Shown here in pieces: positions 1 to 64,000 of a stretch of 64,000 nt of DNA. The DNA is from Methanoregula sp. PtaU1.Bin051. Lineage in GTDB: Archaea; Halobacteriota; Methanomicrobia; Methanomicrobiales; Methanospirillaceae. The position numbers and the translations under genes are program-made. Location of the stretch: assembly GCA_002067895.1 (NCBI GenBank), contig MVRE01000012.1:124001-188000 (forward strand), in the 5' to 3' direction. Positions within the stretch are counted from its first letter, which is position 1. The number at the start of each line of letters is the position of its first letter. Below the pieces are notes generated by a model, which was not told where the DNA came from, made no database searches, and saw only the letters and a list, made by a program, of their open reading frames with translations.

Positions 1-1615
1 CGAGGCCGGTATAGTACATGCAGGTCGATACGCTCATCGGTGTTGGCGTGAAGTCCTGAACCTGCTCGGTATACAGGTCATTGTCCCGGATATAGACTGC
101 GAGGTCGATCATGTCGTCCACTGTGCAGCCGGGATGGCCGGACATGAAATACGGCAGCAGGTACTGCCGCTTCTTTTTTCCCTGCTGGAGCGCCTCAAAC
201 CTGCCCCTGAAATCATCGAAGACCACAACAGGCGGCTTGTTCATGAGAGTCGTGACATGGGGGGAGATATGCTCCGGGGCGACTTTTACATGCCCGGAGA
301 TATGGCGGGCGCAGAGTTCGTCAAGGTATCCGGCATCGTCCCGAGGGATCAGGTCATACCGTACTCCAGAACTGACAAAGACGTGTCTGACACCAGGCAC
401 ATCCCTGATACGCCGCAGCAGGGCGAGATAAGGTGAAAGATTGTATTCCAGCGAAGAACAGGCCGGAGAGCAGTGACGGTCGGCACAAGCGCCGGCTGTT
501 GCCCATCTCCCGCACGACATGCCATACATGTTCGCTGTCGGTCCGCCAACGTCCTGAACGATCCCCTTGAACTCCGGCATTTTCGTCATCCGCTGTACCT
601 CGCTTACAATCGAGTTACTGCTCCGGCTCTGGATGATCCGGCCCTGGTGATGGGTCAGGGCGCAGAACGAGCATGCCCCGAAACAACCGCGATGGCTCGT
701 TACGGAGAATTGCACCGGTTCGAGAGCCGGGACAGGCTGTTTATAATACGGATGGGCCTTGCGGGAAAACGGCAGCCCGTAGACATGATCCAGTTCTTTG
801 GTTGCGAGCGGGAGGGCCGGCGGATTCTGGATGATGACCGTCTTCGGATGGGGCTGGACAACGGGTTGCCCCCGCACCGGGTCCTGTTCTGCATAGTGAA
901 GTGCAAACGCCCGGGCATAGGCAGCCTTGTCATGTGACACATCGGTAAATGACGGGATCTCAACAATCCCGTTATGACAGCCGGCCCTCCATTCTTTCGG
1001 CGACATTTTATAAGCTGTGCCACGGATGTCCCGGAGCGCACTGACCGGTTCCCCGGCATCGAGCCGGCGGGCGATCTCAACGATTTGCCGCTCTCCCATA
1101 CCGAAGACGAGGAGGTCTGCAGGTGCATCGGCAAGGATTGACTGCCTTACGGAGTCCTGCCAGTAATCATAATGGGCAAACCGCCGCAGGCTCGCCTCGA
1201 TTCCGCCGATGATGATGGGAATTCCGGGATACAGGGCATGAATCCTGTCGGCATAGACGATCGTGGCCCTGTCAGGTCTTTTCGGGACCCCTCCCGGCGC
1301 ATAGACATTCTCGCTCCGCCTTTTTTTATTCGGCGTATAGTTATTTACCATCGAGTCGACATTGCCGGCCGATATCCCGAAGAAAAGCCGGGGTGTCCCA
1401 AGCGCAGTCAGATCCCGGTCGCTCTTCCAGTCTGGCTGAGCGATGACACCGACAGTAAAACCGGCATCCCAAAGCACCCTGCCGATCAGTGCAGTACCGA
1501 ACGAGGGGTGGTCGACATAGGCGTCCCCGGTGACGAGGATAACATCGAACTGCCGGATCCCGAGGTCTCTGGCCTCATTCATCGACATAGGCAGAAAGGC
1601 CGGCTGCGGGATCAT
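1..1615 (-). CDS. YgiQ family (UPF0313) radical SAM protein, 3' end beyond the window
   Basis: About 538 codons are visible and the C-terminus lies outside the window. The N-terminus (VTGDAYVDHPSFG, then GVIAQPDW) is the hallmark of the YgiQ/UPF0313 family. A radical SAM cluster motif HRGCFGACSFC lies at residues 308-318 (Cys311, Cys315, Cys318; bases about 662-694) and reads in frame with the chosen start. The family binds S-adenosylmethionine and a 4Fe-4S cluster; its substrate is not established. The ATG at 1615 is chosen because it places the conserved motif near residue 25 and because a TATA-like stretch (minus strand, about 1642-1653) sits about 30 bases upstream, which suggests a nearly leaderless transcript. 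Confidence 0.9.
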   Translation of the reverse strand, partial: MIPQPAFLPMSMNEARDLGIRQFDVILVTGDAYVDHPSFGTALIGRVLWDAGFTVGVIAQPDWKSDRDLTALGTPRLFFGISAGNVDSMVNNYTPNKKRRSENVYAPGGVPKRPDRATIVYADRIHALYPGIPIIIGGIEASLRRFAHYDYWQDSVRQSILADAPADLLVFGMGERQIVEIARRLDAGEPVSALRDIRGTAYKMSPKEWRAGCHNGIVEIPSFTDVSHDKAAYARAFALHYAEQDPVRGQPVVQPHPKTVIIQNPPALPLATKELDHVYGLPFSRKAHPYYKQPVPALEPVQFSVTSHRGCFGACSFCALTHHQGRIIQSRSSNSIVSEVQRMTKMPEFKGIVQDVGGPTANMYGMSCGRWATAGACADRHCSPACSSLEYNLSPYLALLRRIRDVPGVRHVFVSSGVRYDLIPRDDAGYLDELCARHISGHVKVAPEHISPHVTTLMNKPPVVVFDDFRGRFEALQQGKKKRQYLLPYFMSGHPGCTVDDMIDLAVYIRDNDLYTEQVQDFTPTPMSVSTCMYYTGL

Positions 1616-1665
1616 GGGTCAATCAGCAAGGGAACCCGGCACTATTTAATCCAAAAGGATTGGGA

Positions 1666-2244
1666 TTAACGCCGGGTAAGGTCGCGGATGATATCGGCAA
1701 GGCCTTCAAGCAGTTCCTCATCGGGTTTCGGTTGTTGCGGTTTTTCCTCTTCGGGCGGGGCCTCCGGCACCGGCTCGCCGGGTTTTGCCTCGGCCCCTTT
1801 CTCAGGAGTGCCGAGGACCGGAAGACTCGTCTGGGTGCGGTCATCGAACTCCCTCCGCGCCATAAGCCCGGTGAACTCGATGATGATCGCCTCGACGATC
1901 AGGTAGGTCGCCGCCTTCTCGCGCAGGCAGCCGGTCAGGGCATGCCCGGCCCGGCCTACCGAGGCATGGTAGTGGATATGGGGGCCCCCTTCGCCCGGGT
2001 AGATCGTGCCAACGCCAAAGACTTCCCATCCGCCTTCGAACAGGACAAAATGCGGGACCGGCGGGATGATCGGTTCCTCGGGGCCGGTTACCATCCTGCC
2101 ATTCATCAGGGCACCGAGAAACGTAATGGAGCCGGACTGGATCCCCTTATCGGCGATGAACCGGCGCATCGATTCGAGAAACTCCTCGCCGTCATCGATT
2201 CGAACGACAAAGACCCTGCCGACCTGTCCCTGGGCATACTGCAT
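1666..2244 (-). CDS. PPC/DUF296 domain protein
   Basis: A 192-residue protein. Residues 1-135 form a PPC (DUF296) domain, a small fold found alone in bacteria and archaea and fused to AT-hooks in plants. The metal-site signature HIHYH is at residues 89-93. Residues about 145-175 are a proline/glutamate-rich linker (PEAPPEEEKPQQPKP), followed by a short amphipathic tail. No AT-hook is visible. It is read in the same direction as the downstream YgiQ-like gene, with about 50 bases between them. Its role is unknown; archaeal relatives have been proposed to bind DNA or metal. Confidence 0.85.
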   Translation of the reverse strand: MQYAQGQVGRVFVVRIDDGEEFLESMRRFIADKGIQSGSITFLGALMNGRMVTGPEEPIIPPVPHFVLFEGGWEVFGVGTIYPGEGGPHIHYHASVGRAGHALTGCLREKAATYLIVEAIIIEFTGLMARREFDDRTQTSLPVLGTPEKGAEAKPGEPVPEAPPEEEKPQQPKPDEELLEGLADIIRDLTRR

Positions 2245-2355
2245 ATAAAGAAGTTCACCCGCTCATGTTCATATGGTTTATGTGCGCATGCTTCCGGTCT
2301 TGCGTCATTCCCGCGATACTATCTCCCGATAACTTTCCGTGTGGATCTTTCCGGA

Positions 2356-3453
2356 CTACTCCGGCCGCGAAGGCAGAAGGCCCACCCGTTTTACAGCCCA
2401 CCATGCGACTGCTGTCGAAAGAATTGTTGACAAAACGATCGTCGCCAGGTAGACAGGGATGTGATCCGCCGTAAACGGGAACATCGCATTGCCAAGAACC
2501 GTAGCTATTGTGTTGGGCACAAGAAGCGCGGTACCGATGATGGTAAGGTAGGCAACAAGCAGCGCAAGCTTGTTATTCAAAATCTGGAGCTGGTTGTTGT
2601 AGATCGACTGGAGGACCTCAAGCCCGCTTGCCAGCACCTCCGAAAGGTGCTCTGCAAGCCCGATCTGCGCCTGCACCTCTCCGATCAGGGCGTTGATCCG
2701 GTCGAGGATCTTCTCTTCATCGGTGATGAGCTCGGCATCCCCGTACCGCAGCGAGCTTAATGTATCCACTGTTGCCCAGAGGCCGCCGAGATACACGATC
2801 AGGGCGTGCTTCATGTCATAGATCTTCGGGCCGAGGATGTCCCGTGGCGTCTTCGGGTCGGACAGGATCCGGCTGAGCTGGTCGCCATGCTCTTCGATAC
2901 TTGCCAGGTAATCGAAGTTCCTGGAGTTGTTTTCGTCGATGATCCGGATGAGCAGGAGGGTGATCTTGTCTCCCGGCAGGCTCGAGACAGGGATCTTGCG
3001 CAGGAACGTTTCTGCATACCTGCGGACCCGGAAGAAGCGTTTCACCTCGCGGGTGTGGAGGGTGATGATGAAGTTGCGCTTGATGAAGATGAAGAGAGGC
3101 TCAAGGTGGACGTCGAAGCCCTGCATGAAGATCGCCGGGATCAGGATCCCCAGCTCGTCGTCGAAGTCCTCGTATGCTGTCCGTTCCTCTTTTAAAAGAT
3201 TCCTGATAAGGATATCGGAAAAACCGAAAGAAGCTGCCGCAGCATAGCCGTCCCGCTCGACATCCTCAACAACGTAATCTATCCAGGCAATCTCGGCATC
3301 CTGGATGAAGTTGCGGAGCTCGCTGATGTTCCGGGACTCGAACCGCTGGGTCTTTCCAGCCTTCCTGATCGCACAGAACCCCTTCTCGCCATATACCGGA
3401 AGGGATTCTGCCGTCTCAGGGCCAGACCCGCTGTTCCCCGGTTCGCCTGCCAT
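2356..3453 (-). CDS. CorA-family divalent cation transporter-like protein without GMN
   Basis: A 365-residue protein with CorA architecture: a soluble alpha/beta N-terminal domain, a long helical region (about 140-295) and two C-terminal membrane helices (about 295-312 and 332-355). CorA channels carry a Gly-Met-Asn selectivity motif at the end of the first membrane helix. Here that position reads LLVPNTIATVLGNAMFP (PNT at 313-315), so the canonical GMN is absent. Inner-membrane Mg2+ or other divalent metal transport is inferred from family membership, but selectivity cannot be assigned. The gene stands alone. Confidence 0.85.
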   Translation of the reverse strand: MAGEPGNSGSGPETAESLPVYGEKGFCAIRKAGKTQRFESRNISELRNFIQDAEIAWIDYVVEDVERDGYAAAASFGFSDILIRNLLKEERTAYEDFDDELGILIPAIFMQGFDVHLEPLFIFIKRNFIITLHTREVKRFFRVRRYAETFLRKIPVSSLPGDKITLLLIRIIDENNSRNFDYLASIEEHGDQLSRILSDPKTPRDILGPKIYDMKHALIVYLGGLWATVDTLSSLRYGDAELITDEEKILDRINALIGEVQAQIGLAEHLSEVLASGLEVLQSIYNNQLQILNNKLALLVAYLTIIGTALLVPNTIATVLGNAMFPFTADHIPVYLATIVLSTILSTAVAWWAVKRVGLLPSRPE

Positions 3454-3617
3454 ACCAGATCAATCGCGCTGGATGATAAGATATTTTTCCATGATCGGCA
3501 GGATTTCAGTCGGATCGTATTTTTTATCGTAAAAACCGGTTTATTCATTCATTATAGCGAAAAAACGGTATTTTCTGGTATTTCGGGGCACGAGCTGTCC
3601 CCGATAAGTGGGGCACA

Positions 3618-5444
3618 TCACCTTCCGCCGGCACCGCCCCCGCCAAAGCCACCGCCTCCACCAAATCCCCCGCCGCCGAAACCGCCGTGCCCGCCGCCGC
3701 CACCACGGCTCGGGGGCGTGAAATGCATGAGCGGGACAAACGCGGCATTCATGCCGACAATCCCTACCGGCACACCGGTCTCCGGGATACTGATATCGAG
3801 TGCCTTCATCGCCTTCTCTACCTTGTCCCCGACACCGAGCGCAGTCCCGTACACAAGCCACTCGCCCCACATGGAGATGTCGGCGGGTGTATATCGCCGG
3901 ATCATCGCGAGATCGGAGAGGAAATGCGCAAAGGAGTCCCATTCCAGTTTCTCCTTATACCGGTCATCCTTCCAGTGCCCGAAGAGGGTTGACGGCATGA
4001 CAATCGCAATGACGGTCTGTACAAGTGCGACTGCCCCCAGAACGACAGCGGGGAAGAGGAGGGTTCCCTGTTCCGGCATGACGAGGGCGAGGATGATTGA
4101 GACGGCCAGCAGAGCGATTGCAGAGAGGAGGAGCGGGACGATGTGATCCCTGCCATCAACGATATACTGCGCAGGAAGGGCCGGATCCGCCCGCCCGGTA
4201 ATATCCTTGAGCATCCGCTGGTATTTCAGGACTGTCTCCTCGGCCAACCTCTTCGTCTGCGCCTCCTTTGCAAGGGTTTCGATCCGGGCCGTATCGAGGA
4301 CGTCGTTCTCCGACAGGGCGCCGATGAAGTTCAGCACCCGCTGCTCGTACGGGTCGGGGGATGTTGTCCCGAGGGGCCGGATCTCGACCCCTTTTCCATC
4401 TGGTTTCTCTGTAATCGATAGCAGCTTCTTCCGGTGGAGGTCGAGGAGGGTCGCGTAATAGCCGTCCTCATCGAATTCGAGCGCATCGTCCTTGAAGAGC
4501 AGGTTCACCTGCCATGGTTTCAGCTTGGTGTTGGGGACGGTGCTCATGTAGGCCGGCACGCCGTACTCCTTCTCCCTGCCGTACCGGTTGTAGATGTACA
4601 GGAAGAGCAGGGGTATTACGAGCACGGCCGCTTTTGCGAGCAGGTTCAGGGCAAGGGCTGCGTAGTAGGGAAGGTTGTACCAGAATGCCGCGGAATCCGT
4701 CCTGCCCTTCACATCATCAACCGCGGACCGGAACGCCGGCATTCCCGTAAAAGCATCGCTCCCGCCGACCATTTCAACGGCAAGGACCTGGTTCTCTGCA
4801 AGCGGCCCGGTAATCACGTAGCTGCTGCCCTCCTCCGTCACGGTAAGCGATGCGGGGTATGCATACAGCTTGTCGATGTGCTGAGAGGGGATCGTGATCC
4901 GGATCGTGCGATAGGGGATGTGCCGGTCCCCGGCAAGCTTGAGGTTGACGTGGGTATGGTACGTGTCGTATTCGAGCGGCGGGTGGACGACGTAGGTGTA
5001 GGTCGCCGTATACGTCCCCGCATCGAAATAGGCAGGCCTGTAGACTCCGATCTCGTTTAATTCCGCAAGGCTGCCGATGGCCGACTTCACCGCTGCGTCC
5101 GTCCCCCGGAGCGGGGTCGTTACGACACCGCGATTGTCCCGGATATACCCGATGGCTTCCTGAGGTGCCTGCATCGAGACGAACCGTATGAACGGCACTG
5201 TTGTATCGTTCAGGAGGAGGGGGGCCTCCCAGGTCCGGTACAGCATCCGGTACTCGCCGGAGCTCTTCACATCGTAGGTATAGGTTTCAGCAAGCGTCCC
5301 GTCCCCCAAGAACACGGCATCGTACCGGTCGACGACGAGGTTGCCCTCGAAGAAGGATGGGGCAATGCTGACGAGAGCAAGCCCTACGATCCCGAGCACG
5401 AGGCAGCCGGCAACCAACAGGTACAACTGTTTTGACTCGCCCAC
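3618..5444 (-). CDS. DUF2207 membrane protein with glycine-rich C-terminus
   Basis: A 608-residue protein. An N-terminal signal anchor (about 8-28) is followed by an extracytoplasmic DUF2207 beta-rich domain (about 30-240), a membrane helix near 260-285, a cytoplasmic segment, a further pair of helices near 435-480, and a C-terminal tail from about 575 consisting almost wholly of Gly with Phe and His (GGGGGHGGFGGGGFGGGGG). The start is GTG 5444, preceded by GGGAG. It follows the LemA gene by 14 bases, a pairing common in bacteria and archaea. Function is unknown. Confidence 0.85.
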   Translation of the reverse strand: MGESKQLYLLVAGCLVLGIVGLALVSIAPSFFEGNLVVDRYDAVFLGDGTLAETYTYDVKSSGEYRMLYRTWEAPLLLNDTTVPFIRFVSMQAPQEAIGYIRDNRGVVTTPLRGTDAAVKSAIGSLAELNEIGVYRPAYFDAGTYTATYTYVVHPPLEYDTYHTHVNLKLAGDRHIPYRTIRITIPSQHIDKLYAYPASLTVTEEGSSYVITGPLAENQVLAVEMVGGSDAFTGMPAFRSAVDDVKGRTDSAAFWYNLPYYAALALNLLAKAAVLVIPLLFLYIYNRYGREKEYGVPAYMSTVPNTKLKPWQVNLLFKDDALEFDEDGYYATLLDLHRKKLLSITEKPDGKGVEIRPLGTTSPDPYEQRVLNFIGALSENDVLDTARIETLAKEAQTKRLAEETVLKYQRMLKDITGRADPALPAQYIVDGRDHIVPLLLSAIALLAVSIILALVMPEQGTLLFPAVVLGAVALVQTVIAIVMPSTLFGHWKDDRYKEKLEWDSFAHFLSDLAMIRRYTPADISMWGEWLVYGTALGVGDKVEKAMKALDISIPETGVPVGIVGMNAAFVPLMHFTPPSRGGGGGHGGFGGGGFGGGGGFGGGGAGGR

Positions 5445-5458
5445 GTCTGGCTCCCGGA

Positions 5459-6022
5459 TCAGAACTCAATCTTCGGCGCGGTCTTGATCGCTTCCTCGAA
5501 CTGGAGGTACTCGAGCTTGATGAGGCCCATGAGCCGCCCGATGAAGTTGGAGGGGATGGTGTCCATCATCGTGTTGAACTCCTGCGAGATGTTGTTGTAG
5601 GTGTACCGCTGGCGGGCGATCTCGTCCTCGATCTCCCTGACAGAGCCCATCAGGTTCATGACCGTCGTGTTGGTCTTGAGGTCAGGGTAGCTCTCGGCAA
5701 CGGCGAGAAGCCTGCCGAAGATCGACCGGGACTCGGCCTCGACTTTGTTGAGGTCGCCGGGGCCCGCTGTTGCAACGCTCGCACGCATGGCGGTGACCTT
5801 CTCGAGTGTCTCCTTCTCGAACTTCGCGTAGCTCTTGACGGCGCCGAGCAGCTGGTCGATCATGTCCAGCCTCTTTTTCATGGCAACCCGGATCTGCCCG
5901 AGCGTCGCTTCCGAGGAATTCTTCAGCGTGTAGAACCGGTTGTAGATGCCGATCGCCCACAGGACGATGCCGATGAGGACGAGGACAATTACACCGATGA
6001 CTATCAGCATAATCCAGTCCAT
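5459..6022 (-). CDS. lemA: LemA family protein
   Basis: A 187-residue protein with one N-terminal membrane helix (about 3-23) followed by a coiled-coil helical bundle containing the typical YNRFYTLKNSSEATLGQIRV segment. LemA proteins are membrane-anchored helical proteins of unknown biochemical role, often next to DUF2207 or TPM-domain proteins, as here. No Shine-Dalgarno sequence is apparent. A minus-strand TATA-like element (about 6054-6063) lies about 32-41 bases upstream of the ATG, suggesting a very short leader. Confidence 0.92.
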   Translation of the reverse strand: MDWIMLIVIGVIVLVLIGIVLWAIGIYNRFYTLKNSSEATLGQIRVAMKKRLDMIDQLLGAVKSYAKFEKETLEKVTAMRASVATAGPGDLNKVEAESRSIFGRLLAVAESYPDLKTNTTVMNLMGSVREIEDEIARQRYTYNNISQEFNTMMDTIPSNFIGRLMGLIKLEYLQFEEAIKTAPKIEF

Positions 6023-6053
6023 TGTTTATCAGGAAAAGATGAGGAGACCCGGG

Positions 6054-6063
6054 TTATTTAAGA
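6054..6063 (-). promoter_or_regulatory. Predicted TATA box for lemA-DUF2207 operon
   Basis: Minus strand reads TCTTAAATAACC across this site, about 32 bases before the lemA ATG, consistent with an archaeal TATA box and a short leader. Assigned by eye. Confidence 0.4.
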
Positions 6064-6121
6064 TATTGTAAAAAAGGGGCGTCGTTGTTGTCGCCGGGTG
6101 GCGGGAGTGCCGCCGGGTGCC

Positions 6122-7093
6122 TCACGGGAGCCTGATCGACCCGACAACGCGCAGCTTCCCTCCTTCGAGGTAGTGCAGGACTGCGGTGGCACCCGGTGGG
6201 TAGATCAGTTCCTTGTCAAGCGCTGTCGTGAGTACAGGCATCCGCCAGTCGCCCGTCACCTCTGCCTTTGCAACCCTGCAGGGGAGGAACTGCATCCAGT
6301 GGCCGAGATAAAGCACCATCCCTTCCTTTAAAGGCGCCGGCCAGTACTTCACCAGCGCCGCCTTTGCCGTGATCGAGGATGCGGTTTTCAGCGTGGGGTC
6401 GCTCGTGAGCACGAAGCCCCGGTCGAGGTCTTCCGCTTCGATGTTCTTGAGGGCGAGGCCGACCCGGTCGCCGGTGACGGCGATCTCCGCATCGTCATCG
6501 TGCTTCTGGATCGACCTTACCTGTGCGGTCATGCCCGAGGGAAGCACCTTCAACATGTCGTGCTTTTTTATCGTGCCCTCAGCAACGCAGCCGAGTACGA
6601 CAACCCCGACCCCCTTGACATTGAAGTGGTGGTCGACGGGGACGGACCCCCCGGATGCGCCGCTCCGGATATCCCTCCTGCCGCCCTTCTTCGCCGCCTC
6701 TGCAAGGAACATGTCCCGGAGGCCGATGAAGTCTTCCTGCACGATCGCGTAGTGCTGGAGCACGGTGCCCTGGATGAGCGGGGCGATCTGGTCTTCGGTG
6801 ATATAGTTCTTCAGGATGATCCTGCCGTTTTTCATTCCTGCGGACTGGAGCTCCAGTACGCTTTCGCCGAATTGTGCGTTGATCTCATTCACGACAAGGA
6901 GGACGGTGTCTGCCATGGATAGGGCAAAGAAGAGCGAAGAGATCTTCTCCGGGTACCGCGTAGGCTCGACAAAGGTGACCGTATCATCGCCTTTTTTCAG
7001 GTTGTAAAAGGTGAGGTCGCTAACGGTGCCTTTCTTTCCCAGGTCCTTTGCATAATCGTTGGGCGCAAGCACGGCGACTGTCAGGTTCGGCAT
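6122..7093 (-). CDS. SelB-like elongation factor paralogue (aSelBL) with degenerate G domain
   Basis: A 323-residue protein. Residues about 150-320 match domains II and III of EF1A/SelB (VDHHFNVKGVGVVVLGCVAEGTIKKHD and following). The N-terminal 145 residues hold the place of the GTPase domain, but the P-loop (GHVDHGKT), the DxPGH switch and the NKxD motif are not recognisable; the P-loop region reads APNDYAKDLGKKGTVSD. This matches the archaeal SelB-like family (aSelBL), described as lacking the SECIS-binding C-terminal domain and often having a disrupted G domain. A role on the ribosome is presumed, not shown. Monocistronic by position. Confidence 0.8.
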   Translation of the reverse strand: MPNLTVAVLAPNDYAKDLGKKGTVSDLTFYNLKKGDDTVTFVEPTRYPEKISSLFFALSMADTVLLVVNEINAQFGESVLELQSAGMKNGRIILKNYITEDQIAPLIQGTVLQHYAIVQEDFIGLRDMFLAEAAKKGGRRDIRSGASGGSVPVDHHFNVKGVGVVVLGCVAEGTIKKHDMLKVLPSGMTAQVRSIQKHDDDAEIAVTGDRVGLALKNIEAEDLDRGFVLTSDPTLKTASSITAKAALVKYWPAPLKEGMVLYLGHWMQFLPCRVAKAEVTGDWRMPVLTTALDKELIYPPGATAVLHYLEGGKLRVVGSIRLP

Positions 7094-7158
7094 GGTAGAG
7101 AAACTGGGTCGTCTGTCAATATAGATGTTCCACCAGTCAGGAGGGGTGCATCAGGACC

Positions 7159-8004
7159 TCAGGCCGGGCGGGGCGACCTGAGCGCAGCAAGAAGGTCGTC
7201 CCTGCTCCTGACAAGGGTTGCCGACTGCTCCAGCATCAGGTTCACGTGCTCGGAGTCGCCGACCTTCCTGAAATCCGTCCGGAGCGCGAAGACCGGTTTT
7301 CCCCGCGCCGCAGCGTACCCCATCTCCCACGCGGTACCGGAGTCGGCATCGGCCCCGTCGATGACCGCCACCACCGCATCGGCAGTATCCAGCGCTTCCC
7401 TGAGTGCCGCATAGATCCGCCTGTGCTCGGCACGGTCCCTGCTGTGCGAGTCGTCACCGGCATCCTGCGGGACGTAGACGTCGAAGAAATGGTCCTTCAG
7501 CAGCGCTGCAAGGGACGCGTTGTATGCCCGCTCGGCCTCGGAGAAGAGCGGGGCGGCTAGGTAGATCCTGTAACGGGCGAATTCCGTCACATCGATTGCC
7601 GGTATTTCAGGGAACCGCGAAAGGAAGACACCCCGCTCCTCTCTCTTTGCCGGCCTGTCCCCCTCGCTCCCGTAATACGTGCTTGTAACACCACATGTCG
7701 GCGAGGAGTTGACGCCGATAATACAGAGAGGGTGTCCCCGCTCTTTAATGAGACCTTTTACCTGCACAACCAGTTGATCCAGCAGCCGCAGGAATTCCGG
7801 GGTATTCAGTCGTTCGAGGAACGTACCGGGCGCCCTCTCCTGCCCGAGATAGAGGGTTTCCGGGCAGGGCAGCGTGACCATATCGATATCAAATTTCCTG
7901 CACCGTTCCCTCGCACGATTGAACGCCGCGATATCGGAAGGCTTCGTGATCCCTTCCGCCCGCAGCGCCGGGTCCAGGATGCAGGGGCAAACCAGCACGT
8001 ACAT
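7159..8004 (-). CDS. TudS/DUF523-like domain fused to nucleoside 2-deoxyribosyltransferase-like domain
   Basis: A protein of about 281 residues. The first 125 residues carry the cysteine pattern of TudS-related putative desulfidases: CPC at the very N-terminus, LPCPE about 40 residues later and SPTCG near residue 100. The C-terminal half has the fold signature of nucleoside 2-deoxyribosyltransferases: IYLAAPLFSEAE, then DAVVAVIDG and DSGTAWEMGYA, the last carrying the Glu expected in the active site. Together these suggest handling of modified or thiolated nucleobases or nucleosides (inference). ATG 8004 is preferred because it puts the CPC motif at residue 6; a GTG at 8025 would add seven residues. 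Divergent from tsr3, about 30 bases apart. Confidence 0.75.
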   Translation of the reverse strand: MYVLVCPCILDPALRAEGITKPSDIAAFNRARERCRKFDIDMVTLPCPETLYLGQERAPGTFLERLNTPEFLRLLDQLVVQVKGLIKERGHPLCIIGVNSSPTCGVTSTYYGSEGDRPAKREERGVFLSRFPEIPAIDVTEFARYRIYLAAPLFSEAERAYNASLAALLKDHFFDVYVPQDAGDDSHSRDRAEHRRIYAALREALDTADAVVAVIDGADADSGTAWEMGYAAARGKPVFALRTDFRKVGDSEHVNLMLEQSATLVRSRDDLLAALRSPRPA

Positions 8005-8034
8005 TGATAGCTCATACGTTCCCACAGATGATCA

Positions 8035-8526
8035 ATGATCCCACTGCTCGCGTACCGGGACAATACCTGCGACCCGAGGAAGTGCACGGTGAAAAAGCTT
8101 GAGCGGGCAGGGCTTATCAGGATTGTAACGAGGATCTCCGCCATCCCGAGGAACACGCTCCTCCTTGATCCAACCGCAGAACAGGCACTCTCTCCGGCAG
8201 ACAGGGGGGCAAAGTCCTTAACCGTGCTGGACTGCTCGTGGGAGGTTCTGGACACCGGCGCCGTCCGCTCGTGGCGGATCAGGAGGGCTCTCCCGTTCCT
8301 CGTAGCTGCAAACCCGGTAAACTTCGGGAGGCCCTGCATGCTCTCCTCCGTCGAGGCACTCGCTGCTGCGCTCGTTATTACGGGCGAGCGGGAGCAGGCA
8401 GAGGAGATCCTTAAGAAAGTGAGCTGGGGCACCCGGTTCCTCGAAGTAAACGCAGAGCCTCTCTCACACTATGCCGAGGCAAAGGACAGCACGGAAGTCG
8501 TGAAGCTGCAATCGCTGTTTATATAA
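8035..8526 (+). CDS. tsr3: 16S rRNA aminocarboxypropyltransferase Tsr3 (DUF367)
   Basis: A 163-residue DUF367/Tsr3 protein. The family transfers the 3-amino-3-carboxypropyl group of S-adenosylmethionine to a hypermodified pseudouridine position of small-subunit rRNA. Family blocks seen are the N-terminal DPRKCTVKKL, LDCSW, ALPFLVAANPVNFG and LSSVEALAAALVITG. The length is typical of archaeal members. It is single and followed by a convergent membrane-protein gene. Confidence 0.9.
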   Translation: MIPLLAYRDNTCDPRKCTVKKLERAGLIRIVTRISAIPRNTLLLDPTAEQALSPADRGAKSLTVLDCSWEVLDTGAVRSWRIRRALPFLVAANPVNFGRPCMLSSVEALAAALVITGEREQAEEILKKVSWGTRFLEVNAEPLSHYAEAKDSTEVVKLQSLFI

Positions 8527-8539
8527 AAAGAAAAGAGTG

Positions 8540-9115
8540 TTATACGTGGCCTGCGGGCGGGATAAGCTGCTTGTCCCTCATGGCCGCGCCGGCAACGATG
8601 CAGAGGACACCTATCATCCAGGCGAAGATTCCCCAGATCCGTGCGAGTACCGGCGGGGCGAAGTTGGCATTGAGTGCGAGCACGGTGCCTAAAAAGAGCG
8701 TGATCATTCCGAAAAGAACGATAAGGATCCGTCCCTTCCAGACATCCGGAAGAGTGCATCCCACGACGATTAAGAGGACGCTGTCGATGATCGCAAGGAG
8801 TCCTACGAGAATAACGAAGAAAGGGGCGACTACGAACGGGAGCAGGATCGCCACAAGTGCAGCAATGGCAGAAACCCCGCCGGCCAGCAGGACGGGGATT
8901 GTGTGGACAATTTCTTTGGGAAAGGCCATGACAATGATGACCATGATGATTCCGACAAAAAGGGCGAGGAGCGCAAAGAGGGGAACGAGAACCTCGATGA
9001 ACTCGGGGGTCCATAACAATGCAATGATGCCGCAGAGGATGATGCCGGCACCGACCAGTTCAACCTGCCACCACTGGATGCTGCTCTGGCCACGAATAAC
9101 CCTGGAGATCTCCAT
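8540..9115 (-). CDS. DUF308 (HdeD-like) membrane protein
   Basis: A 191-residue protein made almost entirely of six hydrophobic helices, with the DUF308 repeat pattern seen in HdeD-type proteins. No catalytic residues are visible. ATG 9115 is chosen over an upstream start at 9178 because a TATA box on the minus strand (about 9139-9158) lies between the two. It is convergent with tsr3, with a 13-base gap. Function unknown; HdeD is linked to acid stress in enterobacteria, but this cannot be carried over. Confidence 0.8.
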   Translation of the reverse strand: MEISRVIRGQSSIQWWQVELVGAGIILCGIIALLWTPEFIEVLVPLFALLALFVGIIMVIIVMAFPKEIVHTIPVLLAGGVSAIAALVAILLPFVVAPFFVILVGLLAIIDSVLLIVVGCTLPDVWKGRILIVLFGMITLFLGTVLALNANFAPPVLARIWGIFAWMIGVLCIVAGAAMRDKQLIPPAGHV

Positions 9116-9138
9116 AATGGTGTTATTGTGATCGGAAG

Positions 9139-9158
9139 GCTTAAATATATCTATAAAA
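9139..9158 (-). promoter_or_regulatory. TATA box for the DUF308 gene
   Basis: Minus-strand TTTATAGATATATTTAAG is a strong archaeal TATA-like element 24-43 bases upstream of the chosen ATG. Confidence 0.5.
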
Positions 9159-9297
9159 TTGAGACGTGTCTCCGCCAAAGCCCGATACTGTTCCTTTGGG
9201 AATACTTATCCGACTGCGCGAAAATGTGTCTGTACAGCAATACGAATATTGCCAGTAAGTGCCCGGAGGGACGGGTGACCCGGTGTGGAGGGTTCCT

Positions 9298-9753
9298 GTG
9301 GCTGAAACGAGAATGATTCCGATCTATTCCGTCCGTACCGGAACGGTTGGGCAGTTGAGCCCGGTCGAAAAAACCGAGGCCGAATGGATGGAGATCCTCT
9401 CCCCGCAGCAGTTTTACGTTGCACGGAAGAAAGGGACCGAGCCGGCGTTTACCGGGATGTATCATGACTGGAAGATGAAAGGCGTATACCAGTGCGCCTG
9501 CTGTAAGACCGACCTGTTCCTCTCTGATATGAAATTCGATTCGGGCACCGGCTGGCCCAGTTTTTCTGCCCCTGTCTCGGAGCTCAATATCAGGACGGTC
9601 CCCGACCGATCTCAGGGTATGAACAGAACGGAAGTGCTCTGCGCCCGCTGCGGGGCCCACCTCGGGCATGTCTTTGACGACGGCCCGCCGCCGACGCACA
9701 AGCGGTACTGCATGAACTCGGCGTCCCTTGCCTTCGTGCAGCAGGAACCATGA
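9298..9753 (+). CDS. msrB: Peptide-methionine (R)-S-oxide reductase MsrB
   Basis: A 151-residue MsrB that reduces the R form of methionine sulfoxide in proteins. Zinc-binding pairs are seen (CACC and CARC), then GHVFDDGPPPTHKRYCMNSASL, whose Cys is the catalytic one. Start choice: GTG 9298 is preceded by GGAGGG with 5-base spacing, giving VAETRMIPIYS; an internal ATG at 9313 is the alternative. The stop overlaps the following gene by 4 bases, so the two are co-translated. Role: oxidative damage repair in an anaerobe. Confidence 0.93.
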   Translation: MAETRMIPIYSVRTGTVGQLSPVEKTEAEWMEILSPQQFYVARKKGTEPAFTGMYHDWKMKGVYQCACCKTDLFLSDMKFDSGTGWPSFSAPVSELNIRTVPDRSQGMNRTEVLCARCGAHLGHVFDDGPPPTHKRYCMNSASLAFVQQEP

Positions 9754-10559
9754 CCGGACAACCGCATCGCGCCATACAGAACGAGAAACAGAATACTGCA
9801 GATACCTTTCGTAGCAGCCTGCGAGGCGACAGGATCATCCCCGGCATCCCAGCGAGGCTCACTGCGCTCCGGCAGGATCTTTTCTCAGTAAACGACTATC
9901 CCGAGGACAAGCTCGCGGAGATCATCCGGGACGTCGGGTTTGCCTGCGACTGCTGCACGAGGTGCTGCACGAAAGAGTTCAACGACCACGTCTTCCTCCT
10001 CGACAAGGACACAACAGTAATCAAATCCATCGATCCCACCGCCCTCATACCCGCGCCCTACTTTGAGCTCTGCGACCAGCGCGGGCGGTTCTACGACTCC
10101 GGCTATGCGCTCCGGACAAAGCCGGACGGCACGTGCTTTTTCCTCAATGGCAACCGGTGCAGGATCTACGACAACCGGCTCTCCATCTGCCGCATCTACC
10201 CGTACATGCTCCACCGGGAGCCTGACGAGGACGGGATTATTGACTGGCGGCAGATCAGCGGGCTGAACAAGCACGGGACGTACCACAACGAGATCCACAT
10301 CGAGGAGAGCCTCGCCATCGCACGCGAGGTTAAGGCCTACGAGGCGGCATTCATCGGACAGACCATCCGGTTCTACGAGTTCATGTGCGATTATTTTGCA
10401 TCGCATGGCCTCCGGCATGTCCGGAAAACCTACGATGACGGGATGCGGGCGTTCCGGAAGGGCGAAGAGATCGAGGTTTTCGTGCTGTATGATGGCCGGC
10501 TGGAGCCGTGGCTGATGAGGGGCAACGACGCTGTCCCAGATGTTCCTGGTATGAAATAA
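9750..10559 (+). CDS. YkgJ-family cysteine cluster protein
   Basis: A 269-residue protein with a CxxCC-type cluster (CDCCTRCC, residues about 67-74) followed by CFFLNGNRCRIYDNRLSICRIYP, the typical order of the YkgJ/UPF0153 putative zinc- or iron-chelating domain. The region after residue 165 has no recognised motif. It overlaps msrB by 4 bases, so a link to redox damage or metal handling is possible (inference). The following 0.9 kb contains no gene. Confidence 0.85.
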   Translation: MTGQPHRAIQNEKQNTADTFRSSLRGDRIIPGIPARLTALRQDLFSVNDYPEDKLAEIIRDVGFACDCCTRCCTKEFNDHVFLLDKDTTVIKSIDPTALIPAPYFELCDQRGRFYDSGYALRTKPDGTCFFLNGNRCRIYDNRLSICRIYPYMLHREPDEDGIIDWRQISGLNKHGTYHNEIHIEESLAIAREVKAYEAAFIGQTIRFYEFMCDYFASHGLRHVRKTYDDGMRAFRKGEEIEVFVLYDGRLEPWLMRGNDAVPDVPGMK

Positions 10560-10602
10560 GGAACGTATCATAAGGCTTGTCCGGTCATCTGGCTTGTGAA
10601 GA

Positions 10603-11283
10603 GGGGGGTCTGAATTGTAACCCCCCTCCCCATTGTAAAAAAATTGTGGGCAAGGGGGGTTCCCTTGGGGGCGGGGGGTCTCATTTCCGTAATAGAGGGG
10701 GGAGGTCTGATCTGAGACCCCCTACCTGTTTCTTACGAGTACTTTAAAACTGCCTTGCCGACGGTACTTCCAAAAAGGTACAAGTCGGCCGGATGCAACA
10801 GGGGGGTCTCATTTGGCCGGACGGGGTAGGGGGTTATGTACGAGACCCCCCTGCCTCTTGGAAAAAAATCCAGCCGGAGGGGGGTGGCATAGGCAGGGGG
10901 AGGTCTCATATGAGACCCCCTGTCAGACAACCGGTGCCGGGAGAGTACTGCGACGTAAATTCCGGAAGAAGCGGTTAGCCGGGGACAGGGCAAGGGGGTC
11001 TGAGATGTGACCCCCCCCCCACATTGAGTCTGAGGGGGTACCCCCTCCTATTGGGCGTATATGGGGGGAGCTGGTCTGAGGATGGCCGACCCCCACCATG
11101 GGGGGTGGGGGGGTGTCCGCGATCCAACGGGTGGGGGGTACCCTCCCCCCGTCCGGGTGGGTGTATCCCCCGTTTTGCACGGGAAATGATGGTTGATCTA
11201 CTGAAATCTCCGTCGGAGAGCAAAAACCGCCAAAGAGGGGGTACCCCCACCCCCCACTCACCGCTGTGCAGGGGGTACCCCCT
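10603..11283. repeat. Island of G-tract palindromes and inverted repeats
   Basis: This non-coding stretch contains at least nine inverted repeats whose arms are runs of 5-6 G ending in GGTCTC, GGTC or GGTACC. Examples: GGGGGGT/ACCCCCC (10603-10626); a 10-bp pair 10674-10683 with 10713-10722; a 12-bp pair CAGGGGGGTCTC 10799-10810 with 10842-10853; palindrome GGTCTCATATGAGACC (10902-10917); GGGGGTC/GACCCCC (10994-11015); GAGGGGGTACCCCCTC (11032-11047); CCCCACC/GGTGGGG (11091-11110); GGGGGTACCCCC at 11237-11248 and 11271-11282. The 5' half favours GGTCTC, the 3' half GGTACC. ORFs here are low complexity and lie on both strands, so none is taken as a gene. Confidence 0.8.
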
Positions 11284-11398
11284 CAGGGGGTCAGGATGGG
11301 GGGTAGGGTAAGGGATGCAGGTGGGGGGCTTATCTCATTGGACGATGTCTGGAAGTATAACATAATTTCTCTAAATCAATCTGATAACGAAACATTGA

Positions 11399-11413
11399 AT
11401 TTTATAAAATCTA
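11399..11413 (+). promoter_or_regulatory. TATA box for the zinc-finger nuclease gene
   Basis: TTTTATAAAATCTAT lies 34-48 bases before the ATG at 11447. No Shine-Dalgarno sequence precedes the ATG, suggesting a short leader. Confidence 0.45.
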
Positions 11414-11446
11414 TAGGGAGTACTATCGATCAAGTGAGATTAAATA

Positions 11447-13015
11447 ATGGCATTTTGTCACGAATGTGGAAATCAATTGAAAGGCACAGAAAAGTTCTGT
11501 GGTAATTGTGGATGTAAATTAAGTGATAATATTAACCTTGAAATTTCGCAGGATCAAGATTTGAATTTAGAGAGAGAAGAAACTCACGATGAAAATAAAG
11601 CGATCCCGAAAATTCGAGATCCCACTATCGGAAAAAACTTCGAAAATGTTGTTGAACAGATCTATATTCATGCGGGGTATATCACAGAAAAGCGTCAACG
11701 TATCCCTGGAAAAAGCGGATACACAAATGAGATAGACGTTATCGCAATAAAAGGCCGCGATAAAGTTGCTATAGAGTGTAAAAATTATCTCACACAAGTG
11801 GGTATCCAACCGATCCGCGATTTTGCCGAAAAACTCCAAGATTTAGGTCACGAGTGGCGTGGAGTTGTCGCGAGTTATACCGACTTTTCATCAGATGCCG
11901 AAGAATTCGCTAAGAGCAGAAATATAGAATTATTGAACAATAACGATATCAAAGAACGTCTTTATTCTGCTCTCTCCGGAAGAAGCGCAGAAAAGGGAGA
12001 TCGCATTTTTATTGAAGACACCTTGGCGGTAAATATTGATTATGATAAGGCCACTTTCTTAGATTTGTGTAATAGTAATCACATATCAGTCTCTACGGCA
12101 AAATTGGTTTTTCATCCGTATTTTCGGTTTAATTATAAGATGAATCGGATCTGGTTTGACCGGCAAGCACAAAAGAATCGTACATTCAAAGATTCTGGGA
12201 TTGTCGTTATCGATCTTATAGATAATGAAGTCATTACAGAAGAGGAAGATCCCGTAGGATTTCAGGAAGTAATAAAAAATAAACCTTTAAAGTCGATTTC
12301 TATCGCAATCGACCAAAATTATCGTGTTATTAAAATCGATCCAAAATACAATAAAAAAGCTCTTAAAAATTCTGCAATTTCTTACGTAATTGAAGAAAAT
12401 ACACGAAATGACCTAGGATTCATTCCAAAAAGGCAGGATATTACATTGGATATCGGAACACTTGTTTATTTACCAAAATGGGAACTTAATTTCGATTCCC
12501 ACGGAAAAGTTTACTCTCGGGAAGTGCTTGCATGTTCAGGTCAAATACTCTTTGACACAATTACCAATTGCCCATTACATGAGAGATCTTTTTTCAGATC
12601 CCTCAATCCCTTAAACAAAACCATTGCAGTATGTGAAGAATGCGGGCAGGCATTTTGTAAAAACCATGGGACTCAATGCGCTATCTGTAAAAAATGGCTA
12701 TGTAATACCCATTCAATTCGCTGTAGTATATGCCAGACGCCGTTTTGTTCGGATCATATAAAACAAAGTTGTAACTTGTGCAACGATTATGTCTGTTCGA
12801 ATTGTGTCGTAACATGCACGACATGTACAAGGATTGTCGGAAAACATCACCTCAAGCAATGCAATCATTGCGGAAAAACTGTCTGTAGTATGTGTGTTAC
12901 ACAGACAGGAACGCTTTTTAAAAAATATTATTGTAAGGATCAGTGTGATCTTATCGTTAAAGCCGAAAAAGAAAAATCAAGTTTAATGGGAAAACTAACT
13001 AAAAAATTCAAATAA
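11447..13015 (+). CDS. Zinc-ribbon / Mrr-like nuclease / tandem zinc-finger protein
   Basis: A 522-residue protein in a gene far richer in A+T than its neighbours. Residues 4-21 form a zinc ribbon (Cys4, Cys7, Cys18, Cys21). Residues about 60-175 match a PD-(D/E)xK restriction-endonuclease fold of the Mrr type: Glu66, then NEIDVIA with Asp97, then IECK with Glu110 and Lys112. A middle domain (about 185-380) is unrecognised. Residues 396-500 carry six units beginning CxxC at 396, 411, 426, 442, 457 and 472 (period 15-16), each followed by a second CxxH/CxxC-like half (e.g. CEECGQAFCKNH), resembling interleaved B-box or LIM-like zinc binding. This suggests a DNA-cleaving, nucleic-acid- or protein-binding accessory factor, possibly defensive (inference). 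It is convergent with a DNA methyltransferase gene 19 bases away. Confidence 0.8.
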   Translation: MAFCHECGNQLKGTEKFCGNCGCKLSDNINLEISQDQDLNLEREETHDENKAIPKIRDPTIGKNFENVVEQIYIHAGYITEKRQRIPGKSGYTNEIDVIAIKGRDKVAIECKNYLTQVGIQPIRDFAEKLQDLGHEWRGVVASYTDFSSDAEEFAKSRNIELLNNNDIKERLYSALSGRSAEKGDRIFIEDTLAVNIDYDKATFLDLCNSNHISVSTAKLVFHPYFRFNYKMNRIWFDRQAQKNRTFKDSGIVVIDLIDNEVITEEEDPVGFQEVIKNKPLKSISIAIDQNYRVIKIDPKYNKKALKNSAISYVIEENTRNDLGFIPKRQDITLDIGTLVYLPKWELNFDSHGKVYSREVLACSGQILFDTITNCPLHERSFFRSLNPLNKTIAVCEECGQAFCKNHGTQCAICKKWLCNTHSIRCSICQTPFCSDHIKQSCNLCNDYVCSNCVVTCTTCTRIVGKHHLKQCNHCGKTVCSMCVTQTGTLFKKYYCKDQCDLIVKAEKEKSSLMGKLTKKFK

Positions 13016-13034
13016 TTCTTTTAAGAGATTGAGT

Positions 13035-13805
13035 TCAATCAATTCCCATTTCCTTCCTTATTCTCTCCAGCGCGATCCGGCAGTACTCCGCGTCCAGCTC
13101 GATCCCGGTTCCCCTCCGGCCGCACCGGGCCGCAGCGACAAGCGTGCTCCCGCTCCCGAGGAACGGGTCGAGGATAAGGTCGTCCACATAGCTGAAAAGT
13201 TTCATGCACCGCAGCGGCAGCTCGACCGGGAACGGGGCCGGGTGGTTCACCTTCTTCTTGCTCTCGCCGGAGAACGTCCAGAGCCCGTTCGTCCAGTCCA
13301 TGAACTCCTGCCGGGTGATGTCGCTCTTCCGGCCTTCGGCCGGCCGCTTCCAGTCCCCCTTGTACAGCACCACGATCAGCTCCACCGGCGCGATCACGTA
13401 CGGCGCCGAGGGGCTCATCCACGACCCCCACGCGGTCCGGCGCGAGATGTTCCCCTCGTTCCAGACGATCGTGGAATGGTAGGAGAAGCCGGCCTCTTTC
13501 GCGATCGCCGTCAGGTCTGCGCCGACGCTCTGCTGGCCGCCCTTGTTCTTGTCGAGCGGGATGTTCAGGCAGAACCGGCCGGACTTCCTGAGCCAGCGGT
13601 AGCACCGGGACATCCATTTTTTCGAGAACGACAGGTACTCGTCATACGAACCGCCGTCATCATGGTTCCCGTACCGGATATTCACGTTGTAAGGCGGTGA
13701 TGTGACGATGAGGTCGATGCTCCCGCTCCTGAGCTGCCTCGTTGTCAGGACATCGTCGTTGATGATCCGGAGCCGGTCGTTTTCGAAATAAACGGGAGAG
13801 GCCAC
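13035..13805 (-). CDS. DNA methyltransferase, amino-group (N4-cytosine or N6-adenine) type
   Basis: About 256 residues. The order TSPPYN (motif IV, near residue 35-40) before DPFLGSGST (motif I, near 213) is that of beta-class DNA amino methyltransferases. TSPPY rather than DPPY favours N4-cytosine, but N6-adenine is possible. The open frame extends to 13961, but that would overlap the divergent gene at 13912; GTG 13805, preceded by AGGGT, is the only internal start before the conserved core. G+C content is high like the chromosome and unlike the facing nuclease gene. It may be a solitary methyltransferase or part of a loose restriction-modification pair. Confidence 0.85.
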   Translation of the reverse strand: MASPVYFENDRLRIINDDVLTTRQLRSGSIDLIVTSPPYNVNIRYGNHDDGGSYDEYLSFSKKWMSRCYRWLRKSGRFCLNIPLDKNKGGQQSVGADLTAIAKEAGFSYHSTIVWNEGNISRRTAWGSWMSPSAPYVIAPVELIVVLYKGDWKRPAEGRKSDITRQEFMDWTNGLWTFSGESKKKVNHPAPFPVELPLRCMKLFSYVDDLILDPFLGSGSTLVAAARCGRRGTGIELDAEYCRIALERIRKEMGID

Positions 13806-13911
13806 TGCGTTACCCTGCGTTGATGTGGGTGTTTGAAGGTCAAGTAACCAGCGGAATTGTCTTCCCGAATCATTATCGCCCGGCGCTCCGAAAGTTTGTT
13901 GCGGTGAACGG

Positions 13912-14289
13912 ATGAAGACAACCCTGATCGCCCCCTGCGGGATGAACTGCGGGATCTGCATGGCCTTCCTGCGCGAGAAAAATCATTGCCCCGGCTGCCG
14001 GTCGCCTGGAGTGAAGCACCAGAAATGCCGGATCCGCAGCTGTGCGGACATGGGGGGCAGGTACTGCTTTTCCTGCTCCGTCTTCCCGTGCCGGTTGCTG
14101 AAGAATCTGGACAAGCGGTACCGGAAGAAGTACGGCATGAGCATGGTCGAGAATCTCGAATCGATCCGGGGCGGGGGGATCCGGAAGTTTGTCGCGAGCG
14201 AGAAAGAGCGCTGGGCATGCCGGGATTGCGGCGGGACGATCAACGTCCACCGCTACTGCTGCTCAACGTGCGGAAAGATAACGAAGTAA
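13912..14289 (+). CDS. DUF3795 cysteine-rich protein
   Basis: A 125-residue protein beginning MKTTLIAPCGMNCGICMAFL, the DUF3795 signature (predicted zinc-binding), with further Cys pairs (CPGC, CFSC, CRDC, CSTC). A DUF3795 relative also occurs at 62647-62964. It is divergent from the methyltransferase gene. A T-run near 14331-14337 may end the transcript. Function unknown. Confidence 0.8.
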   Translation: MKTTLIAPCGMNCGICMAFLREKNHCPGCRSPGVKHQKCRIRSCADMGGRYCFSCSVFPCRLLKNLDKRYRKKYGMSMVENLESIRGGGIRKFVASEKERWACRDCGGTINVHRYCCSTCGKITK

Positions 14290-14478
14290 AGGGCTGCAAA
14301 ATCGTCGTCAGTGATCCTGATGGCTTTATCTTTTTTTGAAAAGACCGGGGCCGCAACCGGATTCCTGCGATAAATCCCGTACTTATGGGAGAAATAATTG
14401 GTGATTCGAACCGGAATTTACCGGTAAAGCACCGGGATGGATCGCATCCGGAGACCGGACTGTTTACTAGGGAACACA

Positions 14479-15459
14479 TTATCTGTCATCGGCAAATTCG
14501 CGGCACGCGAGGAGAGCGAGAAACGGGAGAATAAGGATCCAGTAATGAAGATACTGCCTGACGAAGATGGTTGTTGAGAATATAATTGCAAAGAGGGCGA
14601 TCGTCCATTCTTCAGGTGTCACAAGCCCCCGCCGGGCAACGCTCGCTGAAGCGAACAGGACAACCGGCAGCACGACCGCGATACCTGCCAGCAGGCTGAC
14701 GGCAAAAGAGAACTGGCTGCCTGCCGCATAATTCGGGATCTCGGCGATGATGCCCCCGCCGATATACGTCGGGGCAATCCCGATCGTCCAGTGGATGGCG
14801 TTTGTCAGGGCTTTACTGCCATACAGCAGGTATACCAGCAGGTACGATGCGAGGCCTGCACCGGCGGCAGGTACCAAAAGGCGGTGAAATGCACGGTTTC
14901 CCCTTGCCCGCATCAGGTAGAGGATAGGGATCAACCCGAGAATCGCATACTGCTTGAACCCGAATGCGAGGCCGATCATCAGGCCGGCAAGAACGTAATC
15001 CGCCCTGCGGGCAAGGATCATCGCGGACAGAAGGAAGAGCAGCGCAAACTGTTCGCTGAAGAAGAAGTATCCCTGCACGAAAATCGCGGTAATGAGATAG
15101 AGAAGGCCGGCCGTAAACCCGGAGATGTGTCCATAATCATCCCTGCCTATCCTGTAGAGCAGGAAGGCACAGGCAACATTAATGCAAGCTATCACCGGAA
15201 GATCGAGCGATCCGGCGGGCCCGATCATATCCATGAACGCTACGGTGAAATACAGCAGGGGGGGCTTCGGATCCACGAAACTGACGTATGGCGTGAACCC
15301 GTTGATGATCATCCTTGCCATGTAATGAAACCTTTCGGCATCGACCCCGGACCAACCCCCGCTCTCGACTGCTGCCATCATAAGTGAAATTAGGGCAGCG
15401 AGGACCAGAAAAACGGAAACAACGGCGATATCCTTCAGAGCGAGGTTCTTCTTTTCCAT
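14479..15459 (-). CDS. GT-C type (GT39/ArnT-like) membrane glycosyltransferase candidate
   Basis: A 326-residue polytopic membrane protein with about nine or ten hydrophobic helices. The first extracytoplasmic loop has an acidic pair (GVDAERFHYMARMIINGFTPY) followed by FVDPKPPLLYF, the arrangement of GT39/ArnT/PMT-type glycosyltransferases that use lipid-phosphate sugars. It is shorter than full-length members and has no soluble C-terminal domain. Substrate unknown. It is convergent with the DUF3795 gene and divergent from gap. Confidence 0.7.
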   Translation of the reverse strand: MEKKNLALKDIAVVSVFLVLAALISLMMAAVESGGWSGVDAERFHYMARMIINGFTPYVSFVDPKPPLLYFTVAFMDMIGPAGSLDLPVIACINVACAFLLYRIGRDDYGHISGFTAGLLYLITAIFVQGYFFFSEQFALLFLLSAMILARRADYVLAGLMIGLAFGFKQYAILGLIPILYLMRARGNRAFHRLLVPAAGAGLASYLLVYLLYGSKALTNAIHWTIGIAPTYIGGGIIAEIPNYAAGSQFSFAVSLLAGIAVVLPVVLFASASVARRGLVTPEEWTIALFAIIFSTTIFVRQYLHYWILILPFLALLACREFADDR

Positions 15460-15590
15460 GGTATCAGGGAAACAGGATACTATTACGTCCTGATAATTAG
15501 TATAAGACCGGGCCTGACAAAAAAGTCACCCGCTTCACCTTCAACTTCAATTCGGATACCTTTTTCATCCCCGGAACAATGTAAGATTGT

Positions 15591-16622
15591 ATGATCAAGG
15601 TTGCCATCAACGGGTACGGCACCGTCGGGAAGCGGGTTGCCGATGCGGTCGCCGCCCAGAAGGACATGAAAGTTGTCGGGGTCTCCAAGACACGCCCGAA
15701 CGCGGAGGCGTTCATCGCCAAGCAGCGGGGCTACCCGCTCTACATCGCGGATATGTCGAAGAAGCCGGCGTTCGAGAAGGCCGGCCTCGCAGTCGCCGGG
15801 TCCGTCGAAGACATGTGCAAGGCCGCCGACATCATCGTGGACGCGACGCCGGGCGATGTCGGGAAGACCAACAAGCCCCTGTACGAGAAACTCGGGAAGA
15901 AGGCCATCTGGCAGGGCGGCGAGGACCACGAGGTGGCCGGGTTCTCGTTCAACTCGGACTGCAACTACAAGGACGCCATCGGCAAGCAGTTCGTCCGGGT
16001 CGTCTCCTGCAACACGACCGGCCTGTGCCGGATTATCAACACCATCGATAAGGAGTACGGCGTCGCCCACGTCCATGCCATCATGGTCCGGCGCGGATCC
16101 GACCCCGGCGAGATCAAGAAGGGGCCGATCGATGCGGTCGTGCTGGACCCGGTAACCGTCCCGAGCCACCACGGCCCGGATGTCCAGACCGTCATGCCCC
16201 ATATCTCCATCACCACGATGGCGATGATCGTCCCGACAACGATGATGCACCTGCACGCGGTACAGATCACGACAAAGAAGGACGTCTCCCGCGAGCGGGT
16301 CATCGAGCTGATCAACAGGCACCCGAGGCTCGGGCTCGTCAAGAAGAGCGCCGGCGTCAAGAGCACCGCCGAGCTCAAGGAGTTCGCGATGGACCTGAAC
16401 CGGCCACGGTCCGACCTGTACGAGAACTGCATCTTCGAGGACTCGGTCTACGCGAAGGGCAAGGAGCTCTGCTTCTTCCAGGCAATCCACCAAGAAGCGG
16501 ACATCGTGGTCGAGAACGTCGATGCGATCCGGGCGATGATGGGGGCCGAGAAAGATGGCGCAAAGTCGGTTGCCGCAACCAACGCGGCACTGAAATTCAT
16601 CCCGATACAGAATTACCATTGA
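15591..16622 (+). CDS. gap: Archaeal glyceraldehyde-3-phosphate dehydrogenase (type II, phosphorylating)
   Basis: A 343-residue enzyme that interconverts glyceraldehyde 3-phosphate and 1,3-bisphosphoglycerate with NAD(P); in a methanogen it serves mainly gluconeogenesis. The nucleotide-binding loop NGYGTVGKRV is at 7-16 and the catalytic cysteine is Cys140 in SCNTTGL. Length and sequence match the archaeal family, distinct from bacterial GapA. It is monocistronic by position. A structured element with a U-run follows the stop. Confidence 0.96.
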   Translation: MIKVAINGYGTVGKRVADAVAAQKDMKVVGVSKTRPNAEAFIAKQRGYPLYIADMSKKPAFEKAGLAVAGSVEDMCKAADIIVDATPGDVGKTNKPLYEKLGKKAIWQGGEDHEVAGFSFNSDCNYKDAIGKQFVRVVSCNTTGLCRIINTIDKEYGVAHVHAIMVRRGSDPGEIKKGPIDAVVLDPVTVPSHHGPDVQTVMPHISITTMAMIVPTTMMHLHAVQITTKKDVSRERVIELINRHPRLGLVKKSAGVKSTAELKEFAMDLNRPRSDLYENCIFEDSVYAKGKELCFFQAIHQEADIVVENVDAIRAMMGAEKDGAKSVAATNAALKFIPIQNYH

Positions 16623-16645
16623 GAACATAAGACTGGATTAATCAG

Positions 16646-16753
16646 GTGGCCCGCCACGCGACCCGGGAGGTAACAATCGTCGCATCCGCGATGATTGATT
16701 TGAGAAGCCATTAGGCTTCGAGTGTCGCGCCGGGCGGGGTCATCGCGTTTTTT
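16646..16753 (+). ncRNA. Structured intergenic element with U-run (possible small RNA or 3' UTR terminator)
   Basis: Between gap and tyrS the plus strand can fold into nested stems: GTGGC/GCCAC (16646-16657); an 8-bp outer stem CGCGATGA (16687-16694) with TCATCGCG (16740-16747); and an inner hairpin GAAGCC-ATTA-GGCTTC (16704-16719). Six T follow immediately (16748-16753). No known RNA family was recognised. It could be the gap terminator, a processed 3' UTR or a small RNA. Confidence 0.35.
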
Positions 16754-16815
16754 ATCAGCCTTTAATCAGGTACTCACCCACCCCCTGTCGTGATGACCCG
16801 GAATAACCATTAACA

Positions 16816-16828
16816 GGGGAGAAACCCC
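16816..16828 (+). promoter_or_regulatory. Hairpin in the tyrS leader
   Basis: GGGGAGAAACCCC forms a 4-bp G/C stem 11 bases before the tyrS ATG and contains the only GGGGAG sequence available as a ribosome-binding site, so the stem could mask it. Seen by eye; function inferred. Confidence 0.25.
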
Positions 16829-16839
16829 ATTATTTCTGG

Positions 16840-17781
16840 ATGGACGCATACGAACGGGTCACCCGCAACACGGTCGAGATCGTAACCGAAGAAGACCTCC
16901 GTGCTCTCCTTGCGAGACCGGTGAAAAAGGTCTATGCGGGTTACGAGCCAAGCGGGGAGATCCACCTCGGCCATCTGGTGACGATCAACAAGCTCGTCGA
17001 CCTGCAGGCGGCAGGGTTCGAGATAACCGTGCTCCTTGCCGACCTCCATGCCTTCCTCAACCGTAAAGGATCGATGGAGCGGATCGGCGAGCTGGCCGAG
17101 TACAACAAGAAATGCTTCGAGGGGCTGGGCTTAAAGAATGTCCGGTACGTGCTGGGCTCCGACCTCCAGCTTGGAAAGGATTACGAGCTTTTAGTCCTCC
17201 AGCTCTCCCAGCAGGTCACCCTGAACCGTGCGATGCGGAGCATGGACGAAGTCGGGCGGCAGATGGACCACCCGACAGTGTCCCAGATGATCTATCCCCT
17301 GATGCAGGCTGCCGATATCGCGATGCTGGGCGTGGATGCGGCGGTCGGCGGGATCGACCAGCGCAAGATCCACATGCTCGCCCGCGAGCACCTCATCAAC
17401 TTCGGGTACAAGGCCCCGGTCTGCATCCACACCCCCATCCTGAACGGGCTTGATGGCAAGAAGATGTCCTCGTCGCAGGGCAACTACATCTCGGTCGCGG
17501 ACTCCGAAGACGACATCAGGAAGAAGTGCCAGAAGGCGTTCTGCCCACCGGAGATCGCCGACAACCCCGTCCTCCAGATCTTCCAGCACCACATATTCCC
17601 GCGCCTTTCCGAGGTTACCATCCGGCGGCCCGAGAAGTTCGGGGGCGACCGCACCTTTGCAAGCTATGCAGCGCTTGAAGAGGCGTATAAGGGGAAGGCC
17701 ATCCACCCTGCCGACCTGAAGAAAGCCTGCGGCGAGTCCTTAATCACCGTGCTCGCCCCGGTCCGCGATTACATCCGGTAA
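16840..17781 (+). CDS. tyrS: Tyrosyl-tRNA synthetase
   Basis: A 313-residue class I synthetase charging tRNA-Tyr. The HIGH-type motif is HLGH (42-45) and the second signature is KMSSS (208-212). The short, archaeal/eukaryotic type without a bacterial S4-like C-terminal domain is evident from length. It heads a run of information-processing genes (rio1, pno1, hel308, cgi121). A G/C hairpin in the leader overlaps the candidate ribosome-binding site. Confidence 0.96.
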   Translation: MDAYERVTRNTVEIVTEEDLRALLARPVKKVYAGYEPSGEIHLGHLVTINKLVDLQAAGFEITVLLADLHAFLNRKGSMERIGELAEYNKKCFEGLGLKNVRYVLGSDLQLGKDYELLVLQLSQQVTLNRAMRSMDEVGRQMDHPTVSQMIYPLMQAADIAMLGVDAAVGGIDQRKIHMLAREHLINFGYKAPVCIHTPILNGLDGKKMSSSQGNYISVADSEDDIRKKCQKAFCPPEIADNPVLQIFQHHIFPRLSEVTIRRPEKFGGDRTFASYAALEEAYKGKAIHPADLKKACGESLITVLAPVRDYIR

Positions 17782-17822
17782 CTTATGCTGAACGACCATA
17801 TCACCTCCCGGGGAACAGGCCT

Positions 17823-18599
17823 GTGAGCCTTAAGAAAAAAGAAGAGCGGTTCGACCGTGCGCTCGAGGAGATGGGCATCCGGATCAAGGATGCCGACCAG
17901 ATGAAAGTCCGGGACGACGTTTTTGACGAGATCACGCTGCTCGCCCTGTACAAGCTCGTCCACAAGAAATGGATCTCGGTTGTCGGCGGCCCGATAAGCA
18001 CCGGGAAGGAGGCAAACGTCTTCTACGCGGAACGCGAAGGTATCCCCATCGCCATCAAGATCTACCGGATCCGGACGGCGAACTTCACCACGATGGGTGA
18101 GTACATCCGTGGTGACCGGCGGTTCGCAAGCGTCAGGAAGAACCGGAAGGACCTGATCTTTGCGTGGACCAAGAAGGAGTTCTCCAACCTTGCCCGCGCA
18201 AAGGATGCCGGAGTGCCAGTCCCCGAACCCCTTGTCTGGGACCGGAACATCCTGATCATGTCCTTTCTGGGGGAAGACGAGCGGCCGTATCCCCAGCTCC
18301 GCAGTGTAAAGCTCGAGGATCCGATGGCCGTCTATAAACAAATCATTGGCTATATCGAAGCCCTCTACTCAAAGGCCGGGCTCATCCACGGTGACTTAAG
18401 CGAGTTCAATATATTGTACGGTGACCAACCTTATTTCATCGATATGGGCCAGTCCGTCACCCGGGATCATCCCCGTGCCCTCCCGTTCCTGATGCGGGAT
18501 GTAAAAAACATCAACCGGTTCTTCAGGAACCGGTGCGACGTGCGAGGGGACGAGGAGATCTTCAACGACATCACAGGGCTTGACAAAGCTGAACCATGA
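17823..18599 (+). CDS. rio1: RIO1-type serine/threonine protein kinase
   Basis: A 258-residue RIO kinase. Seen: the flexible-loop start GGPISTGKEANVFYAE, the Lys of AIKIYRI, the catalytic loop HGDLSEFNIL and the metal-binding FIDMGQSV. RIO1 acts in late small-ribosomal-subunit maturation. The GTG start at 17823 gives the expected N-terminal length. The next gene, pno1, is a partner in 40S/30S maturation, so co-expression is expected. Confidence 0.94.
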   Translation: MSLKKKEERFDRALEEMGIRIKDADQMKVRDDVFDEITLLALYKLVHKKWISVVGGPISTGKEANVFYAEREGIPIAIKIYRIRTANFTTMGEYIRGDRRFASVRKNRKDLIFAWTKKEFSNLARAKDAGVPVPEPLVWDRNILIMSFLGEDERPYPQLRSVKLEDPMAVYKQIIGYIEALYSKAGLIHGDLSEFNILYGDQPYFIDMGQSVTRDHPRALPFLMRDVKNINRFFRNRCDVRGDEEIFNDITGLDKAEP

Positions 18600-18700
18600 C
18601 CGCCATATGACCGCCAGATATGCAGGTATCCCTGGTTGTTCCGGACCAGCGGGATCTGCACTCAACCACCAAAGGGAAAACTGAACAGGAGAGATGCACC

Positions 18701-19246
18701 ATGATGCAGGAAGTCAAAGTTGCAGCAAACCGGATCGGGGCCCTCATCGGCAAGGGCGGCTCGACCAAGAAGGAACTTGAATCAAAGACCAGCACTACGA
18801 TCACGATAGACAGCAAAGAGGGCACGGTCAAAGTCGAAGGAACCGAAGAGAACACCGTCCCCCTGCTTCGTGCCGTGGAGGTTATCAATGCGGTGAACCG
18901 GGGTTTCTCGCCCGAGCGTGCCTTCGAGATGCTGGAGGATGAGGACCTGCTCCTCGAGGTGATCGACCTCTCGGGCCTTGCCGATAACCCGCGGCAGCTC
19001 GACCGGCTCCGGGGCAGGATCATCGGGAAGGACGGGCGCGCCCGCGAGCAGATCGAGGACATGACCGACGTCGAGATCTCGGTCTTCGGGAAGACGATTG
19101 CCATCATCGGCTACCCCGAGCAGCTCAAGGTCGCCCGGGCGGCAATCGACATGCTGATCGAGGGGGTACCACACGAGAACGTATTCGCATTCCTGGACAA
19201 GAAAAAGAAAGAGGCGAAACAGGACCTGCTCGGTTACTACTACTGA
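18701..19246 (+). CDS. KH-domain ribosome assembly protein (Pno1/Dim2 family)
   Basis: A 181-residue protein with two KH-like domains: the first carries RIGALIGKGGSTKKELE near the N-terminus, the second GRIIGKDGRAREQIEDMTD. Pno1/Dim2 binds the 3' end region of small-subunit rRNA during maturation. ATG 18701 is chosen because AGGAGAG lies 7-8 bases upstream; the longer frame from 18620 lacks family similarity. It directly follows rio1. Confidence 0.92.
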   Translation: MMQEVKVAANRIGALIGKGGSTKKELESKTSTTITIDSKEGTVKVEGTEENTVPLLRAVEVINAVNRGFSPERAFEMLEDEDLLLEVIDLSGLADNPRQLDRLRGRIIGKDGRAREQIEDMTDVEISVFGKTIAIIGYPEQLKVARAAIDMLIEGVPHENVFAFLDKKKKEAKQDLLGYYY

Positions 19247-19374
19247 TGGCAGGTAGACGGGAGGCCGGCCGGAGCTTGTCTCGCTATAACTTCCCATCAG
19301 TCCGGACGGGTTTTGTGAAGGCCGCCCATTAATGAAACAGGTGCGAAACGCCCGGGATATCAACAGGATTGTTC

Positions 19375-21537
19375 ATGCAGATTGAGGAACTTGCGATACC
19401 GGAAAACCTGAAGCAGAAGTACAGGGCTTCCGGAATCACGGAGCTCTATCCCCCGCAGGCAGAGAGCGTGAGAAAGGGGTTACTCGATGGCAGGAACCTG
19501 CTTGTCGCAATCCCAACTGCAAGCGGCAAGACCTTAATTGCCGAAATGGCCATGCACCGCCATATCGCGCAGGGTGGTAAATGTCTCTATATCGTGCCCT
19601 TAAAAGCGCTTGCAAGCGAGAAGTATGCCGAGTTCTCCGGCAAGGGAGTCAGGGTGGGCATCTCAACGGGCGATTTCGACCGGCGGGATGACCGGCTCGG
19701 GAAGAATGACATCATCGTCGCCACATCCGAGAAAGTAGACTCCCTCCTGCGCAACCGGACGGCGTGGCTCGCAGGGATCACGCTGCTCGTCATCGATGAG
19801 GTGCACCTTGTCGATTCCCCGGACAGGGGGCCGACGCTCGAGATGGTAATCGCCAAGATGCGATACAAGAGCCCGTCCCTGCAGCTGCTTGCGCTCTCAG
19901 CAACCATCGGGAATCCGCAGACACTAGCCGGCTGGCTCGATGCTGAACTTGTCACAAGTACCTGGCGGCCGGTCGATCTCAGGCAGGGCGTTTTCTGCGG
20001 GGATGTGATCCGGTTCCGTGACGGGATCAGGAAGGTGCCCGTAGTCTCCCGGAATTACGATGACTTAAACCTCTGCCTCGACACGCTGGCGGAAGGCGGG
20101 CAGTGCCTCGTCTTCGTCTCGTCCCGGAAGAATGCCGAGGCGTTTGCAAAGCGTGCTGCATCTGCCATCAAGCGGGAGAACGATGAGCTTGCTGCCTGTG
20201 CCGCGAAGATCTCTGCCATCGCGGAGACAGAGCTGGAGAAGACGCTGGCCGTGTGCGTTGCAAAAGGGGCGGCATTCCACCACGCGGGCCTGCGCCGGGA
20301 GGCGCGCACAATTGTCGAGGAGGGGTTCCGGAAAGGGCTTATCGGCTGCATCTCGTCGACCCCCACGCTTGCTGCAGGCCTGAACCTGCCGGCCCGCAGG
20401 GTCGTCATCCGCGATTACCTGCGATACAATGCCGGTGAGGGGATGCTTCCGATACCAGCGAGCGAGTACCACCAGATGGCAGGAAGGGCCGGGAGGCCCC
20501 ATCTCGATCCATATGGTGAGGCGATCCTGATCGCGAAAGATGAGGGGCAGGTCGAGGACCTCTTCGCAGGCTATATCGATGCCGCGGCCGAGGATGTCCA
20601 TTCAAAGACCGCAGAACCGGCAGCGCTTTATACCCATGTGCTCTCACTCATCGCTTCGGGATTTGCCGGCACGCGGGGGGAGCTCTCTGCTTTTATGGAT
20701 CGGACACTTTACTCGCACGAGCACCCGCAGGGCCGCCTGATTCTGCGGGCTGTTGACTCCGCGCTTGCGTTCCTTGTAAGGTCCGAGATGATTACCGAGG
20801 TCGGCGAACACCTGATGGCAACCGAGTCCGGTACCATTGTTTCCCGCCTCTACATCGATCCCAGAAGCGCGGAGATGATCCTCACCGAGCTGCGGGAGAG
20901 GAAGAGTTACTCAGATCTCGGGCTCCTACAGCTCCTCTGCTGCACACCGGACATGCCCACACTGTACGCCCGCAATGCCGATGTCGCAACACTAGACAGG
21001 ATTATGGGCGAGCGGGCCGATGAGCTCTGGATAGCAGTCCCCCAAGATGAGGAGGGGATGGAGGCGTTCTACCGGTCGATCAAGACTGCTCTCCTCCTCT
21101 CCGACTGGTCCGATGAACTCTCCGATGCGAAGATCTGCGAGCGGTACGGGGTCGGGCCTGGCGACATCTACGGGATGGTGGAGAGCGTAAACTGGCTGCT
21201 GCACGCTTCCGGGGAACTTGCCCGGCTCTTCAGGCCGGCGTTCAGCCAGCCGATCCGGGAATACGAGGTCTGCATGAAGAATGGGATCCGGCGGGAACTT
21301 CTCCCGCTCGTGCGGCTCAGGGGGATTGGGCGCGTGCGTGCGCGGCGGCTTTTCAACCACGGTATAACCACCCCGGATGCAATCAAAGGTGCCGGTTTAT
21401 CGGAGGTTACCAAGATCCTGGGGCGGGGGGTTGCCGAGCAGATCTTTACTCAGCTGGAAAACCGTAGCTGGAGGTCTGGCGCAGCTGAAGCAGATACGGA
21501 AGATCGCGGACAATCAACCCTTATACAGTTCAGGTGA
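19375..21537 (+). CDS. hel308: ATP-dependent DNA helicase Hel308
   Basis: A 720-residue superfamily 2 helicase. Walker A IPTASGKT is at 46-53, DEVH at 141-144, a SAT-type motif near LALSATIG, and motif [11 protein letters not shown]. The C-terminus has a helix-hairpin-helix-like region ([20 protein letters not shown]). Hel308 acts on forked DNA and stalled replication forks. ATG 19375 is preferred over TTG 19369. The next gene, cgi121, starts 5 bases after the stop. Confidence 0.95.
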
Positions 21538-21541
21538 TTTT

Positions 21542-22066
21542 ATGGAGGGGCCTGCACCAGAGTTCGAAATCCGGAGTGCGGTTATCCGGATCTCCGATCG
21601 AAACAGCTTCCTTGACGCATTGCGCACGGTCATGCGCAAACACCATGCTACGATCATCTGTTTTAACGCCGACAATATGGCGGGGAGGCGGCATGCCGAA
21701 TCTGCCGTATCCCATGCCCTCCGGTCATTTTCAAAAGGCGCACCGATCGCAAAAACCCTCGAAGTAGAGGCTCTTCTTTATGCTGCCGGAACACGCCAGT
21801 GTACGGAAGCCGCAATCTTTGGCATCCATCATGGCGAGAACCGGGCATATGTCTGTTGCATCCCGCCGGATTCTGCGATCTGGGACGCACTGACAGCCCT
21901 GATGCATTTCGTTGACGATACGTGGGACCAGTTGGATCCGGCCAAAATCGGACGGTTGAAACAGCTGTTTGCGATTACTGAGGAGGAGGTTATCGCAGCA
22001 GATGGCATATCACGGCTGCAGGATCTCGTCATCGAGCGCGTCGCGCTCCTTGACGCCTACAGGTAA
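21542..22066 (+). CDS. KEOPS complex subunit Cgi121
   Basis: A 174-residue protein matching archaeal Cgi121, the KEOPS subunit that binds the CCA end of tRNA during N6-threonylcarbamoyladenosine synthesis. Supporting segments are ICFNADNMAGRRHAESAV, the conserved TLEVEALLYAAGTRQCTEAAIFGI core and the C-terminal EEVIAADG. The start is ATG 21542; the open frame extends upstream inside hel308 without similarity. It is probably co-transcribed with hel308. No other KEOPS subunit is in the window. Confidence 0.88.
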   Translation: MEGPAPEFEIRSAVIRISDRNSFLDALRTVMRKHHATIICFNADNMAGRRHAESAVSHALRSFSKGAPIAKTLEVEALLYAAGTRQCTEAAIFGIHHGENRAYVCCIPPDSAIWDALTALMHFVDDTWDQLDPAKIGRLKQLFAITEEEVIAADGISRLQDLVIERVALLDAYR

Positions 22067-22124
22067 GTGTCCCTGGTGCAGTTCTCGTTAAAAGAAGTGG
22101 GTCGATATCCGGATAATGCCCGGG

Positions 22125-22634
22125 TCAGCGGCTGGCATGGGAGATTATGTGAAGAATTTCTGGTACGATGAGGGCCGATGTTGCCAGTTTCACTGCCGGT
22201 GTTGAACCGGGGATGCAGAAAACGGCGCAATTCTTGATCGTGCCCGCGACGGCCCGGGAAAGCATGGCGGACGTCCCGATCTCCTCGTAACTCTTCAGCC
22301 GGAAGAGTTCGCCGAAACCGTCGATTGTTTTTTCGAGGAGCGGGGTTACTGCCTCAATGGTACAGTCGTCATGGGTGAGCCCGGTCCCGCCGTTGATAAT
22401 GATGCAGTTGGCATGGCGCATAGCCTTAGCAAGCTCGGCCCGGATCGTTTCGATCTGATCCGGGACAACCGCATAATAACCGACCGGGTACCCTGCTTCG
22501 CGAACAATCTCACTGATTGTAAGACCGCTGGTATCATTTTCAGCAGTCCGGCTGGTAGATACCGTGATGATCCCGGTCGTAATGGCAACTGCCTGAAGGT
22601 GCTCTTTCTTCATATTATTAAAAGTGGTGGTCAT
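22125..22634 (-). CDS. moaB: Molybdenum cofactor biosynthesis protein MoaB/MogA family
   Basis: A 169-residue MoaB/MogA-like protein that would adenylylate molybdopterin. Seen: ITVSTSRTAENDTSG, then IIINGGTGLTHDDCTIEAV (the GGTG molybdopterin-binding motif) and FCIPGSTPAVKLA. A methanogen needs molybdopterin for formylmethanofuran and formate dehydrogenases. It is divergent from orc1/cdc6 across the putative origin. Confidence 0.92.
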   Translation of the reverse strand: MTTTFNNMKKEHLQAVAITTGIITVSTSRTAENDTSGLTISEIVREAGYPVGYYAVVPDQIETIRAELAKAMRHANCIIINGGTGLTHDDCTIEAVTPLLEKTIDGFGELFRLKSYEEIGTSAMLSRAVAGTIKNCAVFCIPGSTPAVKLATSALIVPEILHIISHASR

Positions 22635-22695
22635 TGCTAGTTAATAAAAACGGGGTATTACACTCCATTTCCTAAAATCTGACCAGATAACCATG

Positions 22696-22717
22696 ACCCC
22701 TTTATTTCCACTGGAAA
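22696..22717 (-). promoter_or_regulatory. ORB-like Orc1/Cdc6 binding box 1
   Basis: Minus strand reads TTTCCAGTGGAAATAAAGGG followed by another G, a near-exact match to the archaeal ORB form (TTCCAGTGGAAAC plus an AAGGGG tail). It is the best of the three boxes. Confidence 0.75.
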
Positions 22718-22940
22718 GCCATTCGTGCCGTGAATACCAGATATCATGATAAAAAACCCCTGATTGAGATGACAGGCATTCGTAACACTAGTGTTTTTGT
22801 TTTGGTTTATCCTATCTGGGGTGCTTTATAACTGAATGTGGTAGCCTCGTTGGGTCAATACAATTGATCCTCTACATAATGAGATCGTTTCGATTGATTT
22901 TTATTATAGGAAAAGAAAGTTACCAAATGCTCGTGTAAAA

Positions 22941-22972
22941 TTCATGATCTATAAGTGAACATAGATCATGAA
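22941..22972. repeat. Perfect 12-bp inverted repeat inside the origin
   Basis: Arms TTCATGATCTAT (22941-22952) and ATAGATCATGAA (22961-22972) flank an 8-base spacer AAGTGAAC. It ends three bases before the second ORB-like box. Confidence 0.85.
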
Positions 22973-22975
22973 AAT

Positions 22976-22995
22976 CTCCACGCGAAACAAAGGGG
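22976..22995 (+). promoter_or_regulatory. ORB-like Orc1/Cdc6 binding box 2
   Basis: CTCCACGCGAAACAAAGGGG keeps the GAAACAAAGGGG right half of the ORB element; the left dyad half is degenerate. Confidence 0.6.
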
Positions 22996-23128
22996 TCCCC
23001 CACTCGAACTTGGAAGCCTTTACATGATGTTAAACGGACCATACAAATTTGGGAATATTACAAATAAATAAATTTAAAAAAATCCAAATAGGGAGGGAAT
23101 TATTGGAATCCGCCCGCAATTTCAGGGA

Positions 23129-23149
23129 TTTCCATACGAAGCGAGGGGG
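23129..23149 (+). promoter_or_regulatory. ORB-like box 3 adjoining the orc1/cdc6 promoter
   Basis: TTTCCATACGAAGCGAGGGG followed by another G is a weaker ORB match. It directly abuts the TATA box at 23150-23157, so Orc1/Cdc6 binding here could repress its own gene. Confidence 0.5.
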
Positions 23150-23159
23150 TTTATAAAGA
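23148..23159 (+). promoter_or_regulatory. TATA box for orc1/cdc6
   Basis: GGTTTATAAAGA, a clear TATA-like element about 61-72 bases before the ATG, immediately downstream of ORB-like box 3. Confidence 0.5.
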
Positions 23160-23219
23160 GAGCAAACAATCACCTTTTTCACATCAGACCACTTAGGATC
23201 AGTTCCACAGGGTACAGCC

Positions 23220-24512
23220 ATGCCAGAACAGGAAGATCCCTCAAAAGGGTTATTCAACAAATATCTTTCCAACAACAAGATCTTCAGGGATCGCGAAGTG
23301 TTGCGGCACTCGTACCGCCCTCAGATCCTGCCGCACAGGAAACCCCAGATCGAGGAGATCGCCTCCATTCTGGCACCTTCATTGCGCAATGAGACACCGT
23401 CCAATATCCTGATCTACGGCAAGACCGGGACCGGTAAGACCGCCTGCGTCCGGCATGTCGGGACCGAACTTGAGAAGGTTTCCAGCAATATGGGAACAGT
23501 ATGCCGGATTGTTCACTTAAACTGCGAAGTGATCGATACTCAGTACAGGGTATTGGCCCAGATCGCAAAAGAGCTCTCCGGGATTGATGAGATGGCAAGT
23601 GATAAGGCCAAGACGCACATCCCGATGACCGGGTGGCCTACCGATCAGGTCTATGCGGAGATGAAGAACCAGCTGGACTCCAGCAGAGCGGTTCTTGTAA
23701 TCGTGCTGGACGAGATCGACAAACTGGTAAAAAAGAGCGGCGACGACACGCTCTACAACCTGACAAGGATAAACTCAGATCTCAAGAACTCCAAAGTGAG
23801 CATCATCGGTATCTCCAATGACTTAAGTTTCAAGGACTTCCTCGATCCACGCGTCCTCTCTTCGCTCTCGGAAGAAGAGCTGGTCTTCCCTCCCTACAAT
23901 GCCCCGCAGCTCGTGGATATCCTAGCACAGCGTGCCGAGGCGGCATTCGTCCCGGGTGCGGTATCGGACGGGGTCATTCCGCTCTGCGCTGCCCTCGCCG
24001 CACAGGAGCATGGCGATGCCCGGCGGGCACTCGACCTGCTCAGGATCTCGGGCGAACTGGCGGACCGCGACGAATCCGAAAAAGTACTGGAAGAGCATGT
24101 GAAACAGGCGCAGGCAAAGATCGAGACCGACAGCATGATCGAGTGCATTGCCACGCTGCCCACCCAGAGCAAACTGATCCTGTATTCCATGCTGATCCTT
24201 GAAGGGCTCGGGCAGAATATCTTCACGAGCGGGGAAGTATCCCGCATTTACCAGGATATTGCCCCCATTATAGAGCTCGACGTCCTGACCCACCGGCGCA
24301 TTACAGACCTGATCTCGGAACTGAATATGCTCGGCGTTATCAACACCCGTGTCGTGAGCAAGGGGCGGTACGGCAGGACCAAGGAGATGTGGTTCGACTC
24401 CAATACAGGCAAGATCCGCGAGGTTGTGCAGAAGGACCCGCGGCTGAACGGGCTCAAGCATCTCGATCTCAAACAGATGGAAACCAAATGGATTAAGACA
24501 TGGTTCAGGTGA
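23220..24512 (+). CDS. cdc6: Orc1/Cdc6 replication initiator
   Basis: A 430-residue AAA+ initiator. Walker A GKTGTGKT is at 67-74, Walker B VLDEID at about 162-167, sensor regions follow, and a C-terminal winged-helix domain begins near residue 320. It binds ORB elements and loads the MCM helicase. The adjacent upstream interval contains matching boxes. An Lrp-family regulator follows after 6 bases. Confidence 0.95.
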   Translation: MPEQEDPSKGLFNKYLSNNKIFRDREVLRHSYRPQILPHRKPQIEEIASILAPSLRNETPSNILIYGKTGTGKTACVRHVGTELEKVSSNMGTVCRIVHLNCEVIDTQYRVLAQIAKELSGIDEMASDKAKTHIPMTGWPTDQVYAEMKNQLDSSRAVLVIVLDEIDKLVKKSGDDTLYNLTRINSDLKNSKVSIIGISNDLSFKDFLDPRVLSSLSEEELVFPPYNAPQLVDILAQRAEAAFVPGAVSDGVIPLCAALAAQEHGDARRALDLLRISGELADRDESEKVLEEHVKQAQAKIETDSMIECIATLPTQSKLILYSMLILEGLGQNIFTSGEVSRIYQDIAPIIELDVLTHRRITDLISELNMLGVINTRVVSKGRYGRTKEMWFDSNTGKIREVVQKDPRLNGLKHLDLKQMETKWIKTWFR

Positions 24513-24518
24513 AAAAGC

Positions 24519-25010
24519 ATGGATGAATCCGACCTCCAGATCCTCCGTATCCTCGAAGAGAACAGCCGGCTCTCTGCAGAAGAGATCGCGACTATGACCA
24601 CCCTCGATCCCGCGGTCGTGCAGGCACGGATCCGCGCACTCGAGGACGCCCGGATTATACGGCGATACACGGCAGCGATCAACTGGGAGAAGGCCGGCAA
24701 CGGGGAGGTTGCAGCCATCATCGAGCTGAAGGTGAGCCCGGAGCGCGATTTCGGGTACGACCGGATCGCCGAACGTCTCTCGCGCTTCAACCAGGTCAAG
24801 ACGCTCCGCCTGATTACGGGGACCTACGACCTCCAGCTCATCGTCACCGGGAAGAACATGCAGGAAGTCTCCCGGTTCGTATCGGAACACGTAGCCCCGA
24901 TGGATCGGATTCGGGAGACAGCAACGCACATCATCATGAAGTCCTACAAGGAGAACGGCAACACGTTCTTCGAGCAGCAGGAGACCGAGCGGCTGCCATT
25001 CTCGTTCTAG
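24519..25010 (+). CDS. Lrp/AsnC family transcription regulator
   Basis: A 163-residue protein with an N-terminal helix-turn-helix (MDESDLQILRILEENSRLSAEEIA) and a C-terminal RAM-type ligand-binding domain. It lies 8 bases before an aminotransferase gene, so the two probably form a unit, and the regulator may respond to an amino acid handled by that enzyme (inference). An 18-residue tail after the RAM domain ends FEQQETERLPFSF. Confidence 0.9.
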   Translation: MDESDLQILRILEENSRLSAEEIATMTTLDPAVVQARIRALEDARIIRRYTAAINWEKAGNGEVAAIIELKVSPERDFGYDRIAERLSRFNQVKTLRLITGTYDLQLIVTGKNMQEVSRFVSEHVAPMDRIRETATHIIMKSYKENGNTFFEQQETERLPFSF

Positions 25011-25018
25011 GGTGAGGC

Positions 25019-26176
25019 ATGAGAGATCCTGTTTCAGAACGTGCGCAGGCCATCCCGCCGTCGGGGATCCGCAGGTTCTTCGACCTCGCGCTTACCATGG
25101 AAGGCGTCATCTCGCTCGGTGTCGGGGAGCCTGACTTCTCGACGCCGTGGAACATCTGCGAGTCCTCCATCTACTCGATCGAGCAGGGGGCGACCTCCTA
25201 TACCTCCAACAGAGGGCTGCAGTCCCTGCGTGAGGCACTCTCACGCGACCTCTCCCGCAGGTACCGGCTCACGTACAACCCGGACAGGGAGATGATCATA
25301 ACCTCAGGTGTCTCAGAGGCCCTAGATATCGCGATCCGGGCAATCACGAACCCGGGTGACGAAGTTATCGTCGCACAACCCAGTTACGTCTCCTATGCAC
25401 CCTGTGTGACACTGGCCGGAGGCATTCCCGTGCCGGTGGAGTGCAGGGAAGAGGACAGGTTCAAGCTGAATCCCGATGCACTCGCGGAGAAGATCACGAA
25501 GAAGACCAAGGCACTCATGATCAACTTCCCGAACAACCCGACCGGTGCGGTGATGAGGAAGGAGGACCTGGAACCAATTGCCGATCTCGTCATCGATAAC
25601 GACCTCACCCTCATCAGCGACGAAGTCTATTCGGAGCTCACGTACGAGGGGAATCACATCGCATCGGCCACAGTGGGCGACCTCTGGGAGAGGACGATCA
25701 CGCTCAACGGGTTCTCCAAGGCCTATGCGATGACCGGCTGGCGCATCGGGTACCTCTGCGCACCGCAGGCAATCTGCGACGCGGCGCTCAAGATTCACCA
25801 GTATGTTATGCTCTGCGCACCTGCAATGGGGCAGGTGGCTGCGCTCGAGGCACTGAGGTCTGCCGAGGACGACAAGAACCGGATGGTGGACGAGTACCGG
25901 CTCCGGCGCAATATGTTCGTTGCCGGTCTCAACCGGATCGGCCTTTCATGCCACGTTCCCGAGGGGGCCTTCTATGCGTTCCCATCGGTGAAGAAGTCCG
26001 GTCTGTCAGACGCGGAATTTGCCGAGCGCCTGCTTAAAGAACAGAAGGTTGCCGTTGTACCGGGGAGCGTGCTTGGCGTAGGCGGACAGAACCACCTCAG
26101 GTGCGCCTATGCGGTCTCGCGAAAGTCCCTCTCCGAAGCGCTGGAGCGGATGGAGACGTTCATCGAAGGTCTCTGA
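25019..26176 (+). CDS. Class I/II PLP-dependent aminotransferase
   Basis: A 385-residue fold-type I aminotransferase. Seen: NNPTG (172-176), Asp201 and Tyr204 near the cofactor, the PLP lysine Lys234 in GFSKAYAMTGWRIGY, and the substrate-carboxylate Arg in HLRCAYA. It is similar to archaeal aspartate/alanine/aromatic aminotransferases; specificity cannot be fixed from sequence alone. It is transcribed with the upstream Lrp-like gene. Confidence 0.92.
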   Translation: MRDPVSERAQAIPPSGIRRFFDLALTMEGVISLGVGEPDFSTPWNICESSIYSIEQGATSYTSNRGLQSLREALSRDLSRRYRLTYNPDREMIITSGVSEALDIAIRAITNPGDEVIVAQPSYVSYAPCVTLAGGIPVPVECREEDRFKLNPDALAEKITKKTKALMINFPNNPTGAVMRKEDLEPIADLVIDNDLTLISDEVYSELTYEGNHIASATVGDLWERTITLNGFSKAYAMTGWRIGYLCAPQAICDAALKIHQYVMLCAPAMGQVAALEALRSAEDDKNRMVDEYRLRRNMFVAGLNRIGLSCHVPEGAFYAFPSVKKSGLSDAEFAERLLKEQKVAVVPGSVLGVGGQNHLRCAYAVSRKSLSEALERMETFIEGL

Positions 26177-26257
26177 GCGAAAACTCTGGTATTCCCGTCT
26201 GCCAACTCATCCCCTACATCGCCCTTACAAAACATGATTTACAGGCTTACGGCGGAT

Positions 26258-26267
26258 AATTTATACC
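26258..26267 (+). promoter_or_regulatory. TATA box for purA
   Basis: AATTTATACC about 30-39 bases before the ATG at 26297, consistent with a leaderless or nearly leaderless transcript. Confidence 0.5.
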
Positions 26268-26296
26268 CCGCTTTAACATACACTACTTGAATCTCA

Positions 26297-27307
26297 ATGA
26301 GCTGTACAATCATCGTTGGTGGATTTTTTGGTGATGAAGGGAAGGGAAAGGTCGTCGCCCACATCGCCCACAAAGATAAACCCGTGATCATTTCGCGCGG
26401 GGGTGTCGGTCCGAATGCCGGCCACACGGTCAAGGTCGGAGAGACGGAATACGGTGTCAGGATGGTCCCGTCCGGGTTCGTATATCCTGATGCAAAGCTC
26501 TGTATCGGAAGCGGCGTGCTGGTCGATCCCCGCGTGCTCAAGTCCGAGATCGAACGGCTTAACGTGAGAGGCAGGGTTTTTGTGGACTACCGCTGCGGGA
26601 TCATCACAGAGGACCATATCGCACGTGACAAGGGCAGCGCCCACCTCGCAAAGAAGATCGGGAGCACCGGGTCCGGCTGCGGGCCTGCAAACTCCGACCG
26701 TGTCATGCGCGTCTCCCCGCAGGCAAAGGACGTGCCGGAACTGAAGGAATACCTGCTGGATGTCCCGAAAGCGATCGATGATGCGCTGAAACAGGACCAG
26801 AATGTCCTGCTCGAGGGAACGCAGGGCTTCGGCATCTCTCTCTATTACGGGACATATCCTTTCGTGACAAGCAAGGACACCTCTGCATCGCAGATTGCCG
26901 CAGACAACGGTGTCGGGCCTACAAAGATCGACAATGTCGTTGTCGTCTTCAAGGCATATCCCACCCGCGTTGGGGAAGGCCCGTTCTCAACCGAGATGCC
27001 GGCGGAGAAGTCCGATGCAATGGGGATTATGGAGTTCGGGACGGTCACCCACCGGAAACGCAGGATCGGGGGCTGGGACGGGGCGATGGCACGTTATTCA
27101 GCGATGATAAACGGTTGTACCCAGGCAGCAATCACCGGCATCGACCGCGTTGATAAAGCCTGTTACGGAATTACTGAATACGGGAAGCTGACAAAGAAGG
27201 CAAAGGACTTCTTAAAGCAGGCCGAGGATGATATCGGCTGTCCGGTTGTTCTCATCTCCACCGGCCCGGATGTATCCCAGATCATCGATATACGGGATGA
27301 AAAGTAA
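26297..27307 (+). CDS. purA: Adenylosuccinate synthetase
   Basis: A 336-residue enzyme joining IMP and aspartate with GTP in AMP synthesis. The P-loop-like GDEGKGK is at 12-18; GSTGSGCGPANSDR and the QGFGISLYYGTYPFVTS region match the family. It is the short archaeal form, roughly 90 residues shorter than bacterial PurA. Its TAA overlaps the ATG of the next gene by one base. Confidence 0.96.
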   Translation: MSCTIIVGGFFGDEGKGKVVAHIAHKDKPVIISRGGVGPNAGHTVKVGETEYGVRMVPSGFVYPDAKLCIGSGVLVDPRVLKSEIERLNVRGRVFVDYRCGIITEDHIARDKGSAHLAKKIGSTGSGCGPANSDRVMRVSPQAKDVPELKEYLLDVPKAIDDALKQDQNVLLEGTQGFGISLYYGTYPFVTSKDTSASQIAADNGVGPTKIDNVVVVFKAYPTRVGEGPFSTEMPAEKSDAMGIMEFGTVTHRKRRIGGWDGAMARYSAMINGCTQAAITGIDRVDKACYGITEYGKLTKKAKDFLKQAEDDIGCPVVLISTGPDVSQIIDIRDEK

Positions 27308-27489
27308 TGAGACGGAAGATCCTCGACATCCTCTGCTGCCCGGTCTGCAAGGGGGACCTTACACTCTCCGTTGCTGAAGAGAACGAAAAGGAGATCATAG
27401 AAGGGGTTCTGACCTGTAACGCGTGCCGGGTCGATTACCCGATCCATGATGGCATTCCAAACCTGCTTCCCCAGAACACCTGTGAATAG
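27307..27489 (+). CDS. Trm112-like methyltransferase activator
   Basis: A 60-residue zinc-finger protein: CPVC (11-14) and CNAC (37-40), then YPIHDGIPNLLP, the Trm112/YcaR pattern. Archaeal Trm112 is a small partner that stabilises several tRNA, rRNA and protein methyltransferases. It starts on the last base of the purA stop codon. Confidence 0.88.
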   Translation: MRRKILDILCCPVCKGDLTLSVAEENEKEIIEGVLTCNACRVDYPIHDGIPNLLPQNTCE

Positions 27490-27503
27490 AGGACGTCAGG
27501 TTC

Positions 27504-28079
27504 ATGTTCCCGTTGTCTGTTGCCGCAATCCTCATGGGCGATGGTGAGGACGACGGATCCTTCGATATCTATCTTAACCGGAGCGGGATCAATTCCATCG
27601 AGGCACCGCGGGCACCGGTCAGGGTCAGGATCGGGGGCATGCTGCGCTTACGGTTCCTGAACCGGGGTTCGCCAGTCCATATTACCATCTCATCCCCGAA
27701 TATCGGCACATTCTCACCATTTTTCCATGAGAACCTTTATGTAGTCGACGAGACTCTGCTCACAATTCCGATCCGCGAAGACTCCCATGAAGGCTTCTTT
27801 GACATTGAAATAACAAGCGGCTATGGCGTAATGAAGAACTCGTTCAGGGTTGAGGTCTATAAAAGAAAGATCCCCGAACCGGCAAAGCGACCCGCCGAAC
27901 CACCACTCCAGCCCGTTGCCCATGGCCGCCCGCACCCGCTGATGACCGCGATGGGGATCGCGCTGATTTTGTACTGCGCCTGGCTCTATCTGAAAATCGA
28001 TATTCTCAATACTGCATCGTTCCTTGCACTCATCATCGGGGCAGTATATACATGGTACCGGCAGGACTCGCACCAGTAA
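27504..28079 (+). CDS. Hypothetical membrane-anchored protein
   Basis: A 191-residue protein of unrecognised family. Residues about 20-118 look like a beta-rich domain (VRVRIGGMLRLRFLNRG...FDIEITSGYGVMKNSFRVEV). A Pro-rich linker follows (about 123-138) and two closely spaced membrane helices end the protein (about 146-183). It overlaps cbiB by 28 bases, so it is translated from the same message. Confidence 0.65.
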   Translation: MFPLSVAAILMGDGEDDGSFDIYLNRSGINSIEAPRAPVRVRIGGMLRLRFLNRGSPVHITISSPNIGTFSPFFHENLYVVDETLLTIPIREDSHEGFFDIEITSGYGVMKNSFRVEVYKRKIPEPAKRPAEPPLQPVAHGRPHPLMTAMGIALILYCAWLYLKIDILNTASFLALIIGAVYTWYRQDSHQ

Positions 28080-29014
28080 CCCCGGCCCTCGTCCTTGCTG
28101 CCGCACTCGTTATTGACCGGTTGATCGGCGATCCCCGCAGCCCGTTCCATCCGGTGGCGCTGCTGGGGAGATTCATCGGGTACTGGGGCAGGCCGTCCTG
28201 CATCCCCCCGTATCTCCAGCGGGCGGCCGGTGTACTATTCTGGCTCATCACCGTCATCATCTTCACACTTCCGTTCATGGTTCTTTCCTCTCTTGTCCCT
28301 TGGTACCTGTACCTGCTCTGCGCCCCGTTCCTGCTGAAGATCTGTTTTGCATGGCGGTCCCTTGAGGAACATGCAAATGCTGTAATTGATGCAGTAAACC
28401 GGGGACTCGAACCGGGACGTGAGATCGTAAAGATGCTGGTCTCCCGGAATACTGCGGCACTGGATGAGGAGCAGACTCTCTCGGCTGCCTACGAGTCGCT
28501 TACAGAAAATCTGACCGACAGCATCGTCTCTCCGCTCCTGTTCTACGGCGTGTTTGGCCTTCCAGGATCCGCACTATTCCGGGCAGCAAACACGATGGAT
28601 GCCATGCTCGGGTACCGGGATGAACGTGAACGCCTCGGCTGGTGCGCTGCCCGTATGGATGATATCCTCAATTACATCCCGGCGCGGGTAACAGCACTCT
28701 TTCTGCTCACCTATTTTGCAGCACGGGGGCGTTTTTCCAGTGCATGGTCCATCATGCGAAGAGACGGGAAGAAACGCCCCGGTTTCAACGGCGGGGTCGT
28801 CATGGCGGTAATGGCAGGCGGGGCGGGTATCCGTTTCGATAAACCGGGTGTCTACAGGATCGGGGATCCCGAACGAACTCTTCGTGAGGGGGGGCCGGTG
28901 ATTTTCAGGGCGGTCCGCTGCGTAGCACTGACGGCTTCAGTACTTGCGGCCATTCTTGCTTGTACTACACTCTTTTTATTGGGATCATGGATCAATAATA
29001 TAGGCATATGGTAA
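28052..29014 (+). CDS. cbiB: Adenosylcobinamide-phosphate synthase CbiB/CobD
   Basis: A 320-residue membrane enzyme that attaches aminopropanol phosphate to adenosylcobyric acid in B12-type cofactor synthesis. Typical blocks: [24 protein letters not shown] at the start, then [11 protein letters not shown] and [25 protein letters not shown]. Several membrane helices are seen. Methanogens need corrinoids for the Mtr methyltransferase. The gene overlaps its neighbours on both sides (28 and 7 bases). Confidence 0.93.
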
Positions 29015-29970
29015 AAAGGCAGAGGGAAAAGCAGCGGGTGAGGAAGCAGCCGGGAAGCCGTGAAGCCCGGCGTCTCAACCTTGGGGACCTGAGGTTTGGC
29101 ACCGAGCTTCTCAAGCGCGGCTTTGCATCCATGCAGAAAGGGGGTGTGATCATGGATGTCGTCAATGCCGAGCAGGCAATGATTGCCGAGGAGGCCGGGG
29201 CCGTCGCCGTCATGTCTCTGGAACGCGTGCCATCCGACATCCGGAAAGCCGGGGGCGTTGCCCGTATGGCAGATCCGGAACGGGTGCTCGAGATCATCGA
29301 CGCGGTATCGATCCCGGTTATGGGCAAGGTGCGGATCGGGCACATCGTCGAAGCGCAGGTTCTCGAAGTTCTCGGGGTTGATATGATTGATGAGAGCGAA
29401 GTCCTGACCCCTGCAGACGAACAATACCATATCGATAAGAGGCTGTTCACGGTCCCCTTTGTCTGCGGCGCACGGGATCTCGGTGAGGCTCTCCGCAGGA
29501 TCCATGAGGGCGCGGCAATGGTCCGGACCAAGGGCGAGGCTGGGACCGGCAATGTAGTCGAGGCCGTCCGTCACATGCGGGCGATCATGGGGTCGATCCG
29601 GGGGCTGAAGGGGATGGACAGACCGGAACTGACAGATTATGCCCGGGAAATCGAGGCACCGGCCGAGCTCGTGATCGAGTGCGCCGAACGCGGCAGGCTG
29701 CCGGTCGTTAACTTCTCTGCAGGGGGCATCGCGACACCGTCCGATGCAGCGCTCATGATGCAGCTGGGTGCAGACGGGGTCTTTGTCGGTTCGGGCATCT
29801 TTAAATCCTCAAATCCGCCGAGAATGGCAAAAGCGATCGTTGAAGCGGTCAATAATTTCGATGACCCGAAGGTGATCGCAAAGGTAAGCAAAGGCCTTGG
29901 TGAAGCAATGCCCGGCCTGGACGTCCACAAACTCTCAGAGGACGAGGTGCTCCAGTACCGTGGACGTTAG
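29008..29970 (+). CDS. pdxS: Pyridoxal 5'-phosphate synthase, synthase subunit PdxS
   Basis: A protein of up to 320 residues that builds PLP from ribose 5-phosphate, glyceraldehyde 3-phosphate and ammonia from PdxT. Seen: [26 protein letters not shown] and [13 protein letters not shown] with its active-site Lys, plus a (beta/alpha)8 barrel length. The ATG at 29008 adds about 22 basic residues ([20 protein letters not shown]) before the usual family start; a GTG at 29038 is an alternative. pdxT overlaps its 3' end by 11 bases. Confidence 0.95.
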
Positions 29971-30550
29971 GATCGGGGTCCTTGCCCTGCAGGGCAATGT
30001 GAGCGAGCATATCGGGGCATTTGAGCGTGCCCTGGCAGGCATGGGGCATACCGATCAATCTTCCGTTTTTCCCGTAAAACGACCGGCCGATCTTGAGCGT
30101 TGTGATGCGCTTGCGATTCCCGGTGGTGAGTCCACAACAATCTCCCGGCTGATCGACAAGAACCAGCTGGATGAACCGATCCGCAGGTTTCCCGGGGGCA
30201 TCTTTGCGACCTGCGCCGGTATGGTACTGATCGCGACGCGGGTTGATGATCCAAAAGTCCGCCCGCTCGGGCTCATCGATATGACCATCGATAGAAACGC
30301 GTTCGGTCGGCAGAAGGAATCTTTCGAAACGGATCTGCCCGTAAAAGGGCTTCTCGGTGGCCCTTTCCATGCTATCTTCATCCGGGCGCCGGTCGCTACA
30401 CAGACGGGTTTGGGAGTGACCGTCCTTTCGCGTCTCCCGCAGGGGATTGTTGCCGTTGAGCAGGGCAGGCACATGGCGCTTGCTTTTCACCCTGAACTTG
30501 GCGGAGATACGCGGCTGCATGAGCGGTTCCTAAAAAACCTGAAGATCTGA
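29960..30550 (+). CDS. pdxT: Pyridoxal 5'-phosphate synthase, glutaminase subunit PdxT
   Basis: A 196-residue class I glutamine amidotransferase that feeds ammonia to PdxS. Seen: [13 protein letters not shown] at the start, PGGESTT, the nucleophile Cys in FATCAGM and the catalytic His/Glu in [12 protein letters not shown] 29960 is chosen because it begins the conserved sequence directly; it overlaps pdxS by 11 bases, fitting stoichiometric co-translation. Confidence 0.95.
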
Positions 30551-30575
30551 ATAACGGGGAAGTGATCGCTGACCA

Positions 30576-31043
30576 ATGGGGCTTGGCAGTTCCGGTAATC
30601 CGGCGATGGTATTGGAAAGAGAGATCACCGTCAATGCCCCGCCGGAAACGGTCTGGAACGTACTTGCCGGTATTGCGGAATGGCCGGCATGGAACCCCGG
30701 GGTATCATCCGTAACGATTGGAGATAATCTGACCGTTGGCACTCACTTCCGGTGGAGGGCAAAGGGAATACAGATCAGCTCAACAGTGACGGAACTTATA
30801 ATCGGCAGGCGCATCTGCTGGACAGGGAATTCTGTTGGCATTCATGCGATGCATCTCTGGACATTTGAACCCGTCGGAGGCAGGACCCGGGTTACCACCC
30901 GTGAGGCTCTCTCCGGCTGGCTCGTCAAAATTCTTACTGTATTCCGGCCGGCTTTTCTGGACCGGTCTCTTGAAAAGACCCTTGCGGCACTTAAAGCCCG
31001 GGCTGAAAAGGACGCGGAATCAAATCAGCACACACCACAATAA
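30576..31043 (+). CDS. SRPBCC/polyketide cyclase-like protein
   Basis: A 155-residue START-like (SRPBCC) domain protein: EREITVNAPPETVWNVLAGIAEWPAWNPGV at the start, an antiparallel sheet region, and a long C-terminal helix. These bind small hydrophobic ligands; the ligand is unknown. The start may be ATG 30576 or the internal ATG 30606 (MVLEREI), which fits the domain start better. Confidence 0.82.
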   Translation: MGLGSSGNPAMVLEREITVNAPPETVWNVLAGIAEWPAWNPGVSSVTIGDNLTVGTHFRWRAKGIQISSTVTELIIGRRICWTGNSVGIHAMHLWTFEPVGGRTRVTTREALSGWLVKILTVFRPAFLDRSLEKTLAALKARAEKDAESNQHTPQ

Positions 31044-31149
31044 CCGAACCGGCCGGTAATTCGTCTCCCCTGAAGGAGCTTTGTCCAGCTGAATACCGCG
31101 CAGAAAACCTGAATAAAGAATTATCAGTCTGCCCGTCACATGTTCCCGC

Positions 31150-31416
31150 ATGACGGAAAGGAAATCCCGCCAGAGCAGAACGGGAAAGCCAGCACTCGAG
31201 ATTGCCACCGGATTGCTGGCCAAGGCACTGGTCAACAGAGATGATTATATCGTGACGCTCGAGATCGATCCCGATCATAAAAAGATCCTCCACATAATGA
31301 CCGGGAAACTGATCACGCCCTGCATGCTGGGAACACTCACGAACCGGTGTGAACTCCAGGAAGGCGAAGGGAGCCGGCATACGAAGATTAAACTGGGACG
31401 TCGTGCCGCTCAGTAA
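31150..31416 (+). CDS. Small basic hypothetical protein
   Basis: An 88-residue protein, no family recognised. It is basic at both ends (MTERKSRQSRTGK, KIKLGRRAAQ) with an alternating core (DYIVTLEIDPDHKKILHIMTGKLI) that could form a small beta sheet. It sits alone between the SRPBCC and DUF6498-like genes. Its coding status rests on ORF length and codon use similar to its neighbours. Confidence 0.5.
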   Translation: MTERKSRQSRTGKPALEIATGLLAKALVNRDDYIVTLEIDPDHKKILHIMTGKLITPCMLGTLTNRCELQEGEGSRHTKIKLGRRAAQ

Positions 31417-31467
31417 TCCCTCCTCCCGCCCTCGGATCGAAATATCCATGTTCCTGCTCAACAGACA

Positions 31468-32175
31468 ATGCGGCTGAGCATGACGTTACCACCTCTGCTT
31501 TCCCGCCTTTTTCCAGGTGAACCTGTTATAACCCCCCCAATCATCTCACTACTTTTTGCCAATCTGACTACAATTGTCTTTGCCATTGCCGGTCACTGGA
31601 ATGCCGCAACGGTCATGTTCATTTACTGGGCCCAGAGCGGGATAATTGGTATTTTTACCGTAGCATCGCTGCTCTCAGCAGATATCGCGGCCCTCAGGTC
31701 GGACATGGTTAAATCCCAGATCGAAAACGGCGGATCGGGGGATGTCAGCCCGCGGTTTGTACGTTTCTATACGTTCCTGCTTGCGGGCTTTTTTGCCCTT
31801 CACTATGGCCTGTTCCACTGGGCCTACTTCTCGTTCATTGTCGATACGGGCCTGTTTGGTGCGGTGGATTTTTCCAACCCGGAAATCCTGATTGCATGCC
31901 TCTTTTTTTTTATCAACCACCTCTTCTCTTATTTCTACCACCGGAAAGACGAATGGCGGGGCGCGGGCTTTGTCACCGAGGAATTTTTCAGGCCGTACCG
32001 GCGGATTATTCCGATGCACCTGACAATCATTTTCGGGTCGATCATCGTCTTTGCCCTCACGATGACCGGGATCGAGGCAACCATGCCGGTCATGGTGCTT
32101 TTCCTCCTCCTCAAGACGTATGCCGATCTGGGGGCACACATGAACAAACATTCAGGCAACGGCCAGATACTATAA
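31468..32175 (+). CDS. DUF6498-like membrane protein
   Basis: A 235-residue protein with about six membrane helices. LFANLTTIVFAIAGHWNAATVMFIYWAQSGIIGIF near the start and a C-terminal FLLLKTYADLGAHMNKH resemble the DUF6498 group of uncharacterised membrane proteins. An internal ATG at 31480 is an alternative start. It is convergent with the pyrophosphatase gene. Confidence 0.65.
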   Translation: MRLSMTLPPLLSRLFPGEPVITPPIISLLFANLTTIVFAIAGHWNAATVMFIYWAQSGIIGIFTVASLLSADIAALRSDMVKSQIENGGSGDVSPRFVRFYTFLLAGFFALHYGLFHWAYFSFIVDTGLFGAVDFSNPEILIACLFFFINHLFSYFYHRKDEWRGAGFVTEEFFRPYRRIIPMHLTIIFGSIIVFALTMTGIEATMPVMVLFLLLKTYADLGAHMNKHSGNGQIL

Positions 32176-32193
32176 GCACGGTGTCTGAGTAAG

Positions 32194-32226
32194 CCCTAAT
32201 AAAAAAGATATTTTTAAATAAAAAGC
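32194..32226 (-). terminator. T-rich terminator after the pyrophosphatase gene
   Basis: On the minus strand the end of the gene runs into TTTTTATTTAAAAATATC then TTTTTTATTAGGG, two T-runs typical of archaeal termination. Confidence 0.4.
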
Positions 32227-34253
32227 GGAGCCAGCACGAGCGTCAGCGTTGAAAGAAGCTTGATGAGCACGTGAAGCGACGGCCCTGCAGTGTCCTTGAA
32301 CGGGTCGCCGATGGTGTCGCCAACGACAGCCGCCTTGTGGGCATCGCTGCCCTTCCCGCCATGGGCACCGCTCTCGATATACTTTTTTGCATTATCCCAT
32401 GCACCGCCGCCGTTGTTGAGGATCAGGGCGAGCAGGATGCCTGCAATTGTTGCCACCATCAGGAAACCGGCGAGCGCCTCGTACTTGAGAATGATACCGA
32501 TGATGACCGGGAATGCAACAACCAGTACACCGGGGATCACCATGTTCCTGAGGGCACCCATGGTCGTGATGTCGATGACGGCAGCATAGTCCGGTTTCTT
32601 GGTCCCTGCCATGATGGCCGGGTCCTTGAACTGGATGCGGACAGCTTCGATCACCGATTGTGCAGTCTTTGAAACCGCACGGATGGCGAAGCTTGCAAAC
32701 AGGAATACGAGCATTGCACCGAGAAGCGCTCCGACAAAGACCGGTACGCTTGCGAGGTTGACCGTGGTGAAAGGCTGGCCGATGAGGCGGGAGACATCAT
32801 CAATGTACGCATTGAAGAGCAGGAACACGGCAAGAGCGGCACTTCCGATGGCGTATCCCTTGGTGAGCGCTTTTGTCGTGTTGCCGGCCGCATCGAGCTT
32901 GTCCATCTTTTTGCGGACGGATTCCGGTGCCTGGCTCATCTCGACGATACCGCCGGCATTGTCAGCGATCGGGCCGAAGGTGTCCATGGCAAGGACATAG
33001 GCACAGGTCGAGAGCATACCGATTGTCGCGACCGCGGTTCCGTAGATGCCGCCATTGGCAATGCCGGTCATCGTACCGCACCAGTACGAGAAGAGCAGGG
33101 CCGCACCGATCAGGATCGCCGGAATACCGGTCGTCTCAAGACCGACCGAGAACCCTGAGATAATGTTGGTGGCAGCGCCTGTTTCGGAGGCATCTGCGAT
33201 CTCCTTGACCGGGCGGAAGTTGTGGTCGGTATAGTAGTATGTCACCAGCAGGAAGAGCACAGAGAGAACAATCCCTGCGAGGCCGGCAAGGTAGAACCAT
33301 ATAATCCCGTTCAGCATCCACTGCACGGCAAAATAGAGCAGGATAGCACTCAGGATTGCCGTAATGTAATAGCCCCGGTTCAGGGACGTCATGGGGTGAC
33401 CTTCCTCTGTTCCGCGGACGATAAGGATACCGACCATGCTCGCGAGCAGGCCGAATGCACACATGACAAGCGGGAACAGGACTCCGTTCATCCCGAAGAC
33501 CGGGAAGAGGGCGACACCGATGATCATCGCACCGATGTTCTCTGCAGCGGTGGACTCGAACAGGTCTGCGCCACGGCCGGCGCAGTCGCCCACGTTGTCG
33601 CCGACAAGGTCGGCAACGACTGCAGGGTTCCGGACGTCATCCTCAGGGATTCCGGCCTCAACCTTGCCTACGAGGTCTGCGCCGACATCAGCAGCCTTTG
33701 TATAGATCCCTCCGCCAAGCTGGGCAAAGAGGGCAACGAACGAGGCACCGAAACCGAACCCGACAATGACGAATGGGGTGTGTTGCGGGTCTGCGCCCAA
33801 GGCATAGTAACAGAGCGAAACGCCGAGAAGGGACATCGCAACGATGAACAGGCCCGAGATAGCGCCTCCGCGGAACGAGGTCTCAAGGGCCTTTGCCGCA
33901 CTGGTCTGTGCCGCGGATGCGGTGCGGACATTGGCACGGACGGCAACGGTCATGCCGACCACGCCAGCAATCGCACTGCAGAATGCACCGAACAGGTATG
34001 CGATAGCTGTCGTGATGGCCGAATTCATCTGCCCCGTGATCGTGTATACTGCGAAGATCACGATGGCAAGAATTATTGCCAGGATGCCAATGGTCGAATA
34101 CTGGCGCTTGATGAAGGCCTCGGCACCGACCCGGATTGCGTCGGCGACCTCCTTCATCTGGGGAGTGCCCTCATCCTGTGCGAGCACCATCTTTGTCAGG
34201 ATGGCAGCAAGGATAAGTGCAATGATACTTATGACGATGACGATTTCCAACAT
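32214..34253 (-). CDS. hppA: Membrane-bound ion-translocating pyrophosphatase
   Basis: A protein of about 679 residues with some 15-16 membrane helices. It hydrolyses pyrophosphate and pumps ions. The substrate site is seen in GGGIYTKAADVGADLVGKVE and DNVGDCAGRGADLFES. The sequence GNTTKA has Lys where K+-dependent (mostly Na+-pumping) enzymes have Ala, pointing to a K+-independent, proton-pumping type (inference from the known A/K rule). ATG 34253 is chosen because GGGAGG lies 7-12 bases upstream. Divergent from the ech operon, adding another ion pump to this energy region. Confidence 0.94.
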   Translation of the reverse strand: MLEIVIVISIIALILAAILTKMVLAQDEGTPQMKEVADAIRVGAEAFIKRQYSTIGILAIILAIVIFAVYTITGQMNSAITTAIAYLFGAFCSAIAGVVGMTVAVRANVRTASAAQTSAAKALETSFRGGAISGLFIVAMSLLGVSLCYYALGADPQHTPFVIVGFGFGASFVALFAQLGGGIYTKAADVGADLVGKVEAGIPEDDVRNPAVVADLVGDNVGDCAGRGADLFESTAAENIGAMIIGVALFPVFGMNGVLFPLVMCAFGLLASMVGILIVRGTEEGHPMTSLNRGYYITAILSAILLYFAVQWMLNGIIWFYLAGLAGIVLSVLFLLVTYYYTDHNFRPVKEIADASETGAATNIISGFSVGLETTGIPAILIGAALLFSYWCGTMTGIANGGIYGTAVATIGMLSTCAYVLAMDTFGPIADNAGGIVEMSQAPESVRKKMDKLDAAGNTTKALTKGYAIGSAALAVFLLFNAYIDDVSRLIGQPFTTVNLASVPVFVGALLGAMLVFLFASFAIRAVSKTAQSVIEAVRIQFKDPAIMAGTKKPDYAAVIDITTMGALRNMVIPGVLVVAFPVIIGIILKYEALAGFLMVATIAGILLALILNNGGGAWDNAKKYIESGAHGGKGSDAHKAAVVGDTIGDPFKDTAGPSLHVLIKLLSTLTLVLAPLFI

Positions 34254-34690
34254 TCCCAAACCTCCCTGTCGTACCCGCAGACATTCCGATCAGGGCCGGT
34301 ATCTCCGTGTCTGACCACAAAGATATTACAACCCTGTTCAGGAATCGGAGCTGGTACATCAGGTGTAATAACTGGCATAAGCAGGAACCTGCTACAAGAT
34401 CCACAGGAGGGCGCCATGGCGCCGGGTCTGCCCCGGAATCAGCCCATATCCCATCCTAAGACATAATTAGTGCTTTTTTTTAGCATTAAACTTTTATCAC
34501 GAATCTTAATAACAGACTGTCTTTCCACCAGACAGGCAGGACTTGGTTGACAGTTTCAGTCAAAAAGACCCCCGATTTTGCTAACAATAGGACAAATTTT
34601 ACGCGGATCTTTACATTTTTCCTGAAGTACTCCCCACTATTTGAAAATGATTAATTATGATAAACTACGAACGTTTTTGAGGATTGATGA
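34254..34690. other. Divergent intergenic region between hppA and echA
   Basis: 437 bases without a gene. It holds promoters for both directions: a plus-strand TATA near 34649-34662 and a possible minus-strand TATA (GTAATATC) near 34325. It also holds a perfect 14-bp palindrome GGCGCCATGGCGCC at 34410-34423 and an A/T-rich centre (about 34460-34520). Confidence 0.6.
34649..34662 (+). promoter_or_regulatory. TATA box for the ech operon
   Basis: GATTAATTATGATA, preceded by an A-rich BRE-like GAAAAT, lies about 30-42 bases upstream of the echA ATG; GAGGA at about 34679-34683 is the ribosome-binding site. Confidence 0.4.
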
Positions 34691-36592
34691 ATGATTGACC
34701 TCTCGTTCCTGATCGCATTCCCCGCGCTGGTTGCGCTTTTAATGCTTCTGATATCCGGCCAGAAGCTTCGAAGCGCCCTTGTTATCGCTACGGCCGCGGT
34801 CCTCGGCCTTGCCTCAATTGCACTGCTCTTCCTTAACTGGGACAAGAACACGGTTCTTGTGAATTTTCCCTTTGAACCAGCTACCGAAGTCATGCTTGTC
34901 ATCGAGGTCCTGCTTGCGATCTGGATTCTTTATCTTGGCGTGAAGCACCGCAAGTGGCTGACCTTCTTCCTGATGTTTGTCCAGGCCGGGCTCCTGGTCT
35001 GGTTCGAGACCAGCTACTCGATCCATATCGAACGGGGATTCAACCTCTTCATCGACCAGTTCTCCCTGATCATGGCGCTGATAATCGGGATCATCGGAAG
35101 CCTGATCTGCGTATACGCGCTGGGGTACATGGAGACGTACCACCACCACCACAAGGAGATAAAGGACCGGAGGAAGCTCTTCTTCTTCACGCTCTTTGTC
35201 TTCCTGTCGGCAATGTTCGGTCTTGTCTTCTCGAATAACCTCCTCTGGGTCTTCTTCTTCTGGGAGATCACGACAATCTGTTCCTTTGTCCTGATCGGGT
35301 ACGCAAAGACCGAGGAGGCGACAAACAACGCGTTCCTTGCCCTGTCCATGAACCTTCTGGGCGGAGTTGCCTTCATCGCGGCAATCGTCTATTTAACGAA
35401 CCTCGACCCGAACCTCCTGCACCTCGACACGCTGCTCGCCTCCGGGCAGGCCGTCGCCCTCGTCCCTGCAGTGCTGATCAGTTTTGCCGGCATTACGAAA
35501 GCTGCACTCATGCCATTCTCCTCATGGCTTGTCGGGGCAATGGTTGCACCCACACCGGTCTCGGCCCTGCTCCACTCCTCGACGATGGTTAAGGCGGGGG
35601 TCTATATCATCGTGAAGTTCGCCCCGATCCTCACCGGGACCACGGAAGGGCTTATCATCGCGATGGTGGGCGGTATTACGTTCCTCCTCGCATCTTTCAT
35701 GGCAATATCCCAGAACAACGCTAAGAAGGTTCTCGCATATTCAACGATAGCGAACCTCGGCCTGATCGTCGCCTGTGCCGGTGTCGGTACATACAACCTG
35801 ATGTGGGTGGCTATCCTGCTGATTGTTTTCCACGCAATCGCAAAGTCGCTCCTCTTCCTCTGTGTCGGCACGGTGGAGCACCGGATTGGCAGCAGGAATA
35901 TCGAGGACATGGGGGGGCTTATTGTGCGCATGCCGAAGATCGCCATCATGATGTTCATCGGGATGGCCGGCATGTTCCTCGCCCCGTTCGGTATGGTTAT
36001 TTCCAAGTGGGCGGCGATCGAGGCCTTCATCACCGCCCCCTTCGGGCTGATCTTCATCGCCATACTTGCCTTCGGTGGTTCGGCAACAGTATTCTTCTGG
36101 AGCAAGTGGATGGGTAAGATCATCTCCGTGATGAGGGACCAGAAAGTGGTGGAGGGTACGGTTGCAAAGGAGAAATGGGCCTCGCTCTACATCTTGACAG
36201 GCCTCGTGGTCGTTGTCTGTTTCGCGTTCCCGTTAATCTCCTCGCTCCTCATCGAACCGTATGTACTCAATATCTACGGGCACACGACCCGGCTTGCGCA
36301 GGCGAACTTAACCATCATGATCATGATGCTCTGTCTCCTGATGATCACGCCGCTCTCGATGCTCTTCTACCGGAAGAAACCTGCTGCGATTGCACCGCCC
36401 TACATGGCAGGACGGCCGACCCCGACCCACATGAGCTTTGCAGGCTCGCTCGGTGTGACACGTGAGGTCGTCCTCTCCAACTACTACCTCCCCCGGTTCT
36501 TTGGGGAGGAACGGCTCTTTATGGCGGGGACGGCCCTCTGCTGGGGGCTTCTCCTGATTGCAGGTACCCTGCTTGCGGGGGTGATCCTGTGA
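34691..36592 (+). CDS. echA: Ech hydrogenase subunit A (NuoL/antiporter-like)
   Basis: A 633-residue membrane protein of the NuoL/MrpA family. Core blocks are FFFWEITTICSFVLIGY, the proton-channel helix region KAALMPFSSWLVGAMVAPTPVSALLHSSTMVKAG, and VLAYSTIANLGLIVACAG. It is the likely ion-translocating subunit of a six-subunit ferredoxin-dependent [NiFe] hydrogenase. It is the first gene of echABCDEF and ends in a 4-base overlap (GTGA) with echB. Confidence 0.9.
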   Translation: MIDLSFLIAFPALVALLMLLISGQKLRSALVIATAAVLGLASIALLFLNWDKNTVLVNFPFEPATEVMLVIEVLLAIWILYLGVKHRKWLTFFLMFVQAGLLVWFETSYSIHIERGFNLFIDQFSLIMALIIGIIGSLICVYALGYMETYHHHHKEIKDRRKLFFFTLFVFLSAMFGLVFSNNLLWVFFFWEITTICSFVLIGYAKTEEATNNAFLALSMNLLGGVAFIAAIVYLTNLDPNLLHLDTLLASGQAVALVPAVLISFAGITKAALMPFSSWLVGAMVAPTPVSALLHSSTMVKAGVYIIVKFAPILTGTTEGLIIAMVGGITFLLASFMAISQNNAKKVLAYSTIANLGLIVACAGVGTYNLMWVAILLIVFHAIAKSLLFLCVGTVEHRIGSRNIEDMGGLIVRMPKIAIMMFIGMAGMFLAPFGMVISKWAAIEAFITAPFGLIFIAILAFGGSATVFFWSKWMGKIISVMRDQKVVEGTVAKEKWASLYILTGLVVVVCFAFPLISSLLIEPYVLNIYGHTTRLAQANLTIMIMMLCLLMITPLSMLFYRKKPAAIAPPYMAGRPTPTHMSFAGSLGVTREVVLSNYYLPRFFGEERLFMAGTALCWGLLLIAGTLLAGVIL

Positions 36593-37470
36593 TTCCTGAA
36601 TACCTGATGCCTGTCGTTACTGCAATATTGTACATCGTCCTCGCCCCTCTTCTTGGGGGACTTATCTGCGGAATTGACCGCAAGGTCACTGCACGGATGC
36701 AGGGAAGGGTCGGGCCGCCGATCCTCCAGCCGTTTTATGATGTGGCAAAGCTATTCGAAAAAGAAAACCCGGTAGTCACGGTCGCCCAGAACGCCTACGT
36801 CCTGAGCTATCTCGTCTTTATGGCCGTCGCCGGGGCGCTCTTCTTTGCCGGAAATGATATGCTGCTCGTAATCTTCGCGTTTACGCTCTCCCACATTTTC
36901 CTGGTACTGGGGGCGTACTCTTCCTACTCCCCGTACAGCCATGTCGGGGCGGAGCGCGAGCTGCTCCAGATCATCGCATACGAGCCGATGATCATCCTGA
37001 CAGCTGTCGGGATGTACATGGTAACGAAGAGTTTCTTCGTGAGCGCGATAGCGACATCCGGGATACCGATTATTTTCTACCTCCCCGGGGTCTTCATCGG
37101 GTACCTGATGGTCCTGACAATCAAGCTCCGGAAGTCACCCTTCGACCTCTCGACCTCTCACCATGCCCATCAGGAGATTGTAAAGGGCGTCACAACCGAC
37201 TTTGCCGGCCCGAATCTCGCAAAAATCGAGATCGCCCACTGGTACGAGTACGTCTTCCTGCTGGGGGTCATCTGGCTCTTCTTTGCATGGAGCCCGCTTA
37301 TAGCAATCGTCGTGATCGTCGTTGCGTACTTCGTCGAGATCCTGATAGACAATACCTTCGCCCGGGTCAAGTGGCAGCTGATGCTGCGCAGCTCATGGAT
37401 CATTGCAGGGATGCTCGGTTTAGTTAACCTTGGCGTCCTTTATTACCTGAAACTGGTGGTGCCATCATGA
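36589..37470 (+). CDS. echB: Ech hydrogenase subunit B (NuoH-like)
   Basis: A 293-residue membrane protein of the NuoH/HycD family, connecting the hydrogenase arm to the membrane arm. Seen: CGIDRKVTARMQGRVGPPILQPFYDVAKLFEKE near the start and KLRKSPFDLSTSHHAHQEIVKG, the loop facing the catalytic arm. The GTG start overlaps the echA stop. Confidence 0.93.
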   Translation: MIPEYLMPVVTAILYIVLAPLLGGLICGIDRKVTARMQGRVGPPILQPFYDVAKLFEKENPVVTVAQNAYVLSYLVFMAVAGALFFAGNDMLLVIFAFTLSHIFLVLGAYSSYSPYSHVGAERELLQIIAYEPMIILTAVGMYMVTKSFFVSAIATSGIPIIFYLPGVFIGYLMVLTIKLRKSPFDLSTSHHAHQEIVKGVTTDFAGPNLAKIEIAHWYEYVFLLGVIWLFFAWSPLIAIVVIVVAYFVEILIDNTFARVKWQLMLRSSWIIAGMLGLVNLGVLYYLKLVVPS

Positions 37471-37931
37471 CCTACCTCGCAAAGTCACCCTGGATAGTTC
37501 ATTATAACGGATCATCCTGCAACGGGTGCGATATCGAAATCCTTGCTGCGCTTACTCCTGTTTTTGACGTCGAGCGCTTCGGCATCATCAACACCGGAAA
37601 TCCCAAGCATGCCGATATCCTGCTCGTCACCGGCAGCGTGAACTCCCAGAACCGGGAACCATTAAAGAACGTATACGACCAGATCCCGGATCCGAAGGTC
37701 GTCGTTGCAATCGGCATCTGCGCCACATCGGGCGGGATATTCCGTGAGTGCTACAATGTCTATGGCGGGACCGACACCACGATTCCGGTGGATGTCTACG
37801 TCCCCGGCTGCGCCGCACGGCCGGAATCGATCATTGATGGCGTCGTAAAAGCCCTCGGAATTCTCGAGGAGAAGCGGAAGAAAATACAGGAAAAAGCGGG
37901 CGAACCGCTTAAAGCGGGTGGTGCTGTATGA
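37467..37931 (+). CDS. echC: Ech hydrogenase small subunit C (NuoB-like)
   Basis: A 154-residue small subunit carrying the proximal 4Fe-4S cluster. Ligands: Cys18 and Cys21 (SSCNGCDIEI), Cys85 (GICATSGG) and Cys115 (PGCAARPE). It overlaps its neighbours by 4 bases on each side. A paralogue, the NuoB-like subunit of the second hydrogenase, is at 45958-46488. Confidence 0.94.
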   Translation: MTYLAKSPWIVHYNGSSCNGCDIEILAALTPVFDVERFGIINTGNPKHADILLVTGSVNSQNREPLKNVYDQIPDPKVVVAIGICATSGGIFRECYNVYGGTDTTIPVDVYVPGCAARPESIIDGVVKALGILEEKRKKIQEKAGEPLKAGGAV

Positions 37932-38341
37932 TGCTCCCCCCGCAGTCAATAACCCCCATCGAGGTCGGTCGTCTGGTCGGTAACGTGGAGCGGTTCCGGA
38001 ACGAAGGGTACCGGCTTGTCCAGATCGGCTGCACGAAGGTTGCAGACCATTACGAGATCAACTACTGCTTTGACAAGGACTACATGTTCGAGGTGCTCCG
38101 GATCACGGTCACCGCGGATACGGAAGTCCCGAGCATCACCGGCATGTACTGGGGAGCATTCATCTATGAGAACGAGATGCACGACCTCTTCGGCATTCAG
38201 GTGAAAGGGATGAACATCGATTTCAAGGGAACCCTGATAAAAACGAGGGTAAAGTTCCCGTTCAGCCAGGCTGCAGAGAAGGTCGCCACGCCAAAACCTG
38301 CTCCGGCAAAGGCTGAGCCCAAAAAGGAGGAGGCACCATGA
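37928..38341 (+). CDS. echD: Ech hydrogenase subunit D (NuoC-like)
   Basis: A 137-residue protein of the 30-kDa NuoC family; seen are VPSITGMYWGAFIYENEMHDLFGIQVKG and a Pro/Lys/Ala-rich tail (KPAPAKAEPKKEEAP). It supports the large subunit. It overlaps echC and echE by 4 bases each. Confidence 0.9.
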   Translation: MMLPPQSITPIEVGRLVGNVERFRNEGYRLVQIGCTKVADHYEINYCFDKDYMFEVLRITVTADTEVPSITGMYWGAFIYENEMHDLFGIQVKGMNIDFKGTLIKTRVKFPFSQAAEKVATPKPAPAKAEPKKEEAP

Positions 38342-39417
38342 CGAAGCAGATCATCGTCCCGTTCGGGCCCCAGCACCCCGTGCTTCCGGAGCCGATCCAC
38401 CTGGACCTTGTCCTTGAAGACGAACGTGTCATCGACGCGGTGCCCTCCATCGGTTACATCCACCGGGGGTTCGAGAAGCTGGTGGAAAAGCGGGAGTTCA
38501 CCGAGTACACCTATATCGCGGAACGGACCTGCGGGATCTGCAGCTTCATCCACGGCGCTACCTATTGCCAGGCGATCGAGCAGATCATGAACATCGAAGT
38601 TCCCGAACGTGCCCAGTACCTCCGGGTCATCTGGTCGGAATACTCCCGTCTGCACTCTCACCTCCTCTGGCTGGGGCTGTTCGCCGACGCGTTCGGCTTT
38701 GAAAACCTGTTCATGGGCGCGTGGCGGATCCGGGAGCGGGTCCTTGACGTGCTCGAGCAGACCACCGGTGGCCGGGTCATCCAGGGCTCGGCAAAGATCG
38801 GCGGGGTCAGGCGGGATATCTCCGGGGAGAAGCTGGACGCGATGGTAAAGGACCTCGACATCCTTGACCGGGAGATGAAGGACTTAACTACGGTCTTCCT
38901 TGAGGACGAGTCGGTAAAGCACCGGCTCCGGAACGTCGGGATCCTCTCCCGGGAGGATGCCTATCACCTCGGCGCCGTCGGCCCGACCGCCCGGGGCAGC
39001 GGGGCCGCGTTCGATCTGCGCATGACCGGTTACGGGGCGTACGACAGGCTCAATTTCCAGCTGGTTACCGACAGCTGCGGGGACTGCTACTCCCGCTGTC
39101 TCGTGCGGGCTAAGGAGCTCTTCACCTCGACCGACCTCATACGACAGGCAGCGAAGAAGATCCCCGATGGGCCGATTGACGTGAAGGTCACCGGTGCCCC
39201 CAACGGCGAATTCTTCATGCGGGCCGAGCAGCCGCGGGGCGAACTCGTGCACTATGTTAAGGGCAACGGGACGAAGTTCCTTGCCCGGTCACGTATCCGC
39301 ACTCCAACGCTGACGAACATCCCCCCGCTGGTTAAAATATTGCAGGGCTGCGAGCTTGCTGACGTACCTGTGATTGTCCTTTCTATCGATCCCTGTATCA
39401 GCTGCACGGAGAGGTGA
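38338..39417 (+). CDS. echE: Ech hydrogenase large subunit E ([NiFe] catalytic)
   Basis: A 359-residue [NiFe] large subunit. Nickel ligands: Cys65 and Cys68 (RTCGICSF) and Cys353 and Cys356 (DPCISCTER). The protein ends right after CTER, with no C-terminal extension for a protease to remove, a feature of Ech-type large subunits. It reduces protons with electrons from ferredoxin, or the reverse. Confidence 0.95.
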   Translation: MTKQIIVPFGPQHPVLPEPIHLDLVLEDERVIDAVPSIGYIHRGFEKLVEKREFTEYTYIAERTCGICSFIHGATYCQAIEQIMNIEVPERAQYLRVIWSEYSRLHSHLLWLGLFADAFGFENLFMGAWRIRERVLDVLEQTTGGRVIQGSAKIGGVRRDISGEKLDAMVKDLDILDREMKDLTTVFLEDESVKHRLRNVGILSREDAYHLGAVGPTARGSGAAFDLRMTGYGAYDRLNFQLVTDSCGDCYSRCLVRAKELFTSTDLIRQAAKKIPDGPIDVKVTGAPNGEFFMRAEQPRGELVHYVKGNGTKFLARSRIRTPTLTNIPPLVKILQGCELADVPVIVLSIDPCISCTER

Positions 39418-39422
39418 TAAAC

Positions 39423-39812
39423 ATGGTCTTTTTCGAGATGACAAAAACGGCCCTGAAATCGGTACTCAGCAAGCCCGCGACCATCCTGTATCCTTTCGAG
39501 CCTGCCAAGAAGACGGATCTCTCAAGGGGACATGTCGTGTTCGACGGGAGCAAATGCATCTCCTGCGGGATCTGCATGAAGAAATGCCCGGCACAGGCCA
39601 TCCTTGTCACCAAGGAGGCAAAAACCTGGCAGATCGACCGGTTCCGTTGTATTGTCTGCAATTCCTGCGTCGATACCTGCCCGGCAAAATGTCTTTCCAT
39701 GGATACCCAGTACACTGCACCGGTATCCGTAAAAGGTGTGGAAGTCTTTACAATCACATACGTTAAACCGGTAAAACCCCCGGCTGACAAAGCAGGCGCT
39801 GCAGGCGAATAA
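39423..39812 (+). CDS. echF: Ech hydrogenase subunit F (2x[4Fe-4S] ferredoxin-like)
   Basis: A 129-residue polyferredoxin subunit with two CxxCxxCxxxCP motifs (CISCGICMKKCP and CIVCNSCVDTCP) passing electrons from soluble ferredoxin to echC. ATG 39423 is chosen because GAGGTG lies 6 bases upstream; a GTG at 39414 is an alternative. It is the last gene of the ech operon and is followed by T-runs. Confidence 0.93.
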   Translation: MVFFEMTKTALKSVLSKPATILYPFEPAKKTDLSRGHVVFDGSKCISCGICMKKCPAQAILVTKEAKTWQIDRFRCIVCNSCVDTCPAKCLSMDTQYTAPVSVKGVEVFTITYVKPVKPPADKAGAAGE

Positions 39813-39817
39813 GGTTA

Positions 39818-39824
39818 TTTTTTT
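39818..39824 (+). terminator. T7 run after echF
   Basis: TTTTTTT shortly after the echF stop, with two further T-runs near 39850-39866, fits archaeal termination before the second hydrogenase operon. Confidence 0.45.
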
Positions 39825-39906
39825 ATCAGAATCAGGAAATCCATATACTTTTTTATTATTTTTTTGCCAATATTCAGCCCAATATCAGTCATATCAGAAA
39901 CGAATT

Positions 39907-39922
39907 CCAAAGGTTTATGTTC
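39907..39922 (+). promoter_or_regulatory. BRE/TATA for the Mbh-type operon
   Basis: CCAAAGGTTTATGTTC, a BRE-like purine stretch plus a TATA-like core, about 75-90 bases before the GTG start at 39997. Confidence 0.35.
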
Positions 39923-39996
39923 TCTTTCGTGGTATTGGCAATTGTTTTTAACGTATGTAAAAAACATGGCCCGGCCTGAAAGGGAGTGTTCCATAA

Positions 39997-40260
39997 GTGC
40001 CCGAGTATGAGGTCCTTGTAATCGCAGCAGTTGCCTTCTCATCAGTTGCTTTGGCTGCAGTTGCAATCGTTCATAAAAACCTCATCAGGTCAGTAGCGGC
40101 ATATGCAGGATCCAGCATCTGCCTTGCCGGTCTCTTCTTCTTTCTCGCCTCGCCCTATGCCGGGGCATTGGAACTGACCGTTGGTGCGGGTCTTGTTGCA
40201 GTGCTCTTTCTGGTTGCGCTCATCCTTGCCGGAGGGGAAGAGTCAGAGGTGCCTTCATGA
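39997..40260 (+). CDS. Small membrane subunit of Mbh-type hydrogenase (MbhD/NuoJ-like)
   Basis: An 87-residue protein with three membrane helices; the last block ELTVGAGLVAVLFLVALILA resembles the NuoJ/MnhA-C-terminal-like subunits of complex-I-related machines. GTG start preceded by AGGGAG. It is the first of twelve overlapping genes. Confidence 0.75.
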   Translation: MPEYEVLVIAAVAFSSVALAAVAIVHKNLIRSVAAYAGSSICLAGLFFFLASPYAGALELTVGAGLVAVLFLVALILAGGEESEVPS

Positions 40261-40499
40261 ACGGACGGAATGTGTTCGCTGTGCTGTTCATTGTTGCATT
40301 TCTGCTCCTTTTTTATATTATTCTTGCACCAACGCCGGGCGGATGGCCGGAGAAGGTGCCGGTGACAGCCGGTGCTGGTACCGCACTCTGGATGGACCGG
40401 ACATTCGAAGTCGTTCTCCAGGGATTTATCATTCTGGCAGGGGTTGTATCGATCCTGCTTCTCCTTGTGTATAGAAAGAGGAAAGAGGAGTCCGCATGA
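40257..40499 (+). CDS. Small membrane subunit of Mbh-type hydrogenase (MbhE/F-like?)
   Basis: An 80-residue protein with two membrane helices (about 8-26 and 52-72). RTFEVVLQGFIILAGVVSILLLL resembles the MnhB-like small subunits of Mrp/Mbh modules, but the match is weak. It overlaps both neighbours by 4 bases. Confidence 0.6.
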   Translation: MNGRNVFAVLFIVAFLLLFYIILAPTPGGWPEKVPVTAGAGTALWMDRTFEVVLQGFIILAGVVSILLLLVYRKRKEESA

Positions 40500-40819
40500 C
40501 CGATGCGGGAACCTTTGTCGTAATCATGACAGCTGGGGCCCTGTTTGTGGCCGGCTTGTCCTGCCTGATGATAAAATGTCACCTGATCAAGATGGTTATG
40601 GGGCTGGAATTCTGCGGGAAGGGGGCAAGTCTTCTCCTTATTCTCGGAGGATATCTTGCGGGCGATACCGGGGTGTCTCAGGCTGTCGTGATTACTCTCA
40701 TTGCCATCGAAGCAGTCATTGCAGGCGTTGCCCTTGCTCTCGTAATCCTGCTTAAAAAGAAGTTCCAGACCTTTGATTCAGCTGCTATCTTCCGGCTCAT
40801 CAGCGGAGGCGGATCATGA
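40496..40819 (+). CDS. NuoK/MnhC-like membrane subunit
   Basis: A 107-residue protein with three helices. LSCLMIKCHLIKMVMGLEFCGKGASLLLIL and AVVITLIAIEAVIAGVALALVI match NuoK/MnhC, including the buried Glu residues in helices two and three that conduct protons in the family. Confidence 0.85.
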   Translation: MTDAGTFVVIMTAGALFVAGLSCLMIKCHLIKMVMGLEFCGKGASLLLILGGYLAGDTGVSQAVVITLIAIEAVIAGVALALVILLKKKFQTFDSAAIFRLISGGGS

Positions 40820-43800
40820 CAGATGCCGGATCCTGGGTATTGCCCCTTATTGTTGCAGTGCCGTTTGTTGCCACCTGTTTTATCATAGTACTGAACCGGA
40901 GGCCGGATGCACGGGAGGCCGTATCGCTGCTGGCCGCAGTCCTGACATTTTCCCTCTGTATTCTCGTACTGCCCTCGGCATTTGCAGCCAAACCCCTGTC
41001 CACTGCGGCACTACCGGTTCTTCCCGGGCTGGATCTCCGCCTTTATGCCGATGCATTGGGGTTACTGTTTGCCTGTCTCGCCTCTGGCCTGTGGATCCTT
41101 ACAACGGTATATAATATCGGCTACATGAGAGGACGCCGCGAGCATGCCCAGACACGCTATTATGCCTGTTTTGCAATAACCATTGGCGCGGTCATGGGTG
41201 TCGCCCTCTCCACCAACCTCTTCTCCCTCTTCGTCTTCTACGAGATCCTCGCGATTGCCGCGTACCCCCTTGTCGTGCACACGGAGACGAAAGAGGCACT
41301 TTCAGCGGGACGAAAATACCTGATCTACACTCAGGGCGGAGGCATCGCCATCCTTGCCGGTATGATGACCCTTCTCGGGATGGGCAGTTCTCTCGATTTC
41401 ATTGCCGGGGGCAATCCCGGGGTGGCTGTCCTTGCACCGGAGTTCGCGCGGCTTTCGTTCCTCCTCCTTTTTGCCGGCTTCGGTGTAAAGGCAGCGATTT
41501 TCCCCCTCCATGGATGGCTTCCGACTGCCATGATCGCACCCACCCCCGTCAGCGGCCTGCTTCACGCTGTTGCGGTTGTCAATACCGGTGTCTTTGGCCT
41601 GATGCGGCTCATCCTCTATGTGTTCGGCCCGGACCTCATGGTCAGCCTTGGGCTGAGGGAGTTTGTTCTCGCAGCTGCCGTCATTACGATCGTTGTCGGT
41701 TCCCTGCTTGCCCTCCGGCAGGACGACTTCAAGCTCCGGCTTGCCTATTCGACAGTGAGCCAGCTCAGCTACATGGTCCTCGGGACGGCCATCCTTCTTC
41801 CCGCAGGAATGAGCGGATCGGCGGATGTCTGGCAGGCGGCAGCGATCATCGGGGCGACCTATGCATTTACGGCCCACGCACTGGGCAAGCTGACCATGTT
41901 CTTTATTGCCGGTGCGGTCGCTGTCGAGACCGGCAGGACAAAGATCTCGGAACTGGACGGCCTCGGTAGGAAGATGCCGTGGGAGTTTGGCGCATTCACG
42001 CTTGCCACCCTCTCCATGGTTGGCCTGCCCCCCATGGCGGGTTTCATCGCGAAGTGGTACCTCTCGCTGGGTGTCGGGACGGGTTTCACTAGCGAGTGGT
42101 GGATGCTCCTTGTTCTCGTTGCGGCAAGCATCCTGAACCTTGCCTACTTCATTCCAATCATCATGCGGGCATTCTTCCCGCAATGTACTATTGATGTGCC
42201 GGAAGTCCGAAGCACGCTCCGTGTACCAATTCTTGTGACAGTGGCATGTGCTGTTCTGCTGGGTATCTGGACCACTTACCCGGCCAGCCCGTTTGCTTTG
42301 TGTGCCCGGATCGCAGCAGCTGTAACTCACACAACGATGGTTATTCCTGGTACCCCCGTTGCAGGATCTGCCATCCCGCCATTCGTAATCTTCCTGGTCG
42401 GCGCCCCACTCGTACTGGTACTTGGCGGCAGGGCAAGGCAGGCCGGGCTGATCCTGCTGGGGGCCGCGGGCCTCGCAGATGTCCTTCTCCTGCCGGGAGG
42501 GTACATTGCCGGGCCAGTCGGTGACGGAATGGTGCAGTGGAGTGTCCCCTTCCTGAATTATACATTAACCCTGCTGAAGGTGGATCCGCTCTCATACATG
42601 ACTGGAGTAATCTTTGCACTCATCACGTTCCTTGCCATTCTTTATGCAGCGGTCGCTGCCCCGCCCCGCCTCCATCTCTACGCGCTGCTGTATGCAGGAT
42701 CGGCGCTCGGTGTAGTCTTTGCCGGGGACTGGATAACCCTTTTAATCTTCTGGGAGCTGATGGCGATTACTTCGACCATCCTGATCTGGCAGGAAGGAGG
42801 GGAGGCAGTTGCAGCCGGTTTCCGGTATTTCCTGTATCACGGGCTGAGTGGGACTCTCCTTACCGCGGGGATCGTCCTCCTCATTCTTGGCGGGGGATCG
42901 CTGGCAGTCGGCCCGCTTGCCGCTCTGCCAGCAGGAGCGTACTCGTTCTGGGCAACGATCCTCATCGTCCTTGGCATCGGGGTGAATATCGCGTTCATCC
43001 CCCTGCATACGTGGGTTCCGGATGCGTACCCGCGTGCCAATTTTATCGCGAGCGTCTTTTTATGCGTCTACACAACCAAAGCCGCGGTCTACCTTCTTGC
43101 CCGGGCGCAGCCAGGCACCGAATATATTGCCTATATGGGGGCGTTCATGGCAGTATATGGCGTTACGTTTGCGGTCTTCCAGAACGATATGCGGCGCCTG
43201 CTTTCCTACCATGTCATCTCGCAGGTCGGGTACATGGTCGCAGGTGTGGGAATCATCGGCATGCTGGGATCAGCTGATGCAATAGGCCAGCTCGGGCTCG
43301 ATGGCGGCATGGCGCATCTCTTCAACAATATCCTCTATAAGACGCTCCTCTTCATGGCGGTAGGTGTCATCATCTGGAAGACCAGCGAGAACCTGCTCAG
43401 CCGCGTCGGAGGACTGCAGAAAAGGATGCCGGTCACGGCGTTTGCGTACTGGGTCGCCGCGTTATCGATTGCCGGGATACCTCTCTTCAACGGCTTTGTC
43501 TCGAAAGGTATGGTCCTTGCAGCCGCTGAACACACCAGTATCTGGCTCTGGGCGCTCCTTGAGATCGCGTCATTTGGTACGCTCCTCTCGTTCCTGAAAC
43601 TCGGGTATTTTGCATTCCTCAGGCCGGGGGATAGGGAAGCGTCGGATCCCCCGGTACTTATGCAGGCCGGTATGCTGGGTATTGCCGCCCTCTGTATCCT
43701 TATCGGGATCTATCCCCGGCTGCTGTATGCGATCCTGCCCTTCCCGGTCATGTATGAAGCTTATGATCCTGTCCATATCCTGAGTGCGGGCATCGTCCTC

Positions 43801-44103
43801 GGCGCGGCCGCTGTGTTCTTCTTTACCGCAGGGAAAAAAATGCTCGAACCGCACGAGACCCGGCTTTTTGATGCAGATGTTGCATATACAGCGGCCGGGC
43901 GCGGCGTTATCGCTTTTGCAGGGGCTCTCGAGACAGTATTCTCTCAAATGTACGGGTATGCTGTCAGTACTGCCAGAATACTCTTTACTGCAGGCAAAGC
44001 TGCGATGCGCTGGGAGAACAGGGATGCGGGCGGATCTGTCGCGCTGTTTGCCGGCATTCTCCTTGCCCTCATGGCTACGATCCTGCTGGGAGCGTCACTA
44101 TGA
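40816..44103 (+). CDS. Fused double antiporter-like subunit (two NuoL/M-type domains)
   Basis: A 1095-residue membrane protein holding two complete antiporter-like domains in one chain. The first (about 1-520) has SLFVFYEILAIAAYPLVVHT, KAAIFPLHGWLPTAMIAPTPVSGLLHAV and LRLAYSTVSQLSYMVLG. The second (about 560-1095) has LLIFWELMAITSTILIW, NIAFIPLHTWVPDAYPRANF and RRLLSYHVISQVGYMVAG. With the following gene the complex would have three antiporter-like units, as in complex I and hydrogenase-4, against one in the Pyrococcus Mbh. Confidence 0.88.
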   Translation: MTDAGSWVLPLIVAVPFVATCFIIVLNRRPDAREAVSLLAAVLTFSLCILVLPSAFAAKPLSTAALPVLPGLDLRLYADALGLLFACLASGLWILTTVYNIGYMRGRREHAQTRYYACFAITIGAVMGVALSTNLFSLFVFYEILAIAAYPLVVHTETKEALSAGRKYLIYTQGGGIAILAGMMTLLGMGSSLDFIAGGNPGVAVLAPEFARLSFLLLFAGFGVKAAIFPLHGWLPTAMIAPTPVSGLLHAVAVVNTGVFGLMRLILYVFGPDLMVSLGLREFVLAAAVITIVVGSLLALRQDDFKLRLAYSTVSQLSYMVLGTAILLPAGMSGSADVWQAAAIIGATYAFTAHALGKLTMFFIAGAVAVETGRTKISELDGLGRKMPWEFGAFTLATLSMVGLPPMAGFIAKWYLSLGVGTGFTSEWWMLLVLVAASILNLAYFIPIIMRAFFPQCTIDVPEVRSTLRVPILVTVACAVLLGIWTTYPASPFALCARIAAAVTHTTMVIPGTPVAGSAIPPFVIFLVGAPLVLVLGGRARQAGLILLGAAGLADVLLLPGGYIAGPVGDGMVQWSVPFLNYTLTLLKVDPLSYMTGVIFALITFLAILYAAVAAPPRLHLYALLYAGSALGVVFAGDWITLLIFWELMAITSTILIWQEGGEAVAAGFRYFLYHGLSGTLLTAGIVLLILGGGSLAVGPLAALPAGAYSFWATILIVLGIGVNIAFIPLHTWVPDAYPRANFIASVFLCVYTTKAAVYLLARAQPGTEYIAYMGAFMAVYGVTFAVFQNDMRRLLSYHVISQVGYMVAGVGIIGMLGSADAIGQLGLDGGMAHLFNNILYKTLLFMAVGVIIWKTSENLLSRVGGLQKRMPVTAFAYWVAALSIAGIPLFNGFVSKGMVLAAAEHTSIWLWALLEIASFGTLLSFLKLGYFAFLRPGDREASDPPVLMQAGMLGIAALCILIGIYPRLLYAILPFPVMYEAYDPVHILSAGIVLGAAAVFFFTAGKKMLEPHETRLFDADVAYTAAGRGVIAFAGALETVFSQMYGYAVSTARILFTAGKAAMRWENRDAGGSVALFAGILLALMATILLGASL

Positions 44104-45569
44104 TGCCTGCAGAGCCGGCAGCAACCATGCCGGTCTTTATCGCTCTTGGAGGGGTCGTTATCTATGGGGCTCTTCGAATCTTCCCTGCGGCATACCGCAC
44201 GAGGGCGGGAACGCTTACGGCACTCTGGCTTGCACTGGCATTTCTCCAGATGCTTTATGCGGTTTTCCAGAATCCGCTCCCCCCCAATACATCCTACCTC
44301 GGGCTTACAACCGGCCTGCTCATCACGGGCATCGGCGCACTTGCCGTATTTGCCTCGCAGGACCTTCTTGATCCCAAAGGGCCAATACATCTCTATCATC
44401 CGCTCGTACTTTTCGCACTCGCGGGGGCGGTGGCAGTGGGTTTTGCGCAGGATCTCTTTACAATCTTTGTCGCCGTCGAGCTCTCTGCAGTCCCGGTATA
44501 TGCCCTCGTCGCTTACCGGTACCAGGAAGACCCGGCAGCCATTCCCGCTGCTATGAAATACCTCATCCTTGGCGTTGCGGGAACCATCACGGCACTTCTG
44601 GGGGTCTCGATCCTGTATCTTGCCGGGCACACGCTTCGGCTGCCGGAACTTCCGGCTGCACTCGCCGGTACGGACCAGACAGTCCTTCTGCTTGCTGCCG
44701 TTCTCATCCTGCTGGGGTATGGCGTGAAGCTTGCCATCGTCCCGCTCCATACCTGGCTGCCTGATGCTTACGCAAGGGCGCCTGTCGGTGTAACGGCCAT
44801 TTTGGTCGGGGCGACGAAAACAGGGGTTCTCGTCGCAATGTTCCTCTCGCTGTCCGCCCTTCCGTTCCGTCTCTCCCTGTCTGCGGATCTCGGCATGCTG
44901 GTTATTTTCTTTGCCATCCTGACGATGACGGCCGGCAACCTCCTTGCCTTAAACCAGCAGGACCTCCGGTATATCCTTGCGTACTCCAGCGTCGCCCAGA
45001 TGGGGTACGTTTTGCTGGGCTTTGGCATGGGAATGCTGTATGACCTTGAACTCGGCTTCACCGCAGGGCTCTATTATGCCATTGCCTACGGGATCATGAA
45101 AGCCGGATCATTCATGGCGGCTGACCTGTTCGGGAGGGCTGCGGGATCTTTCGAGCTTAAGCGTATGCGGGGTATCGGTGCGGGTTACCCGCTTTTAGGC
45201 ATCTCGTTTGCGATCTTCATCCTGGGGTTGAGCGGGGTTCCCTTTACCTGCGGTTTTCTGGGGAAGTTGTTGCTTGAGCAGGCCGGGATGGTGACGTCCA
45301 TGTTAAGCGGGGTTGTCCTTGCCCTTATCCTGGCCCTGAACAGTTTCATCTCGCTGGGTTATTATGTCCCGGCCCTCTCTGCCCTCTCTTTCAGGGGGGC
45401 TGATGATGCGAAAGAGACGGTGCCGGAGAAACACCTGTCTTTGCCTGCGAGCGCCGTATTCACGGTTGTCTTACTTGCAGTCGTGACCGCCTATCTTGGC
45501 CTGTTCCCGGAATCGTTTGGCTGGATAACCCGTGCCGCCCAGCAGCTCTTCCCGTGGGGGGTGGTATGA
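44100..45569 (+). CDS. NuoN/MrpD-like antiporter subunit
   Basis: A 489-residue protein with about 14 membrane helices. Seen: DLFTIFVAVELSAVPVYALVAY, KLAIVPLHTWLPDAYARAPVGVTAILVGATKTG and LRYILAYSSVAQMGYVLLGFG, the channel-forming blocks of the family. It is the third antiporter-like domain of the operon and overlaps the previous gene by 4 bases. Confidence 0.9.
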   Translation: MMPAEPAATMPVFIALGGVVIYGALRIFPAAYRTRAGTLTALWLALAFLQMLYAVFQNPLPPNTSYLGLTTGLLITGIGALAVFASQDLLDPKGPIHLYHPLVLFALAGAVAVGFAQDLFTIFVAVELSAVPVYALVAYRYQEDPAAIPAAMKYLILGVAGTITALLGVSILYLAGHTLRLPELPAALAGTDQTVLLLAAVLILLGYGVKLAIVPLHTWLPDAYARAPVGVTAILVGATKTGVLVAMFLSLSALPFRLSLSADLGMLVIFFAILTMTAGNLLALNQQDLRYILAYSSVAQMGYVLLGFGMGMLYDLELGFTAGLYYAIAYGIMKAGSFMAADLFGRAAGSFELKRMRGIGAGYPLLGISFAIFILGLSGVPFTCGFLGKLLLEQAGMVTSMLSGVVLALILALNSFISLGYYVPALSALSFRGADDAKETVPEKHLSLPASAVFTVVLLAVVTAYLGLFPESFGWITRAAQQLFPWGVV

Positions 45570-45899
45570 ATGACCCTCTGGAGTCTTGTACTATCACCCA
45601 TAAGTATCGCGTTTCTGGCTCTCTGTATCGGGTATCTTATCTATGCATGGTCGAAAACAGTTGCCCCCCCCTTTGTACCGTCCCACGGCAAGGTGATGCC
45701 GTATGTCGGTGGTGAGGTAGCAGAGGCCCAGGTATTCCAGCCCGGTTATGCATTCTTTTACGTTGCACTATTTTTCACCGTGGTACATGTCGCCGCGCTG
45801 GTGATTGCGCTGGCGCCGCCGGATGCACCGCTGTGGGGGACTGCAGGATACCTAGCCATCATAGCGGCAGCAGTCGTCATCCTGAGGTGGGAGCATTGA
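45570..45899 (+). CDS. NuoA/MbhI-like membrane subunit
   Basis: A 109-residue protein with three helices. PYVGGEVAEAQVFQPGYAFFYVALFFTVVHVAALVI resembles the NuoA/MbhI class that links the antiporter arm to the hydrogenase arm. It starts on the base after the previous stop. The first of its two adjacent ATGs is in another frame. Confidence 0.7.
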   Translation: MTLWSLVLSPISIAFLALCIGYLIYAWSKTVAPPFVPSHGKVMPYVGGEVAEAQVFQPGYAFFYVALFFTVVHVAALVIALAPPDAPLWGTAGYLAIIAAAVVILRWEH

Positions 45900-45957
45900 A
45901 CCGCAGTATTGTCTGCATCAGTGGTATTATATCAGGGAAACGGGGTGATCAGATACC

Positions 45958-46488
45958 ATGAGTGGCATGTCCGGTTCACTGAGCGGGAATCTTGTGCGCT
46001 GGGCACGGATCAAGTCACCCTGGATAACGATCTTCAACAGCGGAGCCTGCAATGCCTGCGATATCGAGATCATCGCCTGCCTGATGCCGCGGTTCGACGT
46101 CGAACGGTTCGGGATCCTCGCCAAGGGGTCGCCGCGGCATGCTGATATCCTGATCGTGACCGGGAGAGTCACCCGCAAACAGGCATCGCGGCTCCGCAGG
46201 GTCTGGGAGCAGATACCGGAGCCGAAGTACGTAATTGCCGTGGGAGCGTGCGGTGCGGGGGGTGGCGTCTTTGAGGGCCTTTACCACGTCCTTGACGGGC
46301 CCGAATGTGTGATCCCCGTTGACATCTACCTTGCAGGCTGTCCTCCCCGGCCGGACGAGATCATCAACGCTGTCGTGGCGTGCCTCGGCCTGATGGAGCA
46401 GGATGCGGCTCATGGCGGGAAGGAGTGGCGGCAGAAACAACCTGCCGGGAAAGCAGGACATGCGAGCACCGGAGAAGGAGCCGTCTGA
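45958..46488 (+). CDS. mbhJ: Mbh-type hydrogenase small subunit (NuoB-like)
   Basis: A 176-residue proximal-cluster subunit: Cys31 and Cys34 (SGACNACDIEI), Cys98 (VGACGAGGG) and Cys128 (AGCPPRPDE). The C-terminal 25 residues (from about GGKEWRQ) are extra compared with echC. Its TGA overlaps the next ATG by one base. Confidence 0.93.
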   Translation: MSGMSGSLSGNLVRWARIKSPWITIFNSGACNACDIEIIACLMPRFDVERFGILAKGSPRHADILIVTGRVTRKQASRLRRVWEQIPEPKYVIAVGACGAGGGVFEGLYHVLDGPECVIPVDIYLAGCPPRPDEIINAVVACLGLMEQDAAHGGKEWRQKQPAGKAGHASTGEGAV

Positions 46489-46967
46489 TGAACAAAAAGC
46501 TGACATTGGAAGAAGTAACCGGAAAACTCGGCCGGTTCGGGACTGTTGAACAGGCCAGATTCAACCGGATCAGGGTATCCATGGAACCTGATACCATAAG
46601 GGACGCTATAATTGCGGCTCAGGGAGATCTGGCCTGTGAACGTCTCCTCGCCATCAGTACTGCGGATAACACCGAGACGCTCGAACTTATATATCACCTG
46701 ATTGGCCCCCACCGTACTGTTATCTCGCTCGCTACCCGGCTTCCCAGCCATTTGCCAAAGATACGGACGATCTCCGACATTCTCCCCCCTGCAGGGATCT
46801 ACGAGAGGCAGATCCATGACCTCTTCGGTATCACCTTCGACGGGCATCCCGGCCTCAACCGCCTCATGCTGAATGAGGACTGGCCGGAGGGCGAGTATCC
46901 CCTGCGAAAGGACTGGAAACCCGAGCCGGGCCGGTTCTACGGCGGCATCCGGGAGGACAGGAGCTGA
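46488..46967 (+). CDS. mbhK: Mbh-type hydrogenase NuoC-like subunit
   Basis: A 159-residue 30-kDa-type subunit. Seen: GIYERQIHDLFGITFDGHPGLNRLML and EYPLRKDW, the signature of the NuoC family. ATG 46488 is chosen; the longer frame from 46380 lies within mbhJ. Confidence 0.92.
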   Translation: MNKKLTLEEVTGKLGRFGTVEQARFNRIRVSMEPDTIRDAIIAAQGDLACERLLAISTADNTETLELIYHLIGPHRTVISLATRLPSHLPKIRTISDILPPAGIYERQIHDLFGITFDGHPGLNRLMLNEDWPEGEYPLRKDWKPEPGRFYGGIREDRS

Positions 46968-46969
46968 TC

Positions 46970-48154
46970 ATGGCGCATGTCGTAATCCCGGTCGGCCCGC
47001 AGCACCCGGCCCTTAAAGAACCGGTCAACTTCCGGGTCGTGGCTGATGGCGAAAAGATCGTACGGCTCGAGATAGACCTCTCCTACAACCACCGCGGGAT
47101 CGAGAAGGCAGCGGAGTCCCGCGACTTCATCCGGGTCCTGCCTCTTCTCGAGCGTGTCTGCGGGATCTGTTCGCATTCTCATGCGACATGCTTTGCCAAG
47201 GGAATCGAGGAACTGATGCAGCTTGAGATCCCGCAACGGGCCCAGTACATCCGGACCATTGTTGCCGAACTGGAGCGGATGCACTCCCATCTCCTCTGGC
47301 TGGGGGTGGCCGCTCATGAGATCGGCTTCAACACGCTTTTTATGTGGACATGGCGCGACCGTGAGACCGTGCAGGACATCCTCGAGGAGATCAGCGGGAA
47401 CCGTGTAAATTACAACATGAACGAGATCGGGGGTGTCCGTTGTGATATCAGCCCCGAACAGGCCGGATCAATCCTGAAGCGGCTTCCGCTACTCGAAGAG
47501 AGAATCGGGGAATATGTGAAGATGGCAAAAAGCCAGAGAACCATGCTGATGCGGTTCTGCGGTGTCGGGAAACTCTCAAGGGCCGAGATCCTGAGATACG
47601 GGGCGGTCGGGCCGACGGCACGGGCTAGTGGCGTGGATTATGACGCCCGGAGAGACGATCCGTATCTCATTTATAATACGATTCCATGGAATGTTGTCAC
47701 TGACGAAGACGGCGATGTCTTCGGGCGGACGAAAGTCAGGATCGGGGAACTGAGAGAGAGCCTGGGCATGGTCAGGTACTGTCTTGAGAACCTGCCTGGC
47801 GGACCGATCCGGGTTCAGGCGCCCAAAACGGCTCCTTCGGGAGGCGAGATCCTCTCACGATATGAAGCGCCAAGAGGGGAGCTTGTACATTTTATACGGA
47901 CAAACGGCACCGATAAGGTCGAACGGCTGGATATCCGTACACCTACACTTGCGAACTGGACATCAGTTGCTGCAGCTCTTGTGGACCAGAACCTTGCCGA
48001 TATTCCGGTAATAGTGGCTGCAATTGACCCGTGCCTGTCCTGCACATCGAGGCTTGTTGTAGCGGACAGAAAGAGCGGAAAGACAGGTAATATCTCTTGG
48101 AACGAACTTCGGAATGGCGTCTGCAGGATCCGGCCGGGGAGCAACCGCATATGA
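46970..48154 (+). CDS. mbhL: Mbh-type hydrogenase large subunit ([NiFe] catalytic)
   Basis: A 394-residue large subunit with nickel ligands Cys64 and Cys67 (RVCGICSHSH) and Cys355 and Cys358 (DPCLSCTSR). All four are present, so this is a hydrogenase, not the Mbx/Mbs type. A 33-residue extension follows CTSR and should be cleaved during maturation; the last gene of the operon encodes the matching protease. Confidence 0.94.
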   Translation: MAHVVIPVGPQHPALKEPVNFRVVADGEKIVRLEIDLSYNHRGIEKAAESRDFIRVLPLLERVCGICSHSHATCFAKGIEELMQLEIPQRAQYIRTIVAELERMHSHLLWLGVAAHEIGFNTLFMWTWRDRETVQDILEEISGNRVNYNMNEIGGVRCDISPEQAGSILKRLPLLEERIGEYVKMAKSQRTMLMRFCGVGKLSRAEILRYGAVGPTARASGVDYDARRDDPYLIYNTIPWNVVTDEDGDVFGRTKVRIGELRESLGMVRYCLENLPGGPIRVQAPKTAPSGGEILSRYEAPRGELVHFIRTNGTDKVERLDIRTPTLANWTSVAAALVDQNLADIPVIVAAIDPCLSCTSRLVVADRKSGKTGNISWNELRNGVCRIRPGSNRI

Positions 48155-49125
48155 CCGATCCGCTGTTCCCGCTCCTGTATATCCTTGTCTTTCCCGGATT
48201 CCTCTTCCTTCTTGCCTATGCACTGATCCTGGAATACATCGACCGCTGGATCACGGCACGAATGCAGAACCGGGTCGGCCCTCCATGGTTCCAGCCGTTT
48301 GCTGATCTCATCAAGATGCTCTCAAAAGAGGTAATTGATCCGGCCGGTATCGACAGGCGGCTGTTCGATGCTGCACCTCTGGTTGCTCTTGCCGCCGTCA
48401 TGACAGCATTTATCTACGTGCCGGTTATCGGGAGCAGCCCGTTTGCGTTCGAGGGAGACATCGTTCTCGTGCTCTATCTCCTCTCGATTCCGACCATAAT
48501 TCTGTTCCTTTTGGGCTGGCTGAGCCGGAACGTCTATGCAGCTATGGGAGGGATCCGTACCGTCACCCAGCTCTTCATCTACGAAGTCCCGTTCTTCCTT
48601 GCTCTCCTGACACCTGCGCTGATGGCGGGTTCCTGGTCCATCTCGTCTATCGTTGCATGGCAACAGCAGCACCTATGGTGCGCGATTCTCCAGCCAATAG
48701 GTTTTATTGTCGCCCTGATCGGGCTTCAGGCGAAGCTTGAGAGGCCGCCGTTTGACATACCGGAGGCTGAGACCGAGATAGTTGCCGGGCCATGGACCGA
48801 GCTTACCGGGCGAAGGTTAGCAATCATGCATCTCGCTGTCGATGTATCGCTGGTCGTGGGAAGCGGTCTTGTAGCGGCCATGTTCCTTGGAGGCCCTGCG
48901 TTTCCGTGGTCAGTGGAACCCGGGTGGCTTGCCGGCTTATCTGGTCTCATCGTATTTCTCGTAAAGACCTTTTGTGTTCTCTTTCTGTTGTCCGCCATCA
49001 AGGTCGCGACAGGCCGGATCCGGATCGACCAGCTCAATGACATTGGATGGAAATATATCGCAACCGCCGCTCTGGTCCAGGTCGCACTAGTGCTTGCAAT
49101 CCAGTCTGCACGGGTGATCCCGTGA
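48151..49125 (+). CDS. mbhM: Mbh-type hydrogenase NuoH-like membrane subunit
   Basis: A 324-residue membrane subunit. Seen: YIDRWITARMQNRVGPPWFQPFADLIKMLSKE and KLERPPFDIPEAETEIVAGPWTELTGRRLAI, the contact loop to the catalytic arm. ATG 48151 overlaps the mbhL stop by 4 bases; upstream codons in this frame belong to mbhL. Confidence 0.93.
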   Translation: MTDPLFPLLYILVFPGFLFLLAYALILEYIDRWITARMQNRVGPPWFQPFADLIKMLSKEVIDPAGIDRRLFDAAPLVALAAVMTAFIYVPVIGSSPFAFEGDIVLVLYLLSIPTIILFLLGWLSRNVYAAMGGIRTVTQLFIYEVPFFLALLTPALMAGSWSISSIVAWQQQHLWCAILQPIGFIVALIGLQAKLERPPFDIPEAETEIVAGPWTELTGRRLAIMHLAVDVSLVVGSGLVAAMFLGGPAFPWSVEPGWLAGLSGLIVFLVKTFCVLFLLSAIKVATGRIRIDQLNDIGWKYIATAALVQVALVLAIQSARVIP

Positions 49126-49481
49126 GCGTTATTTCCGAGATGATCCGGAACCTTCTGACCCGGCCGGTCACAATCCTTTACCCGAAGGAGAAAGTAACCA
49201 TACCCCCGGGATTCCGCGGGAGGATTGTTGTATCTGACGAAAAATGCATCGGGTGCGGGAAGTGCGCAGTGGTCTGCCCCGCCCGGTGCATAGCGATGGT
49301 CGACAATCAGAAAGAAGTGTCATTTAAGGGAAAGCAGCTTGTACGCAGAAAGAAGCCGAAGGTGAAGCTGTTCAAGTGTATCAGGTGCGGGCTCTGCGAG
49401 AGGTATTGTCCTGCCGATGCCATCCATGTTTCCAGTGAACCTGCCCTTTGCGGAACGGACAAGGATGCTGTTTCTGCATGA
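49122..49481 (+). CDS. mbhN: Mbh-type hydrogenase 2x[4Fe-4S] subunit
   Basis: A 119-residue NuoI-like ferredoxin subunit with CIGCGKCAVVCP and CIRCGLCERYCP motifs. It receives electrons from ferredoxin. The GTG start at 49122 overlaps the mbhM stop; the end overlaps the protease gene by 4 bases. Confidence 0.93.
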   Translation: MSVISEMIRNLLTRPVTILYPKEKVTIPPGFRGRIVVSDEKCIGCGKCAVVCPARCIAMVDNQKEVSFKGKQLVRRKKPKVKLFKCIRCGLCERYCPADAIHVSSEPALCGTDKDAVSA

Positions 49482-50011
49482 CATTACCGGAAAACCGTGA
49501 CATCGCTGATCGCTTAAACAACAGACTCTCGGGAGCCACCCGTATTGCTGTTGTCGGGGTCGGGGACGAGACATCACCAACTGACTGCCTTGGCATGCTT
49601 GCTGCACGGGATATCGAAATAAAAAAAATCCCTGGTATCAAGGTCTTTTTCGGAGGTACAGTTCCCGAGAGCACCACAGCCCCGATCCGACAGTATCATC
49701 CGCACCATATCCTGATACTCGATGCCGCCGAGATGAATGCACGGCCCGGCACGCTGGATATCATCGGACCCGGTGAGATCAGTGCCGGTCTTCTCTCGAC
49801 TCACGCCATCCCGCTCACCGTTTTAATGGAGTACCTTGAAAAGGATACGGGGGCTGTTGTGACGCTTCTGGGTATTCAGCCGATTACTGACAGCGATGAG
49901 GCAGATGCATCAAGAGAATGGGAATATTTCCGGGAATCTGTGGCGGGCCTCATTGCAGTACTTTCCGGAAGAATGAGGAAGGGAGATAGCAATGTACCGT
50001 CACATGAATGA
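49478..50011 (+). CDS. hycI: Hydrogenase maturation protease (HycI family)
   Basis: A 177-residue nickel-dependent endopeptidase that trims the large-subunit C-terminus. Metal-site regions: VGVGDETSPTDCLGMLA (replacing the usual GDDGxG), LILDAAEMNARPG and STHAIPL. ATG 49478 overlaps the mbhN stop. It is the last gene of the operon and its 3' end overlaps the convergent polymerase gene by 12 bases. Confidence 0.9.
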   Translation: MTLPENRDIADRLNNRLSGATRIAVVGVGDETSPTDCLGMLAARDIEIKKIPGIKVFFGGTVPESTTAPIRQYHPHHILILDAAEMNARPGTLDIIGPGEISAGLLSTHAIPLTVLMEYLEKDTGAVVTLLGIQPITDSDEADASREWEYFRESVAGLIAVLSGRMRKGDSNVPSHE

Positions 50012-51397
50012 TACAGTCTCGGGCTGCAGGGTCTGTAAATCTACCGTTACCGCAAGCGCGGGTGTCGGGTGCACGTTCATCTGTTTCTGGAAGGAGGTCT
50101 GCGATTGCCATGTGCCGGCATTGATGCCAAGGACCCCCCGGTACATGGTGATGCCCCGGATGTGTACATGACCGGTATGGAGGATTTCCGGGACGGGGTC
50201 GATGATCATCCTGTCCTGCTTTCCTGCCGCTATCGGGGTTTTCCTCCCGTACGCCGGTGCGAGGTGCCTGCGCGTTAACATCTCCTCCATCATCTGCCCG
50301 CTCTTTTCGTAACTGGCACCTGGGATAAGCCCGATCATGTCATCAATTGATCGCCCATGATACATCAGCACCCGTACGCCCTGCAGGTTGACGAGTGCGG
50401 GGTTCTCAACAAGCGTGCAGTTTTTCGGGAACTTATCGGAAAACGGTTTGGGAATTACCGGCTGTGGCTCTGCGCCCCGGACCACATCGTGATTGCCCGG
50501 AGAGATGATGATCCGCATCCTTGAAGGGAGATCTGAGAGCATCTCTCCCAGCCGGTCGTACTGCTCATGGATATTCCTGATGGTTAATTCCTGCTCCTGT
50601 CCCGGATAAATCCCCACACCGTCCACAAGGTCGCCGGCGATCAGCAGGTAGTGTGCAGGTTCGTCTTGCAGCCAGTCGGCAAACCGGTTCCACTGTTCTT
50701 CGAGGAATGTATTGCTCCCGACATGAATATCTGAGATCAGGACTGCTTTCCCGGGGCTGTCGCTTTTGTATGGCGTATTATCAATCCTGATATCCGGCCG
50801 GAACATCTGTTCGGCAAAGAAGAGCTTACCGTCATGGGAGAGTTTTCCCTTGACCCCGATTACTTCATCATGCACGAGTCGTTCTGCATCTGAAAAGATC
50901 GGCTTATCCTTCCTGAAGAGGACAGCAATGGCTCCTGTGGGATCCTCCAGCTCGGCAATCCGGTGGCCGTTTGCGGTACTCTTGACTTCGGCGACCATGC
51001 CGATTATCGTGCACTCTTCCTGACGGTACCGGTTGGACCGGAGCAACCCTTCGATCGGCATGCCGCTGGTCCGCGACCGGATCATGCCTCCAAGCCGCTG
51101 GTACCGGTCCCGGAAATAGTGGAGATAATCGGAAGTGCCGTTCACGCTTCCCGATGTCCCTGCAGCCCCGCTCACGATCTCGAAGGAAGGGTCCGTCAGG
51201 AACCGGACCCCGTCGCGCCTGCTGGTCAGGCCGGGGATGTGCCGGCTCGTAACGACAAGGGTATCGGGAGGAACCTGTGCGATGATGCGCTCGATCAGAT
51301 CCGGGTTGTCCTGTTCCTGGAGATACCGTACGACATCCGGGTGGACCTGGAGCCGGGTAGAAAGGAACCGGAGCGCAATCTGCTGCGCATCAAGCAT
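50000..51397 (-). CDS. polB: DNA polymerase D (II) small subunit DP1
   Basis: A 465-residue calcineurin-like phosphoesterase-type exonuclease subunit of family D DNA polymerase. An OB-like domain (about 125-205) precedes the metal motifs VLISDIHVGSNTF, IAGDLVDG, SPGNHD, MYHGRSIDD and LHTGHVH, all apparently intact, so 3'-5' exonuclease activity is expected. The large subunit is not in the window. It is divergent from the signal-peptidase gene. Confidence 0.94.
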   Translation of the reverse strand: MLDAQQIALRFLSTRLQVHPDVVRYLQEQDNPDLIERIIAQVPPDTLVVTSRHIPGLTSRRDGVRFLTDPSFEIVSGAAGTSGSVNGTSDYLHYFRDRYQRLGGMIRSRTSGMPIEGLLRSNRYRQEECTIIGMVAEVKSTANGHRIAELEDPTGAIAVLFRKDKPIFSDAERLVHDEVIGVKGKLSHDGKLFFAEQMFRPDIRIDNTPYKSDSPGKAVLISDIHVGSNTFLEEQWNRFADWLQDEPAHYLLIAGDLVDGVGIYPGQEQELTIRNIHEQYDRLGEMLSDLPSRMRIIISPGNHDVVRGAEPQPVIPKPFSDKFPKNCTLVENPALVNLQGVRVLMYHGRSIDDMIGLIPGASYEKSGQMMEEMLTRRHLAPAYGRKTPIAAGKQDRMIIDPVPEILHTGHVHIRGITMYRGVLGINAGTWQSQTSFQKQMNVHPTPALAVTVDLQTLQPETVSFM

Positions 51398-51471
51398 GAT
51401 CAGTAATATGCAGTAAGGACGGATATAGCATCGCGTTCTTCCACTAACTCATCTGCACGCCCATGGTGCGG

Positions 51472-51481
51472 TATATTAACC
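51472..51481 (+). promoter_or_regulatory. TATA box for the signal peptidase gene
   Basis: TATATTAACC about 26-35 bases before ATG 51507; AGGAGA precedes the ATG. Confidence 0.45.
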
Positions 51482-51506
51482 GTTACATCCAACAAGAAGC
51501 AGGAGA

Positions 51507-52463
51507 ATGGATAACAAGATAGAATCGTCAGGCATCAGGGATCTAATTAAACGATTCCGGACGAGTGAACACTGGGCTGCATCGCTGGCAAGGGACATAC
51601 TCTGGGTCATTGCAGTTGTCGGCGGAATTGCACTTGCCCTTTACCTGATCTGCGGATCATGGCCTGCCGTTGTGACGATCGAGTCAGAAAGCATGGTGCC
51701 CCATATGAACGTGGGAGACCTTGTCGTTGTTGTTGAAAAGGACCGGTTCGGTAATCTCCAGACATGGGATGAAGGAAAAAAATCCGGGTATAAGAAATTC
51801 GGCGATTACGGGGATGTGATCATCTACCGCCCTAACGGGGTCACCGATCTGTGGGCCACAATTGGCATCCTGCCTCTCTCAAAACAGCATCCGATCATCC
51901 ACAGGGCCATTACATATGTCGGGGAGGGGCAGCCGGAACCCCTGTATCTCAATCCCTATCGCGGCAAGGTCACACCGGCAGATTATATGCCCCTTAAAAA
52001 CAGTAATTTCACTACCGGGGGTTATACGGTCCTGTACACAGGAAATTCCCCTCCTTCTGCTAATGTAACATCAGGTACCAGCGATCTGCTCCTGCGTATT
52101 TCTTCCAGTCAGTATCTGATACCAACCGGCTACCTCGTTTCCGGCTCAGGATACGTGCTTCCGATCTCCCAGGCCCCCCCTCACGAAGGGTATATCACGA
52201 AGGGCGATAACAACATCGCGAGCGACCAGAGCTTTCTGTCAGTACCGGATGCCGGGACCATAGAACCGGTCAGGAAGGAATGGGTCGTTGGAAAAGCATT
52301 GTTTACCATCCCGCTTATCGGCCTTCTGCCGCTCCATATCATGGAAGTTGTCATCATCATGGTTGCCGCGATGCTCCTGTACGAATGGTACCTGCGATGG
52401 CGCGAGGCTGTGGAAAATGATGGAAAGAAGGCGCAGAAATCCAGAAAGAAAATAAAAAAATAA
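51507..52463 (+). CDS. Signal peptidase I (archaeal/ER type)
   Basis: A 318-residue membrane protease that removes signal peptides. One N-terminal helix (about 30-50) is followed by IESESMVPHMNVGDLV with the nucleophile Ser62, then HPIIHRAI with His132 replacing the bacterial Lys, and TKGDNNIASD with the third catalytic residue. A second helix is near 270-290. About 100 residues between the His and Asp motifs (including the poorly conserved 145-210) form an insert. The tail is Lys-rich. Confidence 0.92.
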   Translation: MDNKIESSGIRDLIKRFRTSEHWAASLARDILWVIAVVGGIALALYLICGSWPAVVTIESESMVPHMNVGDLVVVVEKDRFGNLQTWDEGKKSGYKKFGDYGDVIIYRPNGVTDLWATIGILPLSKQHPIIHRAITYVGEGQPEPLYLNPYRGKVTPADYMPLKNSNFTTGGYTVLYTGNSPPSANVTSGTSDLLLRISSSQYLIPTGYLVSGSGYVLPISQAPPHEGYITKGDNNIASDQSFLSVPDAGTIEPVRKEWVVGKALFTIPLIGLLPLHIMEVVIIMVAAMLLYEWYLRWREAVENDGKKAQKSRKKIKK

Positions 52464-52592
52464 CATCGTGAAACGAGGTGTATTACCTGTCAATGCTGTA
52501 TGTCGGAATGGATATAATCCCGATGGGCAGGCGGCCTTGTATGTGTTTATAGAACCCCCCGAGCGCTGAAAAGGGAATCCGTCAGGAAAAGC

Positions 52593-52898
52593 TCAGAGCA
52601 GTTCCAGCGCCTGTTTTCCGGTCATACCATTCCGGATGCCCCGACCCATTGCGGAACGGTTTGCCTCCTTGACAATACCAGTTAACAGGTCATCGATATT
52701 GGTGATCGACGGCCCGATCGATGGGCGCACTCTGGCAGCCGGATAACTGAAGGAGTCAAGTGCCGTCACATCGAAAGCCCCGCACCCGACCATACCCACA
52801 TCGGTTTTAACCGCAACGAGGTTTGCCGGTCCAAGCGGGATCACAAAACCATCCGCTTCTTTTTTTGTAAGATGGACTTTCTTTGTCTCCATTGCCAT
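52593..52898 (-). CDS. DUF1805 protein
   Basis: A 101-residue protein of the DUF1805 (YunC-like) family: PLGPANLVAVKTDVGMVGCGAFDV, then YPAARVRPSIGPSITNIDDLL. No catalytic role is known. It is divergent from cofH, 44 bases apart, suggesting shared regulation. Confidence 0.8.
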   Translation of the reverse strand: MAMETKKVHLTKKEADGFVIPLGPANLVAVKTDVGMVGCGAFDVTALDSFSYPAARVRPSIGPSITNIDDLLTGIVKEANRSAMGRGIRNGMTGKQALELL

Positions 52899-52942
52899 AG
52901 GATCCTCTCACAGAGATTGTACCGTGGTAAGATAAGAATCAT

Positions 52943-54106
52943 ATGGCAGCTGTTGTTTTTTCAAAGCATTTATCATTGAGGGAAGGCTATACTGCCGAGA
53001 TACATGGTGGACAGACTGCAATGGACAGATTGCATGCAATCCTGAACAAAGGGGTGGAAGGGCACCGGCTGACAGAGGAAGAGGCCCTGTTCTTATTCGG
53101 TATACAGGATCGTGCCATCTGGGATGTGGCAGCAGCGGCAGATCAGGTCAGGCAGAAAAAGACCGGGGGTGTCGTGACTTATGTCAAAAACCAGAATATC
53201 AATGTCACAAACCTGTGCGTCAATGCCTGCGGGTTCTGCGGGTACTCAAAGAAGCCCGGGGATGACGGGGTGTATTTTTTTACTAAGCAACAGGTCCAGG
53301 AAAAAGTTCGGTTGGCAAAGTCCCGTAATGTAACCGAGATCTGCACCGTAAGCGGGCTGCACCCAGACTTTACTACTGAATCATATACCGGTCTTTACAG
53401 GTGGATAAAAGAAGTATTTCCAGAGGTCCATATTCACGCAAGCAACCCGATGGAAGTCGCCTATGCAGCAAGGAAGAGCGGGATGACGACACGGGAGGTT
53501 CTCTCCGCTATGAAAGCTGCCGGGCTGGGATCTCTGTGCGGTACGGCTGCGGAGATCCTTGTCGACGATATCCGGAAGGAGATCTGCCCCCAGAAAATCA
53601 GTACGGATGAATGGATCCGAATCATCAAAGAGGCGCACGGGTTAGACATCCCGTCAACGGCAACCATCATGTACGGGCATTGCGAGAGCAATGAGGACCG
53701 GGTTAAACATCTGGCAATCCTCCGTAAAATTCAGGACGAAACCCGGGGGTTTACCGAGTTCGTCCCCCTCTCGTTTATCCATATGAATACTCCCCTTTAT
53801 AAAAAGGGCTTTGCACGTGCAGGAGCGACAGGCAGGGAAGATCTGCTGATGGTCGCGGTCGCCCGTCTCTTCCTTGACAATTTCAATAACATTCAGGTCT
53901 CGTGGGTCAAGGAAGGAATAAAGATGGCGCAGATCTCGCTCCTTGCGGGGGCCAATGATCTTGGCGGAACGATGTTTGAGGAAAGCATCTCTAAAGGAGC
54001 AGGTGCGCAGAATACCGATTATCTCGATCCTGCTGAGATGCAGAGGATTACAGAAGATGCGGGAATGAAGCTCCGGCAAAGAACAACCCTTTACCGACTT
54101 CTTTGA
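52943..54106 (+). CDS. cofH: F420 biosynthesis: 7,8-didemethyl-8-hydroxy-5-deazariboflavin synthase subunit CofH
   Basis: A protein of up to 387 residues. The radical SAM cluster CVNACGFC (Cys92, Cys96, Cys99) and the sequence GYSKKPGDDGVYFFTKQQV match CofH, which joins tyrosine with a ribityl-diaminouracil in making F420. F420 is the central hydride carrier of hydrogenotrophic methanogenesis. The start may instead be ATG 53021 (MDRLHAIL), close to the family start. The MqnC relative is unlikely given the host. Confidence 0.9.
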   Translation: MAAVVFSKHLSLREGYTAEIHGGQTAMDRLHAILNKGVEGHRLTEEEALFLFGIQDRAIWDVAAAADQVRQKKTGGVVTYVKNQNINVTNLCVNACGFCGYSKKPGDDGVYFFTKQQVQEKVRLAKSRNVTEICTVSGLHPDFTTESYTGLYRWIKEVFPEVHIHASNPMEVAYAARKSGMTTREVLSAMKAAGLGSLCGTAAEILVDDIRKEICPQKISTDEWIRIIKEAHGLDIPSTATIMYGHCESNEDRVKHLAILRKIQDETRGFTEFVPLSFIHMNTPLYKKGFARAGATGREDLLMVAVARLFLDNFNNIQVSWVKEGIKMAQISLLAGANDLGGTMFEESISKGAGAQNTDYLDPAEMQRITEDAGMKLRQRTTLYRLL

Positions 54107-54197
54107 TTCACCTGTTTTCTTGGCACGATGAAGGGGAATGTTGATTGGCAGGTGATGTAATAATCTATTAACAAAAAGTGTGGAAGGAATTACACGT

Positions 54198-54692
54198 ATG
54201 CGCATCAAGCCGAATATTTTCTATCTCATTGTCGGGATTATTGCCCTCATTGAAGTCGGTATTTTCTGGGTGTCCATTGAGTTAGATAACCCGATTCTGA
54301 TTCAGGCTGCAGTTTTAATCGGAATCATCGTGATCTATCTCGCGAAGAGGAAGGTGGAAACGATTATTGAGGACGAGAGGACCCAGTTTATCGCACAGAA
54401 AGCGGCATTGCGGACGCTCGAGGTCTTCTGGGTCATCTTCTTCGTCATGAGTCTTGGGAGCATCGTCATGGGGATGAACCGGCCACTCCACTTCCGTCCT
54501 CCGGTGTTTCCCGGCAGCCAGGGCTCTCCTCCATCGGATATTGAAGTCAATCTCCCGCTTGTCGGTCCGGAGACCTTTGGCAGATTCGGTTTCGTCCAGC
54601 TTGGCCTGCTTTGTCTGATGATTTTCCTCTATATCGGGTTCCGTATCTATTACGGCCGTAAGTATGGGGCGAGTGAGGCCGATGAAGAATAA
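54198..54692 (+). CDS. DUF2178 membrane protein
   Basis: A protein of about 164 residues with four membrane helices and a central [15 protein letters not shown] segment, the DUF2178 pattern. ATG 54198 follows AAGGA. It overlaps the XRE-regulator gene by 11 bases. DUF2178-XRE pairs recur in archaea and bacteria; function unknown. Confidence 0.75.
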
Positions 54693-54876
54693 GATCAAGG
54701 TATACCGGGCAATGCATGATATGACGCAGGAAGACCTTGCACAGGCTATCGGCGTGACCCGGCAGACCATCCTTGCCATTGAAAAGGGCAAGTACATCCC
54801 GTCACTGGATCTCGCCTTCAGGATTGCCCGGCATTTTAAAGTTAATATCGAGGAAGTTTTTAATTACGAAGAATAA
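54682..54876 (+). CDS. XRE/Cro-like helix-turn-helix regulator
   Basis: A 64-residue protein: [40 protein letters not shown] is a compact Cro/C1-type DNA-binding domain of the YozG-like group. It probably controls itself and the overlapping upstream DUF2178 gene. Confidence 0.88.
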
Positions 54877-54977
54877 TGCAATAAACTTCGGGAGCAGATC
54901 CGGATCATGAAAGGATCTGCACCATTAAGATTCTGTTACTACTCCCGCCCAGCGTTTTAGTGATTATTACAAGCCCA

Positions 54978-55355
54978 TCATGTTCCTCCTGACGGAGGTG
55001 TCCCCGACGGGGGAGTTCCGGAAGACTGCATATCCGCCGGGGGGGTTCCTGATGGCCGCGGGCGGGTATTGTTATCTGCCTTCATATCATCGGAAAATCC
55101 TGCCGGGGGCGTTCCGCTTGGCGGAGTTCCCGATATCTCAGGATGAGTTGCATTCCCTGATTTCAAGGGGTGCGGGGACCCGTCCTGAGATGCTGCCTGA
55201 AAAGTTCCCGATGGTCTGGATCCTGCATCATCTGTAATAGTTGGTTCAGCCGATTTCGCCGGTTCAGTTCCCGAATCGGAAATGCACCCGGCAACAAGAA
55301 CTCCTACAGTAAGCATCAGGCATGCTATTACAAGTATGGTAGTGCTCTTCATCAT
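54978..55355 (-). CDS. Proline-rich lipoprotein with SGTPP repeats
   Basis: About 125 residues. The first 24 form a lipoprotein signal ending LVAGC (ILVIACLMLTVGVLVAGC). The remainder is disordered, with repeats of the form SGTPPSGTPP and single SGTP/SGTF copies among Asp, Thr and Asn. The start is ATG 55355 or 55352, with AGGAG upstream and a minus-strand TATA (AACAATATATTTGC) near 55392-55405. An exported low-complexity protein; function unknown. Confidence 0.65.
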   Translation of the reverse strand: MMKSTTILVIACLMLTVGVLVAGCISDSGTEPAKSAEPTITDDAGSRPSGTFQAASQDGSPHPLKSGNATHPEISGTPPSGTPPAGFSDDMKADNNTRPRPSGTPPADMQSSGTPPSGTPPSGGT

Positions 55356-55781
55356 AATGTGAATCTCCTGACATGTCGCGTAAGACTGCAAATATATTGT
55401 TTTACCTGACAATTAGTAATCAATATGTTACATAATGTTATTTAAAGATTACCATGAGTTCTGTATATCGCCATTAACCATCAATCCTGGAATAGTATGC
55501 TGCCTTCATTCCTGTGAGAAGAATACGAAAGAGCCGGCACTCTGACAGGCGGTATTACCACCTTTTTCTATAGTAAGTTATTTAAGACTTAATGTCAAAT
55601 ATACTTTACACAGATGTGGAACAGTACCGGAACCCGGCAGCGATGGACTATCACTCATAATAGGGAAACACCAATAAAACCCGGTGAACACAATGACCGA
55701 ATTCGGTCTCCATGATATCCGGATTATCAACTTGCCACGCTGGCACAACTTGATGAACCCATAGAAGAATGGTGAAACAAG
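55356..55781. other. Divergent promoter region before the exporter operon
   Basis: 426 bases between the lipoprotein gene and the secreted-protein/ABC operon. It contains a minus-strand TATA near 55392-55405, a plus-strand TATA-like GTTATTTAAGAC near 55576, a perfect palindrome GACCGAATTCGGTC (55695-55708) and a 23-codon reading frame (55694-55765). Confidence 0.6.
55694..55765 (+). CDS. Possible 23-codon leader ORF
   Basis: ATG to TAG encoding MTEFGLHDIRIINLPRWHNL plus three residues, with GGTGA six bases upstream of the ATG, ending 16 bases before the next gene's ATG. It overlaps the palindrome at 55695-55708. It may be a leader peptide or chance. Confidence 0.2.
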
Positions 55782-57107
55782 ATGATAGTACGATTACTTG
55801 TCTCCTGCCTGCTCTTGCTGATCGCGCTCGTGGCATCAGCCGGGGCAGCAACTACAGACATAAGTACTGCTGAGATAAGCATTACCAGCTTTTCGATTGA
55901 ACCAACAAATCTTATGGAGTGGGATATCGGGACACTGAGCGTTACGATAAAGAACACCGGGTCTTCTTCGATCAATATTGAATCCGCTCAGCTGGATCCC
56001 CCCGTTACCGGTTTTAAAATCCTGAATGACCAGACGTACGATTCTGTCGGTGCAATCGGGGTGGACGACACGCGGACTTTCACGTTCTCTTTCCAGGCAA
56101 ATGTTCCAGATGGCGTTTATTACCCGAAGTTCTATCTCGATCTCGATAACCAGGGATGTTTCCGGGAGTACATACCGGTGGAAGTGAAAAGCACTGAACT
56201 CGTCGTGGCGGTTGGGGACGCTCCGGATGCATTTGGCGAAGGGAAAAAGTCCGATGTCGTTATCTCAGTGAGCAACCCGCGGCCGAACACGATAAACTCG
56301 GTTACAATTACGCCTTCCGGAGATGGCGCCACCTTCTCCCCCAAACAGGCATTCCTCGGTGAACTTGCATCGGATCAGACCAAAAATGCTACCTTTAAAG
56401 TGACGCCAGAGAAAGAGACAACACTCCAGTTCGATGTCACATACCGGAATGGCCTGAACGATCATTCGGCAACGGTCACGTTACCGGTTGAATTCGGCGA
56501 TGACAAACTCAGTGCCGAGCCCGTTCTCAACAATGTCGAGATTGCCGGTGGCAACGGATACAACACTATTTCGGGCGACATCAACAATGCCGGACTTACA
56601 AGCGCGTATTCTGTCACGGTAACCGTCGGCAGCCCGGCCACGGCAGTCGACCCGAATAAGATCTATGTCATCGGTGAACTGGAACCGGATGACTTTGCCA
56701 GTTTCGAAGTAACCTATAAATCATCCGGTTCGACAGTGCCGGTCGTTGTCACGTACAAGGACGCTGACGGGAATACATTTACCAAAACCTTCGCTGTTGA
56801 TATGTCTGCCGGAGGCGCCCCCCTCTCCGGTATATCAGGCTCCTCATCAGGAAGCTTTTCCGGTTCCGGAACCAGCAGCGCTCCCGGCGGGGCACCCGGT
56901 AGCACCCGTGGCGGGATATCTGTCTTTGGCATGAGGGGAGGCAGCAGCGGGGCCCAATCGCTGCCTCTTATGGAGATCGGCACCGCACTCATCGTAATCA
57001 TCGTAATCGTAGTCTTCGCATGGAAGAGGGGATATCTCCGTAAAATAAAGGAGCGGATCCCCAGGCGGAAAAAGAGCGAGGACGATGATGACTTCCCCAA
57101 TCGTTGA
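55782..57107 (+). CDS. Secreted, membrane-anchored COG1361/CARDB-like protein
   Basis: A 441-residue protein with an N-terminal signal peptide (about 1-23), three beta-sandwich repeats (about 30-130, 130-235, 245-345) of the COG1361/CARDB type, a Ser/Gly/Pro-rich linker (about 348-395), one membrane helix (about 402-422) and a basic cytoplasmic end followed by DDDD. It is the first gene of an operon with a MacB-like ABC transporter, so it may be the extracytoplasmic partner that binds or presents substrate (inference). Confidence 0.8.
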   Translation: MIVRLLVSCLLLLIALVASAGAATTDISTAEISITSFSIEPTNLMEWDIGTLSVTIKNTGSSSINIESAQLDPPVTGFKILNDQTYDSVGAIGVDDTRTFTFSFQANVPDGVYYPKFYLDLDNQGCFREYIPVEVKSTELVVAVGDAPDAFGEGKKSDVVISVSNPRPNTINSVTITPSGDGATFSPKQAFLGELASDQTKNATFKVTPEKETTLQFDVTYRNGLNDHSATVTLPVEFGDDKLSAEPVLNNVEIAGGNGYNTISGDINNAGLTSAYSVTVTVGSPATAVDPNKIYVIGELEPDDFASFEVTYKSSGSTVPVVVTYKDADGNTFTKTFAVDMSAGGAPLSGISGSSSGSFSGSGTSSAPGGAPGSTRGGISVFGMRGGSSGAQSLPLMEIGTALIVIIVIVVFAWKRGYLRKIKERIPRRKKSEDDDDFPNR

Positions 57108-57762
57108 AGTACGCAGCATAACCAAGGTCTACTCCCTTCCCTCCGGGGACGTCGTTGCCCTCGACAATCTCTCGCTAACCATAGAGGAGGGGGAGTTCGT
57201 CGCCATTATGGGGCCGTCCGGTTCAGGCAAGTCAACACTCATGAACCAGCTGGGGTGCCTCGATGTCCCGACTAAGGGAAGGCTCCTTATTGCCGGGACA
57301 GATGTCCGCACTCTTAACGACCACGACCTGACACAGCTGCGGCTGAACACACTGGGGTATATCTTCCAGCGGTATAACCTCATCCCTCTCCTCACCGCGT
57401 ATGAGAACGTGGAATACCCCTACATCCTCAAACATCGCAAACAGGATGACACAGGCCATGTCAGGGACCTTTTGGAATCTGTCGGTATAACAAGAAAGAT
57501 GGCCCGGCACAGGCCTGCCGAACTCTCCGGTGGCCAGCAACAGAGAGTAGCAATCGCACGCGCGCTCGTCAATAATCCCAGGATCCTCATCTGCGATGAA
57601 CCGACCGGGAACCTGGACACGAAAACGGGTAACCAGATCATGGACATGCTCAGCGATCTCAATAAGAAGGGAAATACCATTATCATGGTCACCCATAACC
57701 CGGAGACTGCCAAATACGCGGATCGGACAGTTATTATCCGTGACGGGAGGATCGCAGTATGA
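57085..57762 (+). CDS. ABC transporter ATPase (MacB/LolD type)
   Basis: A 225-residue ATPase. Walker A is GPSGSGKST, the signature [15 protein letters not shown], Walker [13 protein letters not shown] and the H-loop [11 protein letters not shown] 57085 overlaps the previous gene by 23 bases; the adjacent ATG 57088 is also possible. The stop overlaps the permease start by 4 bases. Confidence 0.94.
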
Positions 57763-58976
57763 AGATCTTCTCGGATATCCTGTTCACGCTCTCTGCCCGG
57801 AGTATCCGGCTCAATATGCTGCGTTCGATCCTGTCCGCACTCGGCATCACCATCGGCGTTATTGCCATATCTGCGATGGGGATGCTCGGTGCAAACATGA
57901 CATCGGTCGTCTCCGCGCAGATGTCCTCCATGGCAAACACCATGACGGTCACTGCCTATACCGGGGGTAGTAGCGGGGGCTGGTCACCACCCGGCATGGG
58001 GGGTGGTTCGAATGACGACAGCTACATTACGGATAAGCAGTACGACGATATCTACCAGATCGCGAGCAGGTACGGGACCGTATATCCATACTACTCAGAG
58101 AGCGATACCATCTATACTAAAAATGACCAGAAAGGACGGGCTACTATCTATGGGCTTGACAAAGAGGATATGCAGACTGTTCTTACTGTTGCCAACGGGA
58201 CTTTACCCCGGAGTGAGAATGATGTCGTTGTCGGCACCACACTTGCCGGGCGGCAGGATCTGGAAGTCGGGAGCAGGTTCAAGATAGGGGACGAGGACGA
58301 GCAACAGATCAAGGTGCGTGTCTCAGGGATCCTCGCAGAAACCGGACTCTCTTCCAGTCTGCGGACGGATAACGCGATCGTGATGACCGATGATCTGTAT
58401 ACCTCATTCTATGGTGGCGAAGGGAAGTACGACCAGGTCACAATCCTTCTGGATAACGTCAACGATTCAGCAGTTGTGAAAAATGCACTCACCAGCAAGC
58501 TCAACAAGAGAGAGGATGTTATATCAGTATCCGATTCCAGCAGTATGGCCAGCAGGGTCACGGAGAGCATCTCGACCATGGTGACCTTTATGCAGGCAAT
58601 CGCCGCCATCTCCCTGCTCGTTGCCGCCGTCTCCATCTTCAACGTGATGATGATGTCAGTTACCGAGAGGATCAGCGAGATCGGTATCCTGCGCAGCATC
58701 GGCACGCAGAAAGATGAGGTGATGCGGATGTTCGTTTATGAAGCCTTAATCATCGGGCTTATCGGTTCTACGGCAGGGGTTATCCTGAGCTTTATCGCAG
58801 GCTATATCGTTGTCGCACTCCTCATCGGTTCGACGGCATATTTCTTCGGGTGGAACAGTATGATGTACCTCCCCATCGGCATGGTTATCGGGGTTTCCAT
58901 CTGTATCGTGACCGGCCTCTATCCTGCCTGGAGGGCCGCCAATATGGATCCGGTGGAGGCGTTGCGGGCGGAATAG
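57759..58976 (+). CDS. MacB-like ABC transporter permease
   Basis: A 405-residue permease: one N-terminal helix (about 20-45), an extracytoplasmic MacB-type domain, then three C-terminal helices from about 275 to 395 (FtsX/MacB domain). A Gly/Ser/Pro-rich stretch after the first helix ([19 protein letters not shown]) is unusual. With the ATPase it would form a mechanotransmission-type exporter or surface-signal device. Confidence 0.92.
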
Positions 58977-59092
58977 CCGGGCGTCTTCTTCAGAATGGGA
59001 ACAGCGAAAATCTCTTAACACCACAAATTTCCTGTAACAGAGGAGTCACTTTTACCTGTCAAGGAATACAGATCATGAAAATGGAACGGGGA

Positions 59093-59647
59093 TCAATCGT
59101 AATGCGGCTTTAGCAGCCGGACAATCTTGTCCCCTATCTTCTGCGCCCTTGCGACAGCATCCTTATCCATGAGCACCGCACCCTCCTCGTACCCGGTTCC
59201 CTTAACCGATCCGAGTGAGGAGAACTCGTGGGTGTTCAAAAAACCCTCGATGGTCTGGATGGTCCTGGTTGCACCCTTGGACGCCTGTACTGCTACGGCG
59301 ACGCCTCTTCGCCCGGCAAGCCTCCGGTCATGATAGAGACAATACGTCCGGTCGATGAAGTTCTTGAGATGGCCGCAGAGATCGTAGTAATATGTCGGGG
59401 AGCCGATGACGAGTACTTCGCAGTCCATGACCTTGTCGATGATCTTGCCCCAGTCGTCTTTCTCGATAACGCACCATTTTGTTTCCTTGCACTTTTCGCA
59501 GCCGAGGCAGGGCAGGATCTTCTTTCCCGAAAGCGAGACGAACTCAGTCCTGATCCCGGCATCGTCGCACCGTTTGAGGATGACCTTTATCAGCTGGGCC
59601 GTGTTCCCGTTCCTGCGCATGCTTCCCGATAACCCGAGAACCTTCAT
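59093..59647 (-). CDS. Iron-sulfur flavoprotein (NADPH-dependent FMN reductase family)
   Basis: A 184-residue flavodoxin-fold protein: LGLSGSMRRNGNTAQL binds FMN and Cys47, Cys50, Cys53, Cys59 (CLGCEKCKETKWC) match the compact 4Fe-4S motif of archaeal Isf proteins, which shuttle electrons and can reduce O2 or peroxide. It overlaps the downstream end of the GIY-YIG gene by 4 bases. Confidence 0.9.
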   Translation of the reverse strand: MKVLGLSGSMRRNGNTAQLIKVILKRCDDAGIRTEFVSLSGKKILPCLGCEKCKETKWCVIEKDDWGKIIDKVMDCEVLVIGSPTYYYDLCGHLKNFIDRTYCLYHDRRLAGRRGVAVAVQASKGATRTIQTIEGFLNTHEFSSLGSVKGTGYEEGAVLMDKDAVARAQKIGDKIVRLLKPHYD

Positions 59648-60099
59648 ACGTTAGCCTTGGTTTCCCGGCTCATGATTCTTTTGATGTCCGCATCAAGTCC
59701 GATTGCGAAAAACGCCGAGATCAATTCATCATGCGGATCCCTGTCTCGGTACAGGAGGTGGGATAAGCAGGAGCAGTCGCTGGAGCCAAAATGCGGGACG
59801 CACTCGCCGCCAATCGCTTCGGCGATCGGGCATTCCAGCCTCTCATTCGAATGAGCGAGAACCGCATAGGAGAGCAGAAAACGGGGGTCTGTCAGGATAT
59901 AGTCCACATGCCACTTCGGGGCATGGTCCCTGTTTTTCGCAAGGCGTACGTGGCGTTCCAGCCTTTTCAGCCCCCCGCTGCCCAGTGCTGATCCGACATA
60001 GATATGCCAGCCGGCCCTGAACCGGATCTCACCGAGGGCACCAACCCGTACTGTGCAGGCAGGATTCCGGAAGACAAGGCAGTAGATCCCTTTATCCAT
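59644..60099 (-). CDS. GIY-YIG/DUF123 nuclease-like protein
   Basis: A 151-residue DUF123 protein: KGIYCLVFR and GWHIYVGSALGSGGLKRLERH carry the GIY-YIG pattern, followed by HVDYIL and HFGSSDCSCLSHL. Relatives often adjoin endonuclease III genes; here the neighbours are a flavoprotein and a metallo-hydrolase, each overlapping by a few bases. Confidence 0.85.
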   Translation of the reverse strand: MDKGIYCLVFRNPACTVRVGALGEIRFRAGWHIYVGSALGSGGLKRLERHVRLAKNRDHAPKWHVDYILTDPRFLLSYAVLAHSNERLECPIAEAIGGECVPHFGSSDCSCLSHLLYRDRDPHDELISAFFAIGLDADIKRIMSRETKANV

Positions 60100-60694
60100 A
60101 TCCGCTTCTCATCAGCTGTTGCGCCGCCCTGATGTGACGGCCTCCACCCGCCTCGACGGGTTCCCCGTGACCCGGGTACAATCCTTCGATGTCGAGGAGG
60201 GAGAGGCGGTCGAGGGACTTTGCGAGGTCTTCCCTGCTGCTGCCGGGGAAGTCATACCTGCCGAAAGCCCCGTCAGCAAACACGGTATCCCCGCTGAACA
60301 GGATCCGATCCTGCTTTGAGAGAAGACATATGCTGCCCGAGGTATGCCCCGGTGTGTGCAGCACGTTCAGATTTCCGATACTATCCCCGTCATTGAGAAG
60401 GATATCCGGGACGATGGCGGGTGGGCGTGCCCCGAAATTCATCGAGAGCGAGTACAGATCGTCGACAAGCCCCCGGGCATCAGCTTTGTGGATAGCGACT
60501 TTCGCCCCGCACATATGCGCGATCTCCCGGAGCCGGGCTGTATGGTCGAAATGGCAGTGGGTGAGGACGATAGTTTCGATTGTCTCTTTATAGGGTACAA
60601 CCTGCATCGGCATTACGCCAGCGTCAACAAGGATGTCCCCATACAGATAGGAGTTCGCCCAGAATCCCGCGCCTGCGATCCACGTCACCTTCAT
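60092..60694 (-). CDS. Metallo-beta-lactamase fold hydrolase
   Basis: A 200-residue protein: THCHFDHT is the zinc signature (HxHxDH in TFOLD form CHFDH), with HTPGHTSGS, FSGDTVF and PGHGEPV. Substrate unknown; a glyoxalase II-like group is likeliest. ATG 60694 is chosen because the longer frame would overlap the divergent thiC gene. The first gene of the minus-strand cluster. Confidence 0.85.
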   Translation of the reverse strand: MKVTWIAGAGFWANSYLYGDILVDAGVMPMQVVPYKETIETIVLTHCHFDHTARLREIAHMCGAKVAIHKADARGLVDDLYSLSMNFGARPPAIVPDILLNDGDSIGNLNVLHTPGHTSGSICLLSKQDRILFSGDTVFADGAFGRYDFPGSSREDLAKSLDRLSLLDIEGLYPGHGEPVEAGGGRHIRAAQQLMRSGYG

Positions 60695-60719
60695 GCAGAA
60701 TAATAAGGACTGAAAGCAG

Positions 60720-62015
60720 ATGGTTCTTATGGATTTGCTCGTCCGGAGATGCTCCCGCACCACCCCCCGGATAGTATCAGTTGTGGCGCAATCGGAAGGC
60801 ATCGAACCGGAGCGGATGGCGCGTGCGATAGCCGCAGGGAGGATCGTAATCCCGAAAAACCCGAACCGGAAGCATGTCCCCTGTGCAATCGGCGAGGGTT
60901 GTCATGTAAAGGTTAACGTGAATATCGGGACATCCGGCCCTCACTGTGACCCGGCGCTTGAGATCCGGAAGGCAAAGGCGGCAATCTCCAATGGCGCCGA
61001 TGCGATCATGGACCTCTCGACCGGCGGAAATTTACTCTCGATCCGCAAGAAGATCCTCACGCTGGATACAACGGTGGGAACCGTGCCGGTGTACGAAGCC
61101 GTGCGCCGGGCCGGAAATGCTGCGGATGTTGATGCCGACCTTCTGTTCCGGGTCATCCGGGAGCACTGCCGGCAGGGCGTCGATTTCTTAACCCTCCACT
61201 GCGGTGTGAACAGGCAGGCGCTCGCGGCGCTCAGGGCTGACCCCCGGGTCATGGGGGTTGTCTCGCGGGGCGGGGCGTTCCACTGCGCGATGATGGTGCA
61301 GCGCGACGAGGAGAACCCGCTCTTTGCGGAATTTGAGTACCTGCTGGAGATTCTCGCCGAATATGACGTCACGATCAGCCTCGGGGACGGGATGCGGCCC
61401 GGCTGCCTGCAGGACGCGGAGAAGCTGGCAAAATCCGTGGAGTACGTCACCCTTGGGACGCTGGCGCAGAAGGCTCTTGCTGCCGGCGTCCAGCGGATGA
61501 TCGAGGGGCCCGGCCACATGCCGCTTAATCAGGTTGGTTACAATGTGCGGATGATCAAGGAGATCACGGGCAATGCCCCTCTCTACCTTCTCGGCCCGAT
61601 CGTGACCGACCTTGCGCCCGGTTATGACCATGTCGTAACCGCGATTGGGGGAGCGACGGCCTGCATGCACGGTGCAGACTTCCTGTGCATGGTCTCGCCT
61701 TCCGAGCACCTCGCCCTCCCGCTGGAGAAGGATATTGTCGAGGGTACACGGATCGCCAGGATCGCGGCCCATATCGGGGATACTGCCAGAAGACCGGAAG
61801 GATACCGCGACAAGCGTGAGGTTGCGATGGCGAATGCCCGGAAAGACCTCGACTGGAAGGAGCAGTTCAGGCTTGCGCTCTACGGTGACGTGGCACAGGA
61901 AATCCACGCACGGGACGGCGAGCTGGACACCTGCTCGATGTGCGGCGATCTCTGTGCCATTAAGGTGGTGAAGGAGATTTTTGAAGAAAAGGGAAGGAAA
62001 AAGAAAAAAAAATAA
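60720..62015 (+). CDS. thiC: Phosphomethylpyrimidine synthase ThiC
   Basis: A 431-residue radical SAM enzyme that converts aminoimidazole ribotide to the thiamine pyrimidine. The C-terminal cluster motif is CSMCGDLC; DAIMDLSTGGN, GVNRQAL and EGPGHMP match the family. ATG 60729 is an alternative start. Only 25 bases separate it from the divergent metallo-hydrolase, so no riboswitch fits. A Lys-rich end (KKGRKKKKK type) is notable. Confidence 0.95.
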   Translation: MVLMDLLVRRCSRTTPRIVSVVAQSEGIEPERMARAIAAGRIVIPKNPNRKHVPCAIGEGCHVKVNVNIGTSGPHCDPALEIRKAKAAISNGADAIMDLSTGGNLLSIRKKILTLDTTVGTVPVYEAVRRAGNAADVDADLLFRVIREHCRQGVDFLTLHCGVNRQALAALRADPRVMGVVSRGGAFHCAMMVQRDEENPLFAEFEYLLEILAEYDVTISLGDGMRPGCLQDAEKLAKSVEYVTLGTLAQKALAAGVQRMIEGPGHMPLNQVGYNVRMIKEITGNAPLYLLGPIVTDLAPGYDHVVTAIGGATACMHGADFLCMVSPSEHLALPLEKDIVEGTRIARIAAHIGDTARRPEGYRDKREVAMANARKDLDWKEQFRLALYGDVAQEIHARDGELDTCSMCGDLCAIKVVKEIFEEKGRKKKKK

Positions 62016-62032
62016 AAACCTTTCCGGCACGG

Positions 62033-62470
62033 TTATTTTTTATCCTGTATTTTGCCAAGCGCTTCTGCCACCTGCTGCATCGTGACGGTCATCGTTTTCT
62101 CGAACGGCACCGACCAGCAGACAATCACGGCATCGACAAGGGCGACCCCCCTGATCGTAACCTCCAGCTCACCCCGGGTTACGAAAGCTGCAAGGGCTAC
62201 AACGAGATCGTTGCTGCGTGATGATACCGGGACGGTCAGTACCGGGCTGTCCCCTGCCGGGATGGAGACCGTTCCGGTATTCCCGTTTGCAATCTCAAGC
62301 AGGTTCTCGCCCTCCCGGATCATGAGGAGGAACGGGATCTCTTTCAGCGTAACTCCGACAGGATTGGGGTTCTGTACCCGGATTGTCACGTCAAGGCCGA
62401 GGGAGTCGCGCGAGACGCTCCGTATCTTCACTCCTTCCAGCGTGACAGCCGGTTCCTGCAGGATAGGCAT
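62033..62470 (-). CDS. LEA14/WHy-like beta-sandwich protein
   Basis: A 145-residue protein resembling LEA type 2 (WHy) domains: TLEGVKIRSVSRDSLGLDVTIRVQNPNPVGVTLKEIPF. These are implicated in desiccation and stress tolerance. No signal peptide. It is convergent with thiC, separated by 17 bases including a T-run (62034-62040). Confidence 0.78.
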   Translation of the reverse strand: MPILQEPAVTLEGVKIRSVSRDSLGLDVTIRVQNPNPVGVTLKEIPFLLMIREGENLLEIANGNTGTVSIPAGDSPVLTVPVSSRSNDLVVALAAFVTRGELEVTIRGVALVDAVIVCWSVPFEKTMTVTMQQVAEALGKIQDKK

Positions 62471-62646
62471 TGTATTATCTCTAACAAATTGGATCAGAAG
62501 GGATTATAATGCTCCGTTATCTGATCCCGCTCCCCTGACCCGCTTACGTGCGCAGGATGACCGGAACCCGATGACGGGGAGATCTAAGAATTTATCTGTC
62601 CAATATACCGGCCCCCGGTCACAGGAATCCTGTAAGTCCTCCATGT

Positions 62647-62964
62647 CTATTTTCTCCTGCGAAGCTCTTTCTCCATCGCGGCAAGGCACGCCGTCGCTTC
62701 AGCCTCGTTCAGATCCGGGTCATCCCTAATCCGGCTGAACCGCTCGCACATCAGCTCCGGGCATTTCCCGCAGTGCGGAATCTTCCGGTCATTGACGCAA
62801 CAGTCATAGATCGCACAGCGGTCGATGCCGATAAATCCCGTCCAGAACGGTCTCCCGCCGGTTTTCGGGCAGCCGGGGCATTCCTTGGTATAATGGTCGC
62901 ACCCGCTGCAGGAATACCCGCAGACTGTTACAATCTTCTTCTTTGCCGTGAACGAGATTCTCAT
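62647..62964 (-). CDS. DUF3795 cysteine-rich protein (second copy)
   Basis: A 105-residue protein: VTVCGYSCSGCDHYTKECPGC and CGKCPELMC match DUF3795. It differs from the copy at 13912 in having the first CxxxCxxC closer together and a C-terminal acidic/basic helix. Function unknown; metal binding is expected. The following 170 bases on the left hold no gene. Confidence 0.78.
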   Translation of the reverse strand: MRISFTAKKKIVTVCGYSCSGCDHYTKECPGCPKTGGRPFWTGFIGIDRCAIYDCCVNDRKIPHCGKCPELMCERFSRIRDDPDLNEAEATACLAAMEKELRRRK

Positions 62965-63129
62965 CTTTGCAGTATTTGAACCGGCGGGAGGAGTGGAGTG
63001 AAAGTGAATTCACGATGTTTTTTCATGTCCGGGATTTTCCACTGCCAGTCAGTAGCGCGGAGAACCAACGATTTTGCCTCGCAGACCCGCATGGTATTTG
63101 GGACAGCACGAACCATCATCCATAGACAC

Positions 63130-64000
63130 ATGGAAAAGATACCCGGCTCTTCTCGCCGCATGTCGGTCAGGACAAAGATGCTCCTCATTTTTCTCGCCTT
63201 GTCCGTCAGTGCGCTGATTATTGCCGGTCTGCTGGCCTCAGTGCAGATGTCCGATGTCAGTACCTTCGCTCTCGCGCGCAGCACCGATCTCGGCAACCGG
63301 GCGATGGAGGATTCCAGCAGGGCGCTTACGGAGAGCACACAGGCCTCACTTCTCCGCCTGGCGGGTGATCAGGCGTATATCAGCAACGTGATCTTCGAGC
63401 GTGTCGCTGACGAAATTGATATGACCACGGCCTATGCAGGCAGGATCATGGAAAAACCCGAAATGGTACGGGACCGGCAGTTCTATCTTCAGGATATGCA
63501 ACCCCCTGACCGGTTCAGTACCACCGTCCTGTTCCTCTCGCCCGGCGTGGAAGACAAGATCCCGGCCGAAGAGCGGGATGCTGCCGGTATGATGGATGAC
63601 ATTTTCATCCCTGTCTACCAGAACGACCGGAACCTTGCCGCGTTATATGTCGGGACGCAGAGTGGCATGTCCATGATTTATCCCTGGACAACCGGCATGA
63701 ACGAGTCCTTCGACCCCCGCCAGCGGGGTTGGTTTGTGAATGCGAGGGACAGCGGGGCACTTACGTGGTCCGAGCCCTATGTCGACCTTCTGGGCCACGG
63801 ACTGATGGTCACCTGCTCTAAACCGGTCGCCGATCCCCGGAAGAACTGGCTTTGGGTTATCGGTGCGGATGTCACGATTGAGACCATCAACCAGAATATC
63901 ATCGGCACTCAGGTGGGCGACAGGGGTTATGCCATGCTTATCGACCAGCACGGCAACATTATAACCCGGCCCGGGCTTTCCGCAGGTGACATGAGGTGGG
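63130..64000 (+). CDS. Cache-domain membrane sensor, 3' end beyond the window
   Basis: About 290 codons are visible. An N-terminal membrane helix (about 17-42, LLIFLALSVSALIIAGLLA) is followed by a double-Cache extracytoplasmic ligand domain with YPWTTGMNESFDPRQRGWFVNA and SEPYVDLLGHGLMVTCSKPV. The output domain (methyl-accepting, kinase, or phosphatase) lies outside. Cache sensors bind small molecules. ATG 63130 is chosen; nothing else in frame is better. Confidence 0.82.
   Translation, partial: MEKIPGSSRRMSVRTKMLLIFLALSVSALIIAGLLASVQMSDVSTFALARSTDLGNRAMEDSSRALTESTQASLLRLAGDQAYISNVIFERVADEIDMTTAYAGRIMEKPEMVRDRQFYLQDMQPPDRFSTTVLFLSPGVEDKIPAEERDAAGMMDDIFIPVYQNDRNLAALYVGTQSGMSMIYPWTTGMNESFDPRQRGWFVNARDSGALTWSEPYVDLLGHGLMVTCSKPVADPRKNWLWVIGADVTIETINQNIIGTQVGDRGYAMLIDQHGNIITRPGLSAGDMRW

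Follow-up and report, generated by a model that had tools for sequence, protein, structure and literature searches.

A predicted Mrr-type nuclease with a C-terminal zinc-finger array in Methanoregula, and relatives of its parts on other archaeal proteins

One of the genes in the window, by which we mean the whole 64,000-nucleotide stretch of Methanoregula DNA analysed here, encodes a protein in which a zinc ribbon, a Mrr-type nuclease domain, a middle domain and a zinc-finger array follow each other (Table 1). The open reading frame listing gives it an ATG start and no internal stops. Its G+C content of 36.5% (GC3 31.6%) is far below the 57.3% of the flanking sequence, in agreement with the first-pass annotation, which had described the gene as poorer in G+C than its neighbours. 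Other dips in G+C content occur in the window at positions 22000-23500 (about 44%) and 54000-56500 (47-49%).

Table 1. Features at the nuclease locus, in window coordinates.
Feature	Position	Strand	Basis
Left-flanking gene, cysteine-rich, YkgJ-like by inspection	9750..10559	+	Adjoins the methyltransferase gene directly in relatives
Segment of about 2.47 kb inserted with respect to same-genus genomes, comprising the palindrome island and the nuclease gene	10560..13031	.	blastn
Island of G-rich palindromes inside the insert; repeated genome-wide	10600..11340	.	GGGGGTACCCCC sites across the genome
Candidate archaeal TATA box, TTTTATAAAA	11400..11409	+	Precedes the ATG by about 38 nt; predicted by direct sequence reading
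Complete gene, 522 amino acids: zinc ribbon, Mrr_cat nuclease, middle domain, zinc-finger array	11447..13015	+	Open reading frame listing, Pfam, near-full-length homolog alignment
N-terminal zinc ribbon, residues 3-25 (C4, C7, C18, C21)	11453..11521	+	Zn_Ribbon_1 below cut-off; four cysteines invariant in 9 homologs
Mrr-type PD-(D/E)XK nuclease domain, residues 59-175 (E66, D97, E110, K112)	11621..11971	+	Pfam, AlphaFold, Foldseek
Uncatalogued middle domain, residues 176-392; strand pair, then helix and strands	11972..12622	+	No PDB or consistent Pfam match; common to other archaeal proteins; partial model
C-terminal zinc-finger array, residues 394-500; CxxC starts at 396, 411, 426, 442, 457 and 472, C496/C500 cap	12626..12946	+	CxxC positions, shuffles, homologous array of HerA-type ATPases
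N6/N4 DNA methyltransferase, resident in the genus, outside the acquired unit	13035..13961	-	Pfam and same-genus genomes

The locus was compared with its counterparts in related genomes. The blastn homology to same-genus genomes ends at about 10522-10541 and restarts at 13032 in G004, where the two matching stretches lie only 35 bp apart. In five genomes of the genus (G004, G007, G001, G005 and G003) the left-flanking gene directly adjoins the methyltransferase gene and the nuclease gene is absent from the site, and the window therefore carries an insert. The gene was found in none of the seven other same-genus genomes examined. Since it is absent across the sampled genus and has a foreign base composition, we infer a gain in the window genome rather than five losses, in support of the acquisition suggested by the first-pass annotation. 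No integrase or flanking repeat accounting for the insert was noticed at the locus.

Neither of the features next to the gene is supported as its partner. It does lie beside a DNA methyltransferase gene (PF01555, E 1.1e-44), which the first-pass annotation had taken to suggest a common module, but the methyltransferase is resident in the relatives. The co-acquisition of a type II restriction-modification pair can thus be rejected, as the methyltransferase occurs without the nuclease in the five same-genus genomes. Likewise, the palindrome island is present, as had been stated, but it is a genome-wide repeat rather than a companion of this gene: the genome contains 17 exact GGGGGTACCCCC sites at several places, versus 3 for the reversed control. 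The palindromes GGGGGTACCCCC and GGGGGTCTCATATGAGACCCCC are often located about 100 bp apart within the islands, others of which were seen at G000:C3:198998, C13:172790-173103, C20:77049-77334 and C23:6386-6494, and at additional sites.

The nuclease domain matches Mrr_cat over residues 62-170 (E 2.7e-13; 50.5 bits against a cut-off of 21) and contains the (D/E)..(D/E/Q)xK catalytic residues D97, E110 and K112. These are invariant in a 9-member alignment, together with E66, the four ribbon cysteines and the CxxC cysteines of the array. The N-terminal ribbon that had been proposed is likewise borne out by its conserved cysteines and by a match to Zn_Ribbon_1 (E 3.9e-4, below the Pfam cut-off); it takes the place of the Mrr_N winged helix, for which the Pfam scan of the 522 residues gave no match. 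The AlphaFold models were built from two sequences only, with a mean pLDDT of 46 for the whole protein and 55 for the middle domain, and their use was restricted to the nuclease part and the core of the middle domain. In the nuclease part, where pLDDT is about 40-84, the secondary structure elements are modelled in the order alpha-beta-beta-beta-alpha-beta. A Foldseek search with this part of the low-confidence model gave AF1548, MspJI and AspBHI as the best PDB matches, and also Can2; the archaeal repair nucleases 2vld and EndoMS were matched too. Most of AF1548, MspJI, AspBHI, Can2 and EndoMS are PD-(D/E)XK nucleases that act on DNA. No significant homolog was found in a PDB search with the whole protein.

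Among known systems, the Mrr and MspJI-type modification-dependent enzymes (type IV and IIM) come close in that they combine a Mrr_cat PD-(D/E)XK domain of the D..ExK kind with fused extra domains, and enzymes of this class do not need a methyltransferase partner (PMC3874153). The window protein differs from them in its zinc ribbon, uncatalogued middle domain and zinc array, and in the lack of a detectable Mrr_N. The archaeal protein AF1548 (PDB 1Y88), whose function is not known, ranks first among the Foldseek matches to the nuclease part (E 2.5e-4, with a low-confidence model), yet its structure of 184 residues leaves no space for an array. The C-terminal Mrr-like nuclease of ZorD in Zorya and the Can2-type CRISPR nucleases have a related nuclease domain, whereas their helicase and CARF domain were not found in the window protein. 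In PADLOC, there were only partial matches to Mrr domains (ZorD C-terminus, E 1.3e-8) and no full-length match to any listed defence protein.

The first-pass annotation had counted six regular CxxC units in the C-terminal array. The six start positions are correct, but the picture was slightly idealised, because unit 5 is incomplete: its third cysteine is replaced by G465, in the window protein as in most relatives of the same order. Every unit but the fifth has a second ligand pair, CxxH or CxxC, in phase with the first (404/407, 419/422, 434/437, 450/453 and 480/483); the array ends with the C496/C500 pair, and C375/H378 lie upstream of it. The whole protein contains 10 CxxC motifs versus a mean of 1.7 and a maximum of 8 in 10,000 shuffles. 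When the cysteine-rich array segment was shuffled alone, the observed 8 motifs were reached in 86 of 10,000 shuffles, and the argument for an array consequently rests on the regular spacing and the conservation in homologs, not on the CxxC count. Closely spaced cysteine and histidine pairs are also a feature of the LIM, B-box, FYVE, RING and AN1 fingers, but any matches to these lie below the cut-off, and the period and the terminal cap are of the archaeal-array type. LIM, B-box, FYVE and AN1 gave no match above the Pfam cut-off, the only Pfam matches being sub-threshold ones of the treble-clef type, and a PDB search with the array gave no significant homolog. Both the ribbon and the array are predicted to bind zinc.

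The middle domain, about 215 amino acids long, had been called unrecognised. This holds insofar as its profile has no PDB match and no consistent or convincing Pfam match, but the domain is not unique to the window protein and recurs on other archaeal proteins. The partial AlphaFold model of the middle domain in the L027 homolog has a pLDDT of 77-86 in the core and a mean of 55; a Foldseek search with this low-confidence model returned no meaningful match and no PDB fold match to PepSY. A match to PepSY (PF03413) was obtained for a distant relative only, at 19.2 bits against a cut-off of 24 (E 0.0015), and not for the middle domain of the window protein. For an internal duplication that the middle domain seemed by eye to contain, hhalign gave no support (probability 0.3%).

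We identified 18 further homologs with the nuclease and middle domains, 13 of which belong to the same phylum and 5 to a second archaeal phylum. Eleven are encoded by genomes of the same order (G054, G321, G466, G298, G171, G456, G462, G461, G288, G369 and G415) and two by other families of the phylum (G131 and G360), while those in the second phylum are L027 (G543, the Nitrososphaerota MAG Candidatus Gagatemarchaeum), G860, G848, G811 and G588. They are 31-44% identical to the window protein. In a tree of 19 proteins, the 18 homologs and the window protein, the latter clusters on a long branch with members of its own family. The proteins of Gagatemarchaeum, G811 and G588 have the ribbon, nuclease and middle domain and just one or two fingers. 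The distribution is patchy, with matches at E <= 1e-20 in 14 of the 232 genomes of the order, counting the window genome and partial or variant copies. Partial or broken copies are located at contig ends in G507 and in G058, where the nuclease part and the array are present and the middle domain is absent. A homolog in G871 (L156 5924-7335) is split across two frames and possibly represents a frameshifted gene. The plasmid and phage collections gave no match, and the genomic and viral contig matches driven by the zinc ribbon were to other zinc-ribbon proteins where examined, L027 excepted.

The nuclease and the array are under purifying selection in the intact homologs. For close pairs with an intact nuclease, dN/dS was 0.12-0.17 for the whole gene, 0.03-0.11 for the nuclease and 0-0.12 for the array; these are simple pairwise Nei-Gojobori estimates, with few changes in some pairs. 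Among 12 aligned proteins, the catalytic residues are kept in all but the G461 homolog (L059 8898-10349), in which EIDV is changed to FTLV and ECK to ACM and the ribbon is partly lost, with the middle domain and array kept; between G461 and G462, dN/dS was 0.64 for the nuclease and 0.13 for the array. The intact PD-(D/E)XK core proposed earlier, to which E66 can be added, thus gains in strength, and we infer that the window protein would act as a DNA endonuclease, because its catalytic residues are invariant and under purifying selection.

Parts of this architecture are also found without the nuclease. About 28 of the 349 genomes from the second phylum contain frames of 900-1065 amino acids to which the middle-domain profile aligns with its later portion. 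A HerA central domain (E 6e-18 to 3e-15) is present in the three that were scanned with Pfam. The ATPase is followed by a coiled-coil-like stretch, a piece resembling the end of the middle domain and a finger array. These HerA-type proteins (L146, L147, L152 and L158) resemble the window protein in part of the middle domain, in the 15-residue finger array and in a similar terminal cap, but have their own ATPase and coiled-coil-like stretch where the window protein has the ribbon and nuclease, and their arrays are mostly longer (9-19 CxxC). The arrays score 63-93 bits, compared to at most 49 in shuffles with every cysteine and histidine fixed, and the likeness must therefore extend beyond the ligand spacing. 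The match to the middle domain only was weaker, with E 1.3e-5 in L152, 0.003 in L162 and unconvincing values in the others. No conserved partner was found beside the HerA-array gene across six genomes. Since HerA family ATPases move DNA, their possession of the same tail argues that it serves for docking, either to DNA itself or to a partner bound to DNA.

Furthermore, the middle-domain profile gave some match in 86 of the 232 genomes of the order, including in many of them a protein of about 320 amino acids. This protein aligns with the family across the nuclease and middle domains (hhalign probability 97.8%) and lacks the nuclease motif; it is also encoded in the window's own genome (G000:C13; L082 3333-4301), with relatives in L079 and L084. 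In the two loci that were read, one of them G000:C13, its gene adjoins a dihydrolipoamide-dehydrogenase-like gene. The 320-residue protein and the G461 homolog both lack the nuclease motif, and the module must therefore have non-nuclease uses as well. Two Mrr proteins that end in a hydrophobic, membrane-spanning-looking stretch are also related to the family (hhalign probability 99.5%).

No neighbour is conserved across the family loci. In some of them defence-type genes, differing from locus to locus, are suggestive: a type II restriction endonuclease and methyltransferase with PemK/SocA near the homologs of both G298 and G456, an NB-ARC TPR protein in G462 together with an 8xMP protein, a NACHT TPR protein in G369, a NERD protein near the G288 and G369 homologs, and a Mko/HEAT-PDDEXK-like helicase(-nuclease) in G360. 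The ten neighbour proteins scanned were likely candidates picked by hand, with no control for the background frequency.

We tentatively interpret the protein, at somewhat less than an even chance, as a stand-alone Mrr-type PD-(D/E)XK DNA nuclease with a zinc array that docks to DNA or protein and a likely role in type IV-like defence against foreign DNA. The nuclease domain, with E66, D97 and E110-x-K112, would cut DNA in a metal-dependent manner, and the middle domain and array may serve as a docking or regulatory module that tethers the enzyme to the DNA or the protein it targets. The reuse of this module on HerA-type DNA-pumping ATPases and membrane-anchored nucleases would point to DNA handling, and foreign or modified DNA would be restricted in the type IV manner, with no methyltransferase partner. 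DNA as the target and defence as the role are both presumed here. We favour type IV-like restriction over housekeeping repair because the gene is solitary, patchy in distribution, inserted here and not in the relatives, and located near varying defence-type genes.

A chromosomal function in DNA repair or end processing seems rather unlikely to us. The array would then recognise breaks, stalled forks or a repair protein while the nuclease trims the DNA, in parallel to HerA-NurA, which would fit the array and part of the middle domain on HerA-type ATPases in another archaeal phylum as well as the structural matches to 2vld and EndoMS. Against it, the gene is absent in the majority of the order's genomes and in the other genomes of its genus, and neither the nuclease gene nor, in the six genomes, the HerA-array gene has a conserved gene adjoining it. 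We also considered the possibility, which we regard as unlikely, that the protein is a sensor or scaffold whose middle domain and array have a protein, a metal or the membrane as binding partner, the nuclease being secondary and serving as a binding platform in some lineages. The G461 homolog, with its DxExK residues lost and its array constrained, is what one would expect in that case, and the 320-residue protein, the variants with a membrane-like C-terminus and the weak PepSY match on one relative can be read in the same way. Yet the catalytic residues are kept in 11 of the 12 aligned proteins, and the nuclease dN/dS is low in the intact pairs, often the lowest of the protein. Finally, the AT-rich composition, the single insertion and the long branch could indicate an arrived passenger, non-functional or selfish, with no role in the host. 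This we consider improbable, as the reading frame is uninterrupted and, long branch notwithstanding, has retained every catalytic and zinc residue, and homologs in several lineages are under purifying selection.

The nuclease domain is of a known kind; its combination with the middle domain and array has no counterpart among the families of the libraries searched, nor has the module itself. The architecture had been noted as unrecognised, and it is indeed covered by no curated family, but it represents a recurring archaeal family rather than a one-off. The open-access papers searched contained no description of it, a weak negative given that most subscription papers lie outside that set. A bolder and more doubtful proposal is that the middle domain and finger array constitute an unnamed, archaea-wide DNA-transaction module, which Mrr nucleases have exchanged with HerA DNA pumps and with proteins anchored in the membrane, and that the nuclease form is an undescribed single-protein archaeal antiviral restriction system. 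Archaeal immunity beyond CRISPR and classical restriction-modification is thinly described, and a solitary single-gene nuclease that combines an uncatalogued middle domain with a zinc array also present on HerA ATPases is easily tested. With a name for the shared module, several archaeal protein families could be annotated together, among them the 320-residue protein found in many genomes of the order.

A number of additional proteins with similar fingers were observed. Further HerA-type array proteins of about 1000 amino acids are encoded by single genes in the second phylum (L161-L166). Haloarchaeal proteins of 1096-1097 amino acids (L159 4218-7508 and L160 5051-8338) have a long array in which the same finger unit is matched 24-25 times, and the gene order around them looks similar in the two genomes, with products of about 600, 1096, 350 and 304 amino acids. 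Lastly, the short proteins in L020 and L022 begin with a zinc ribbon, contain hydrophobic stretches and end in a single finger that resembles the array cap.
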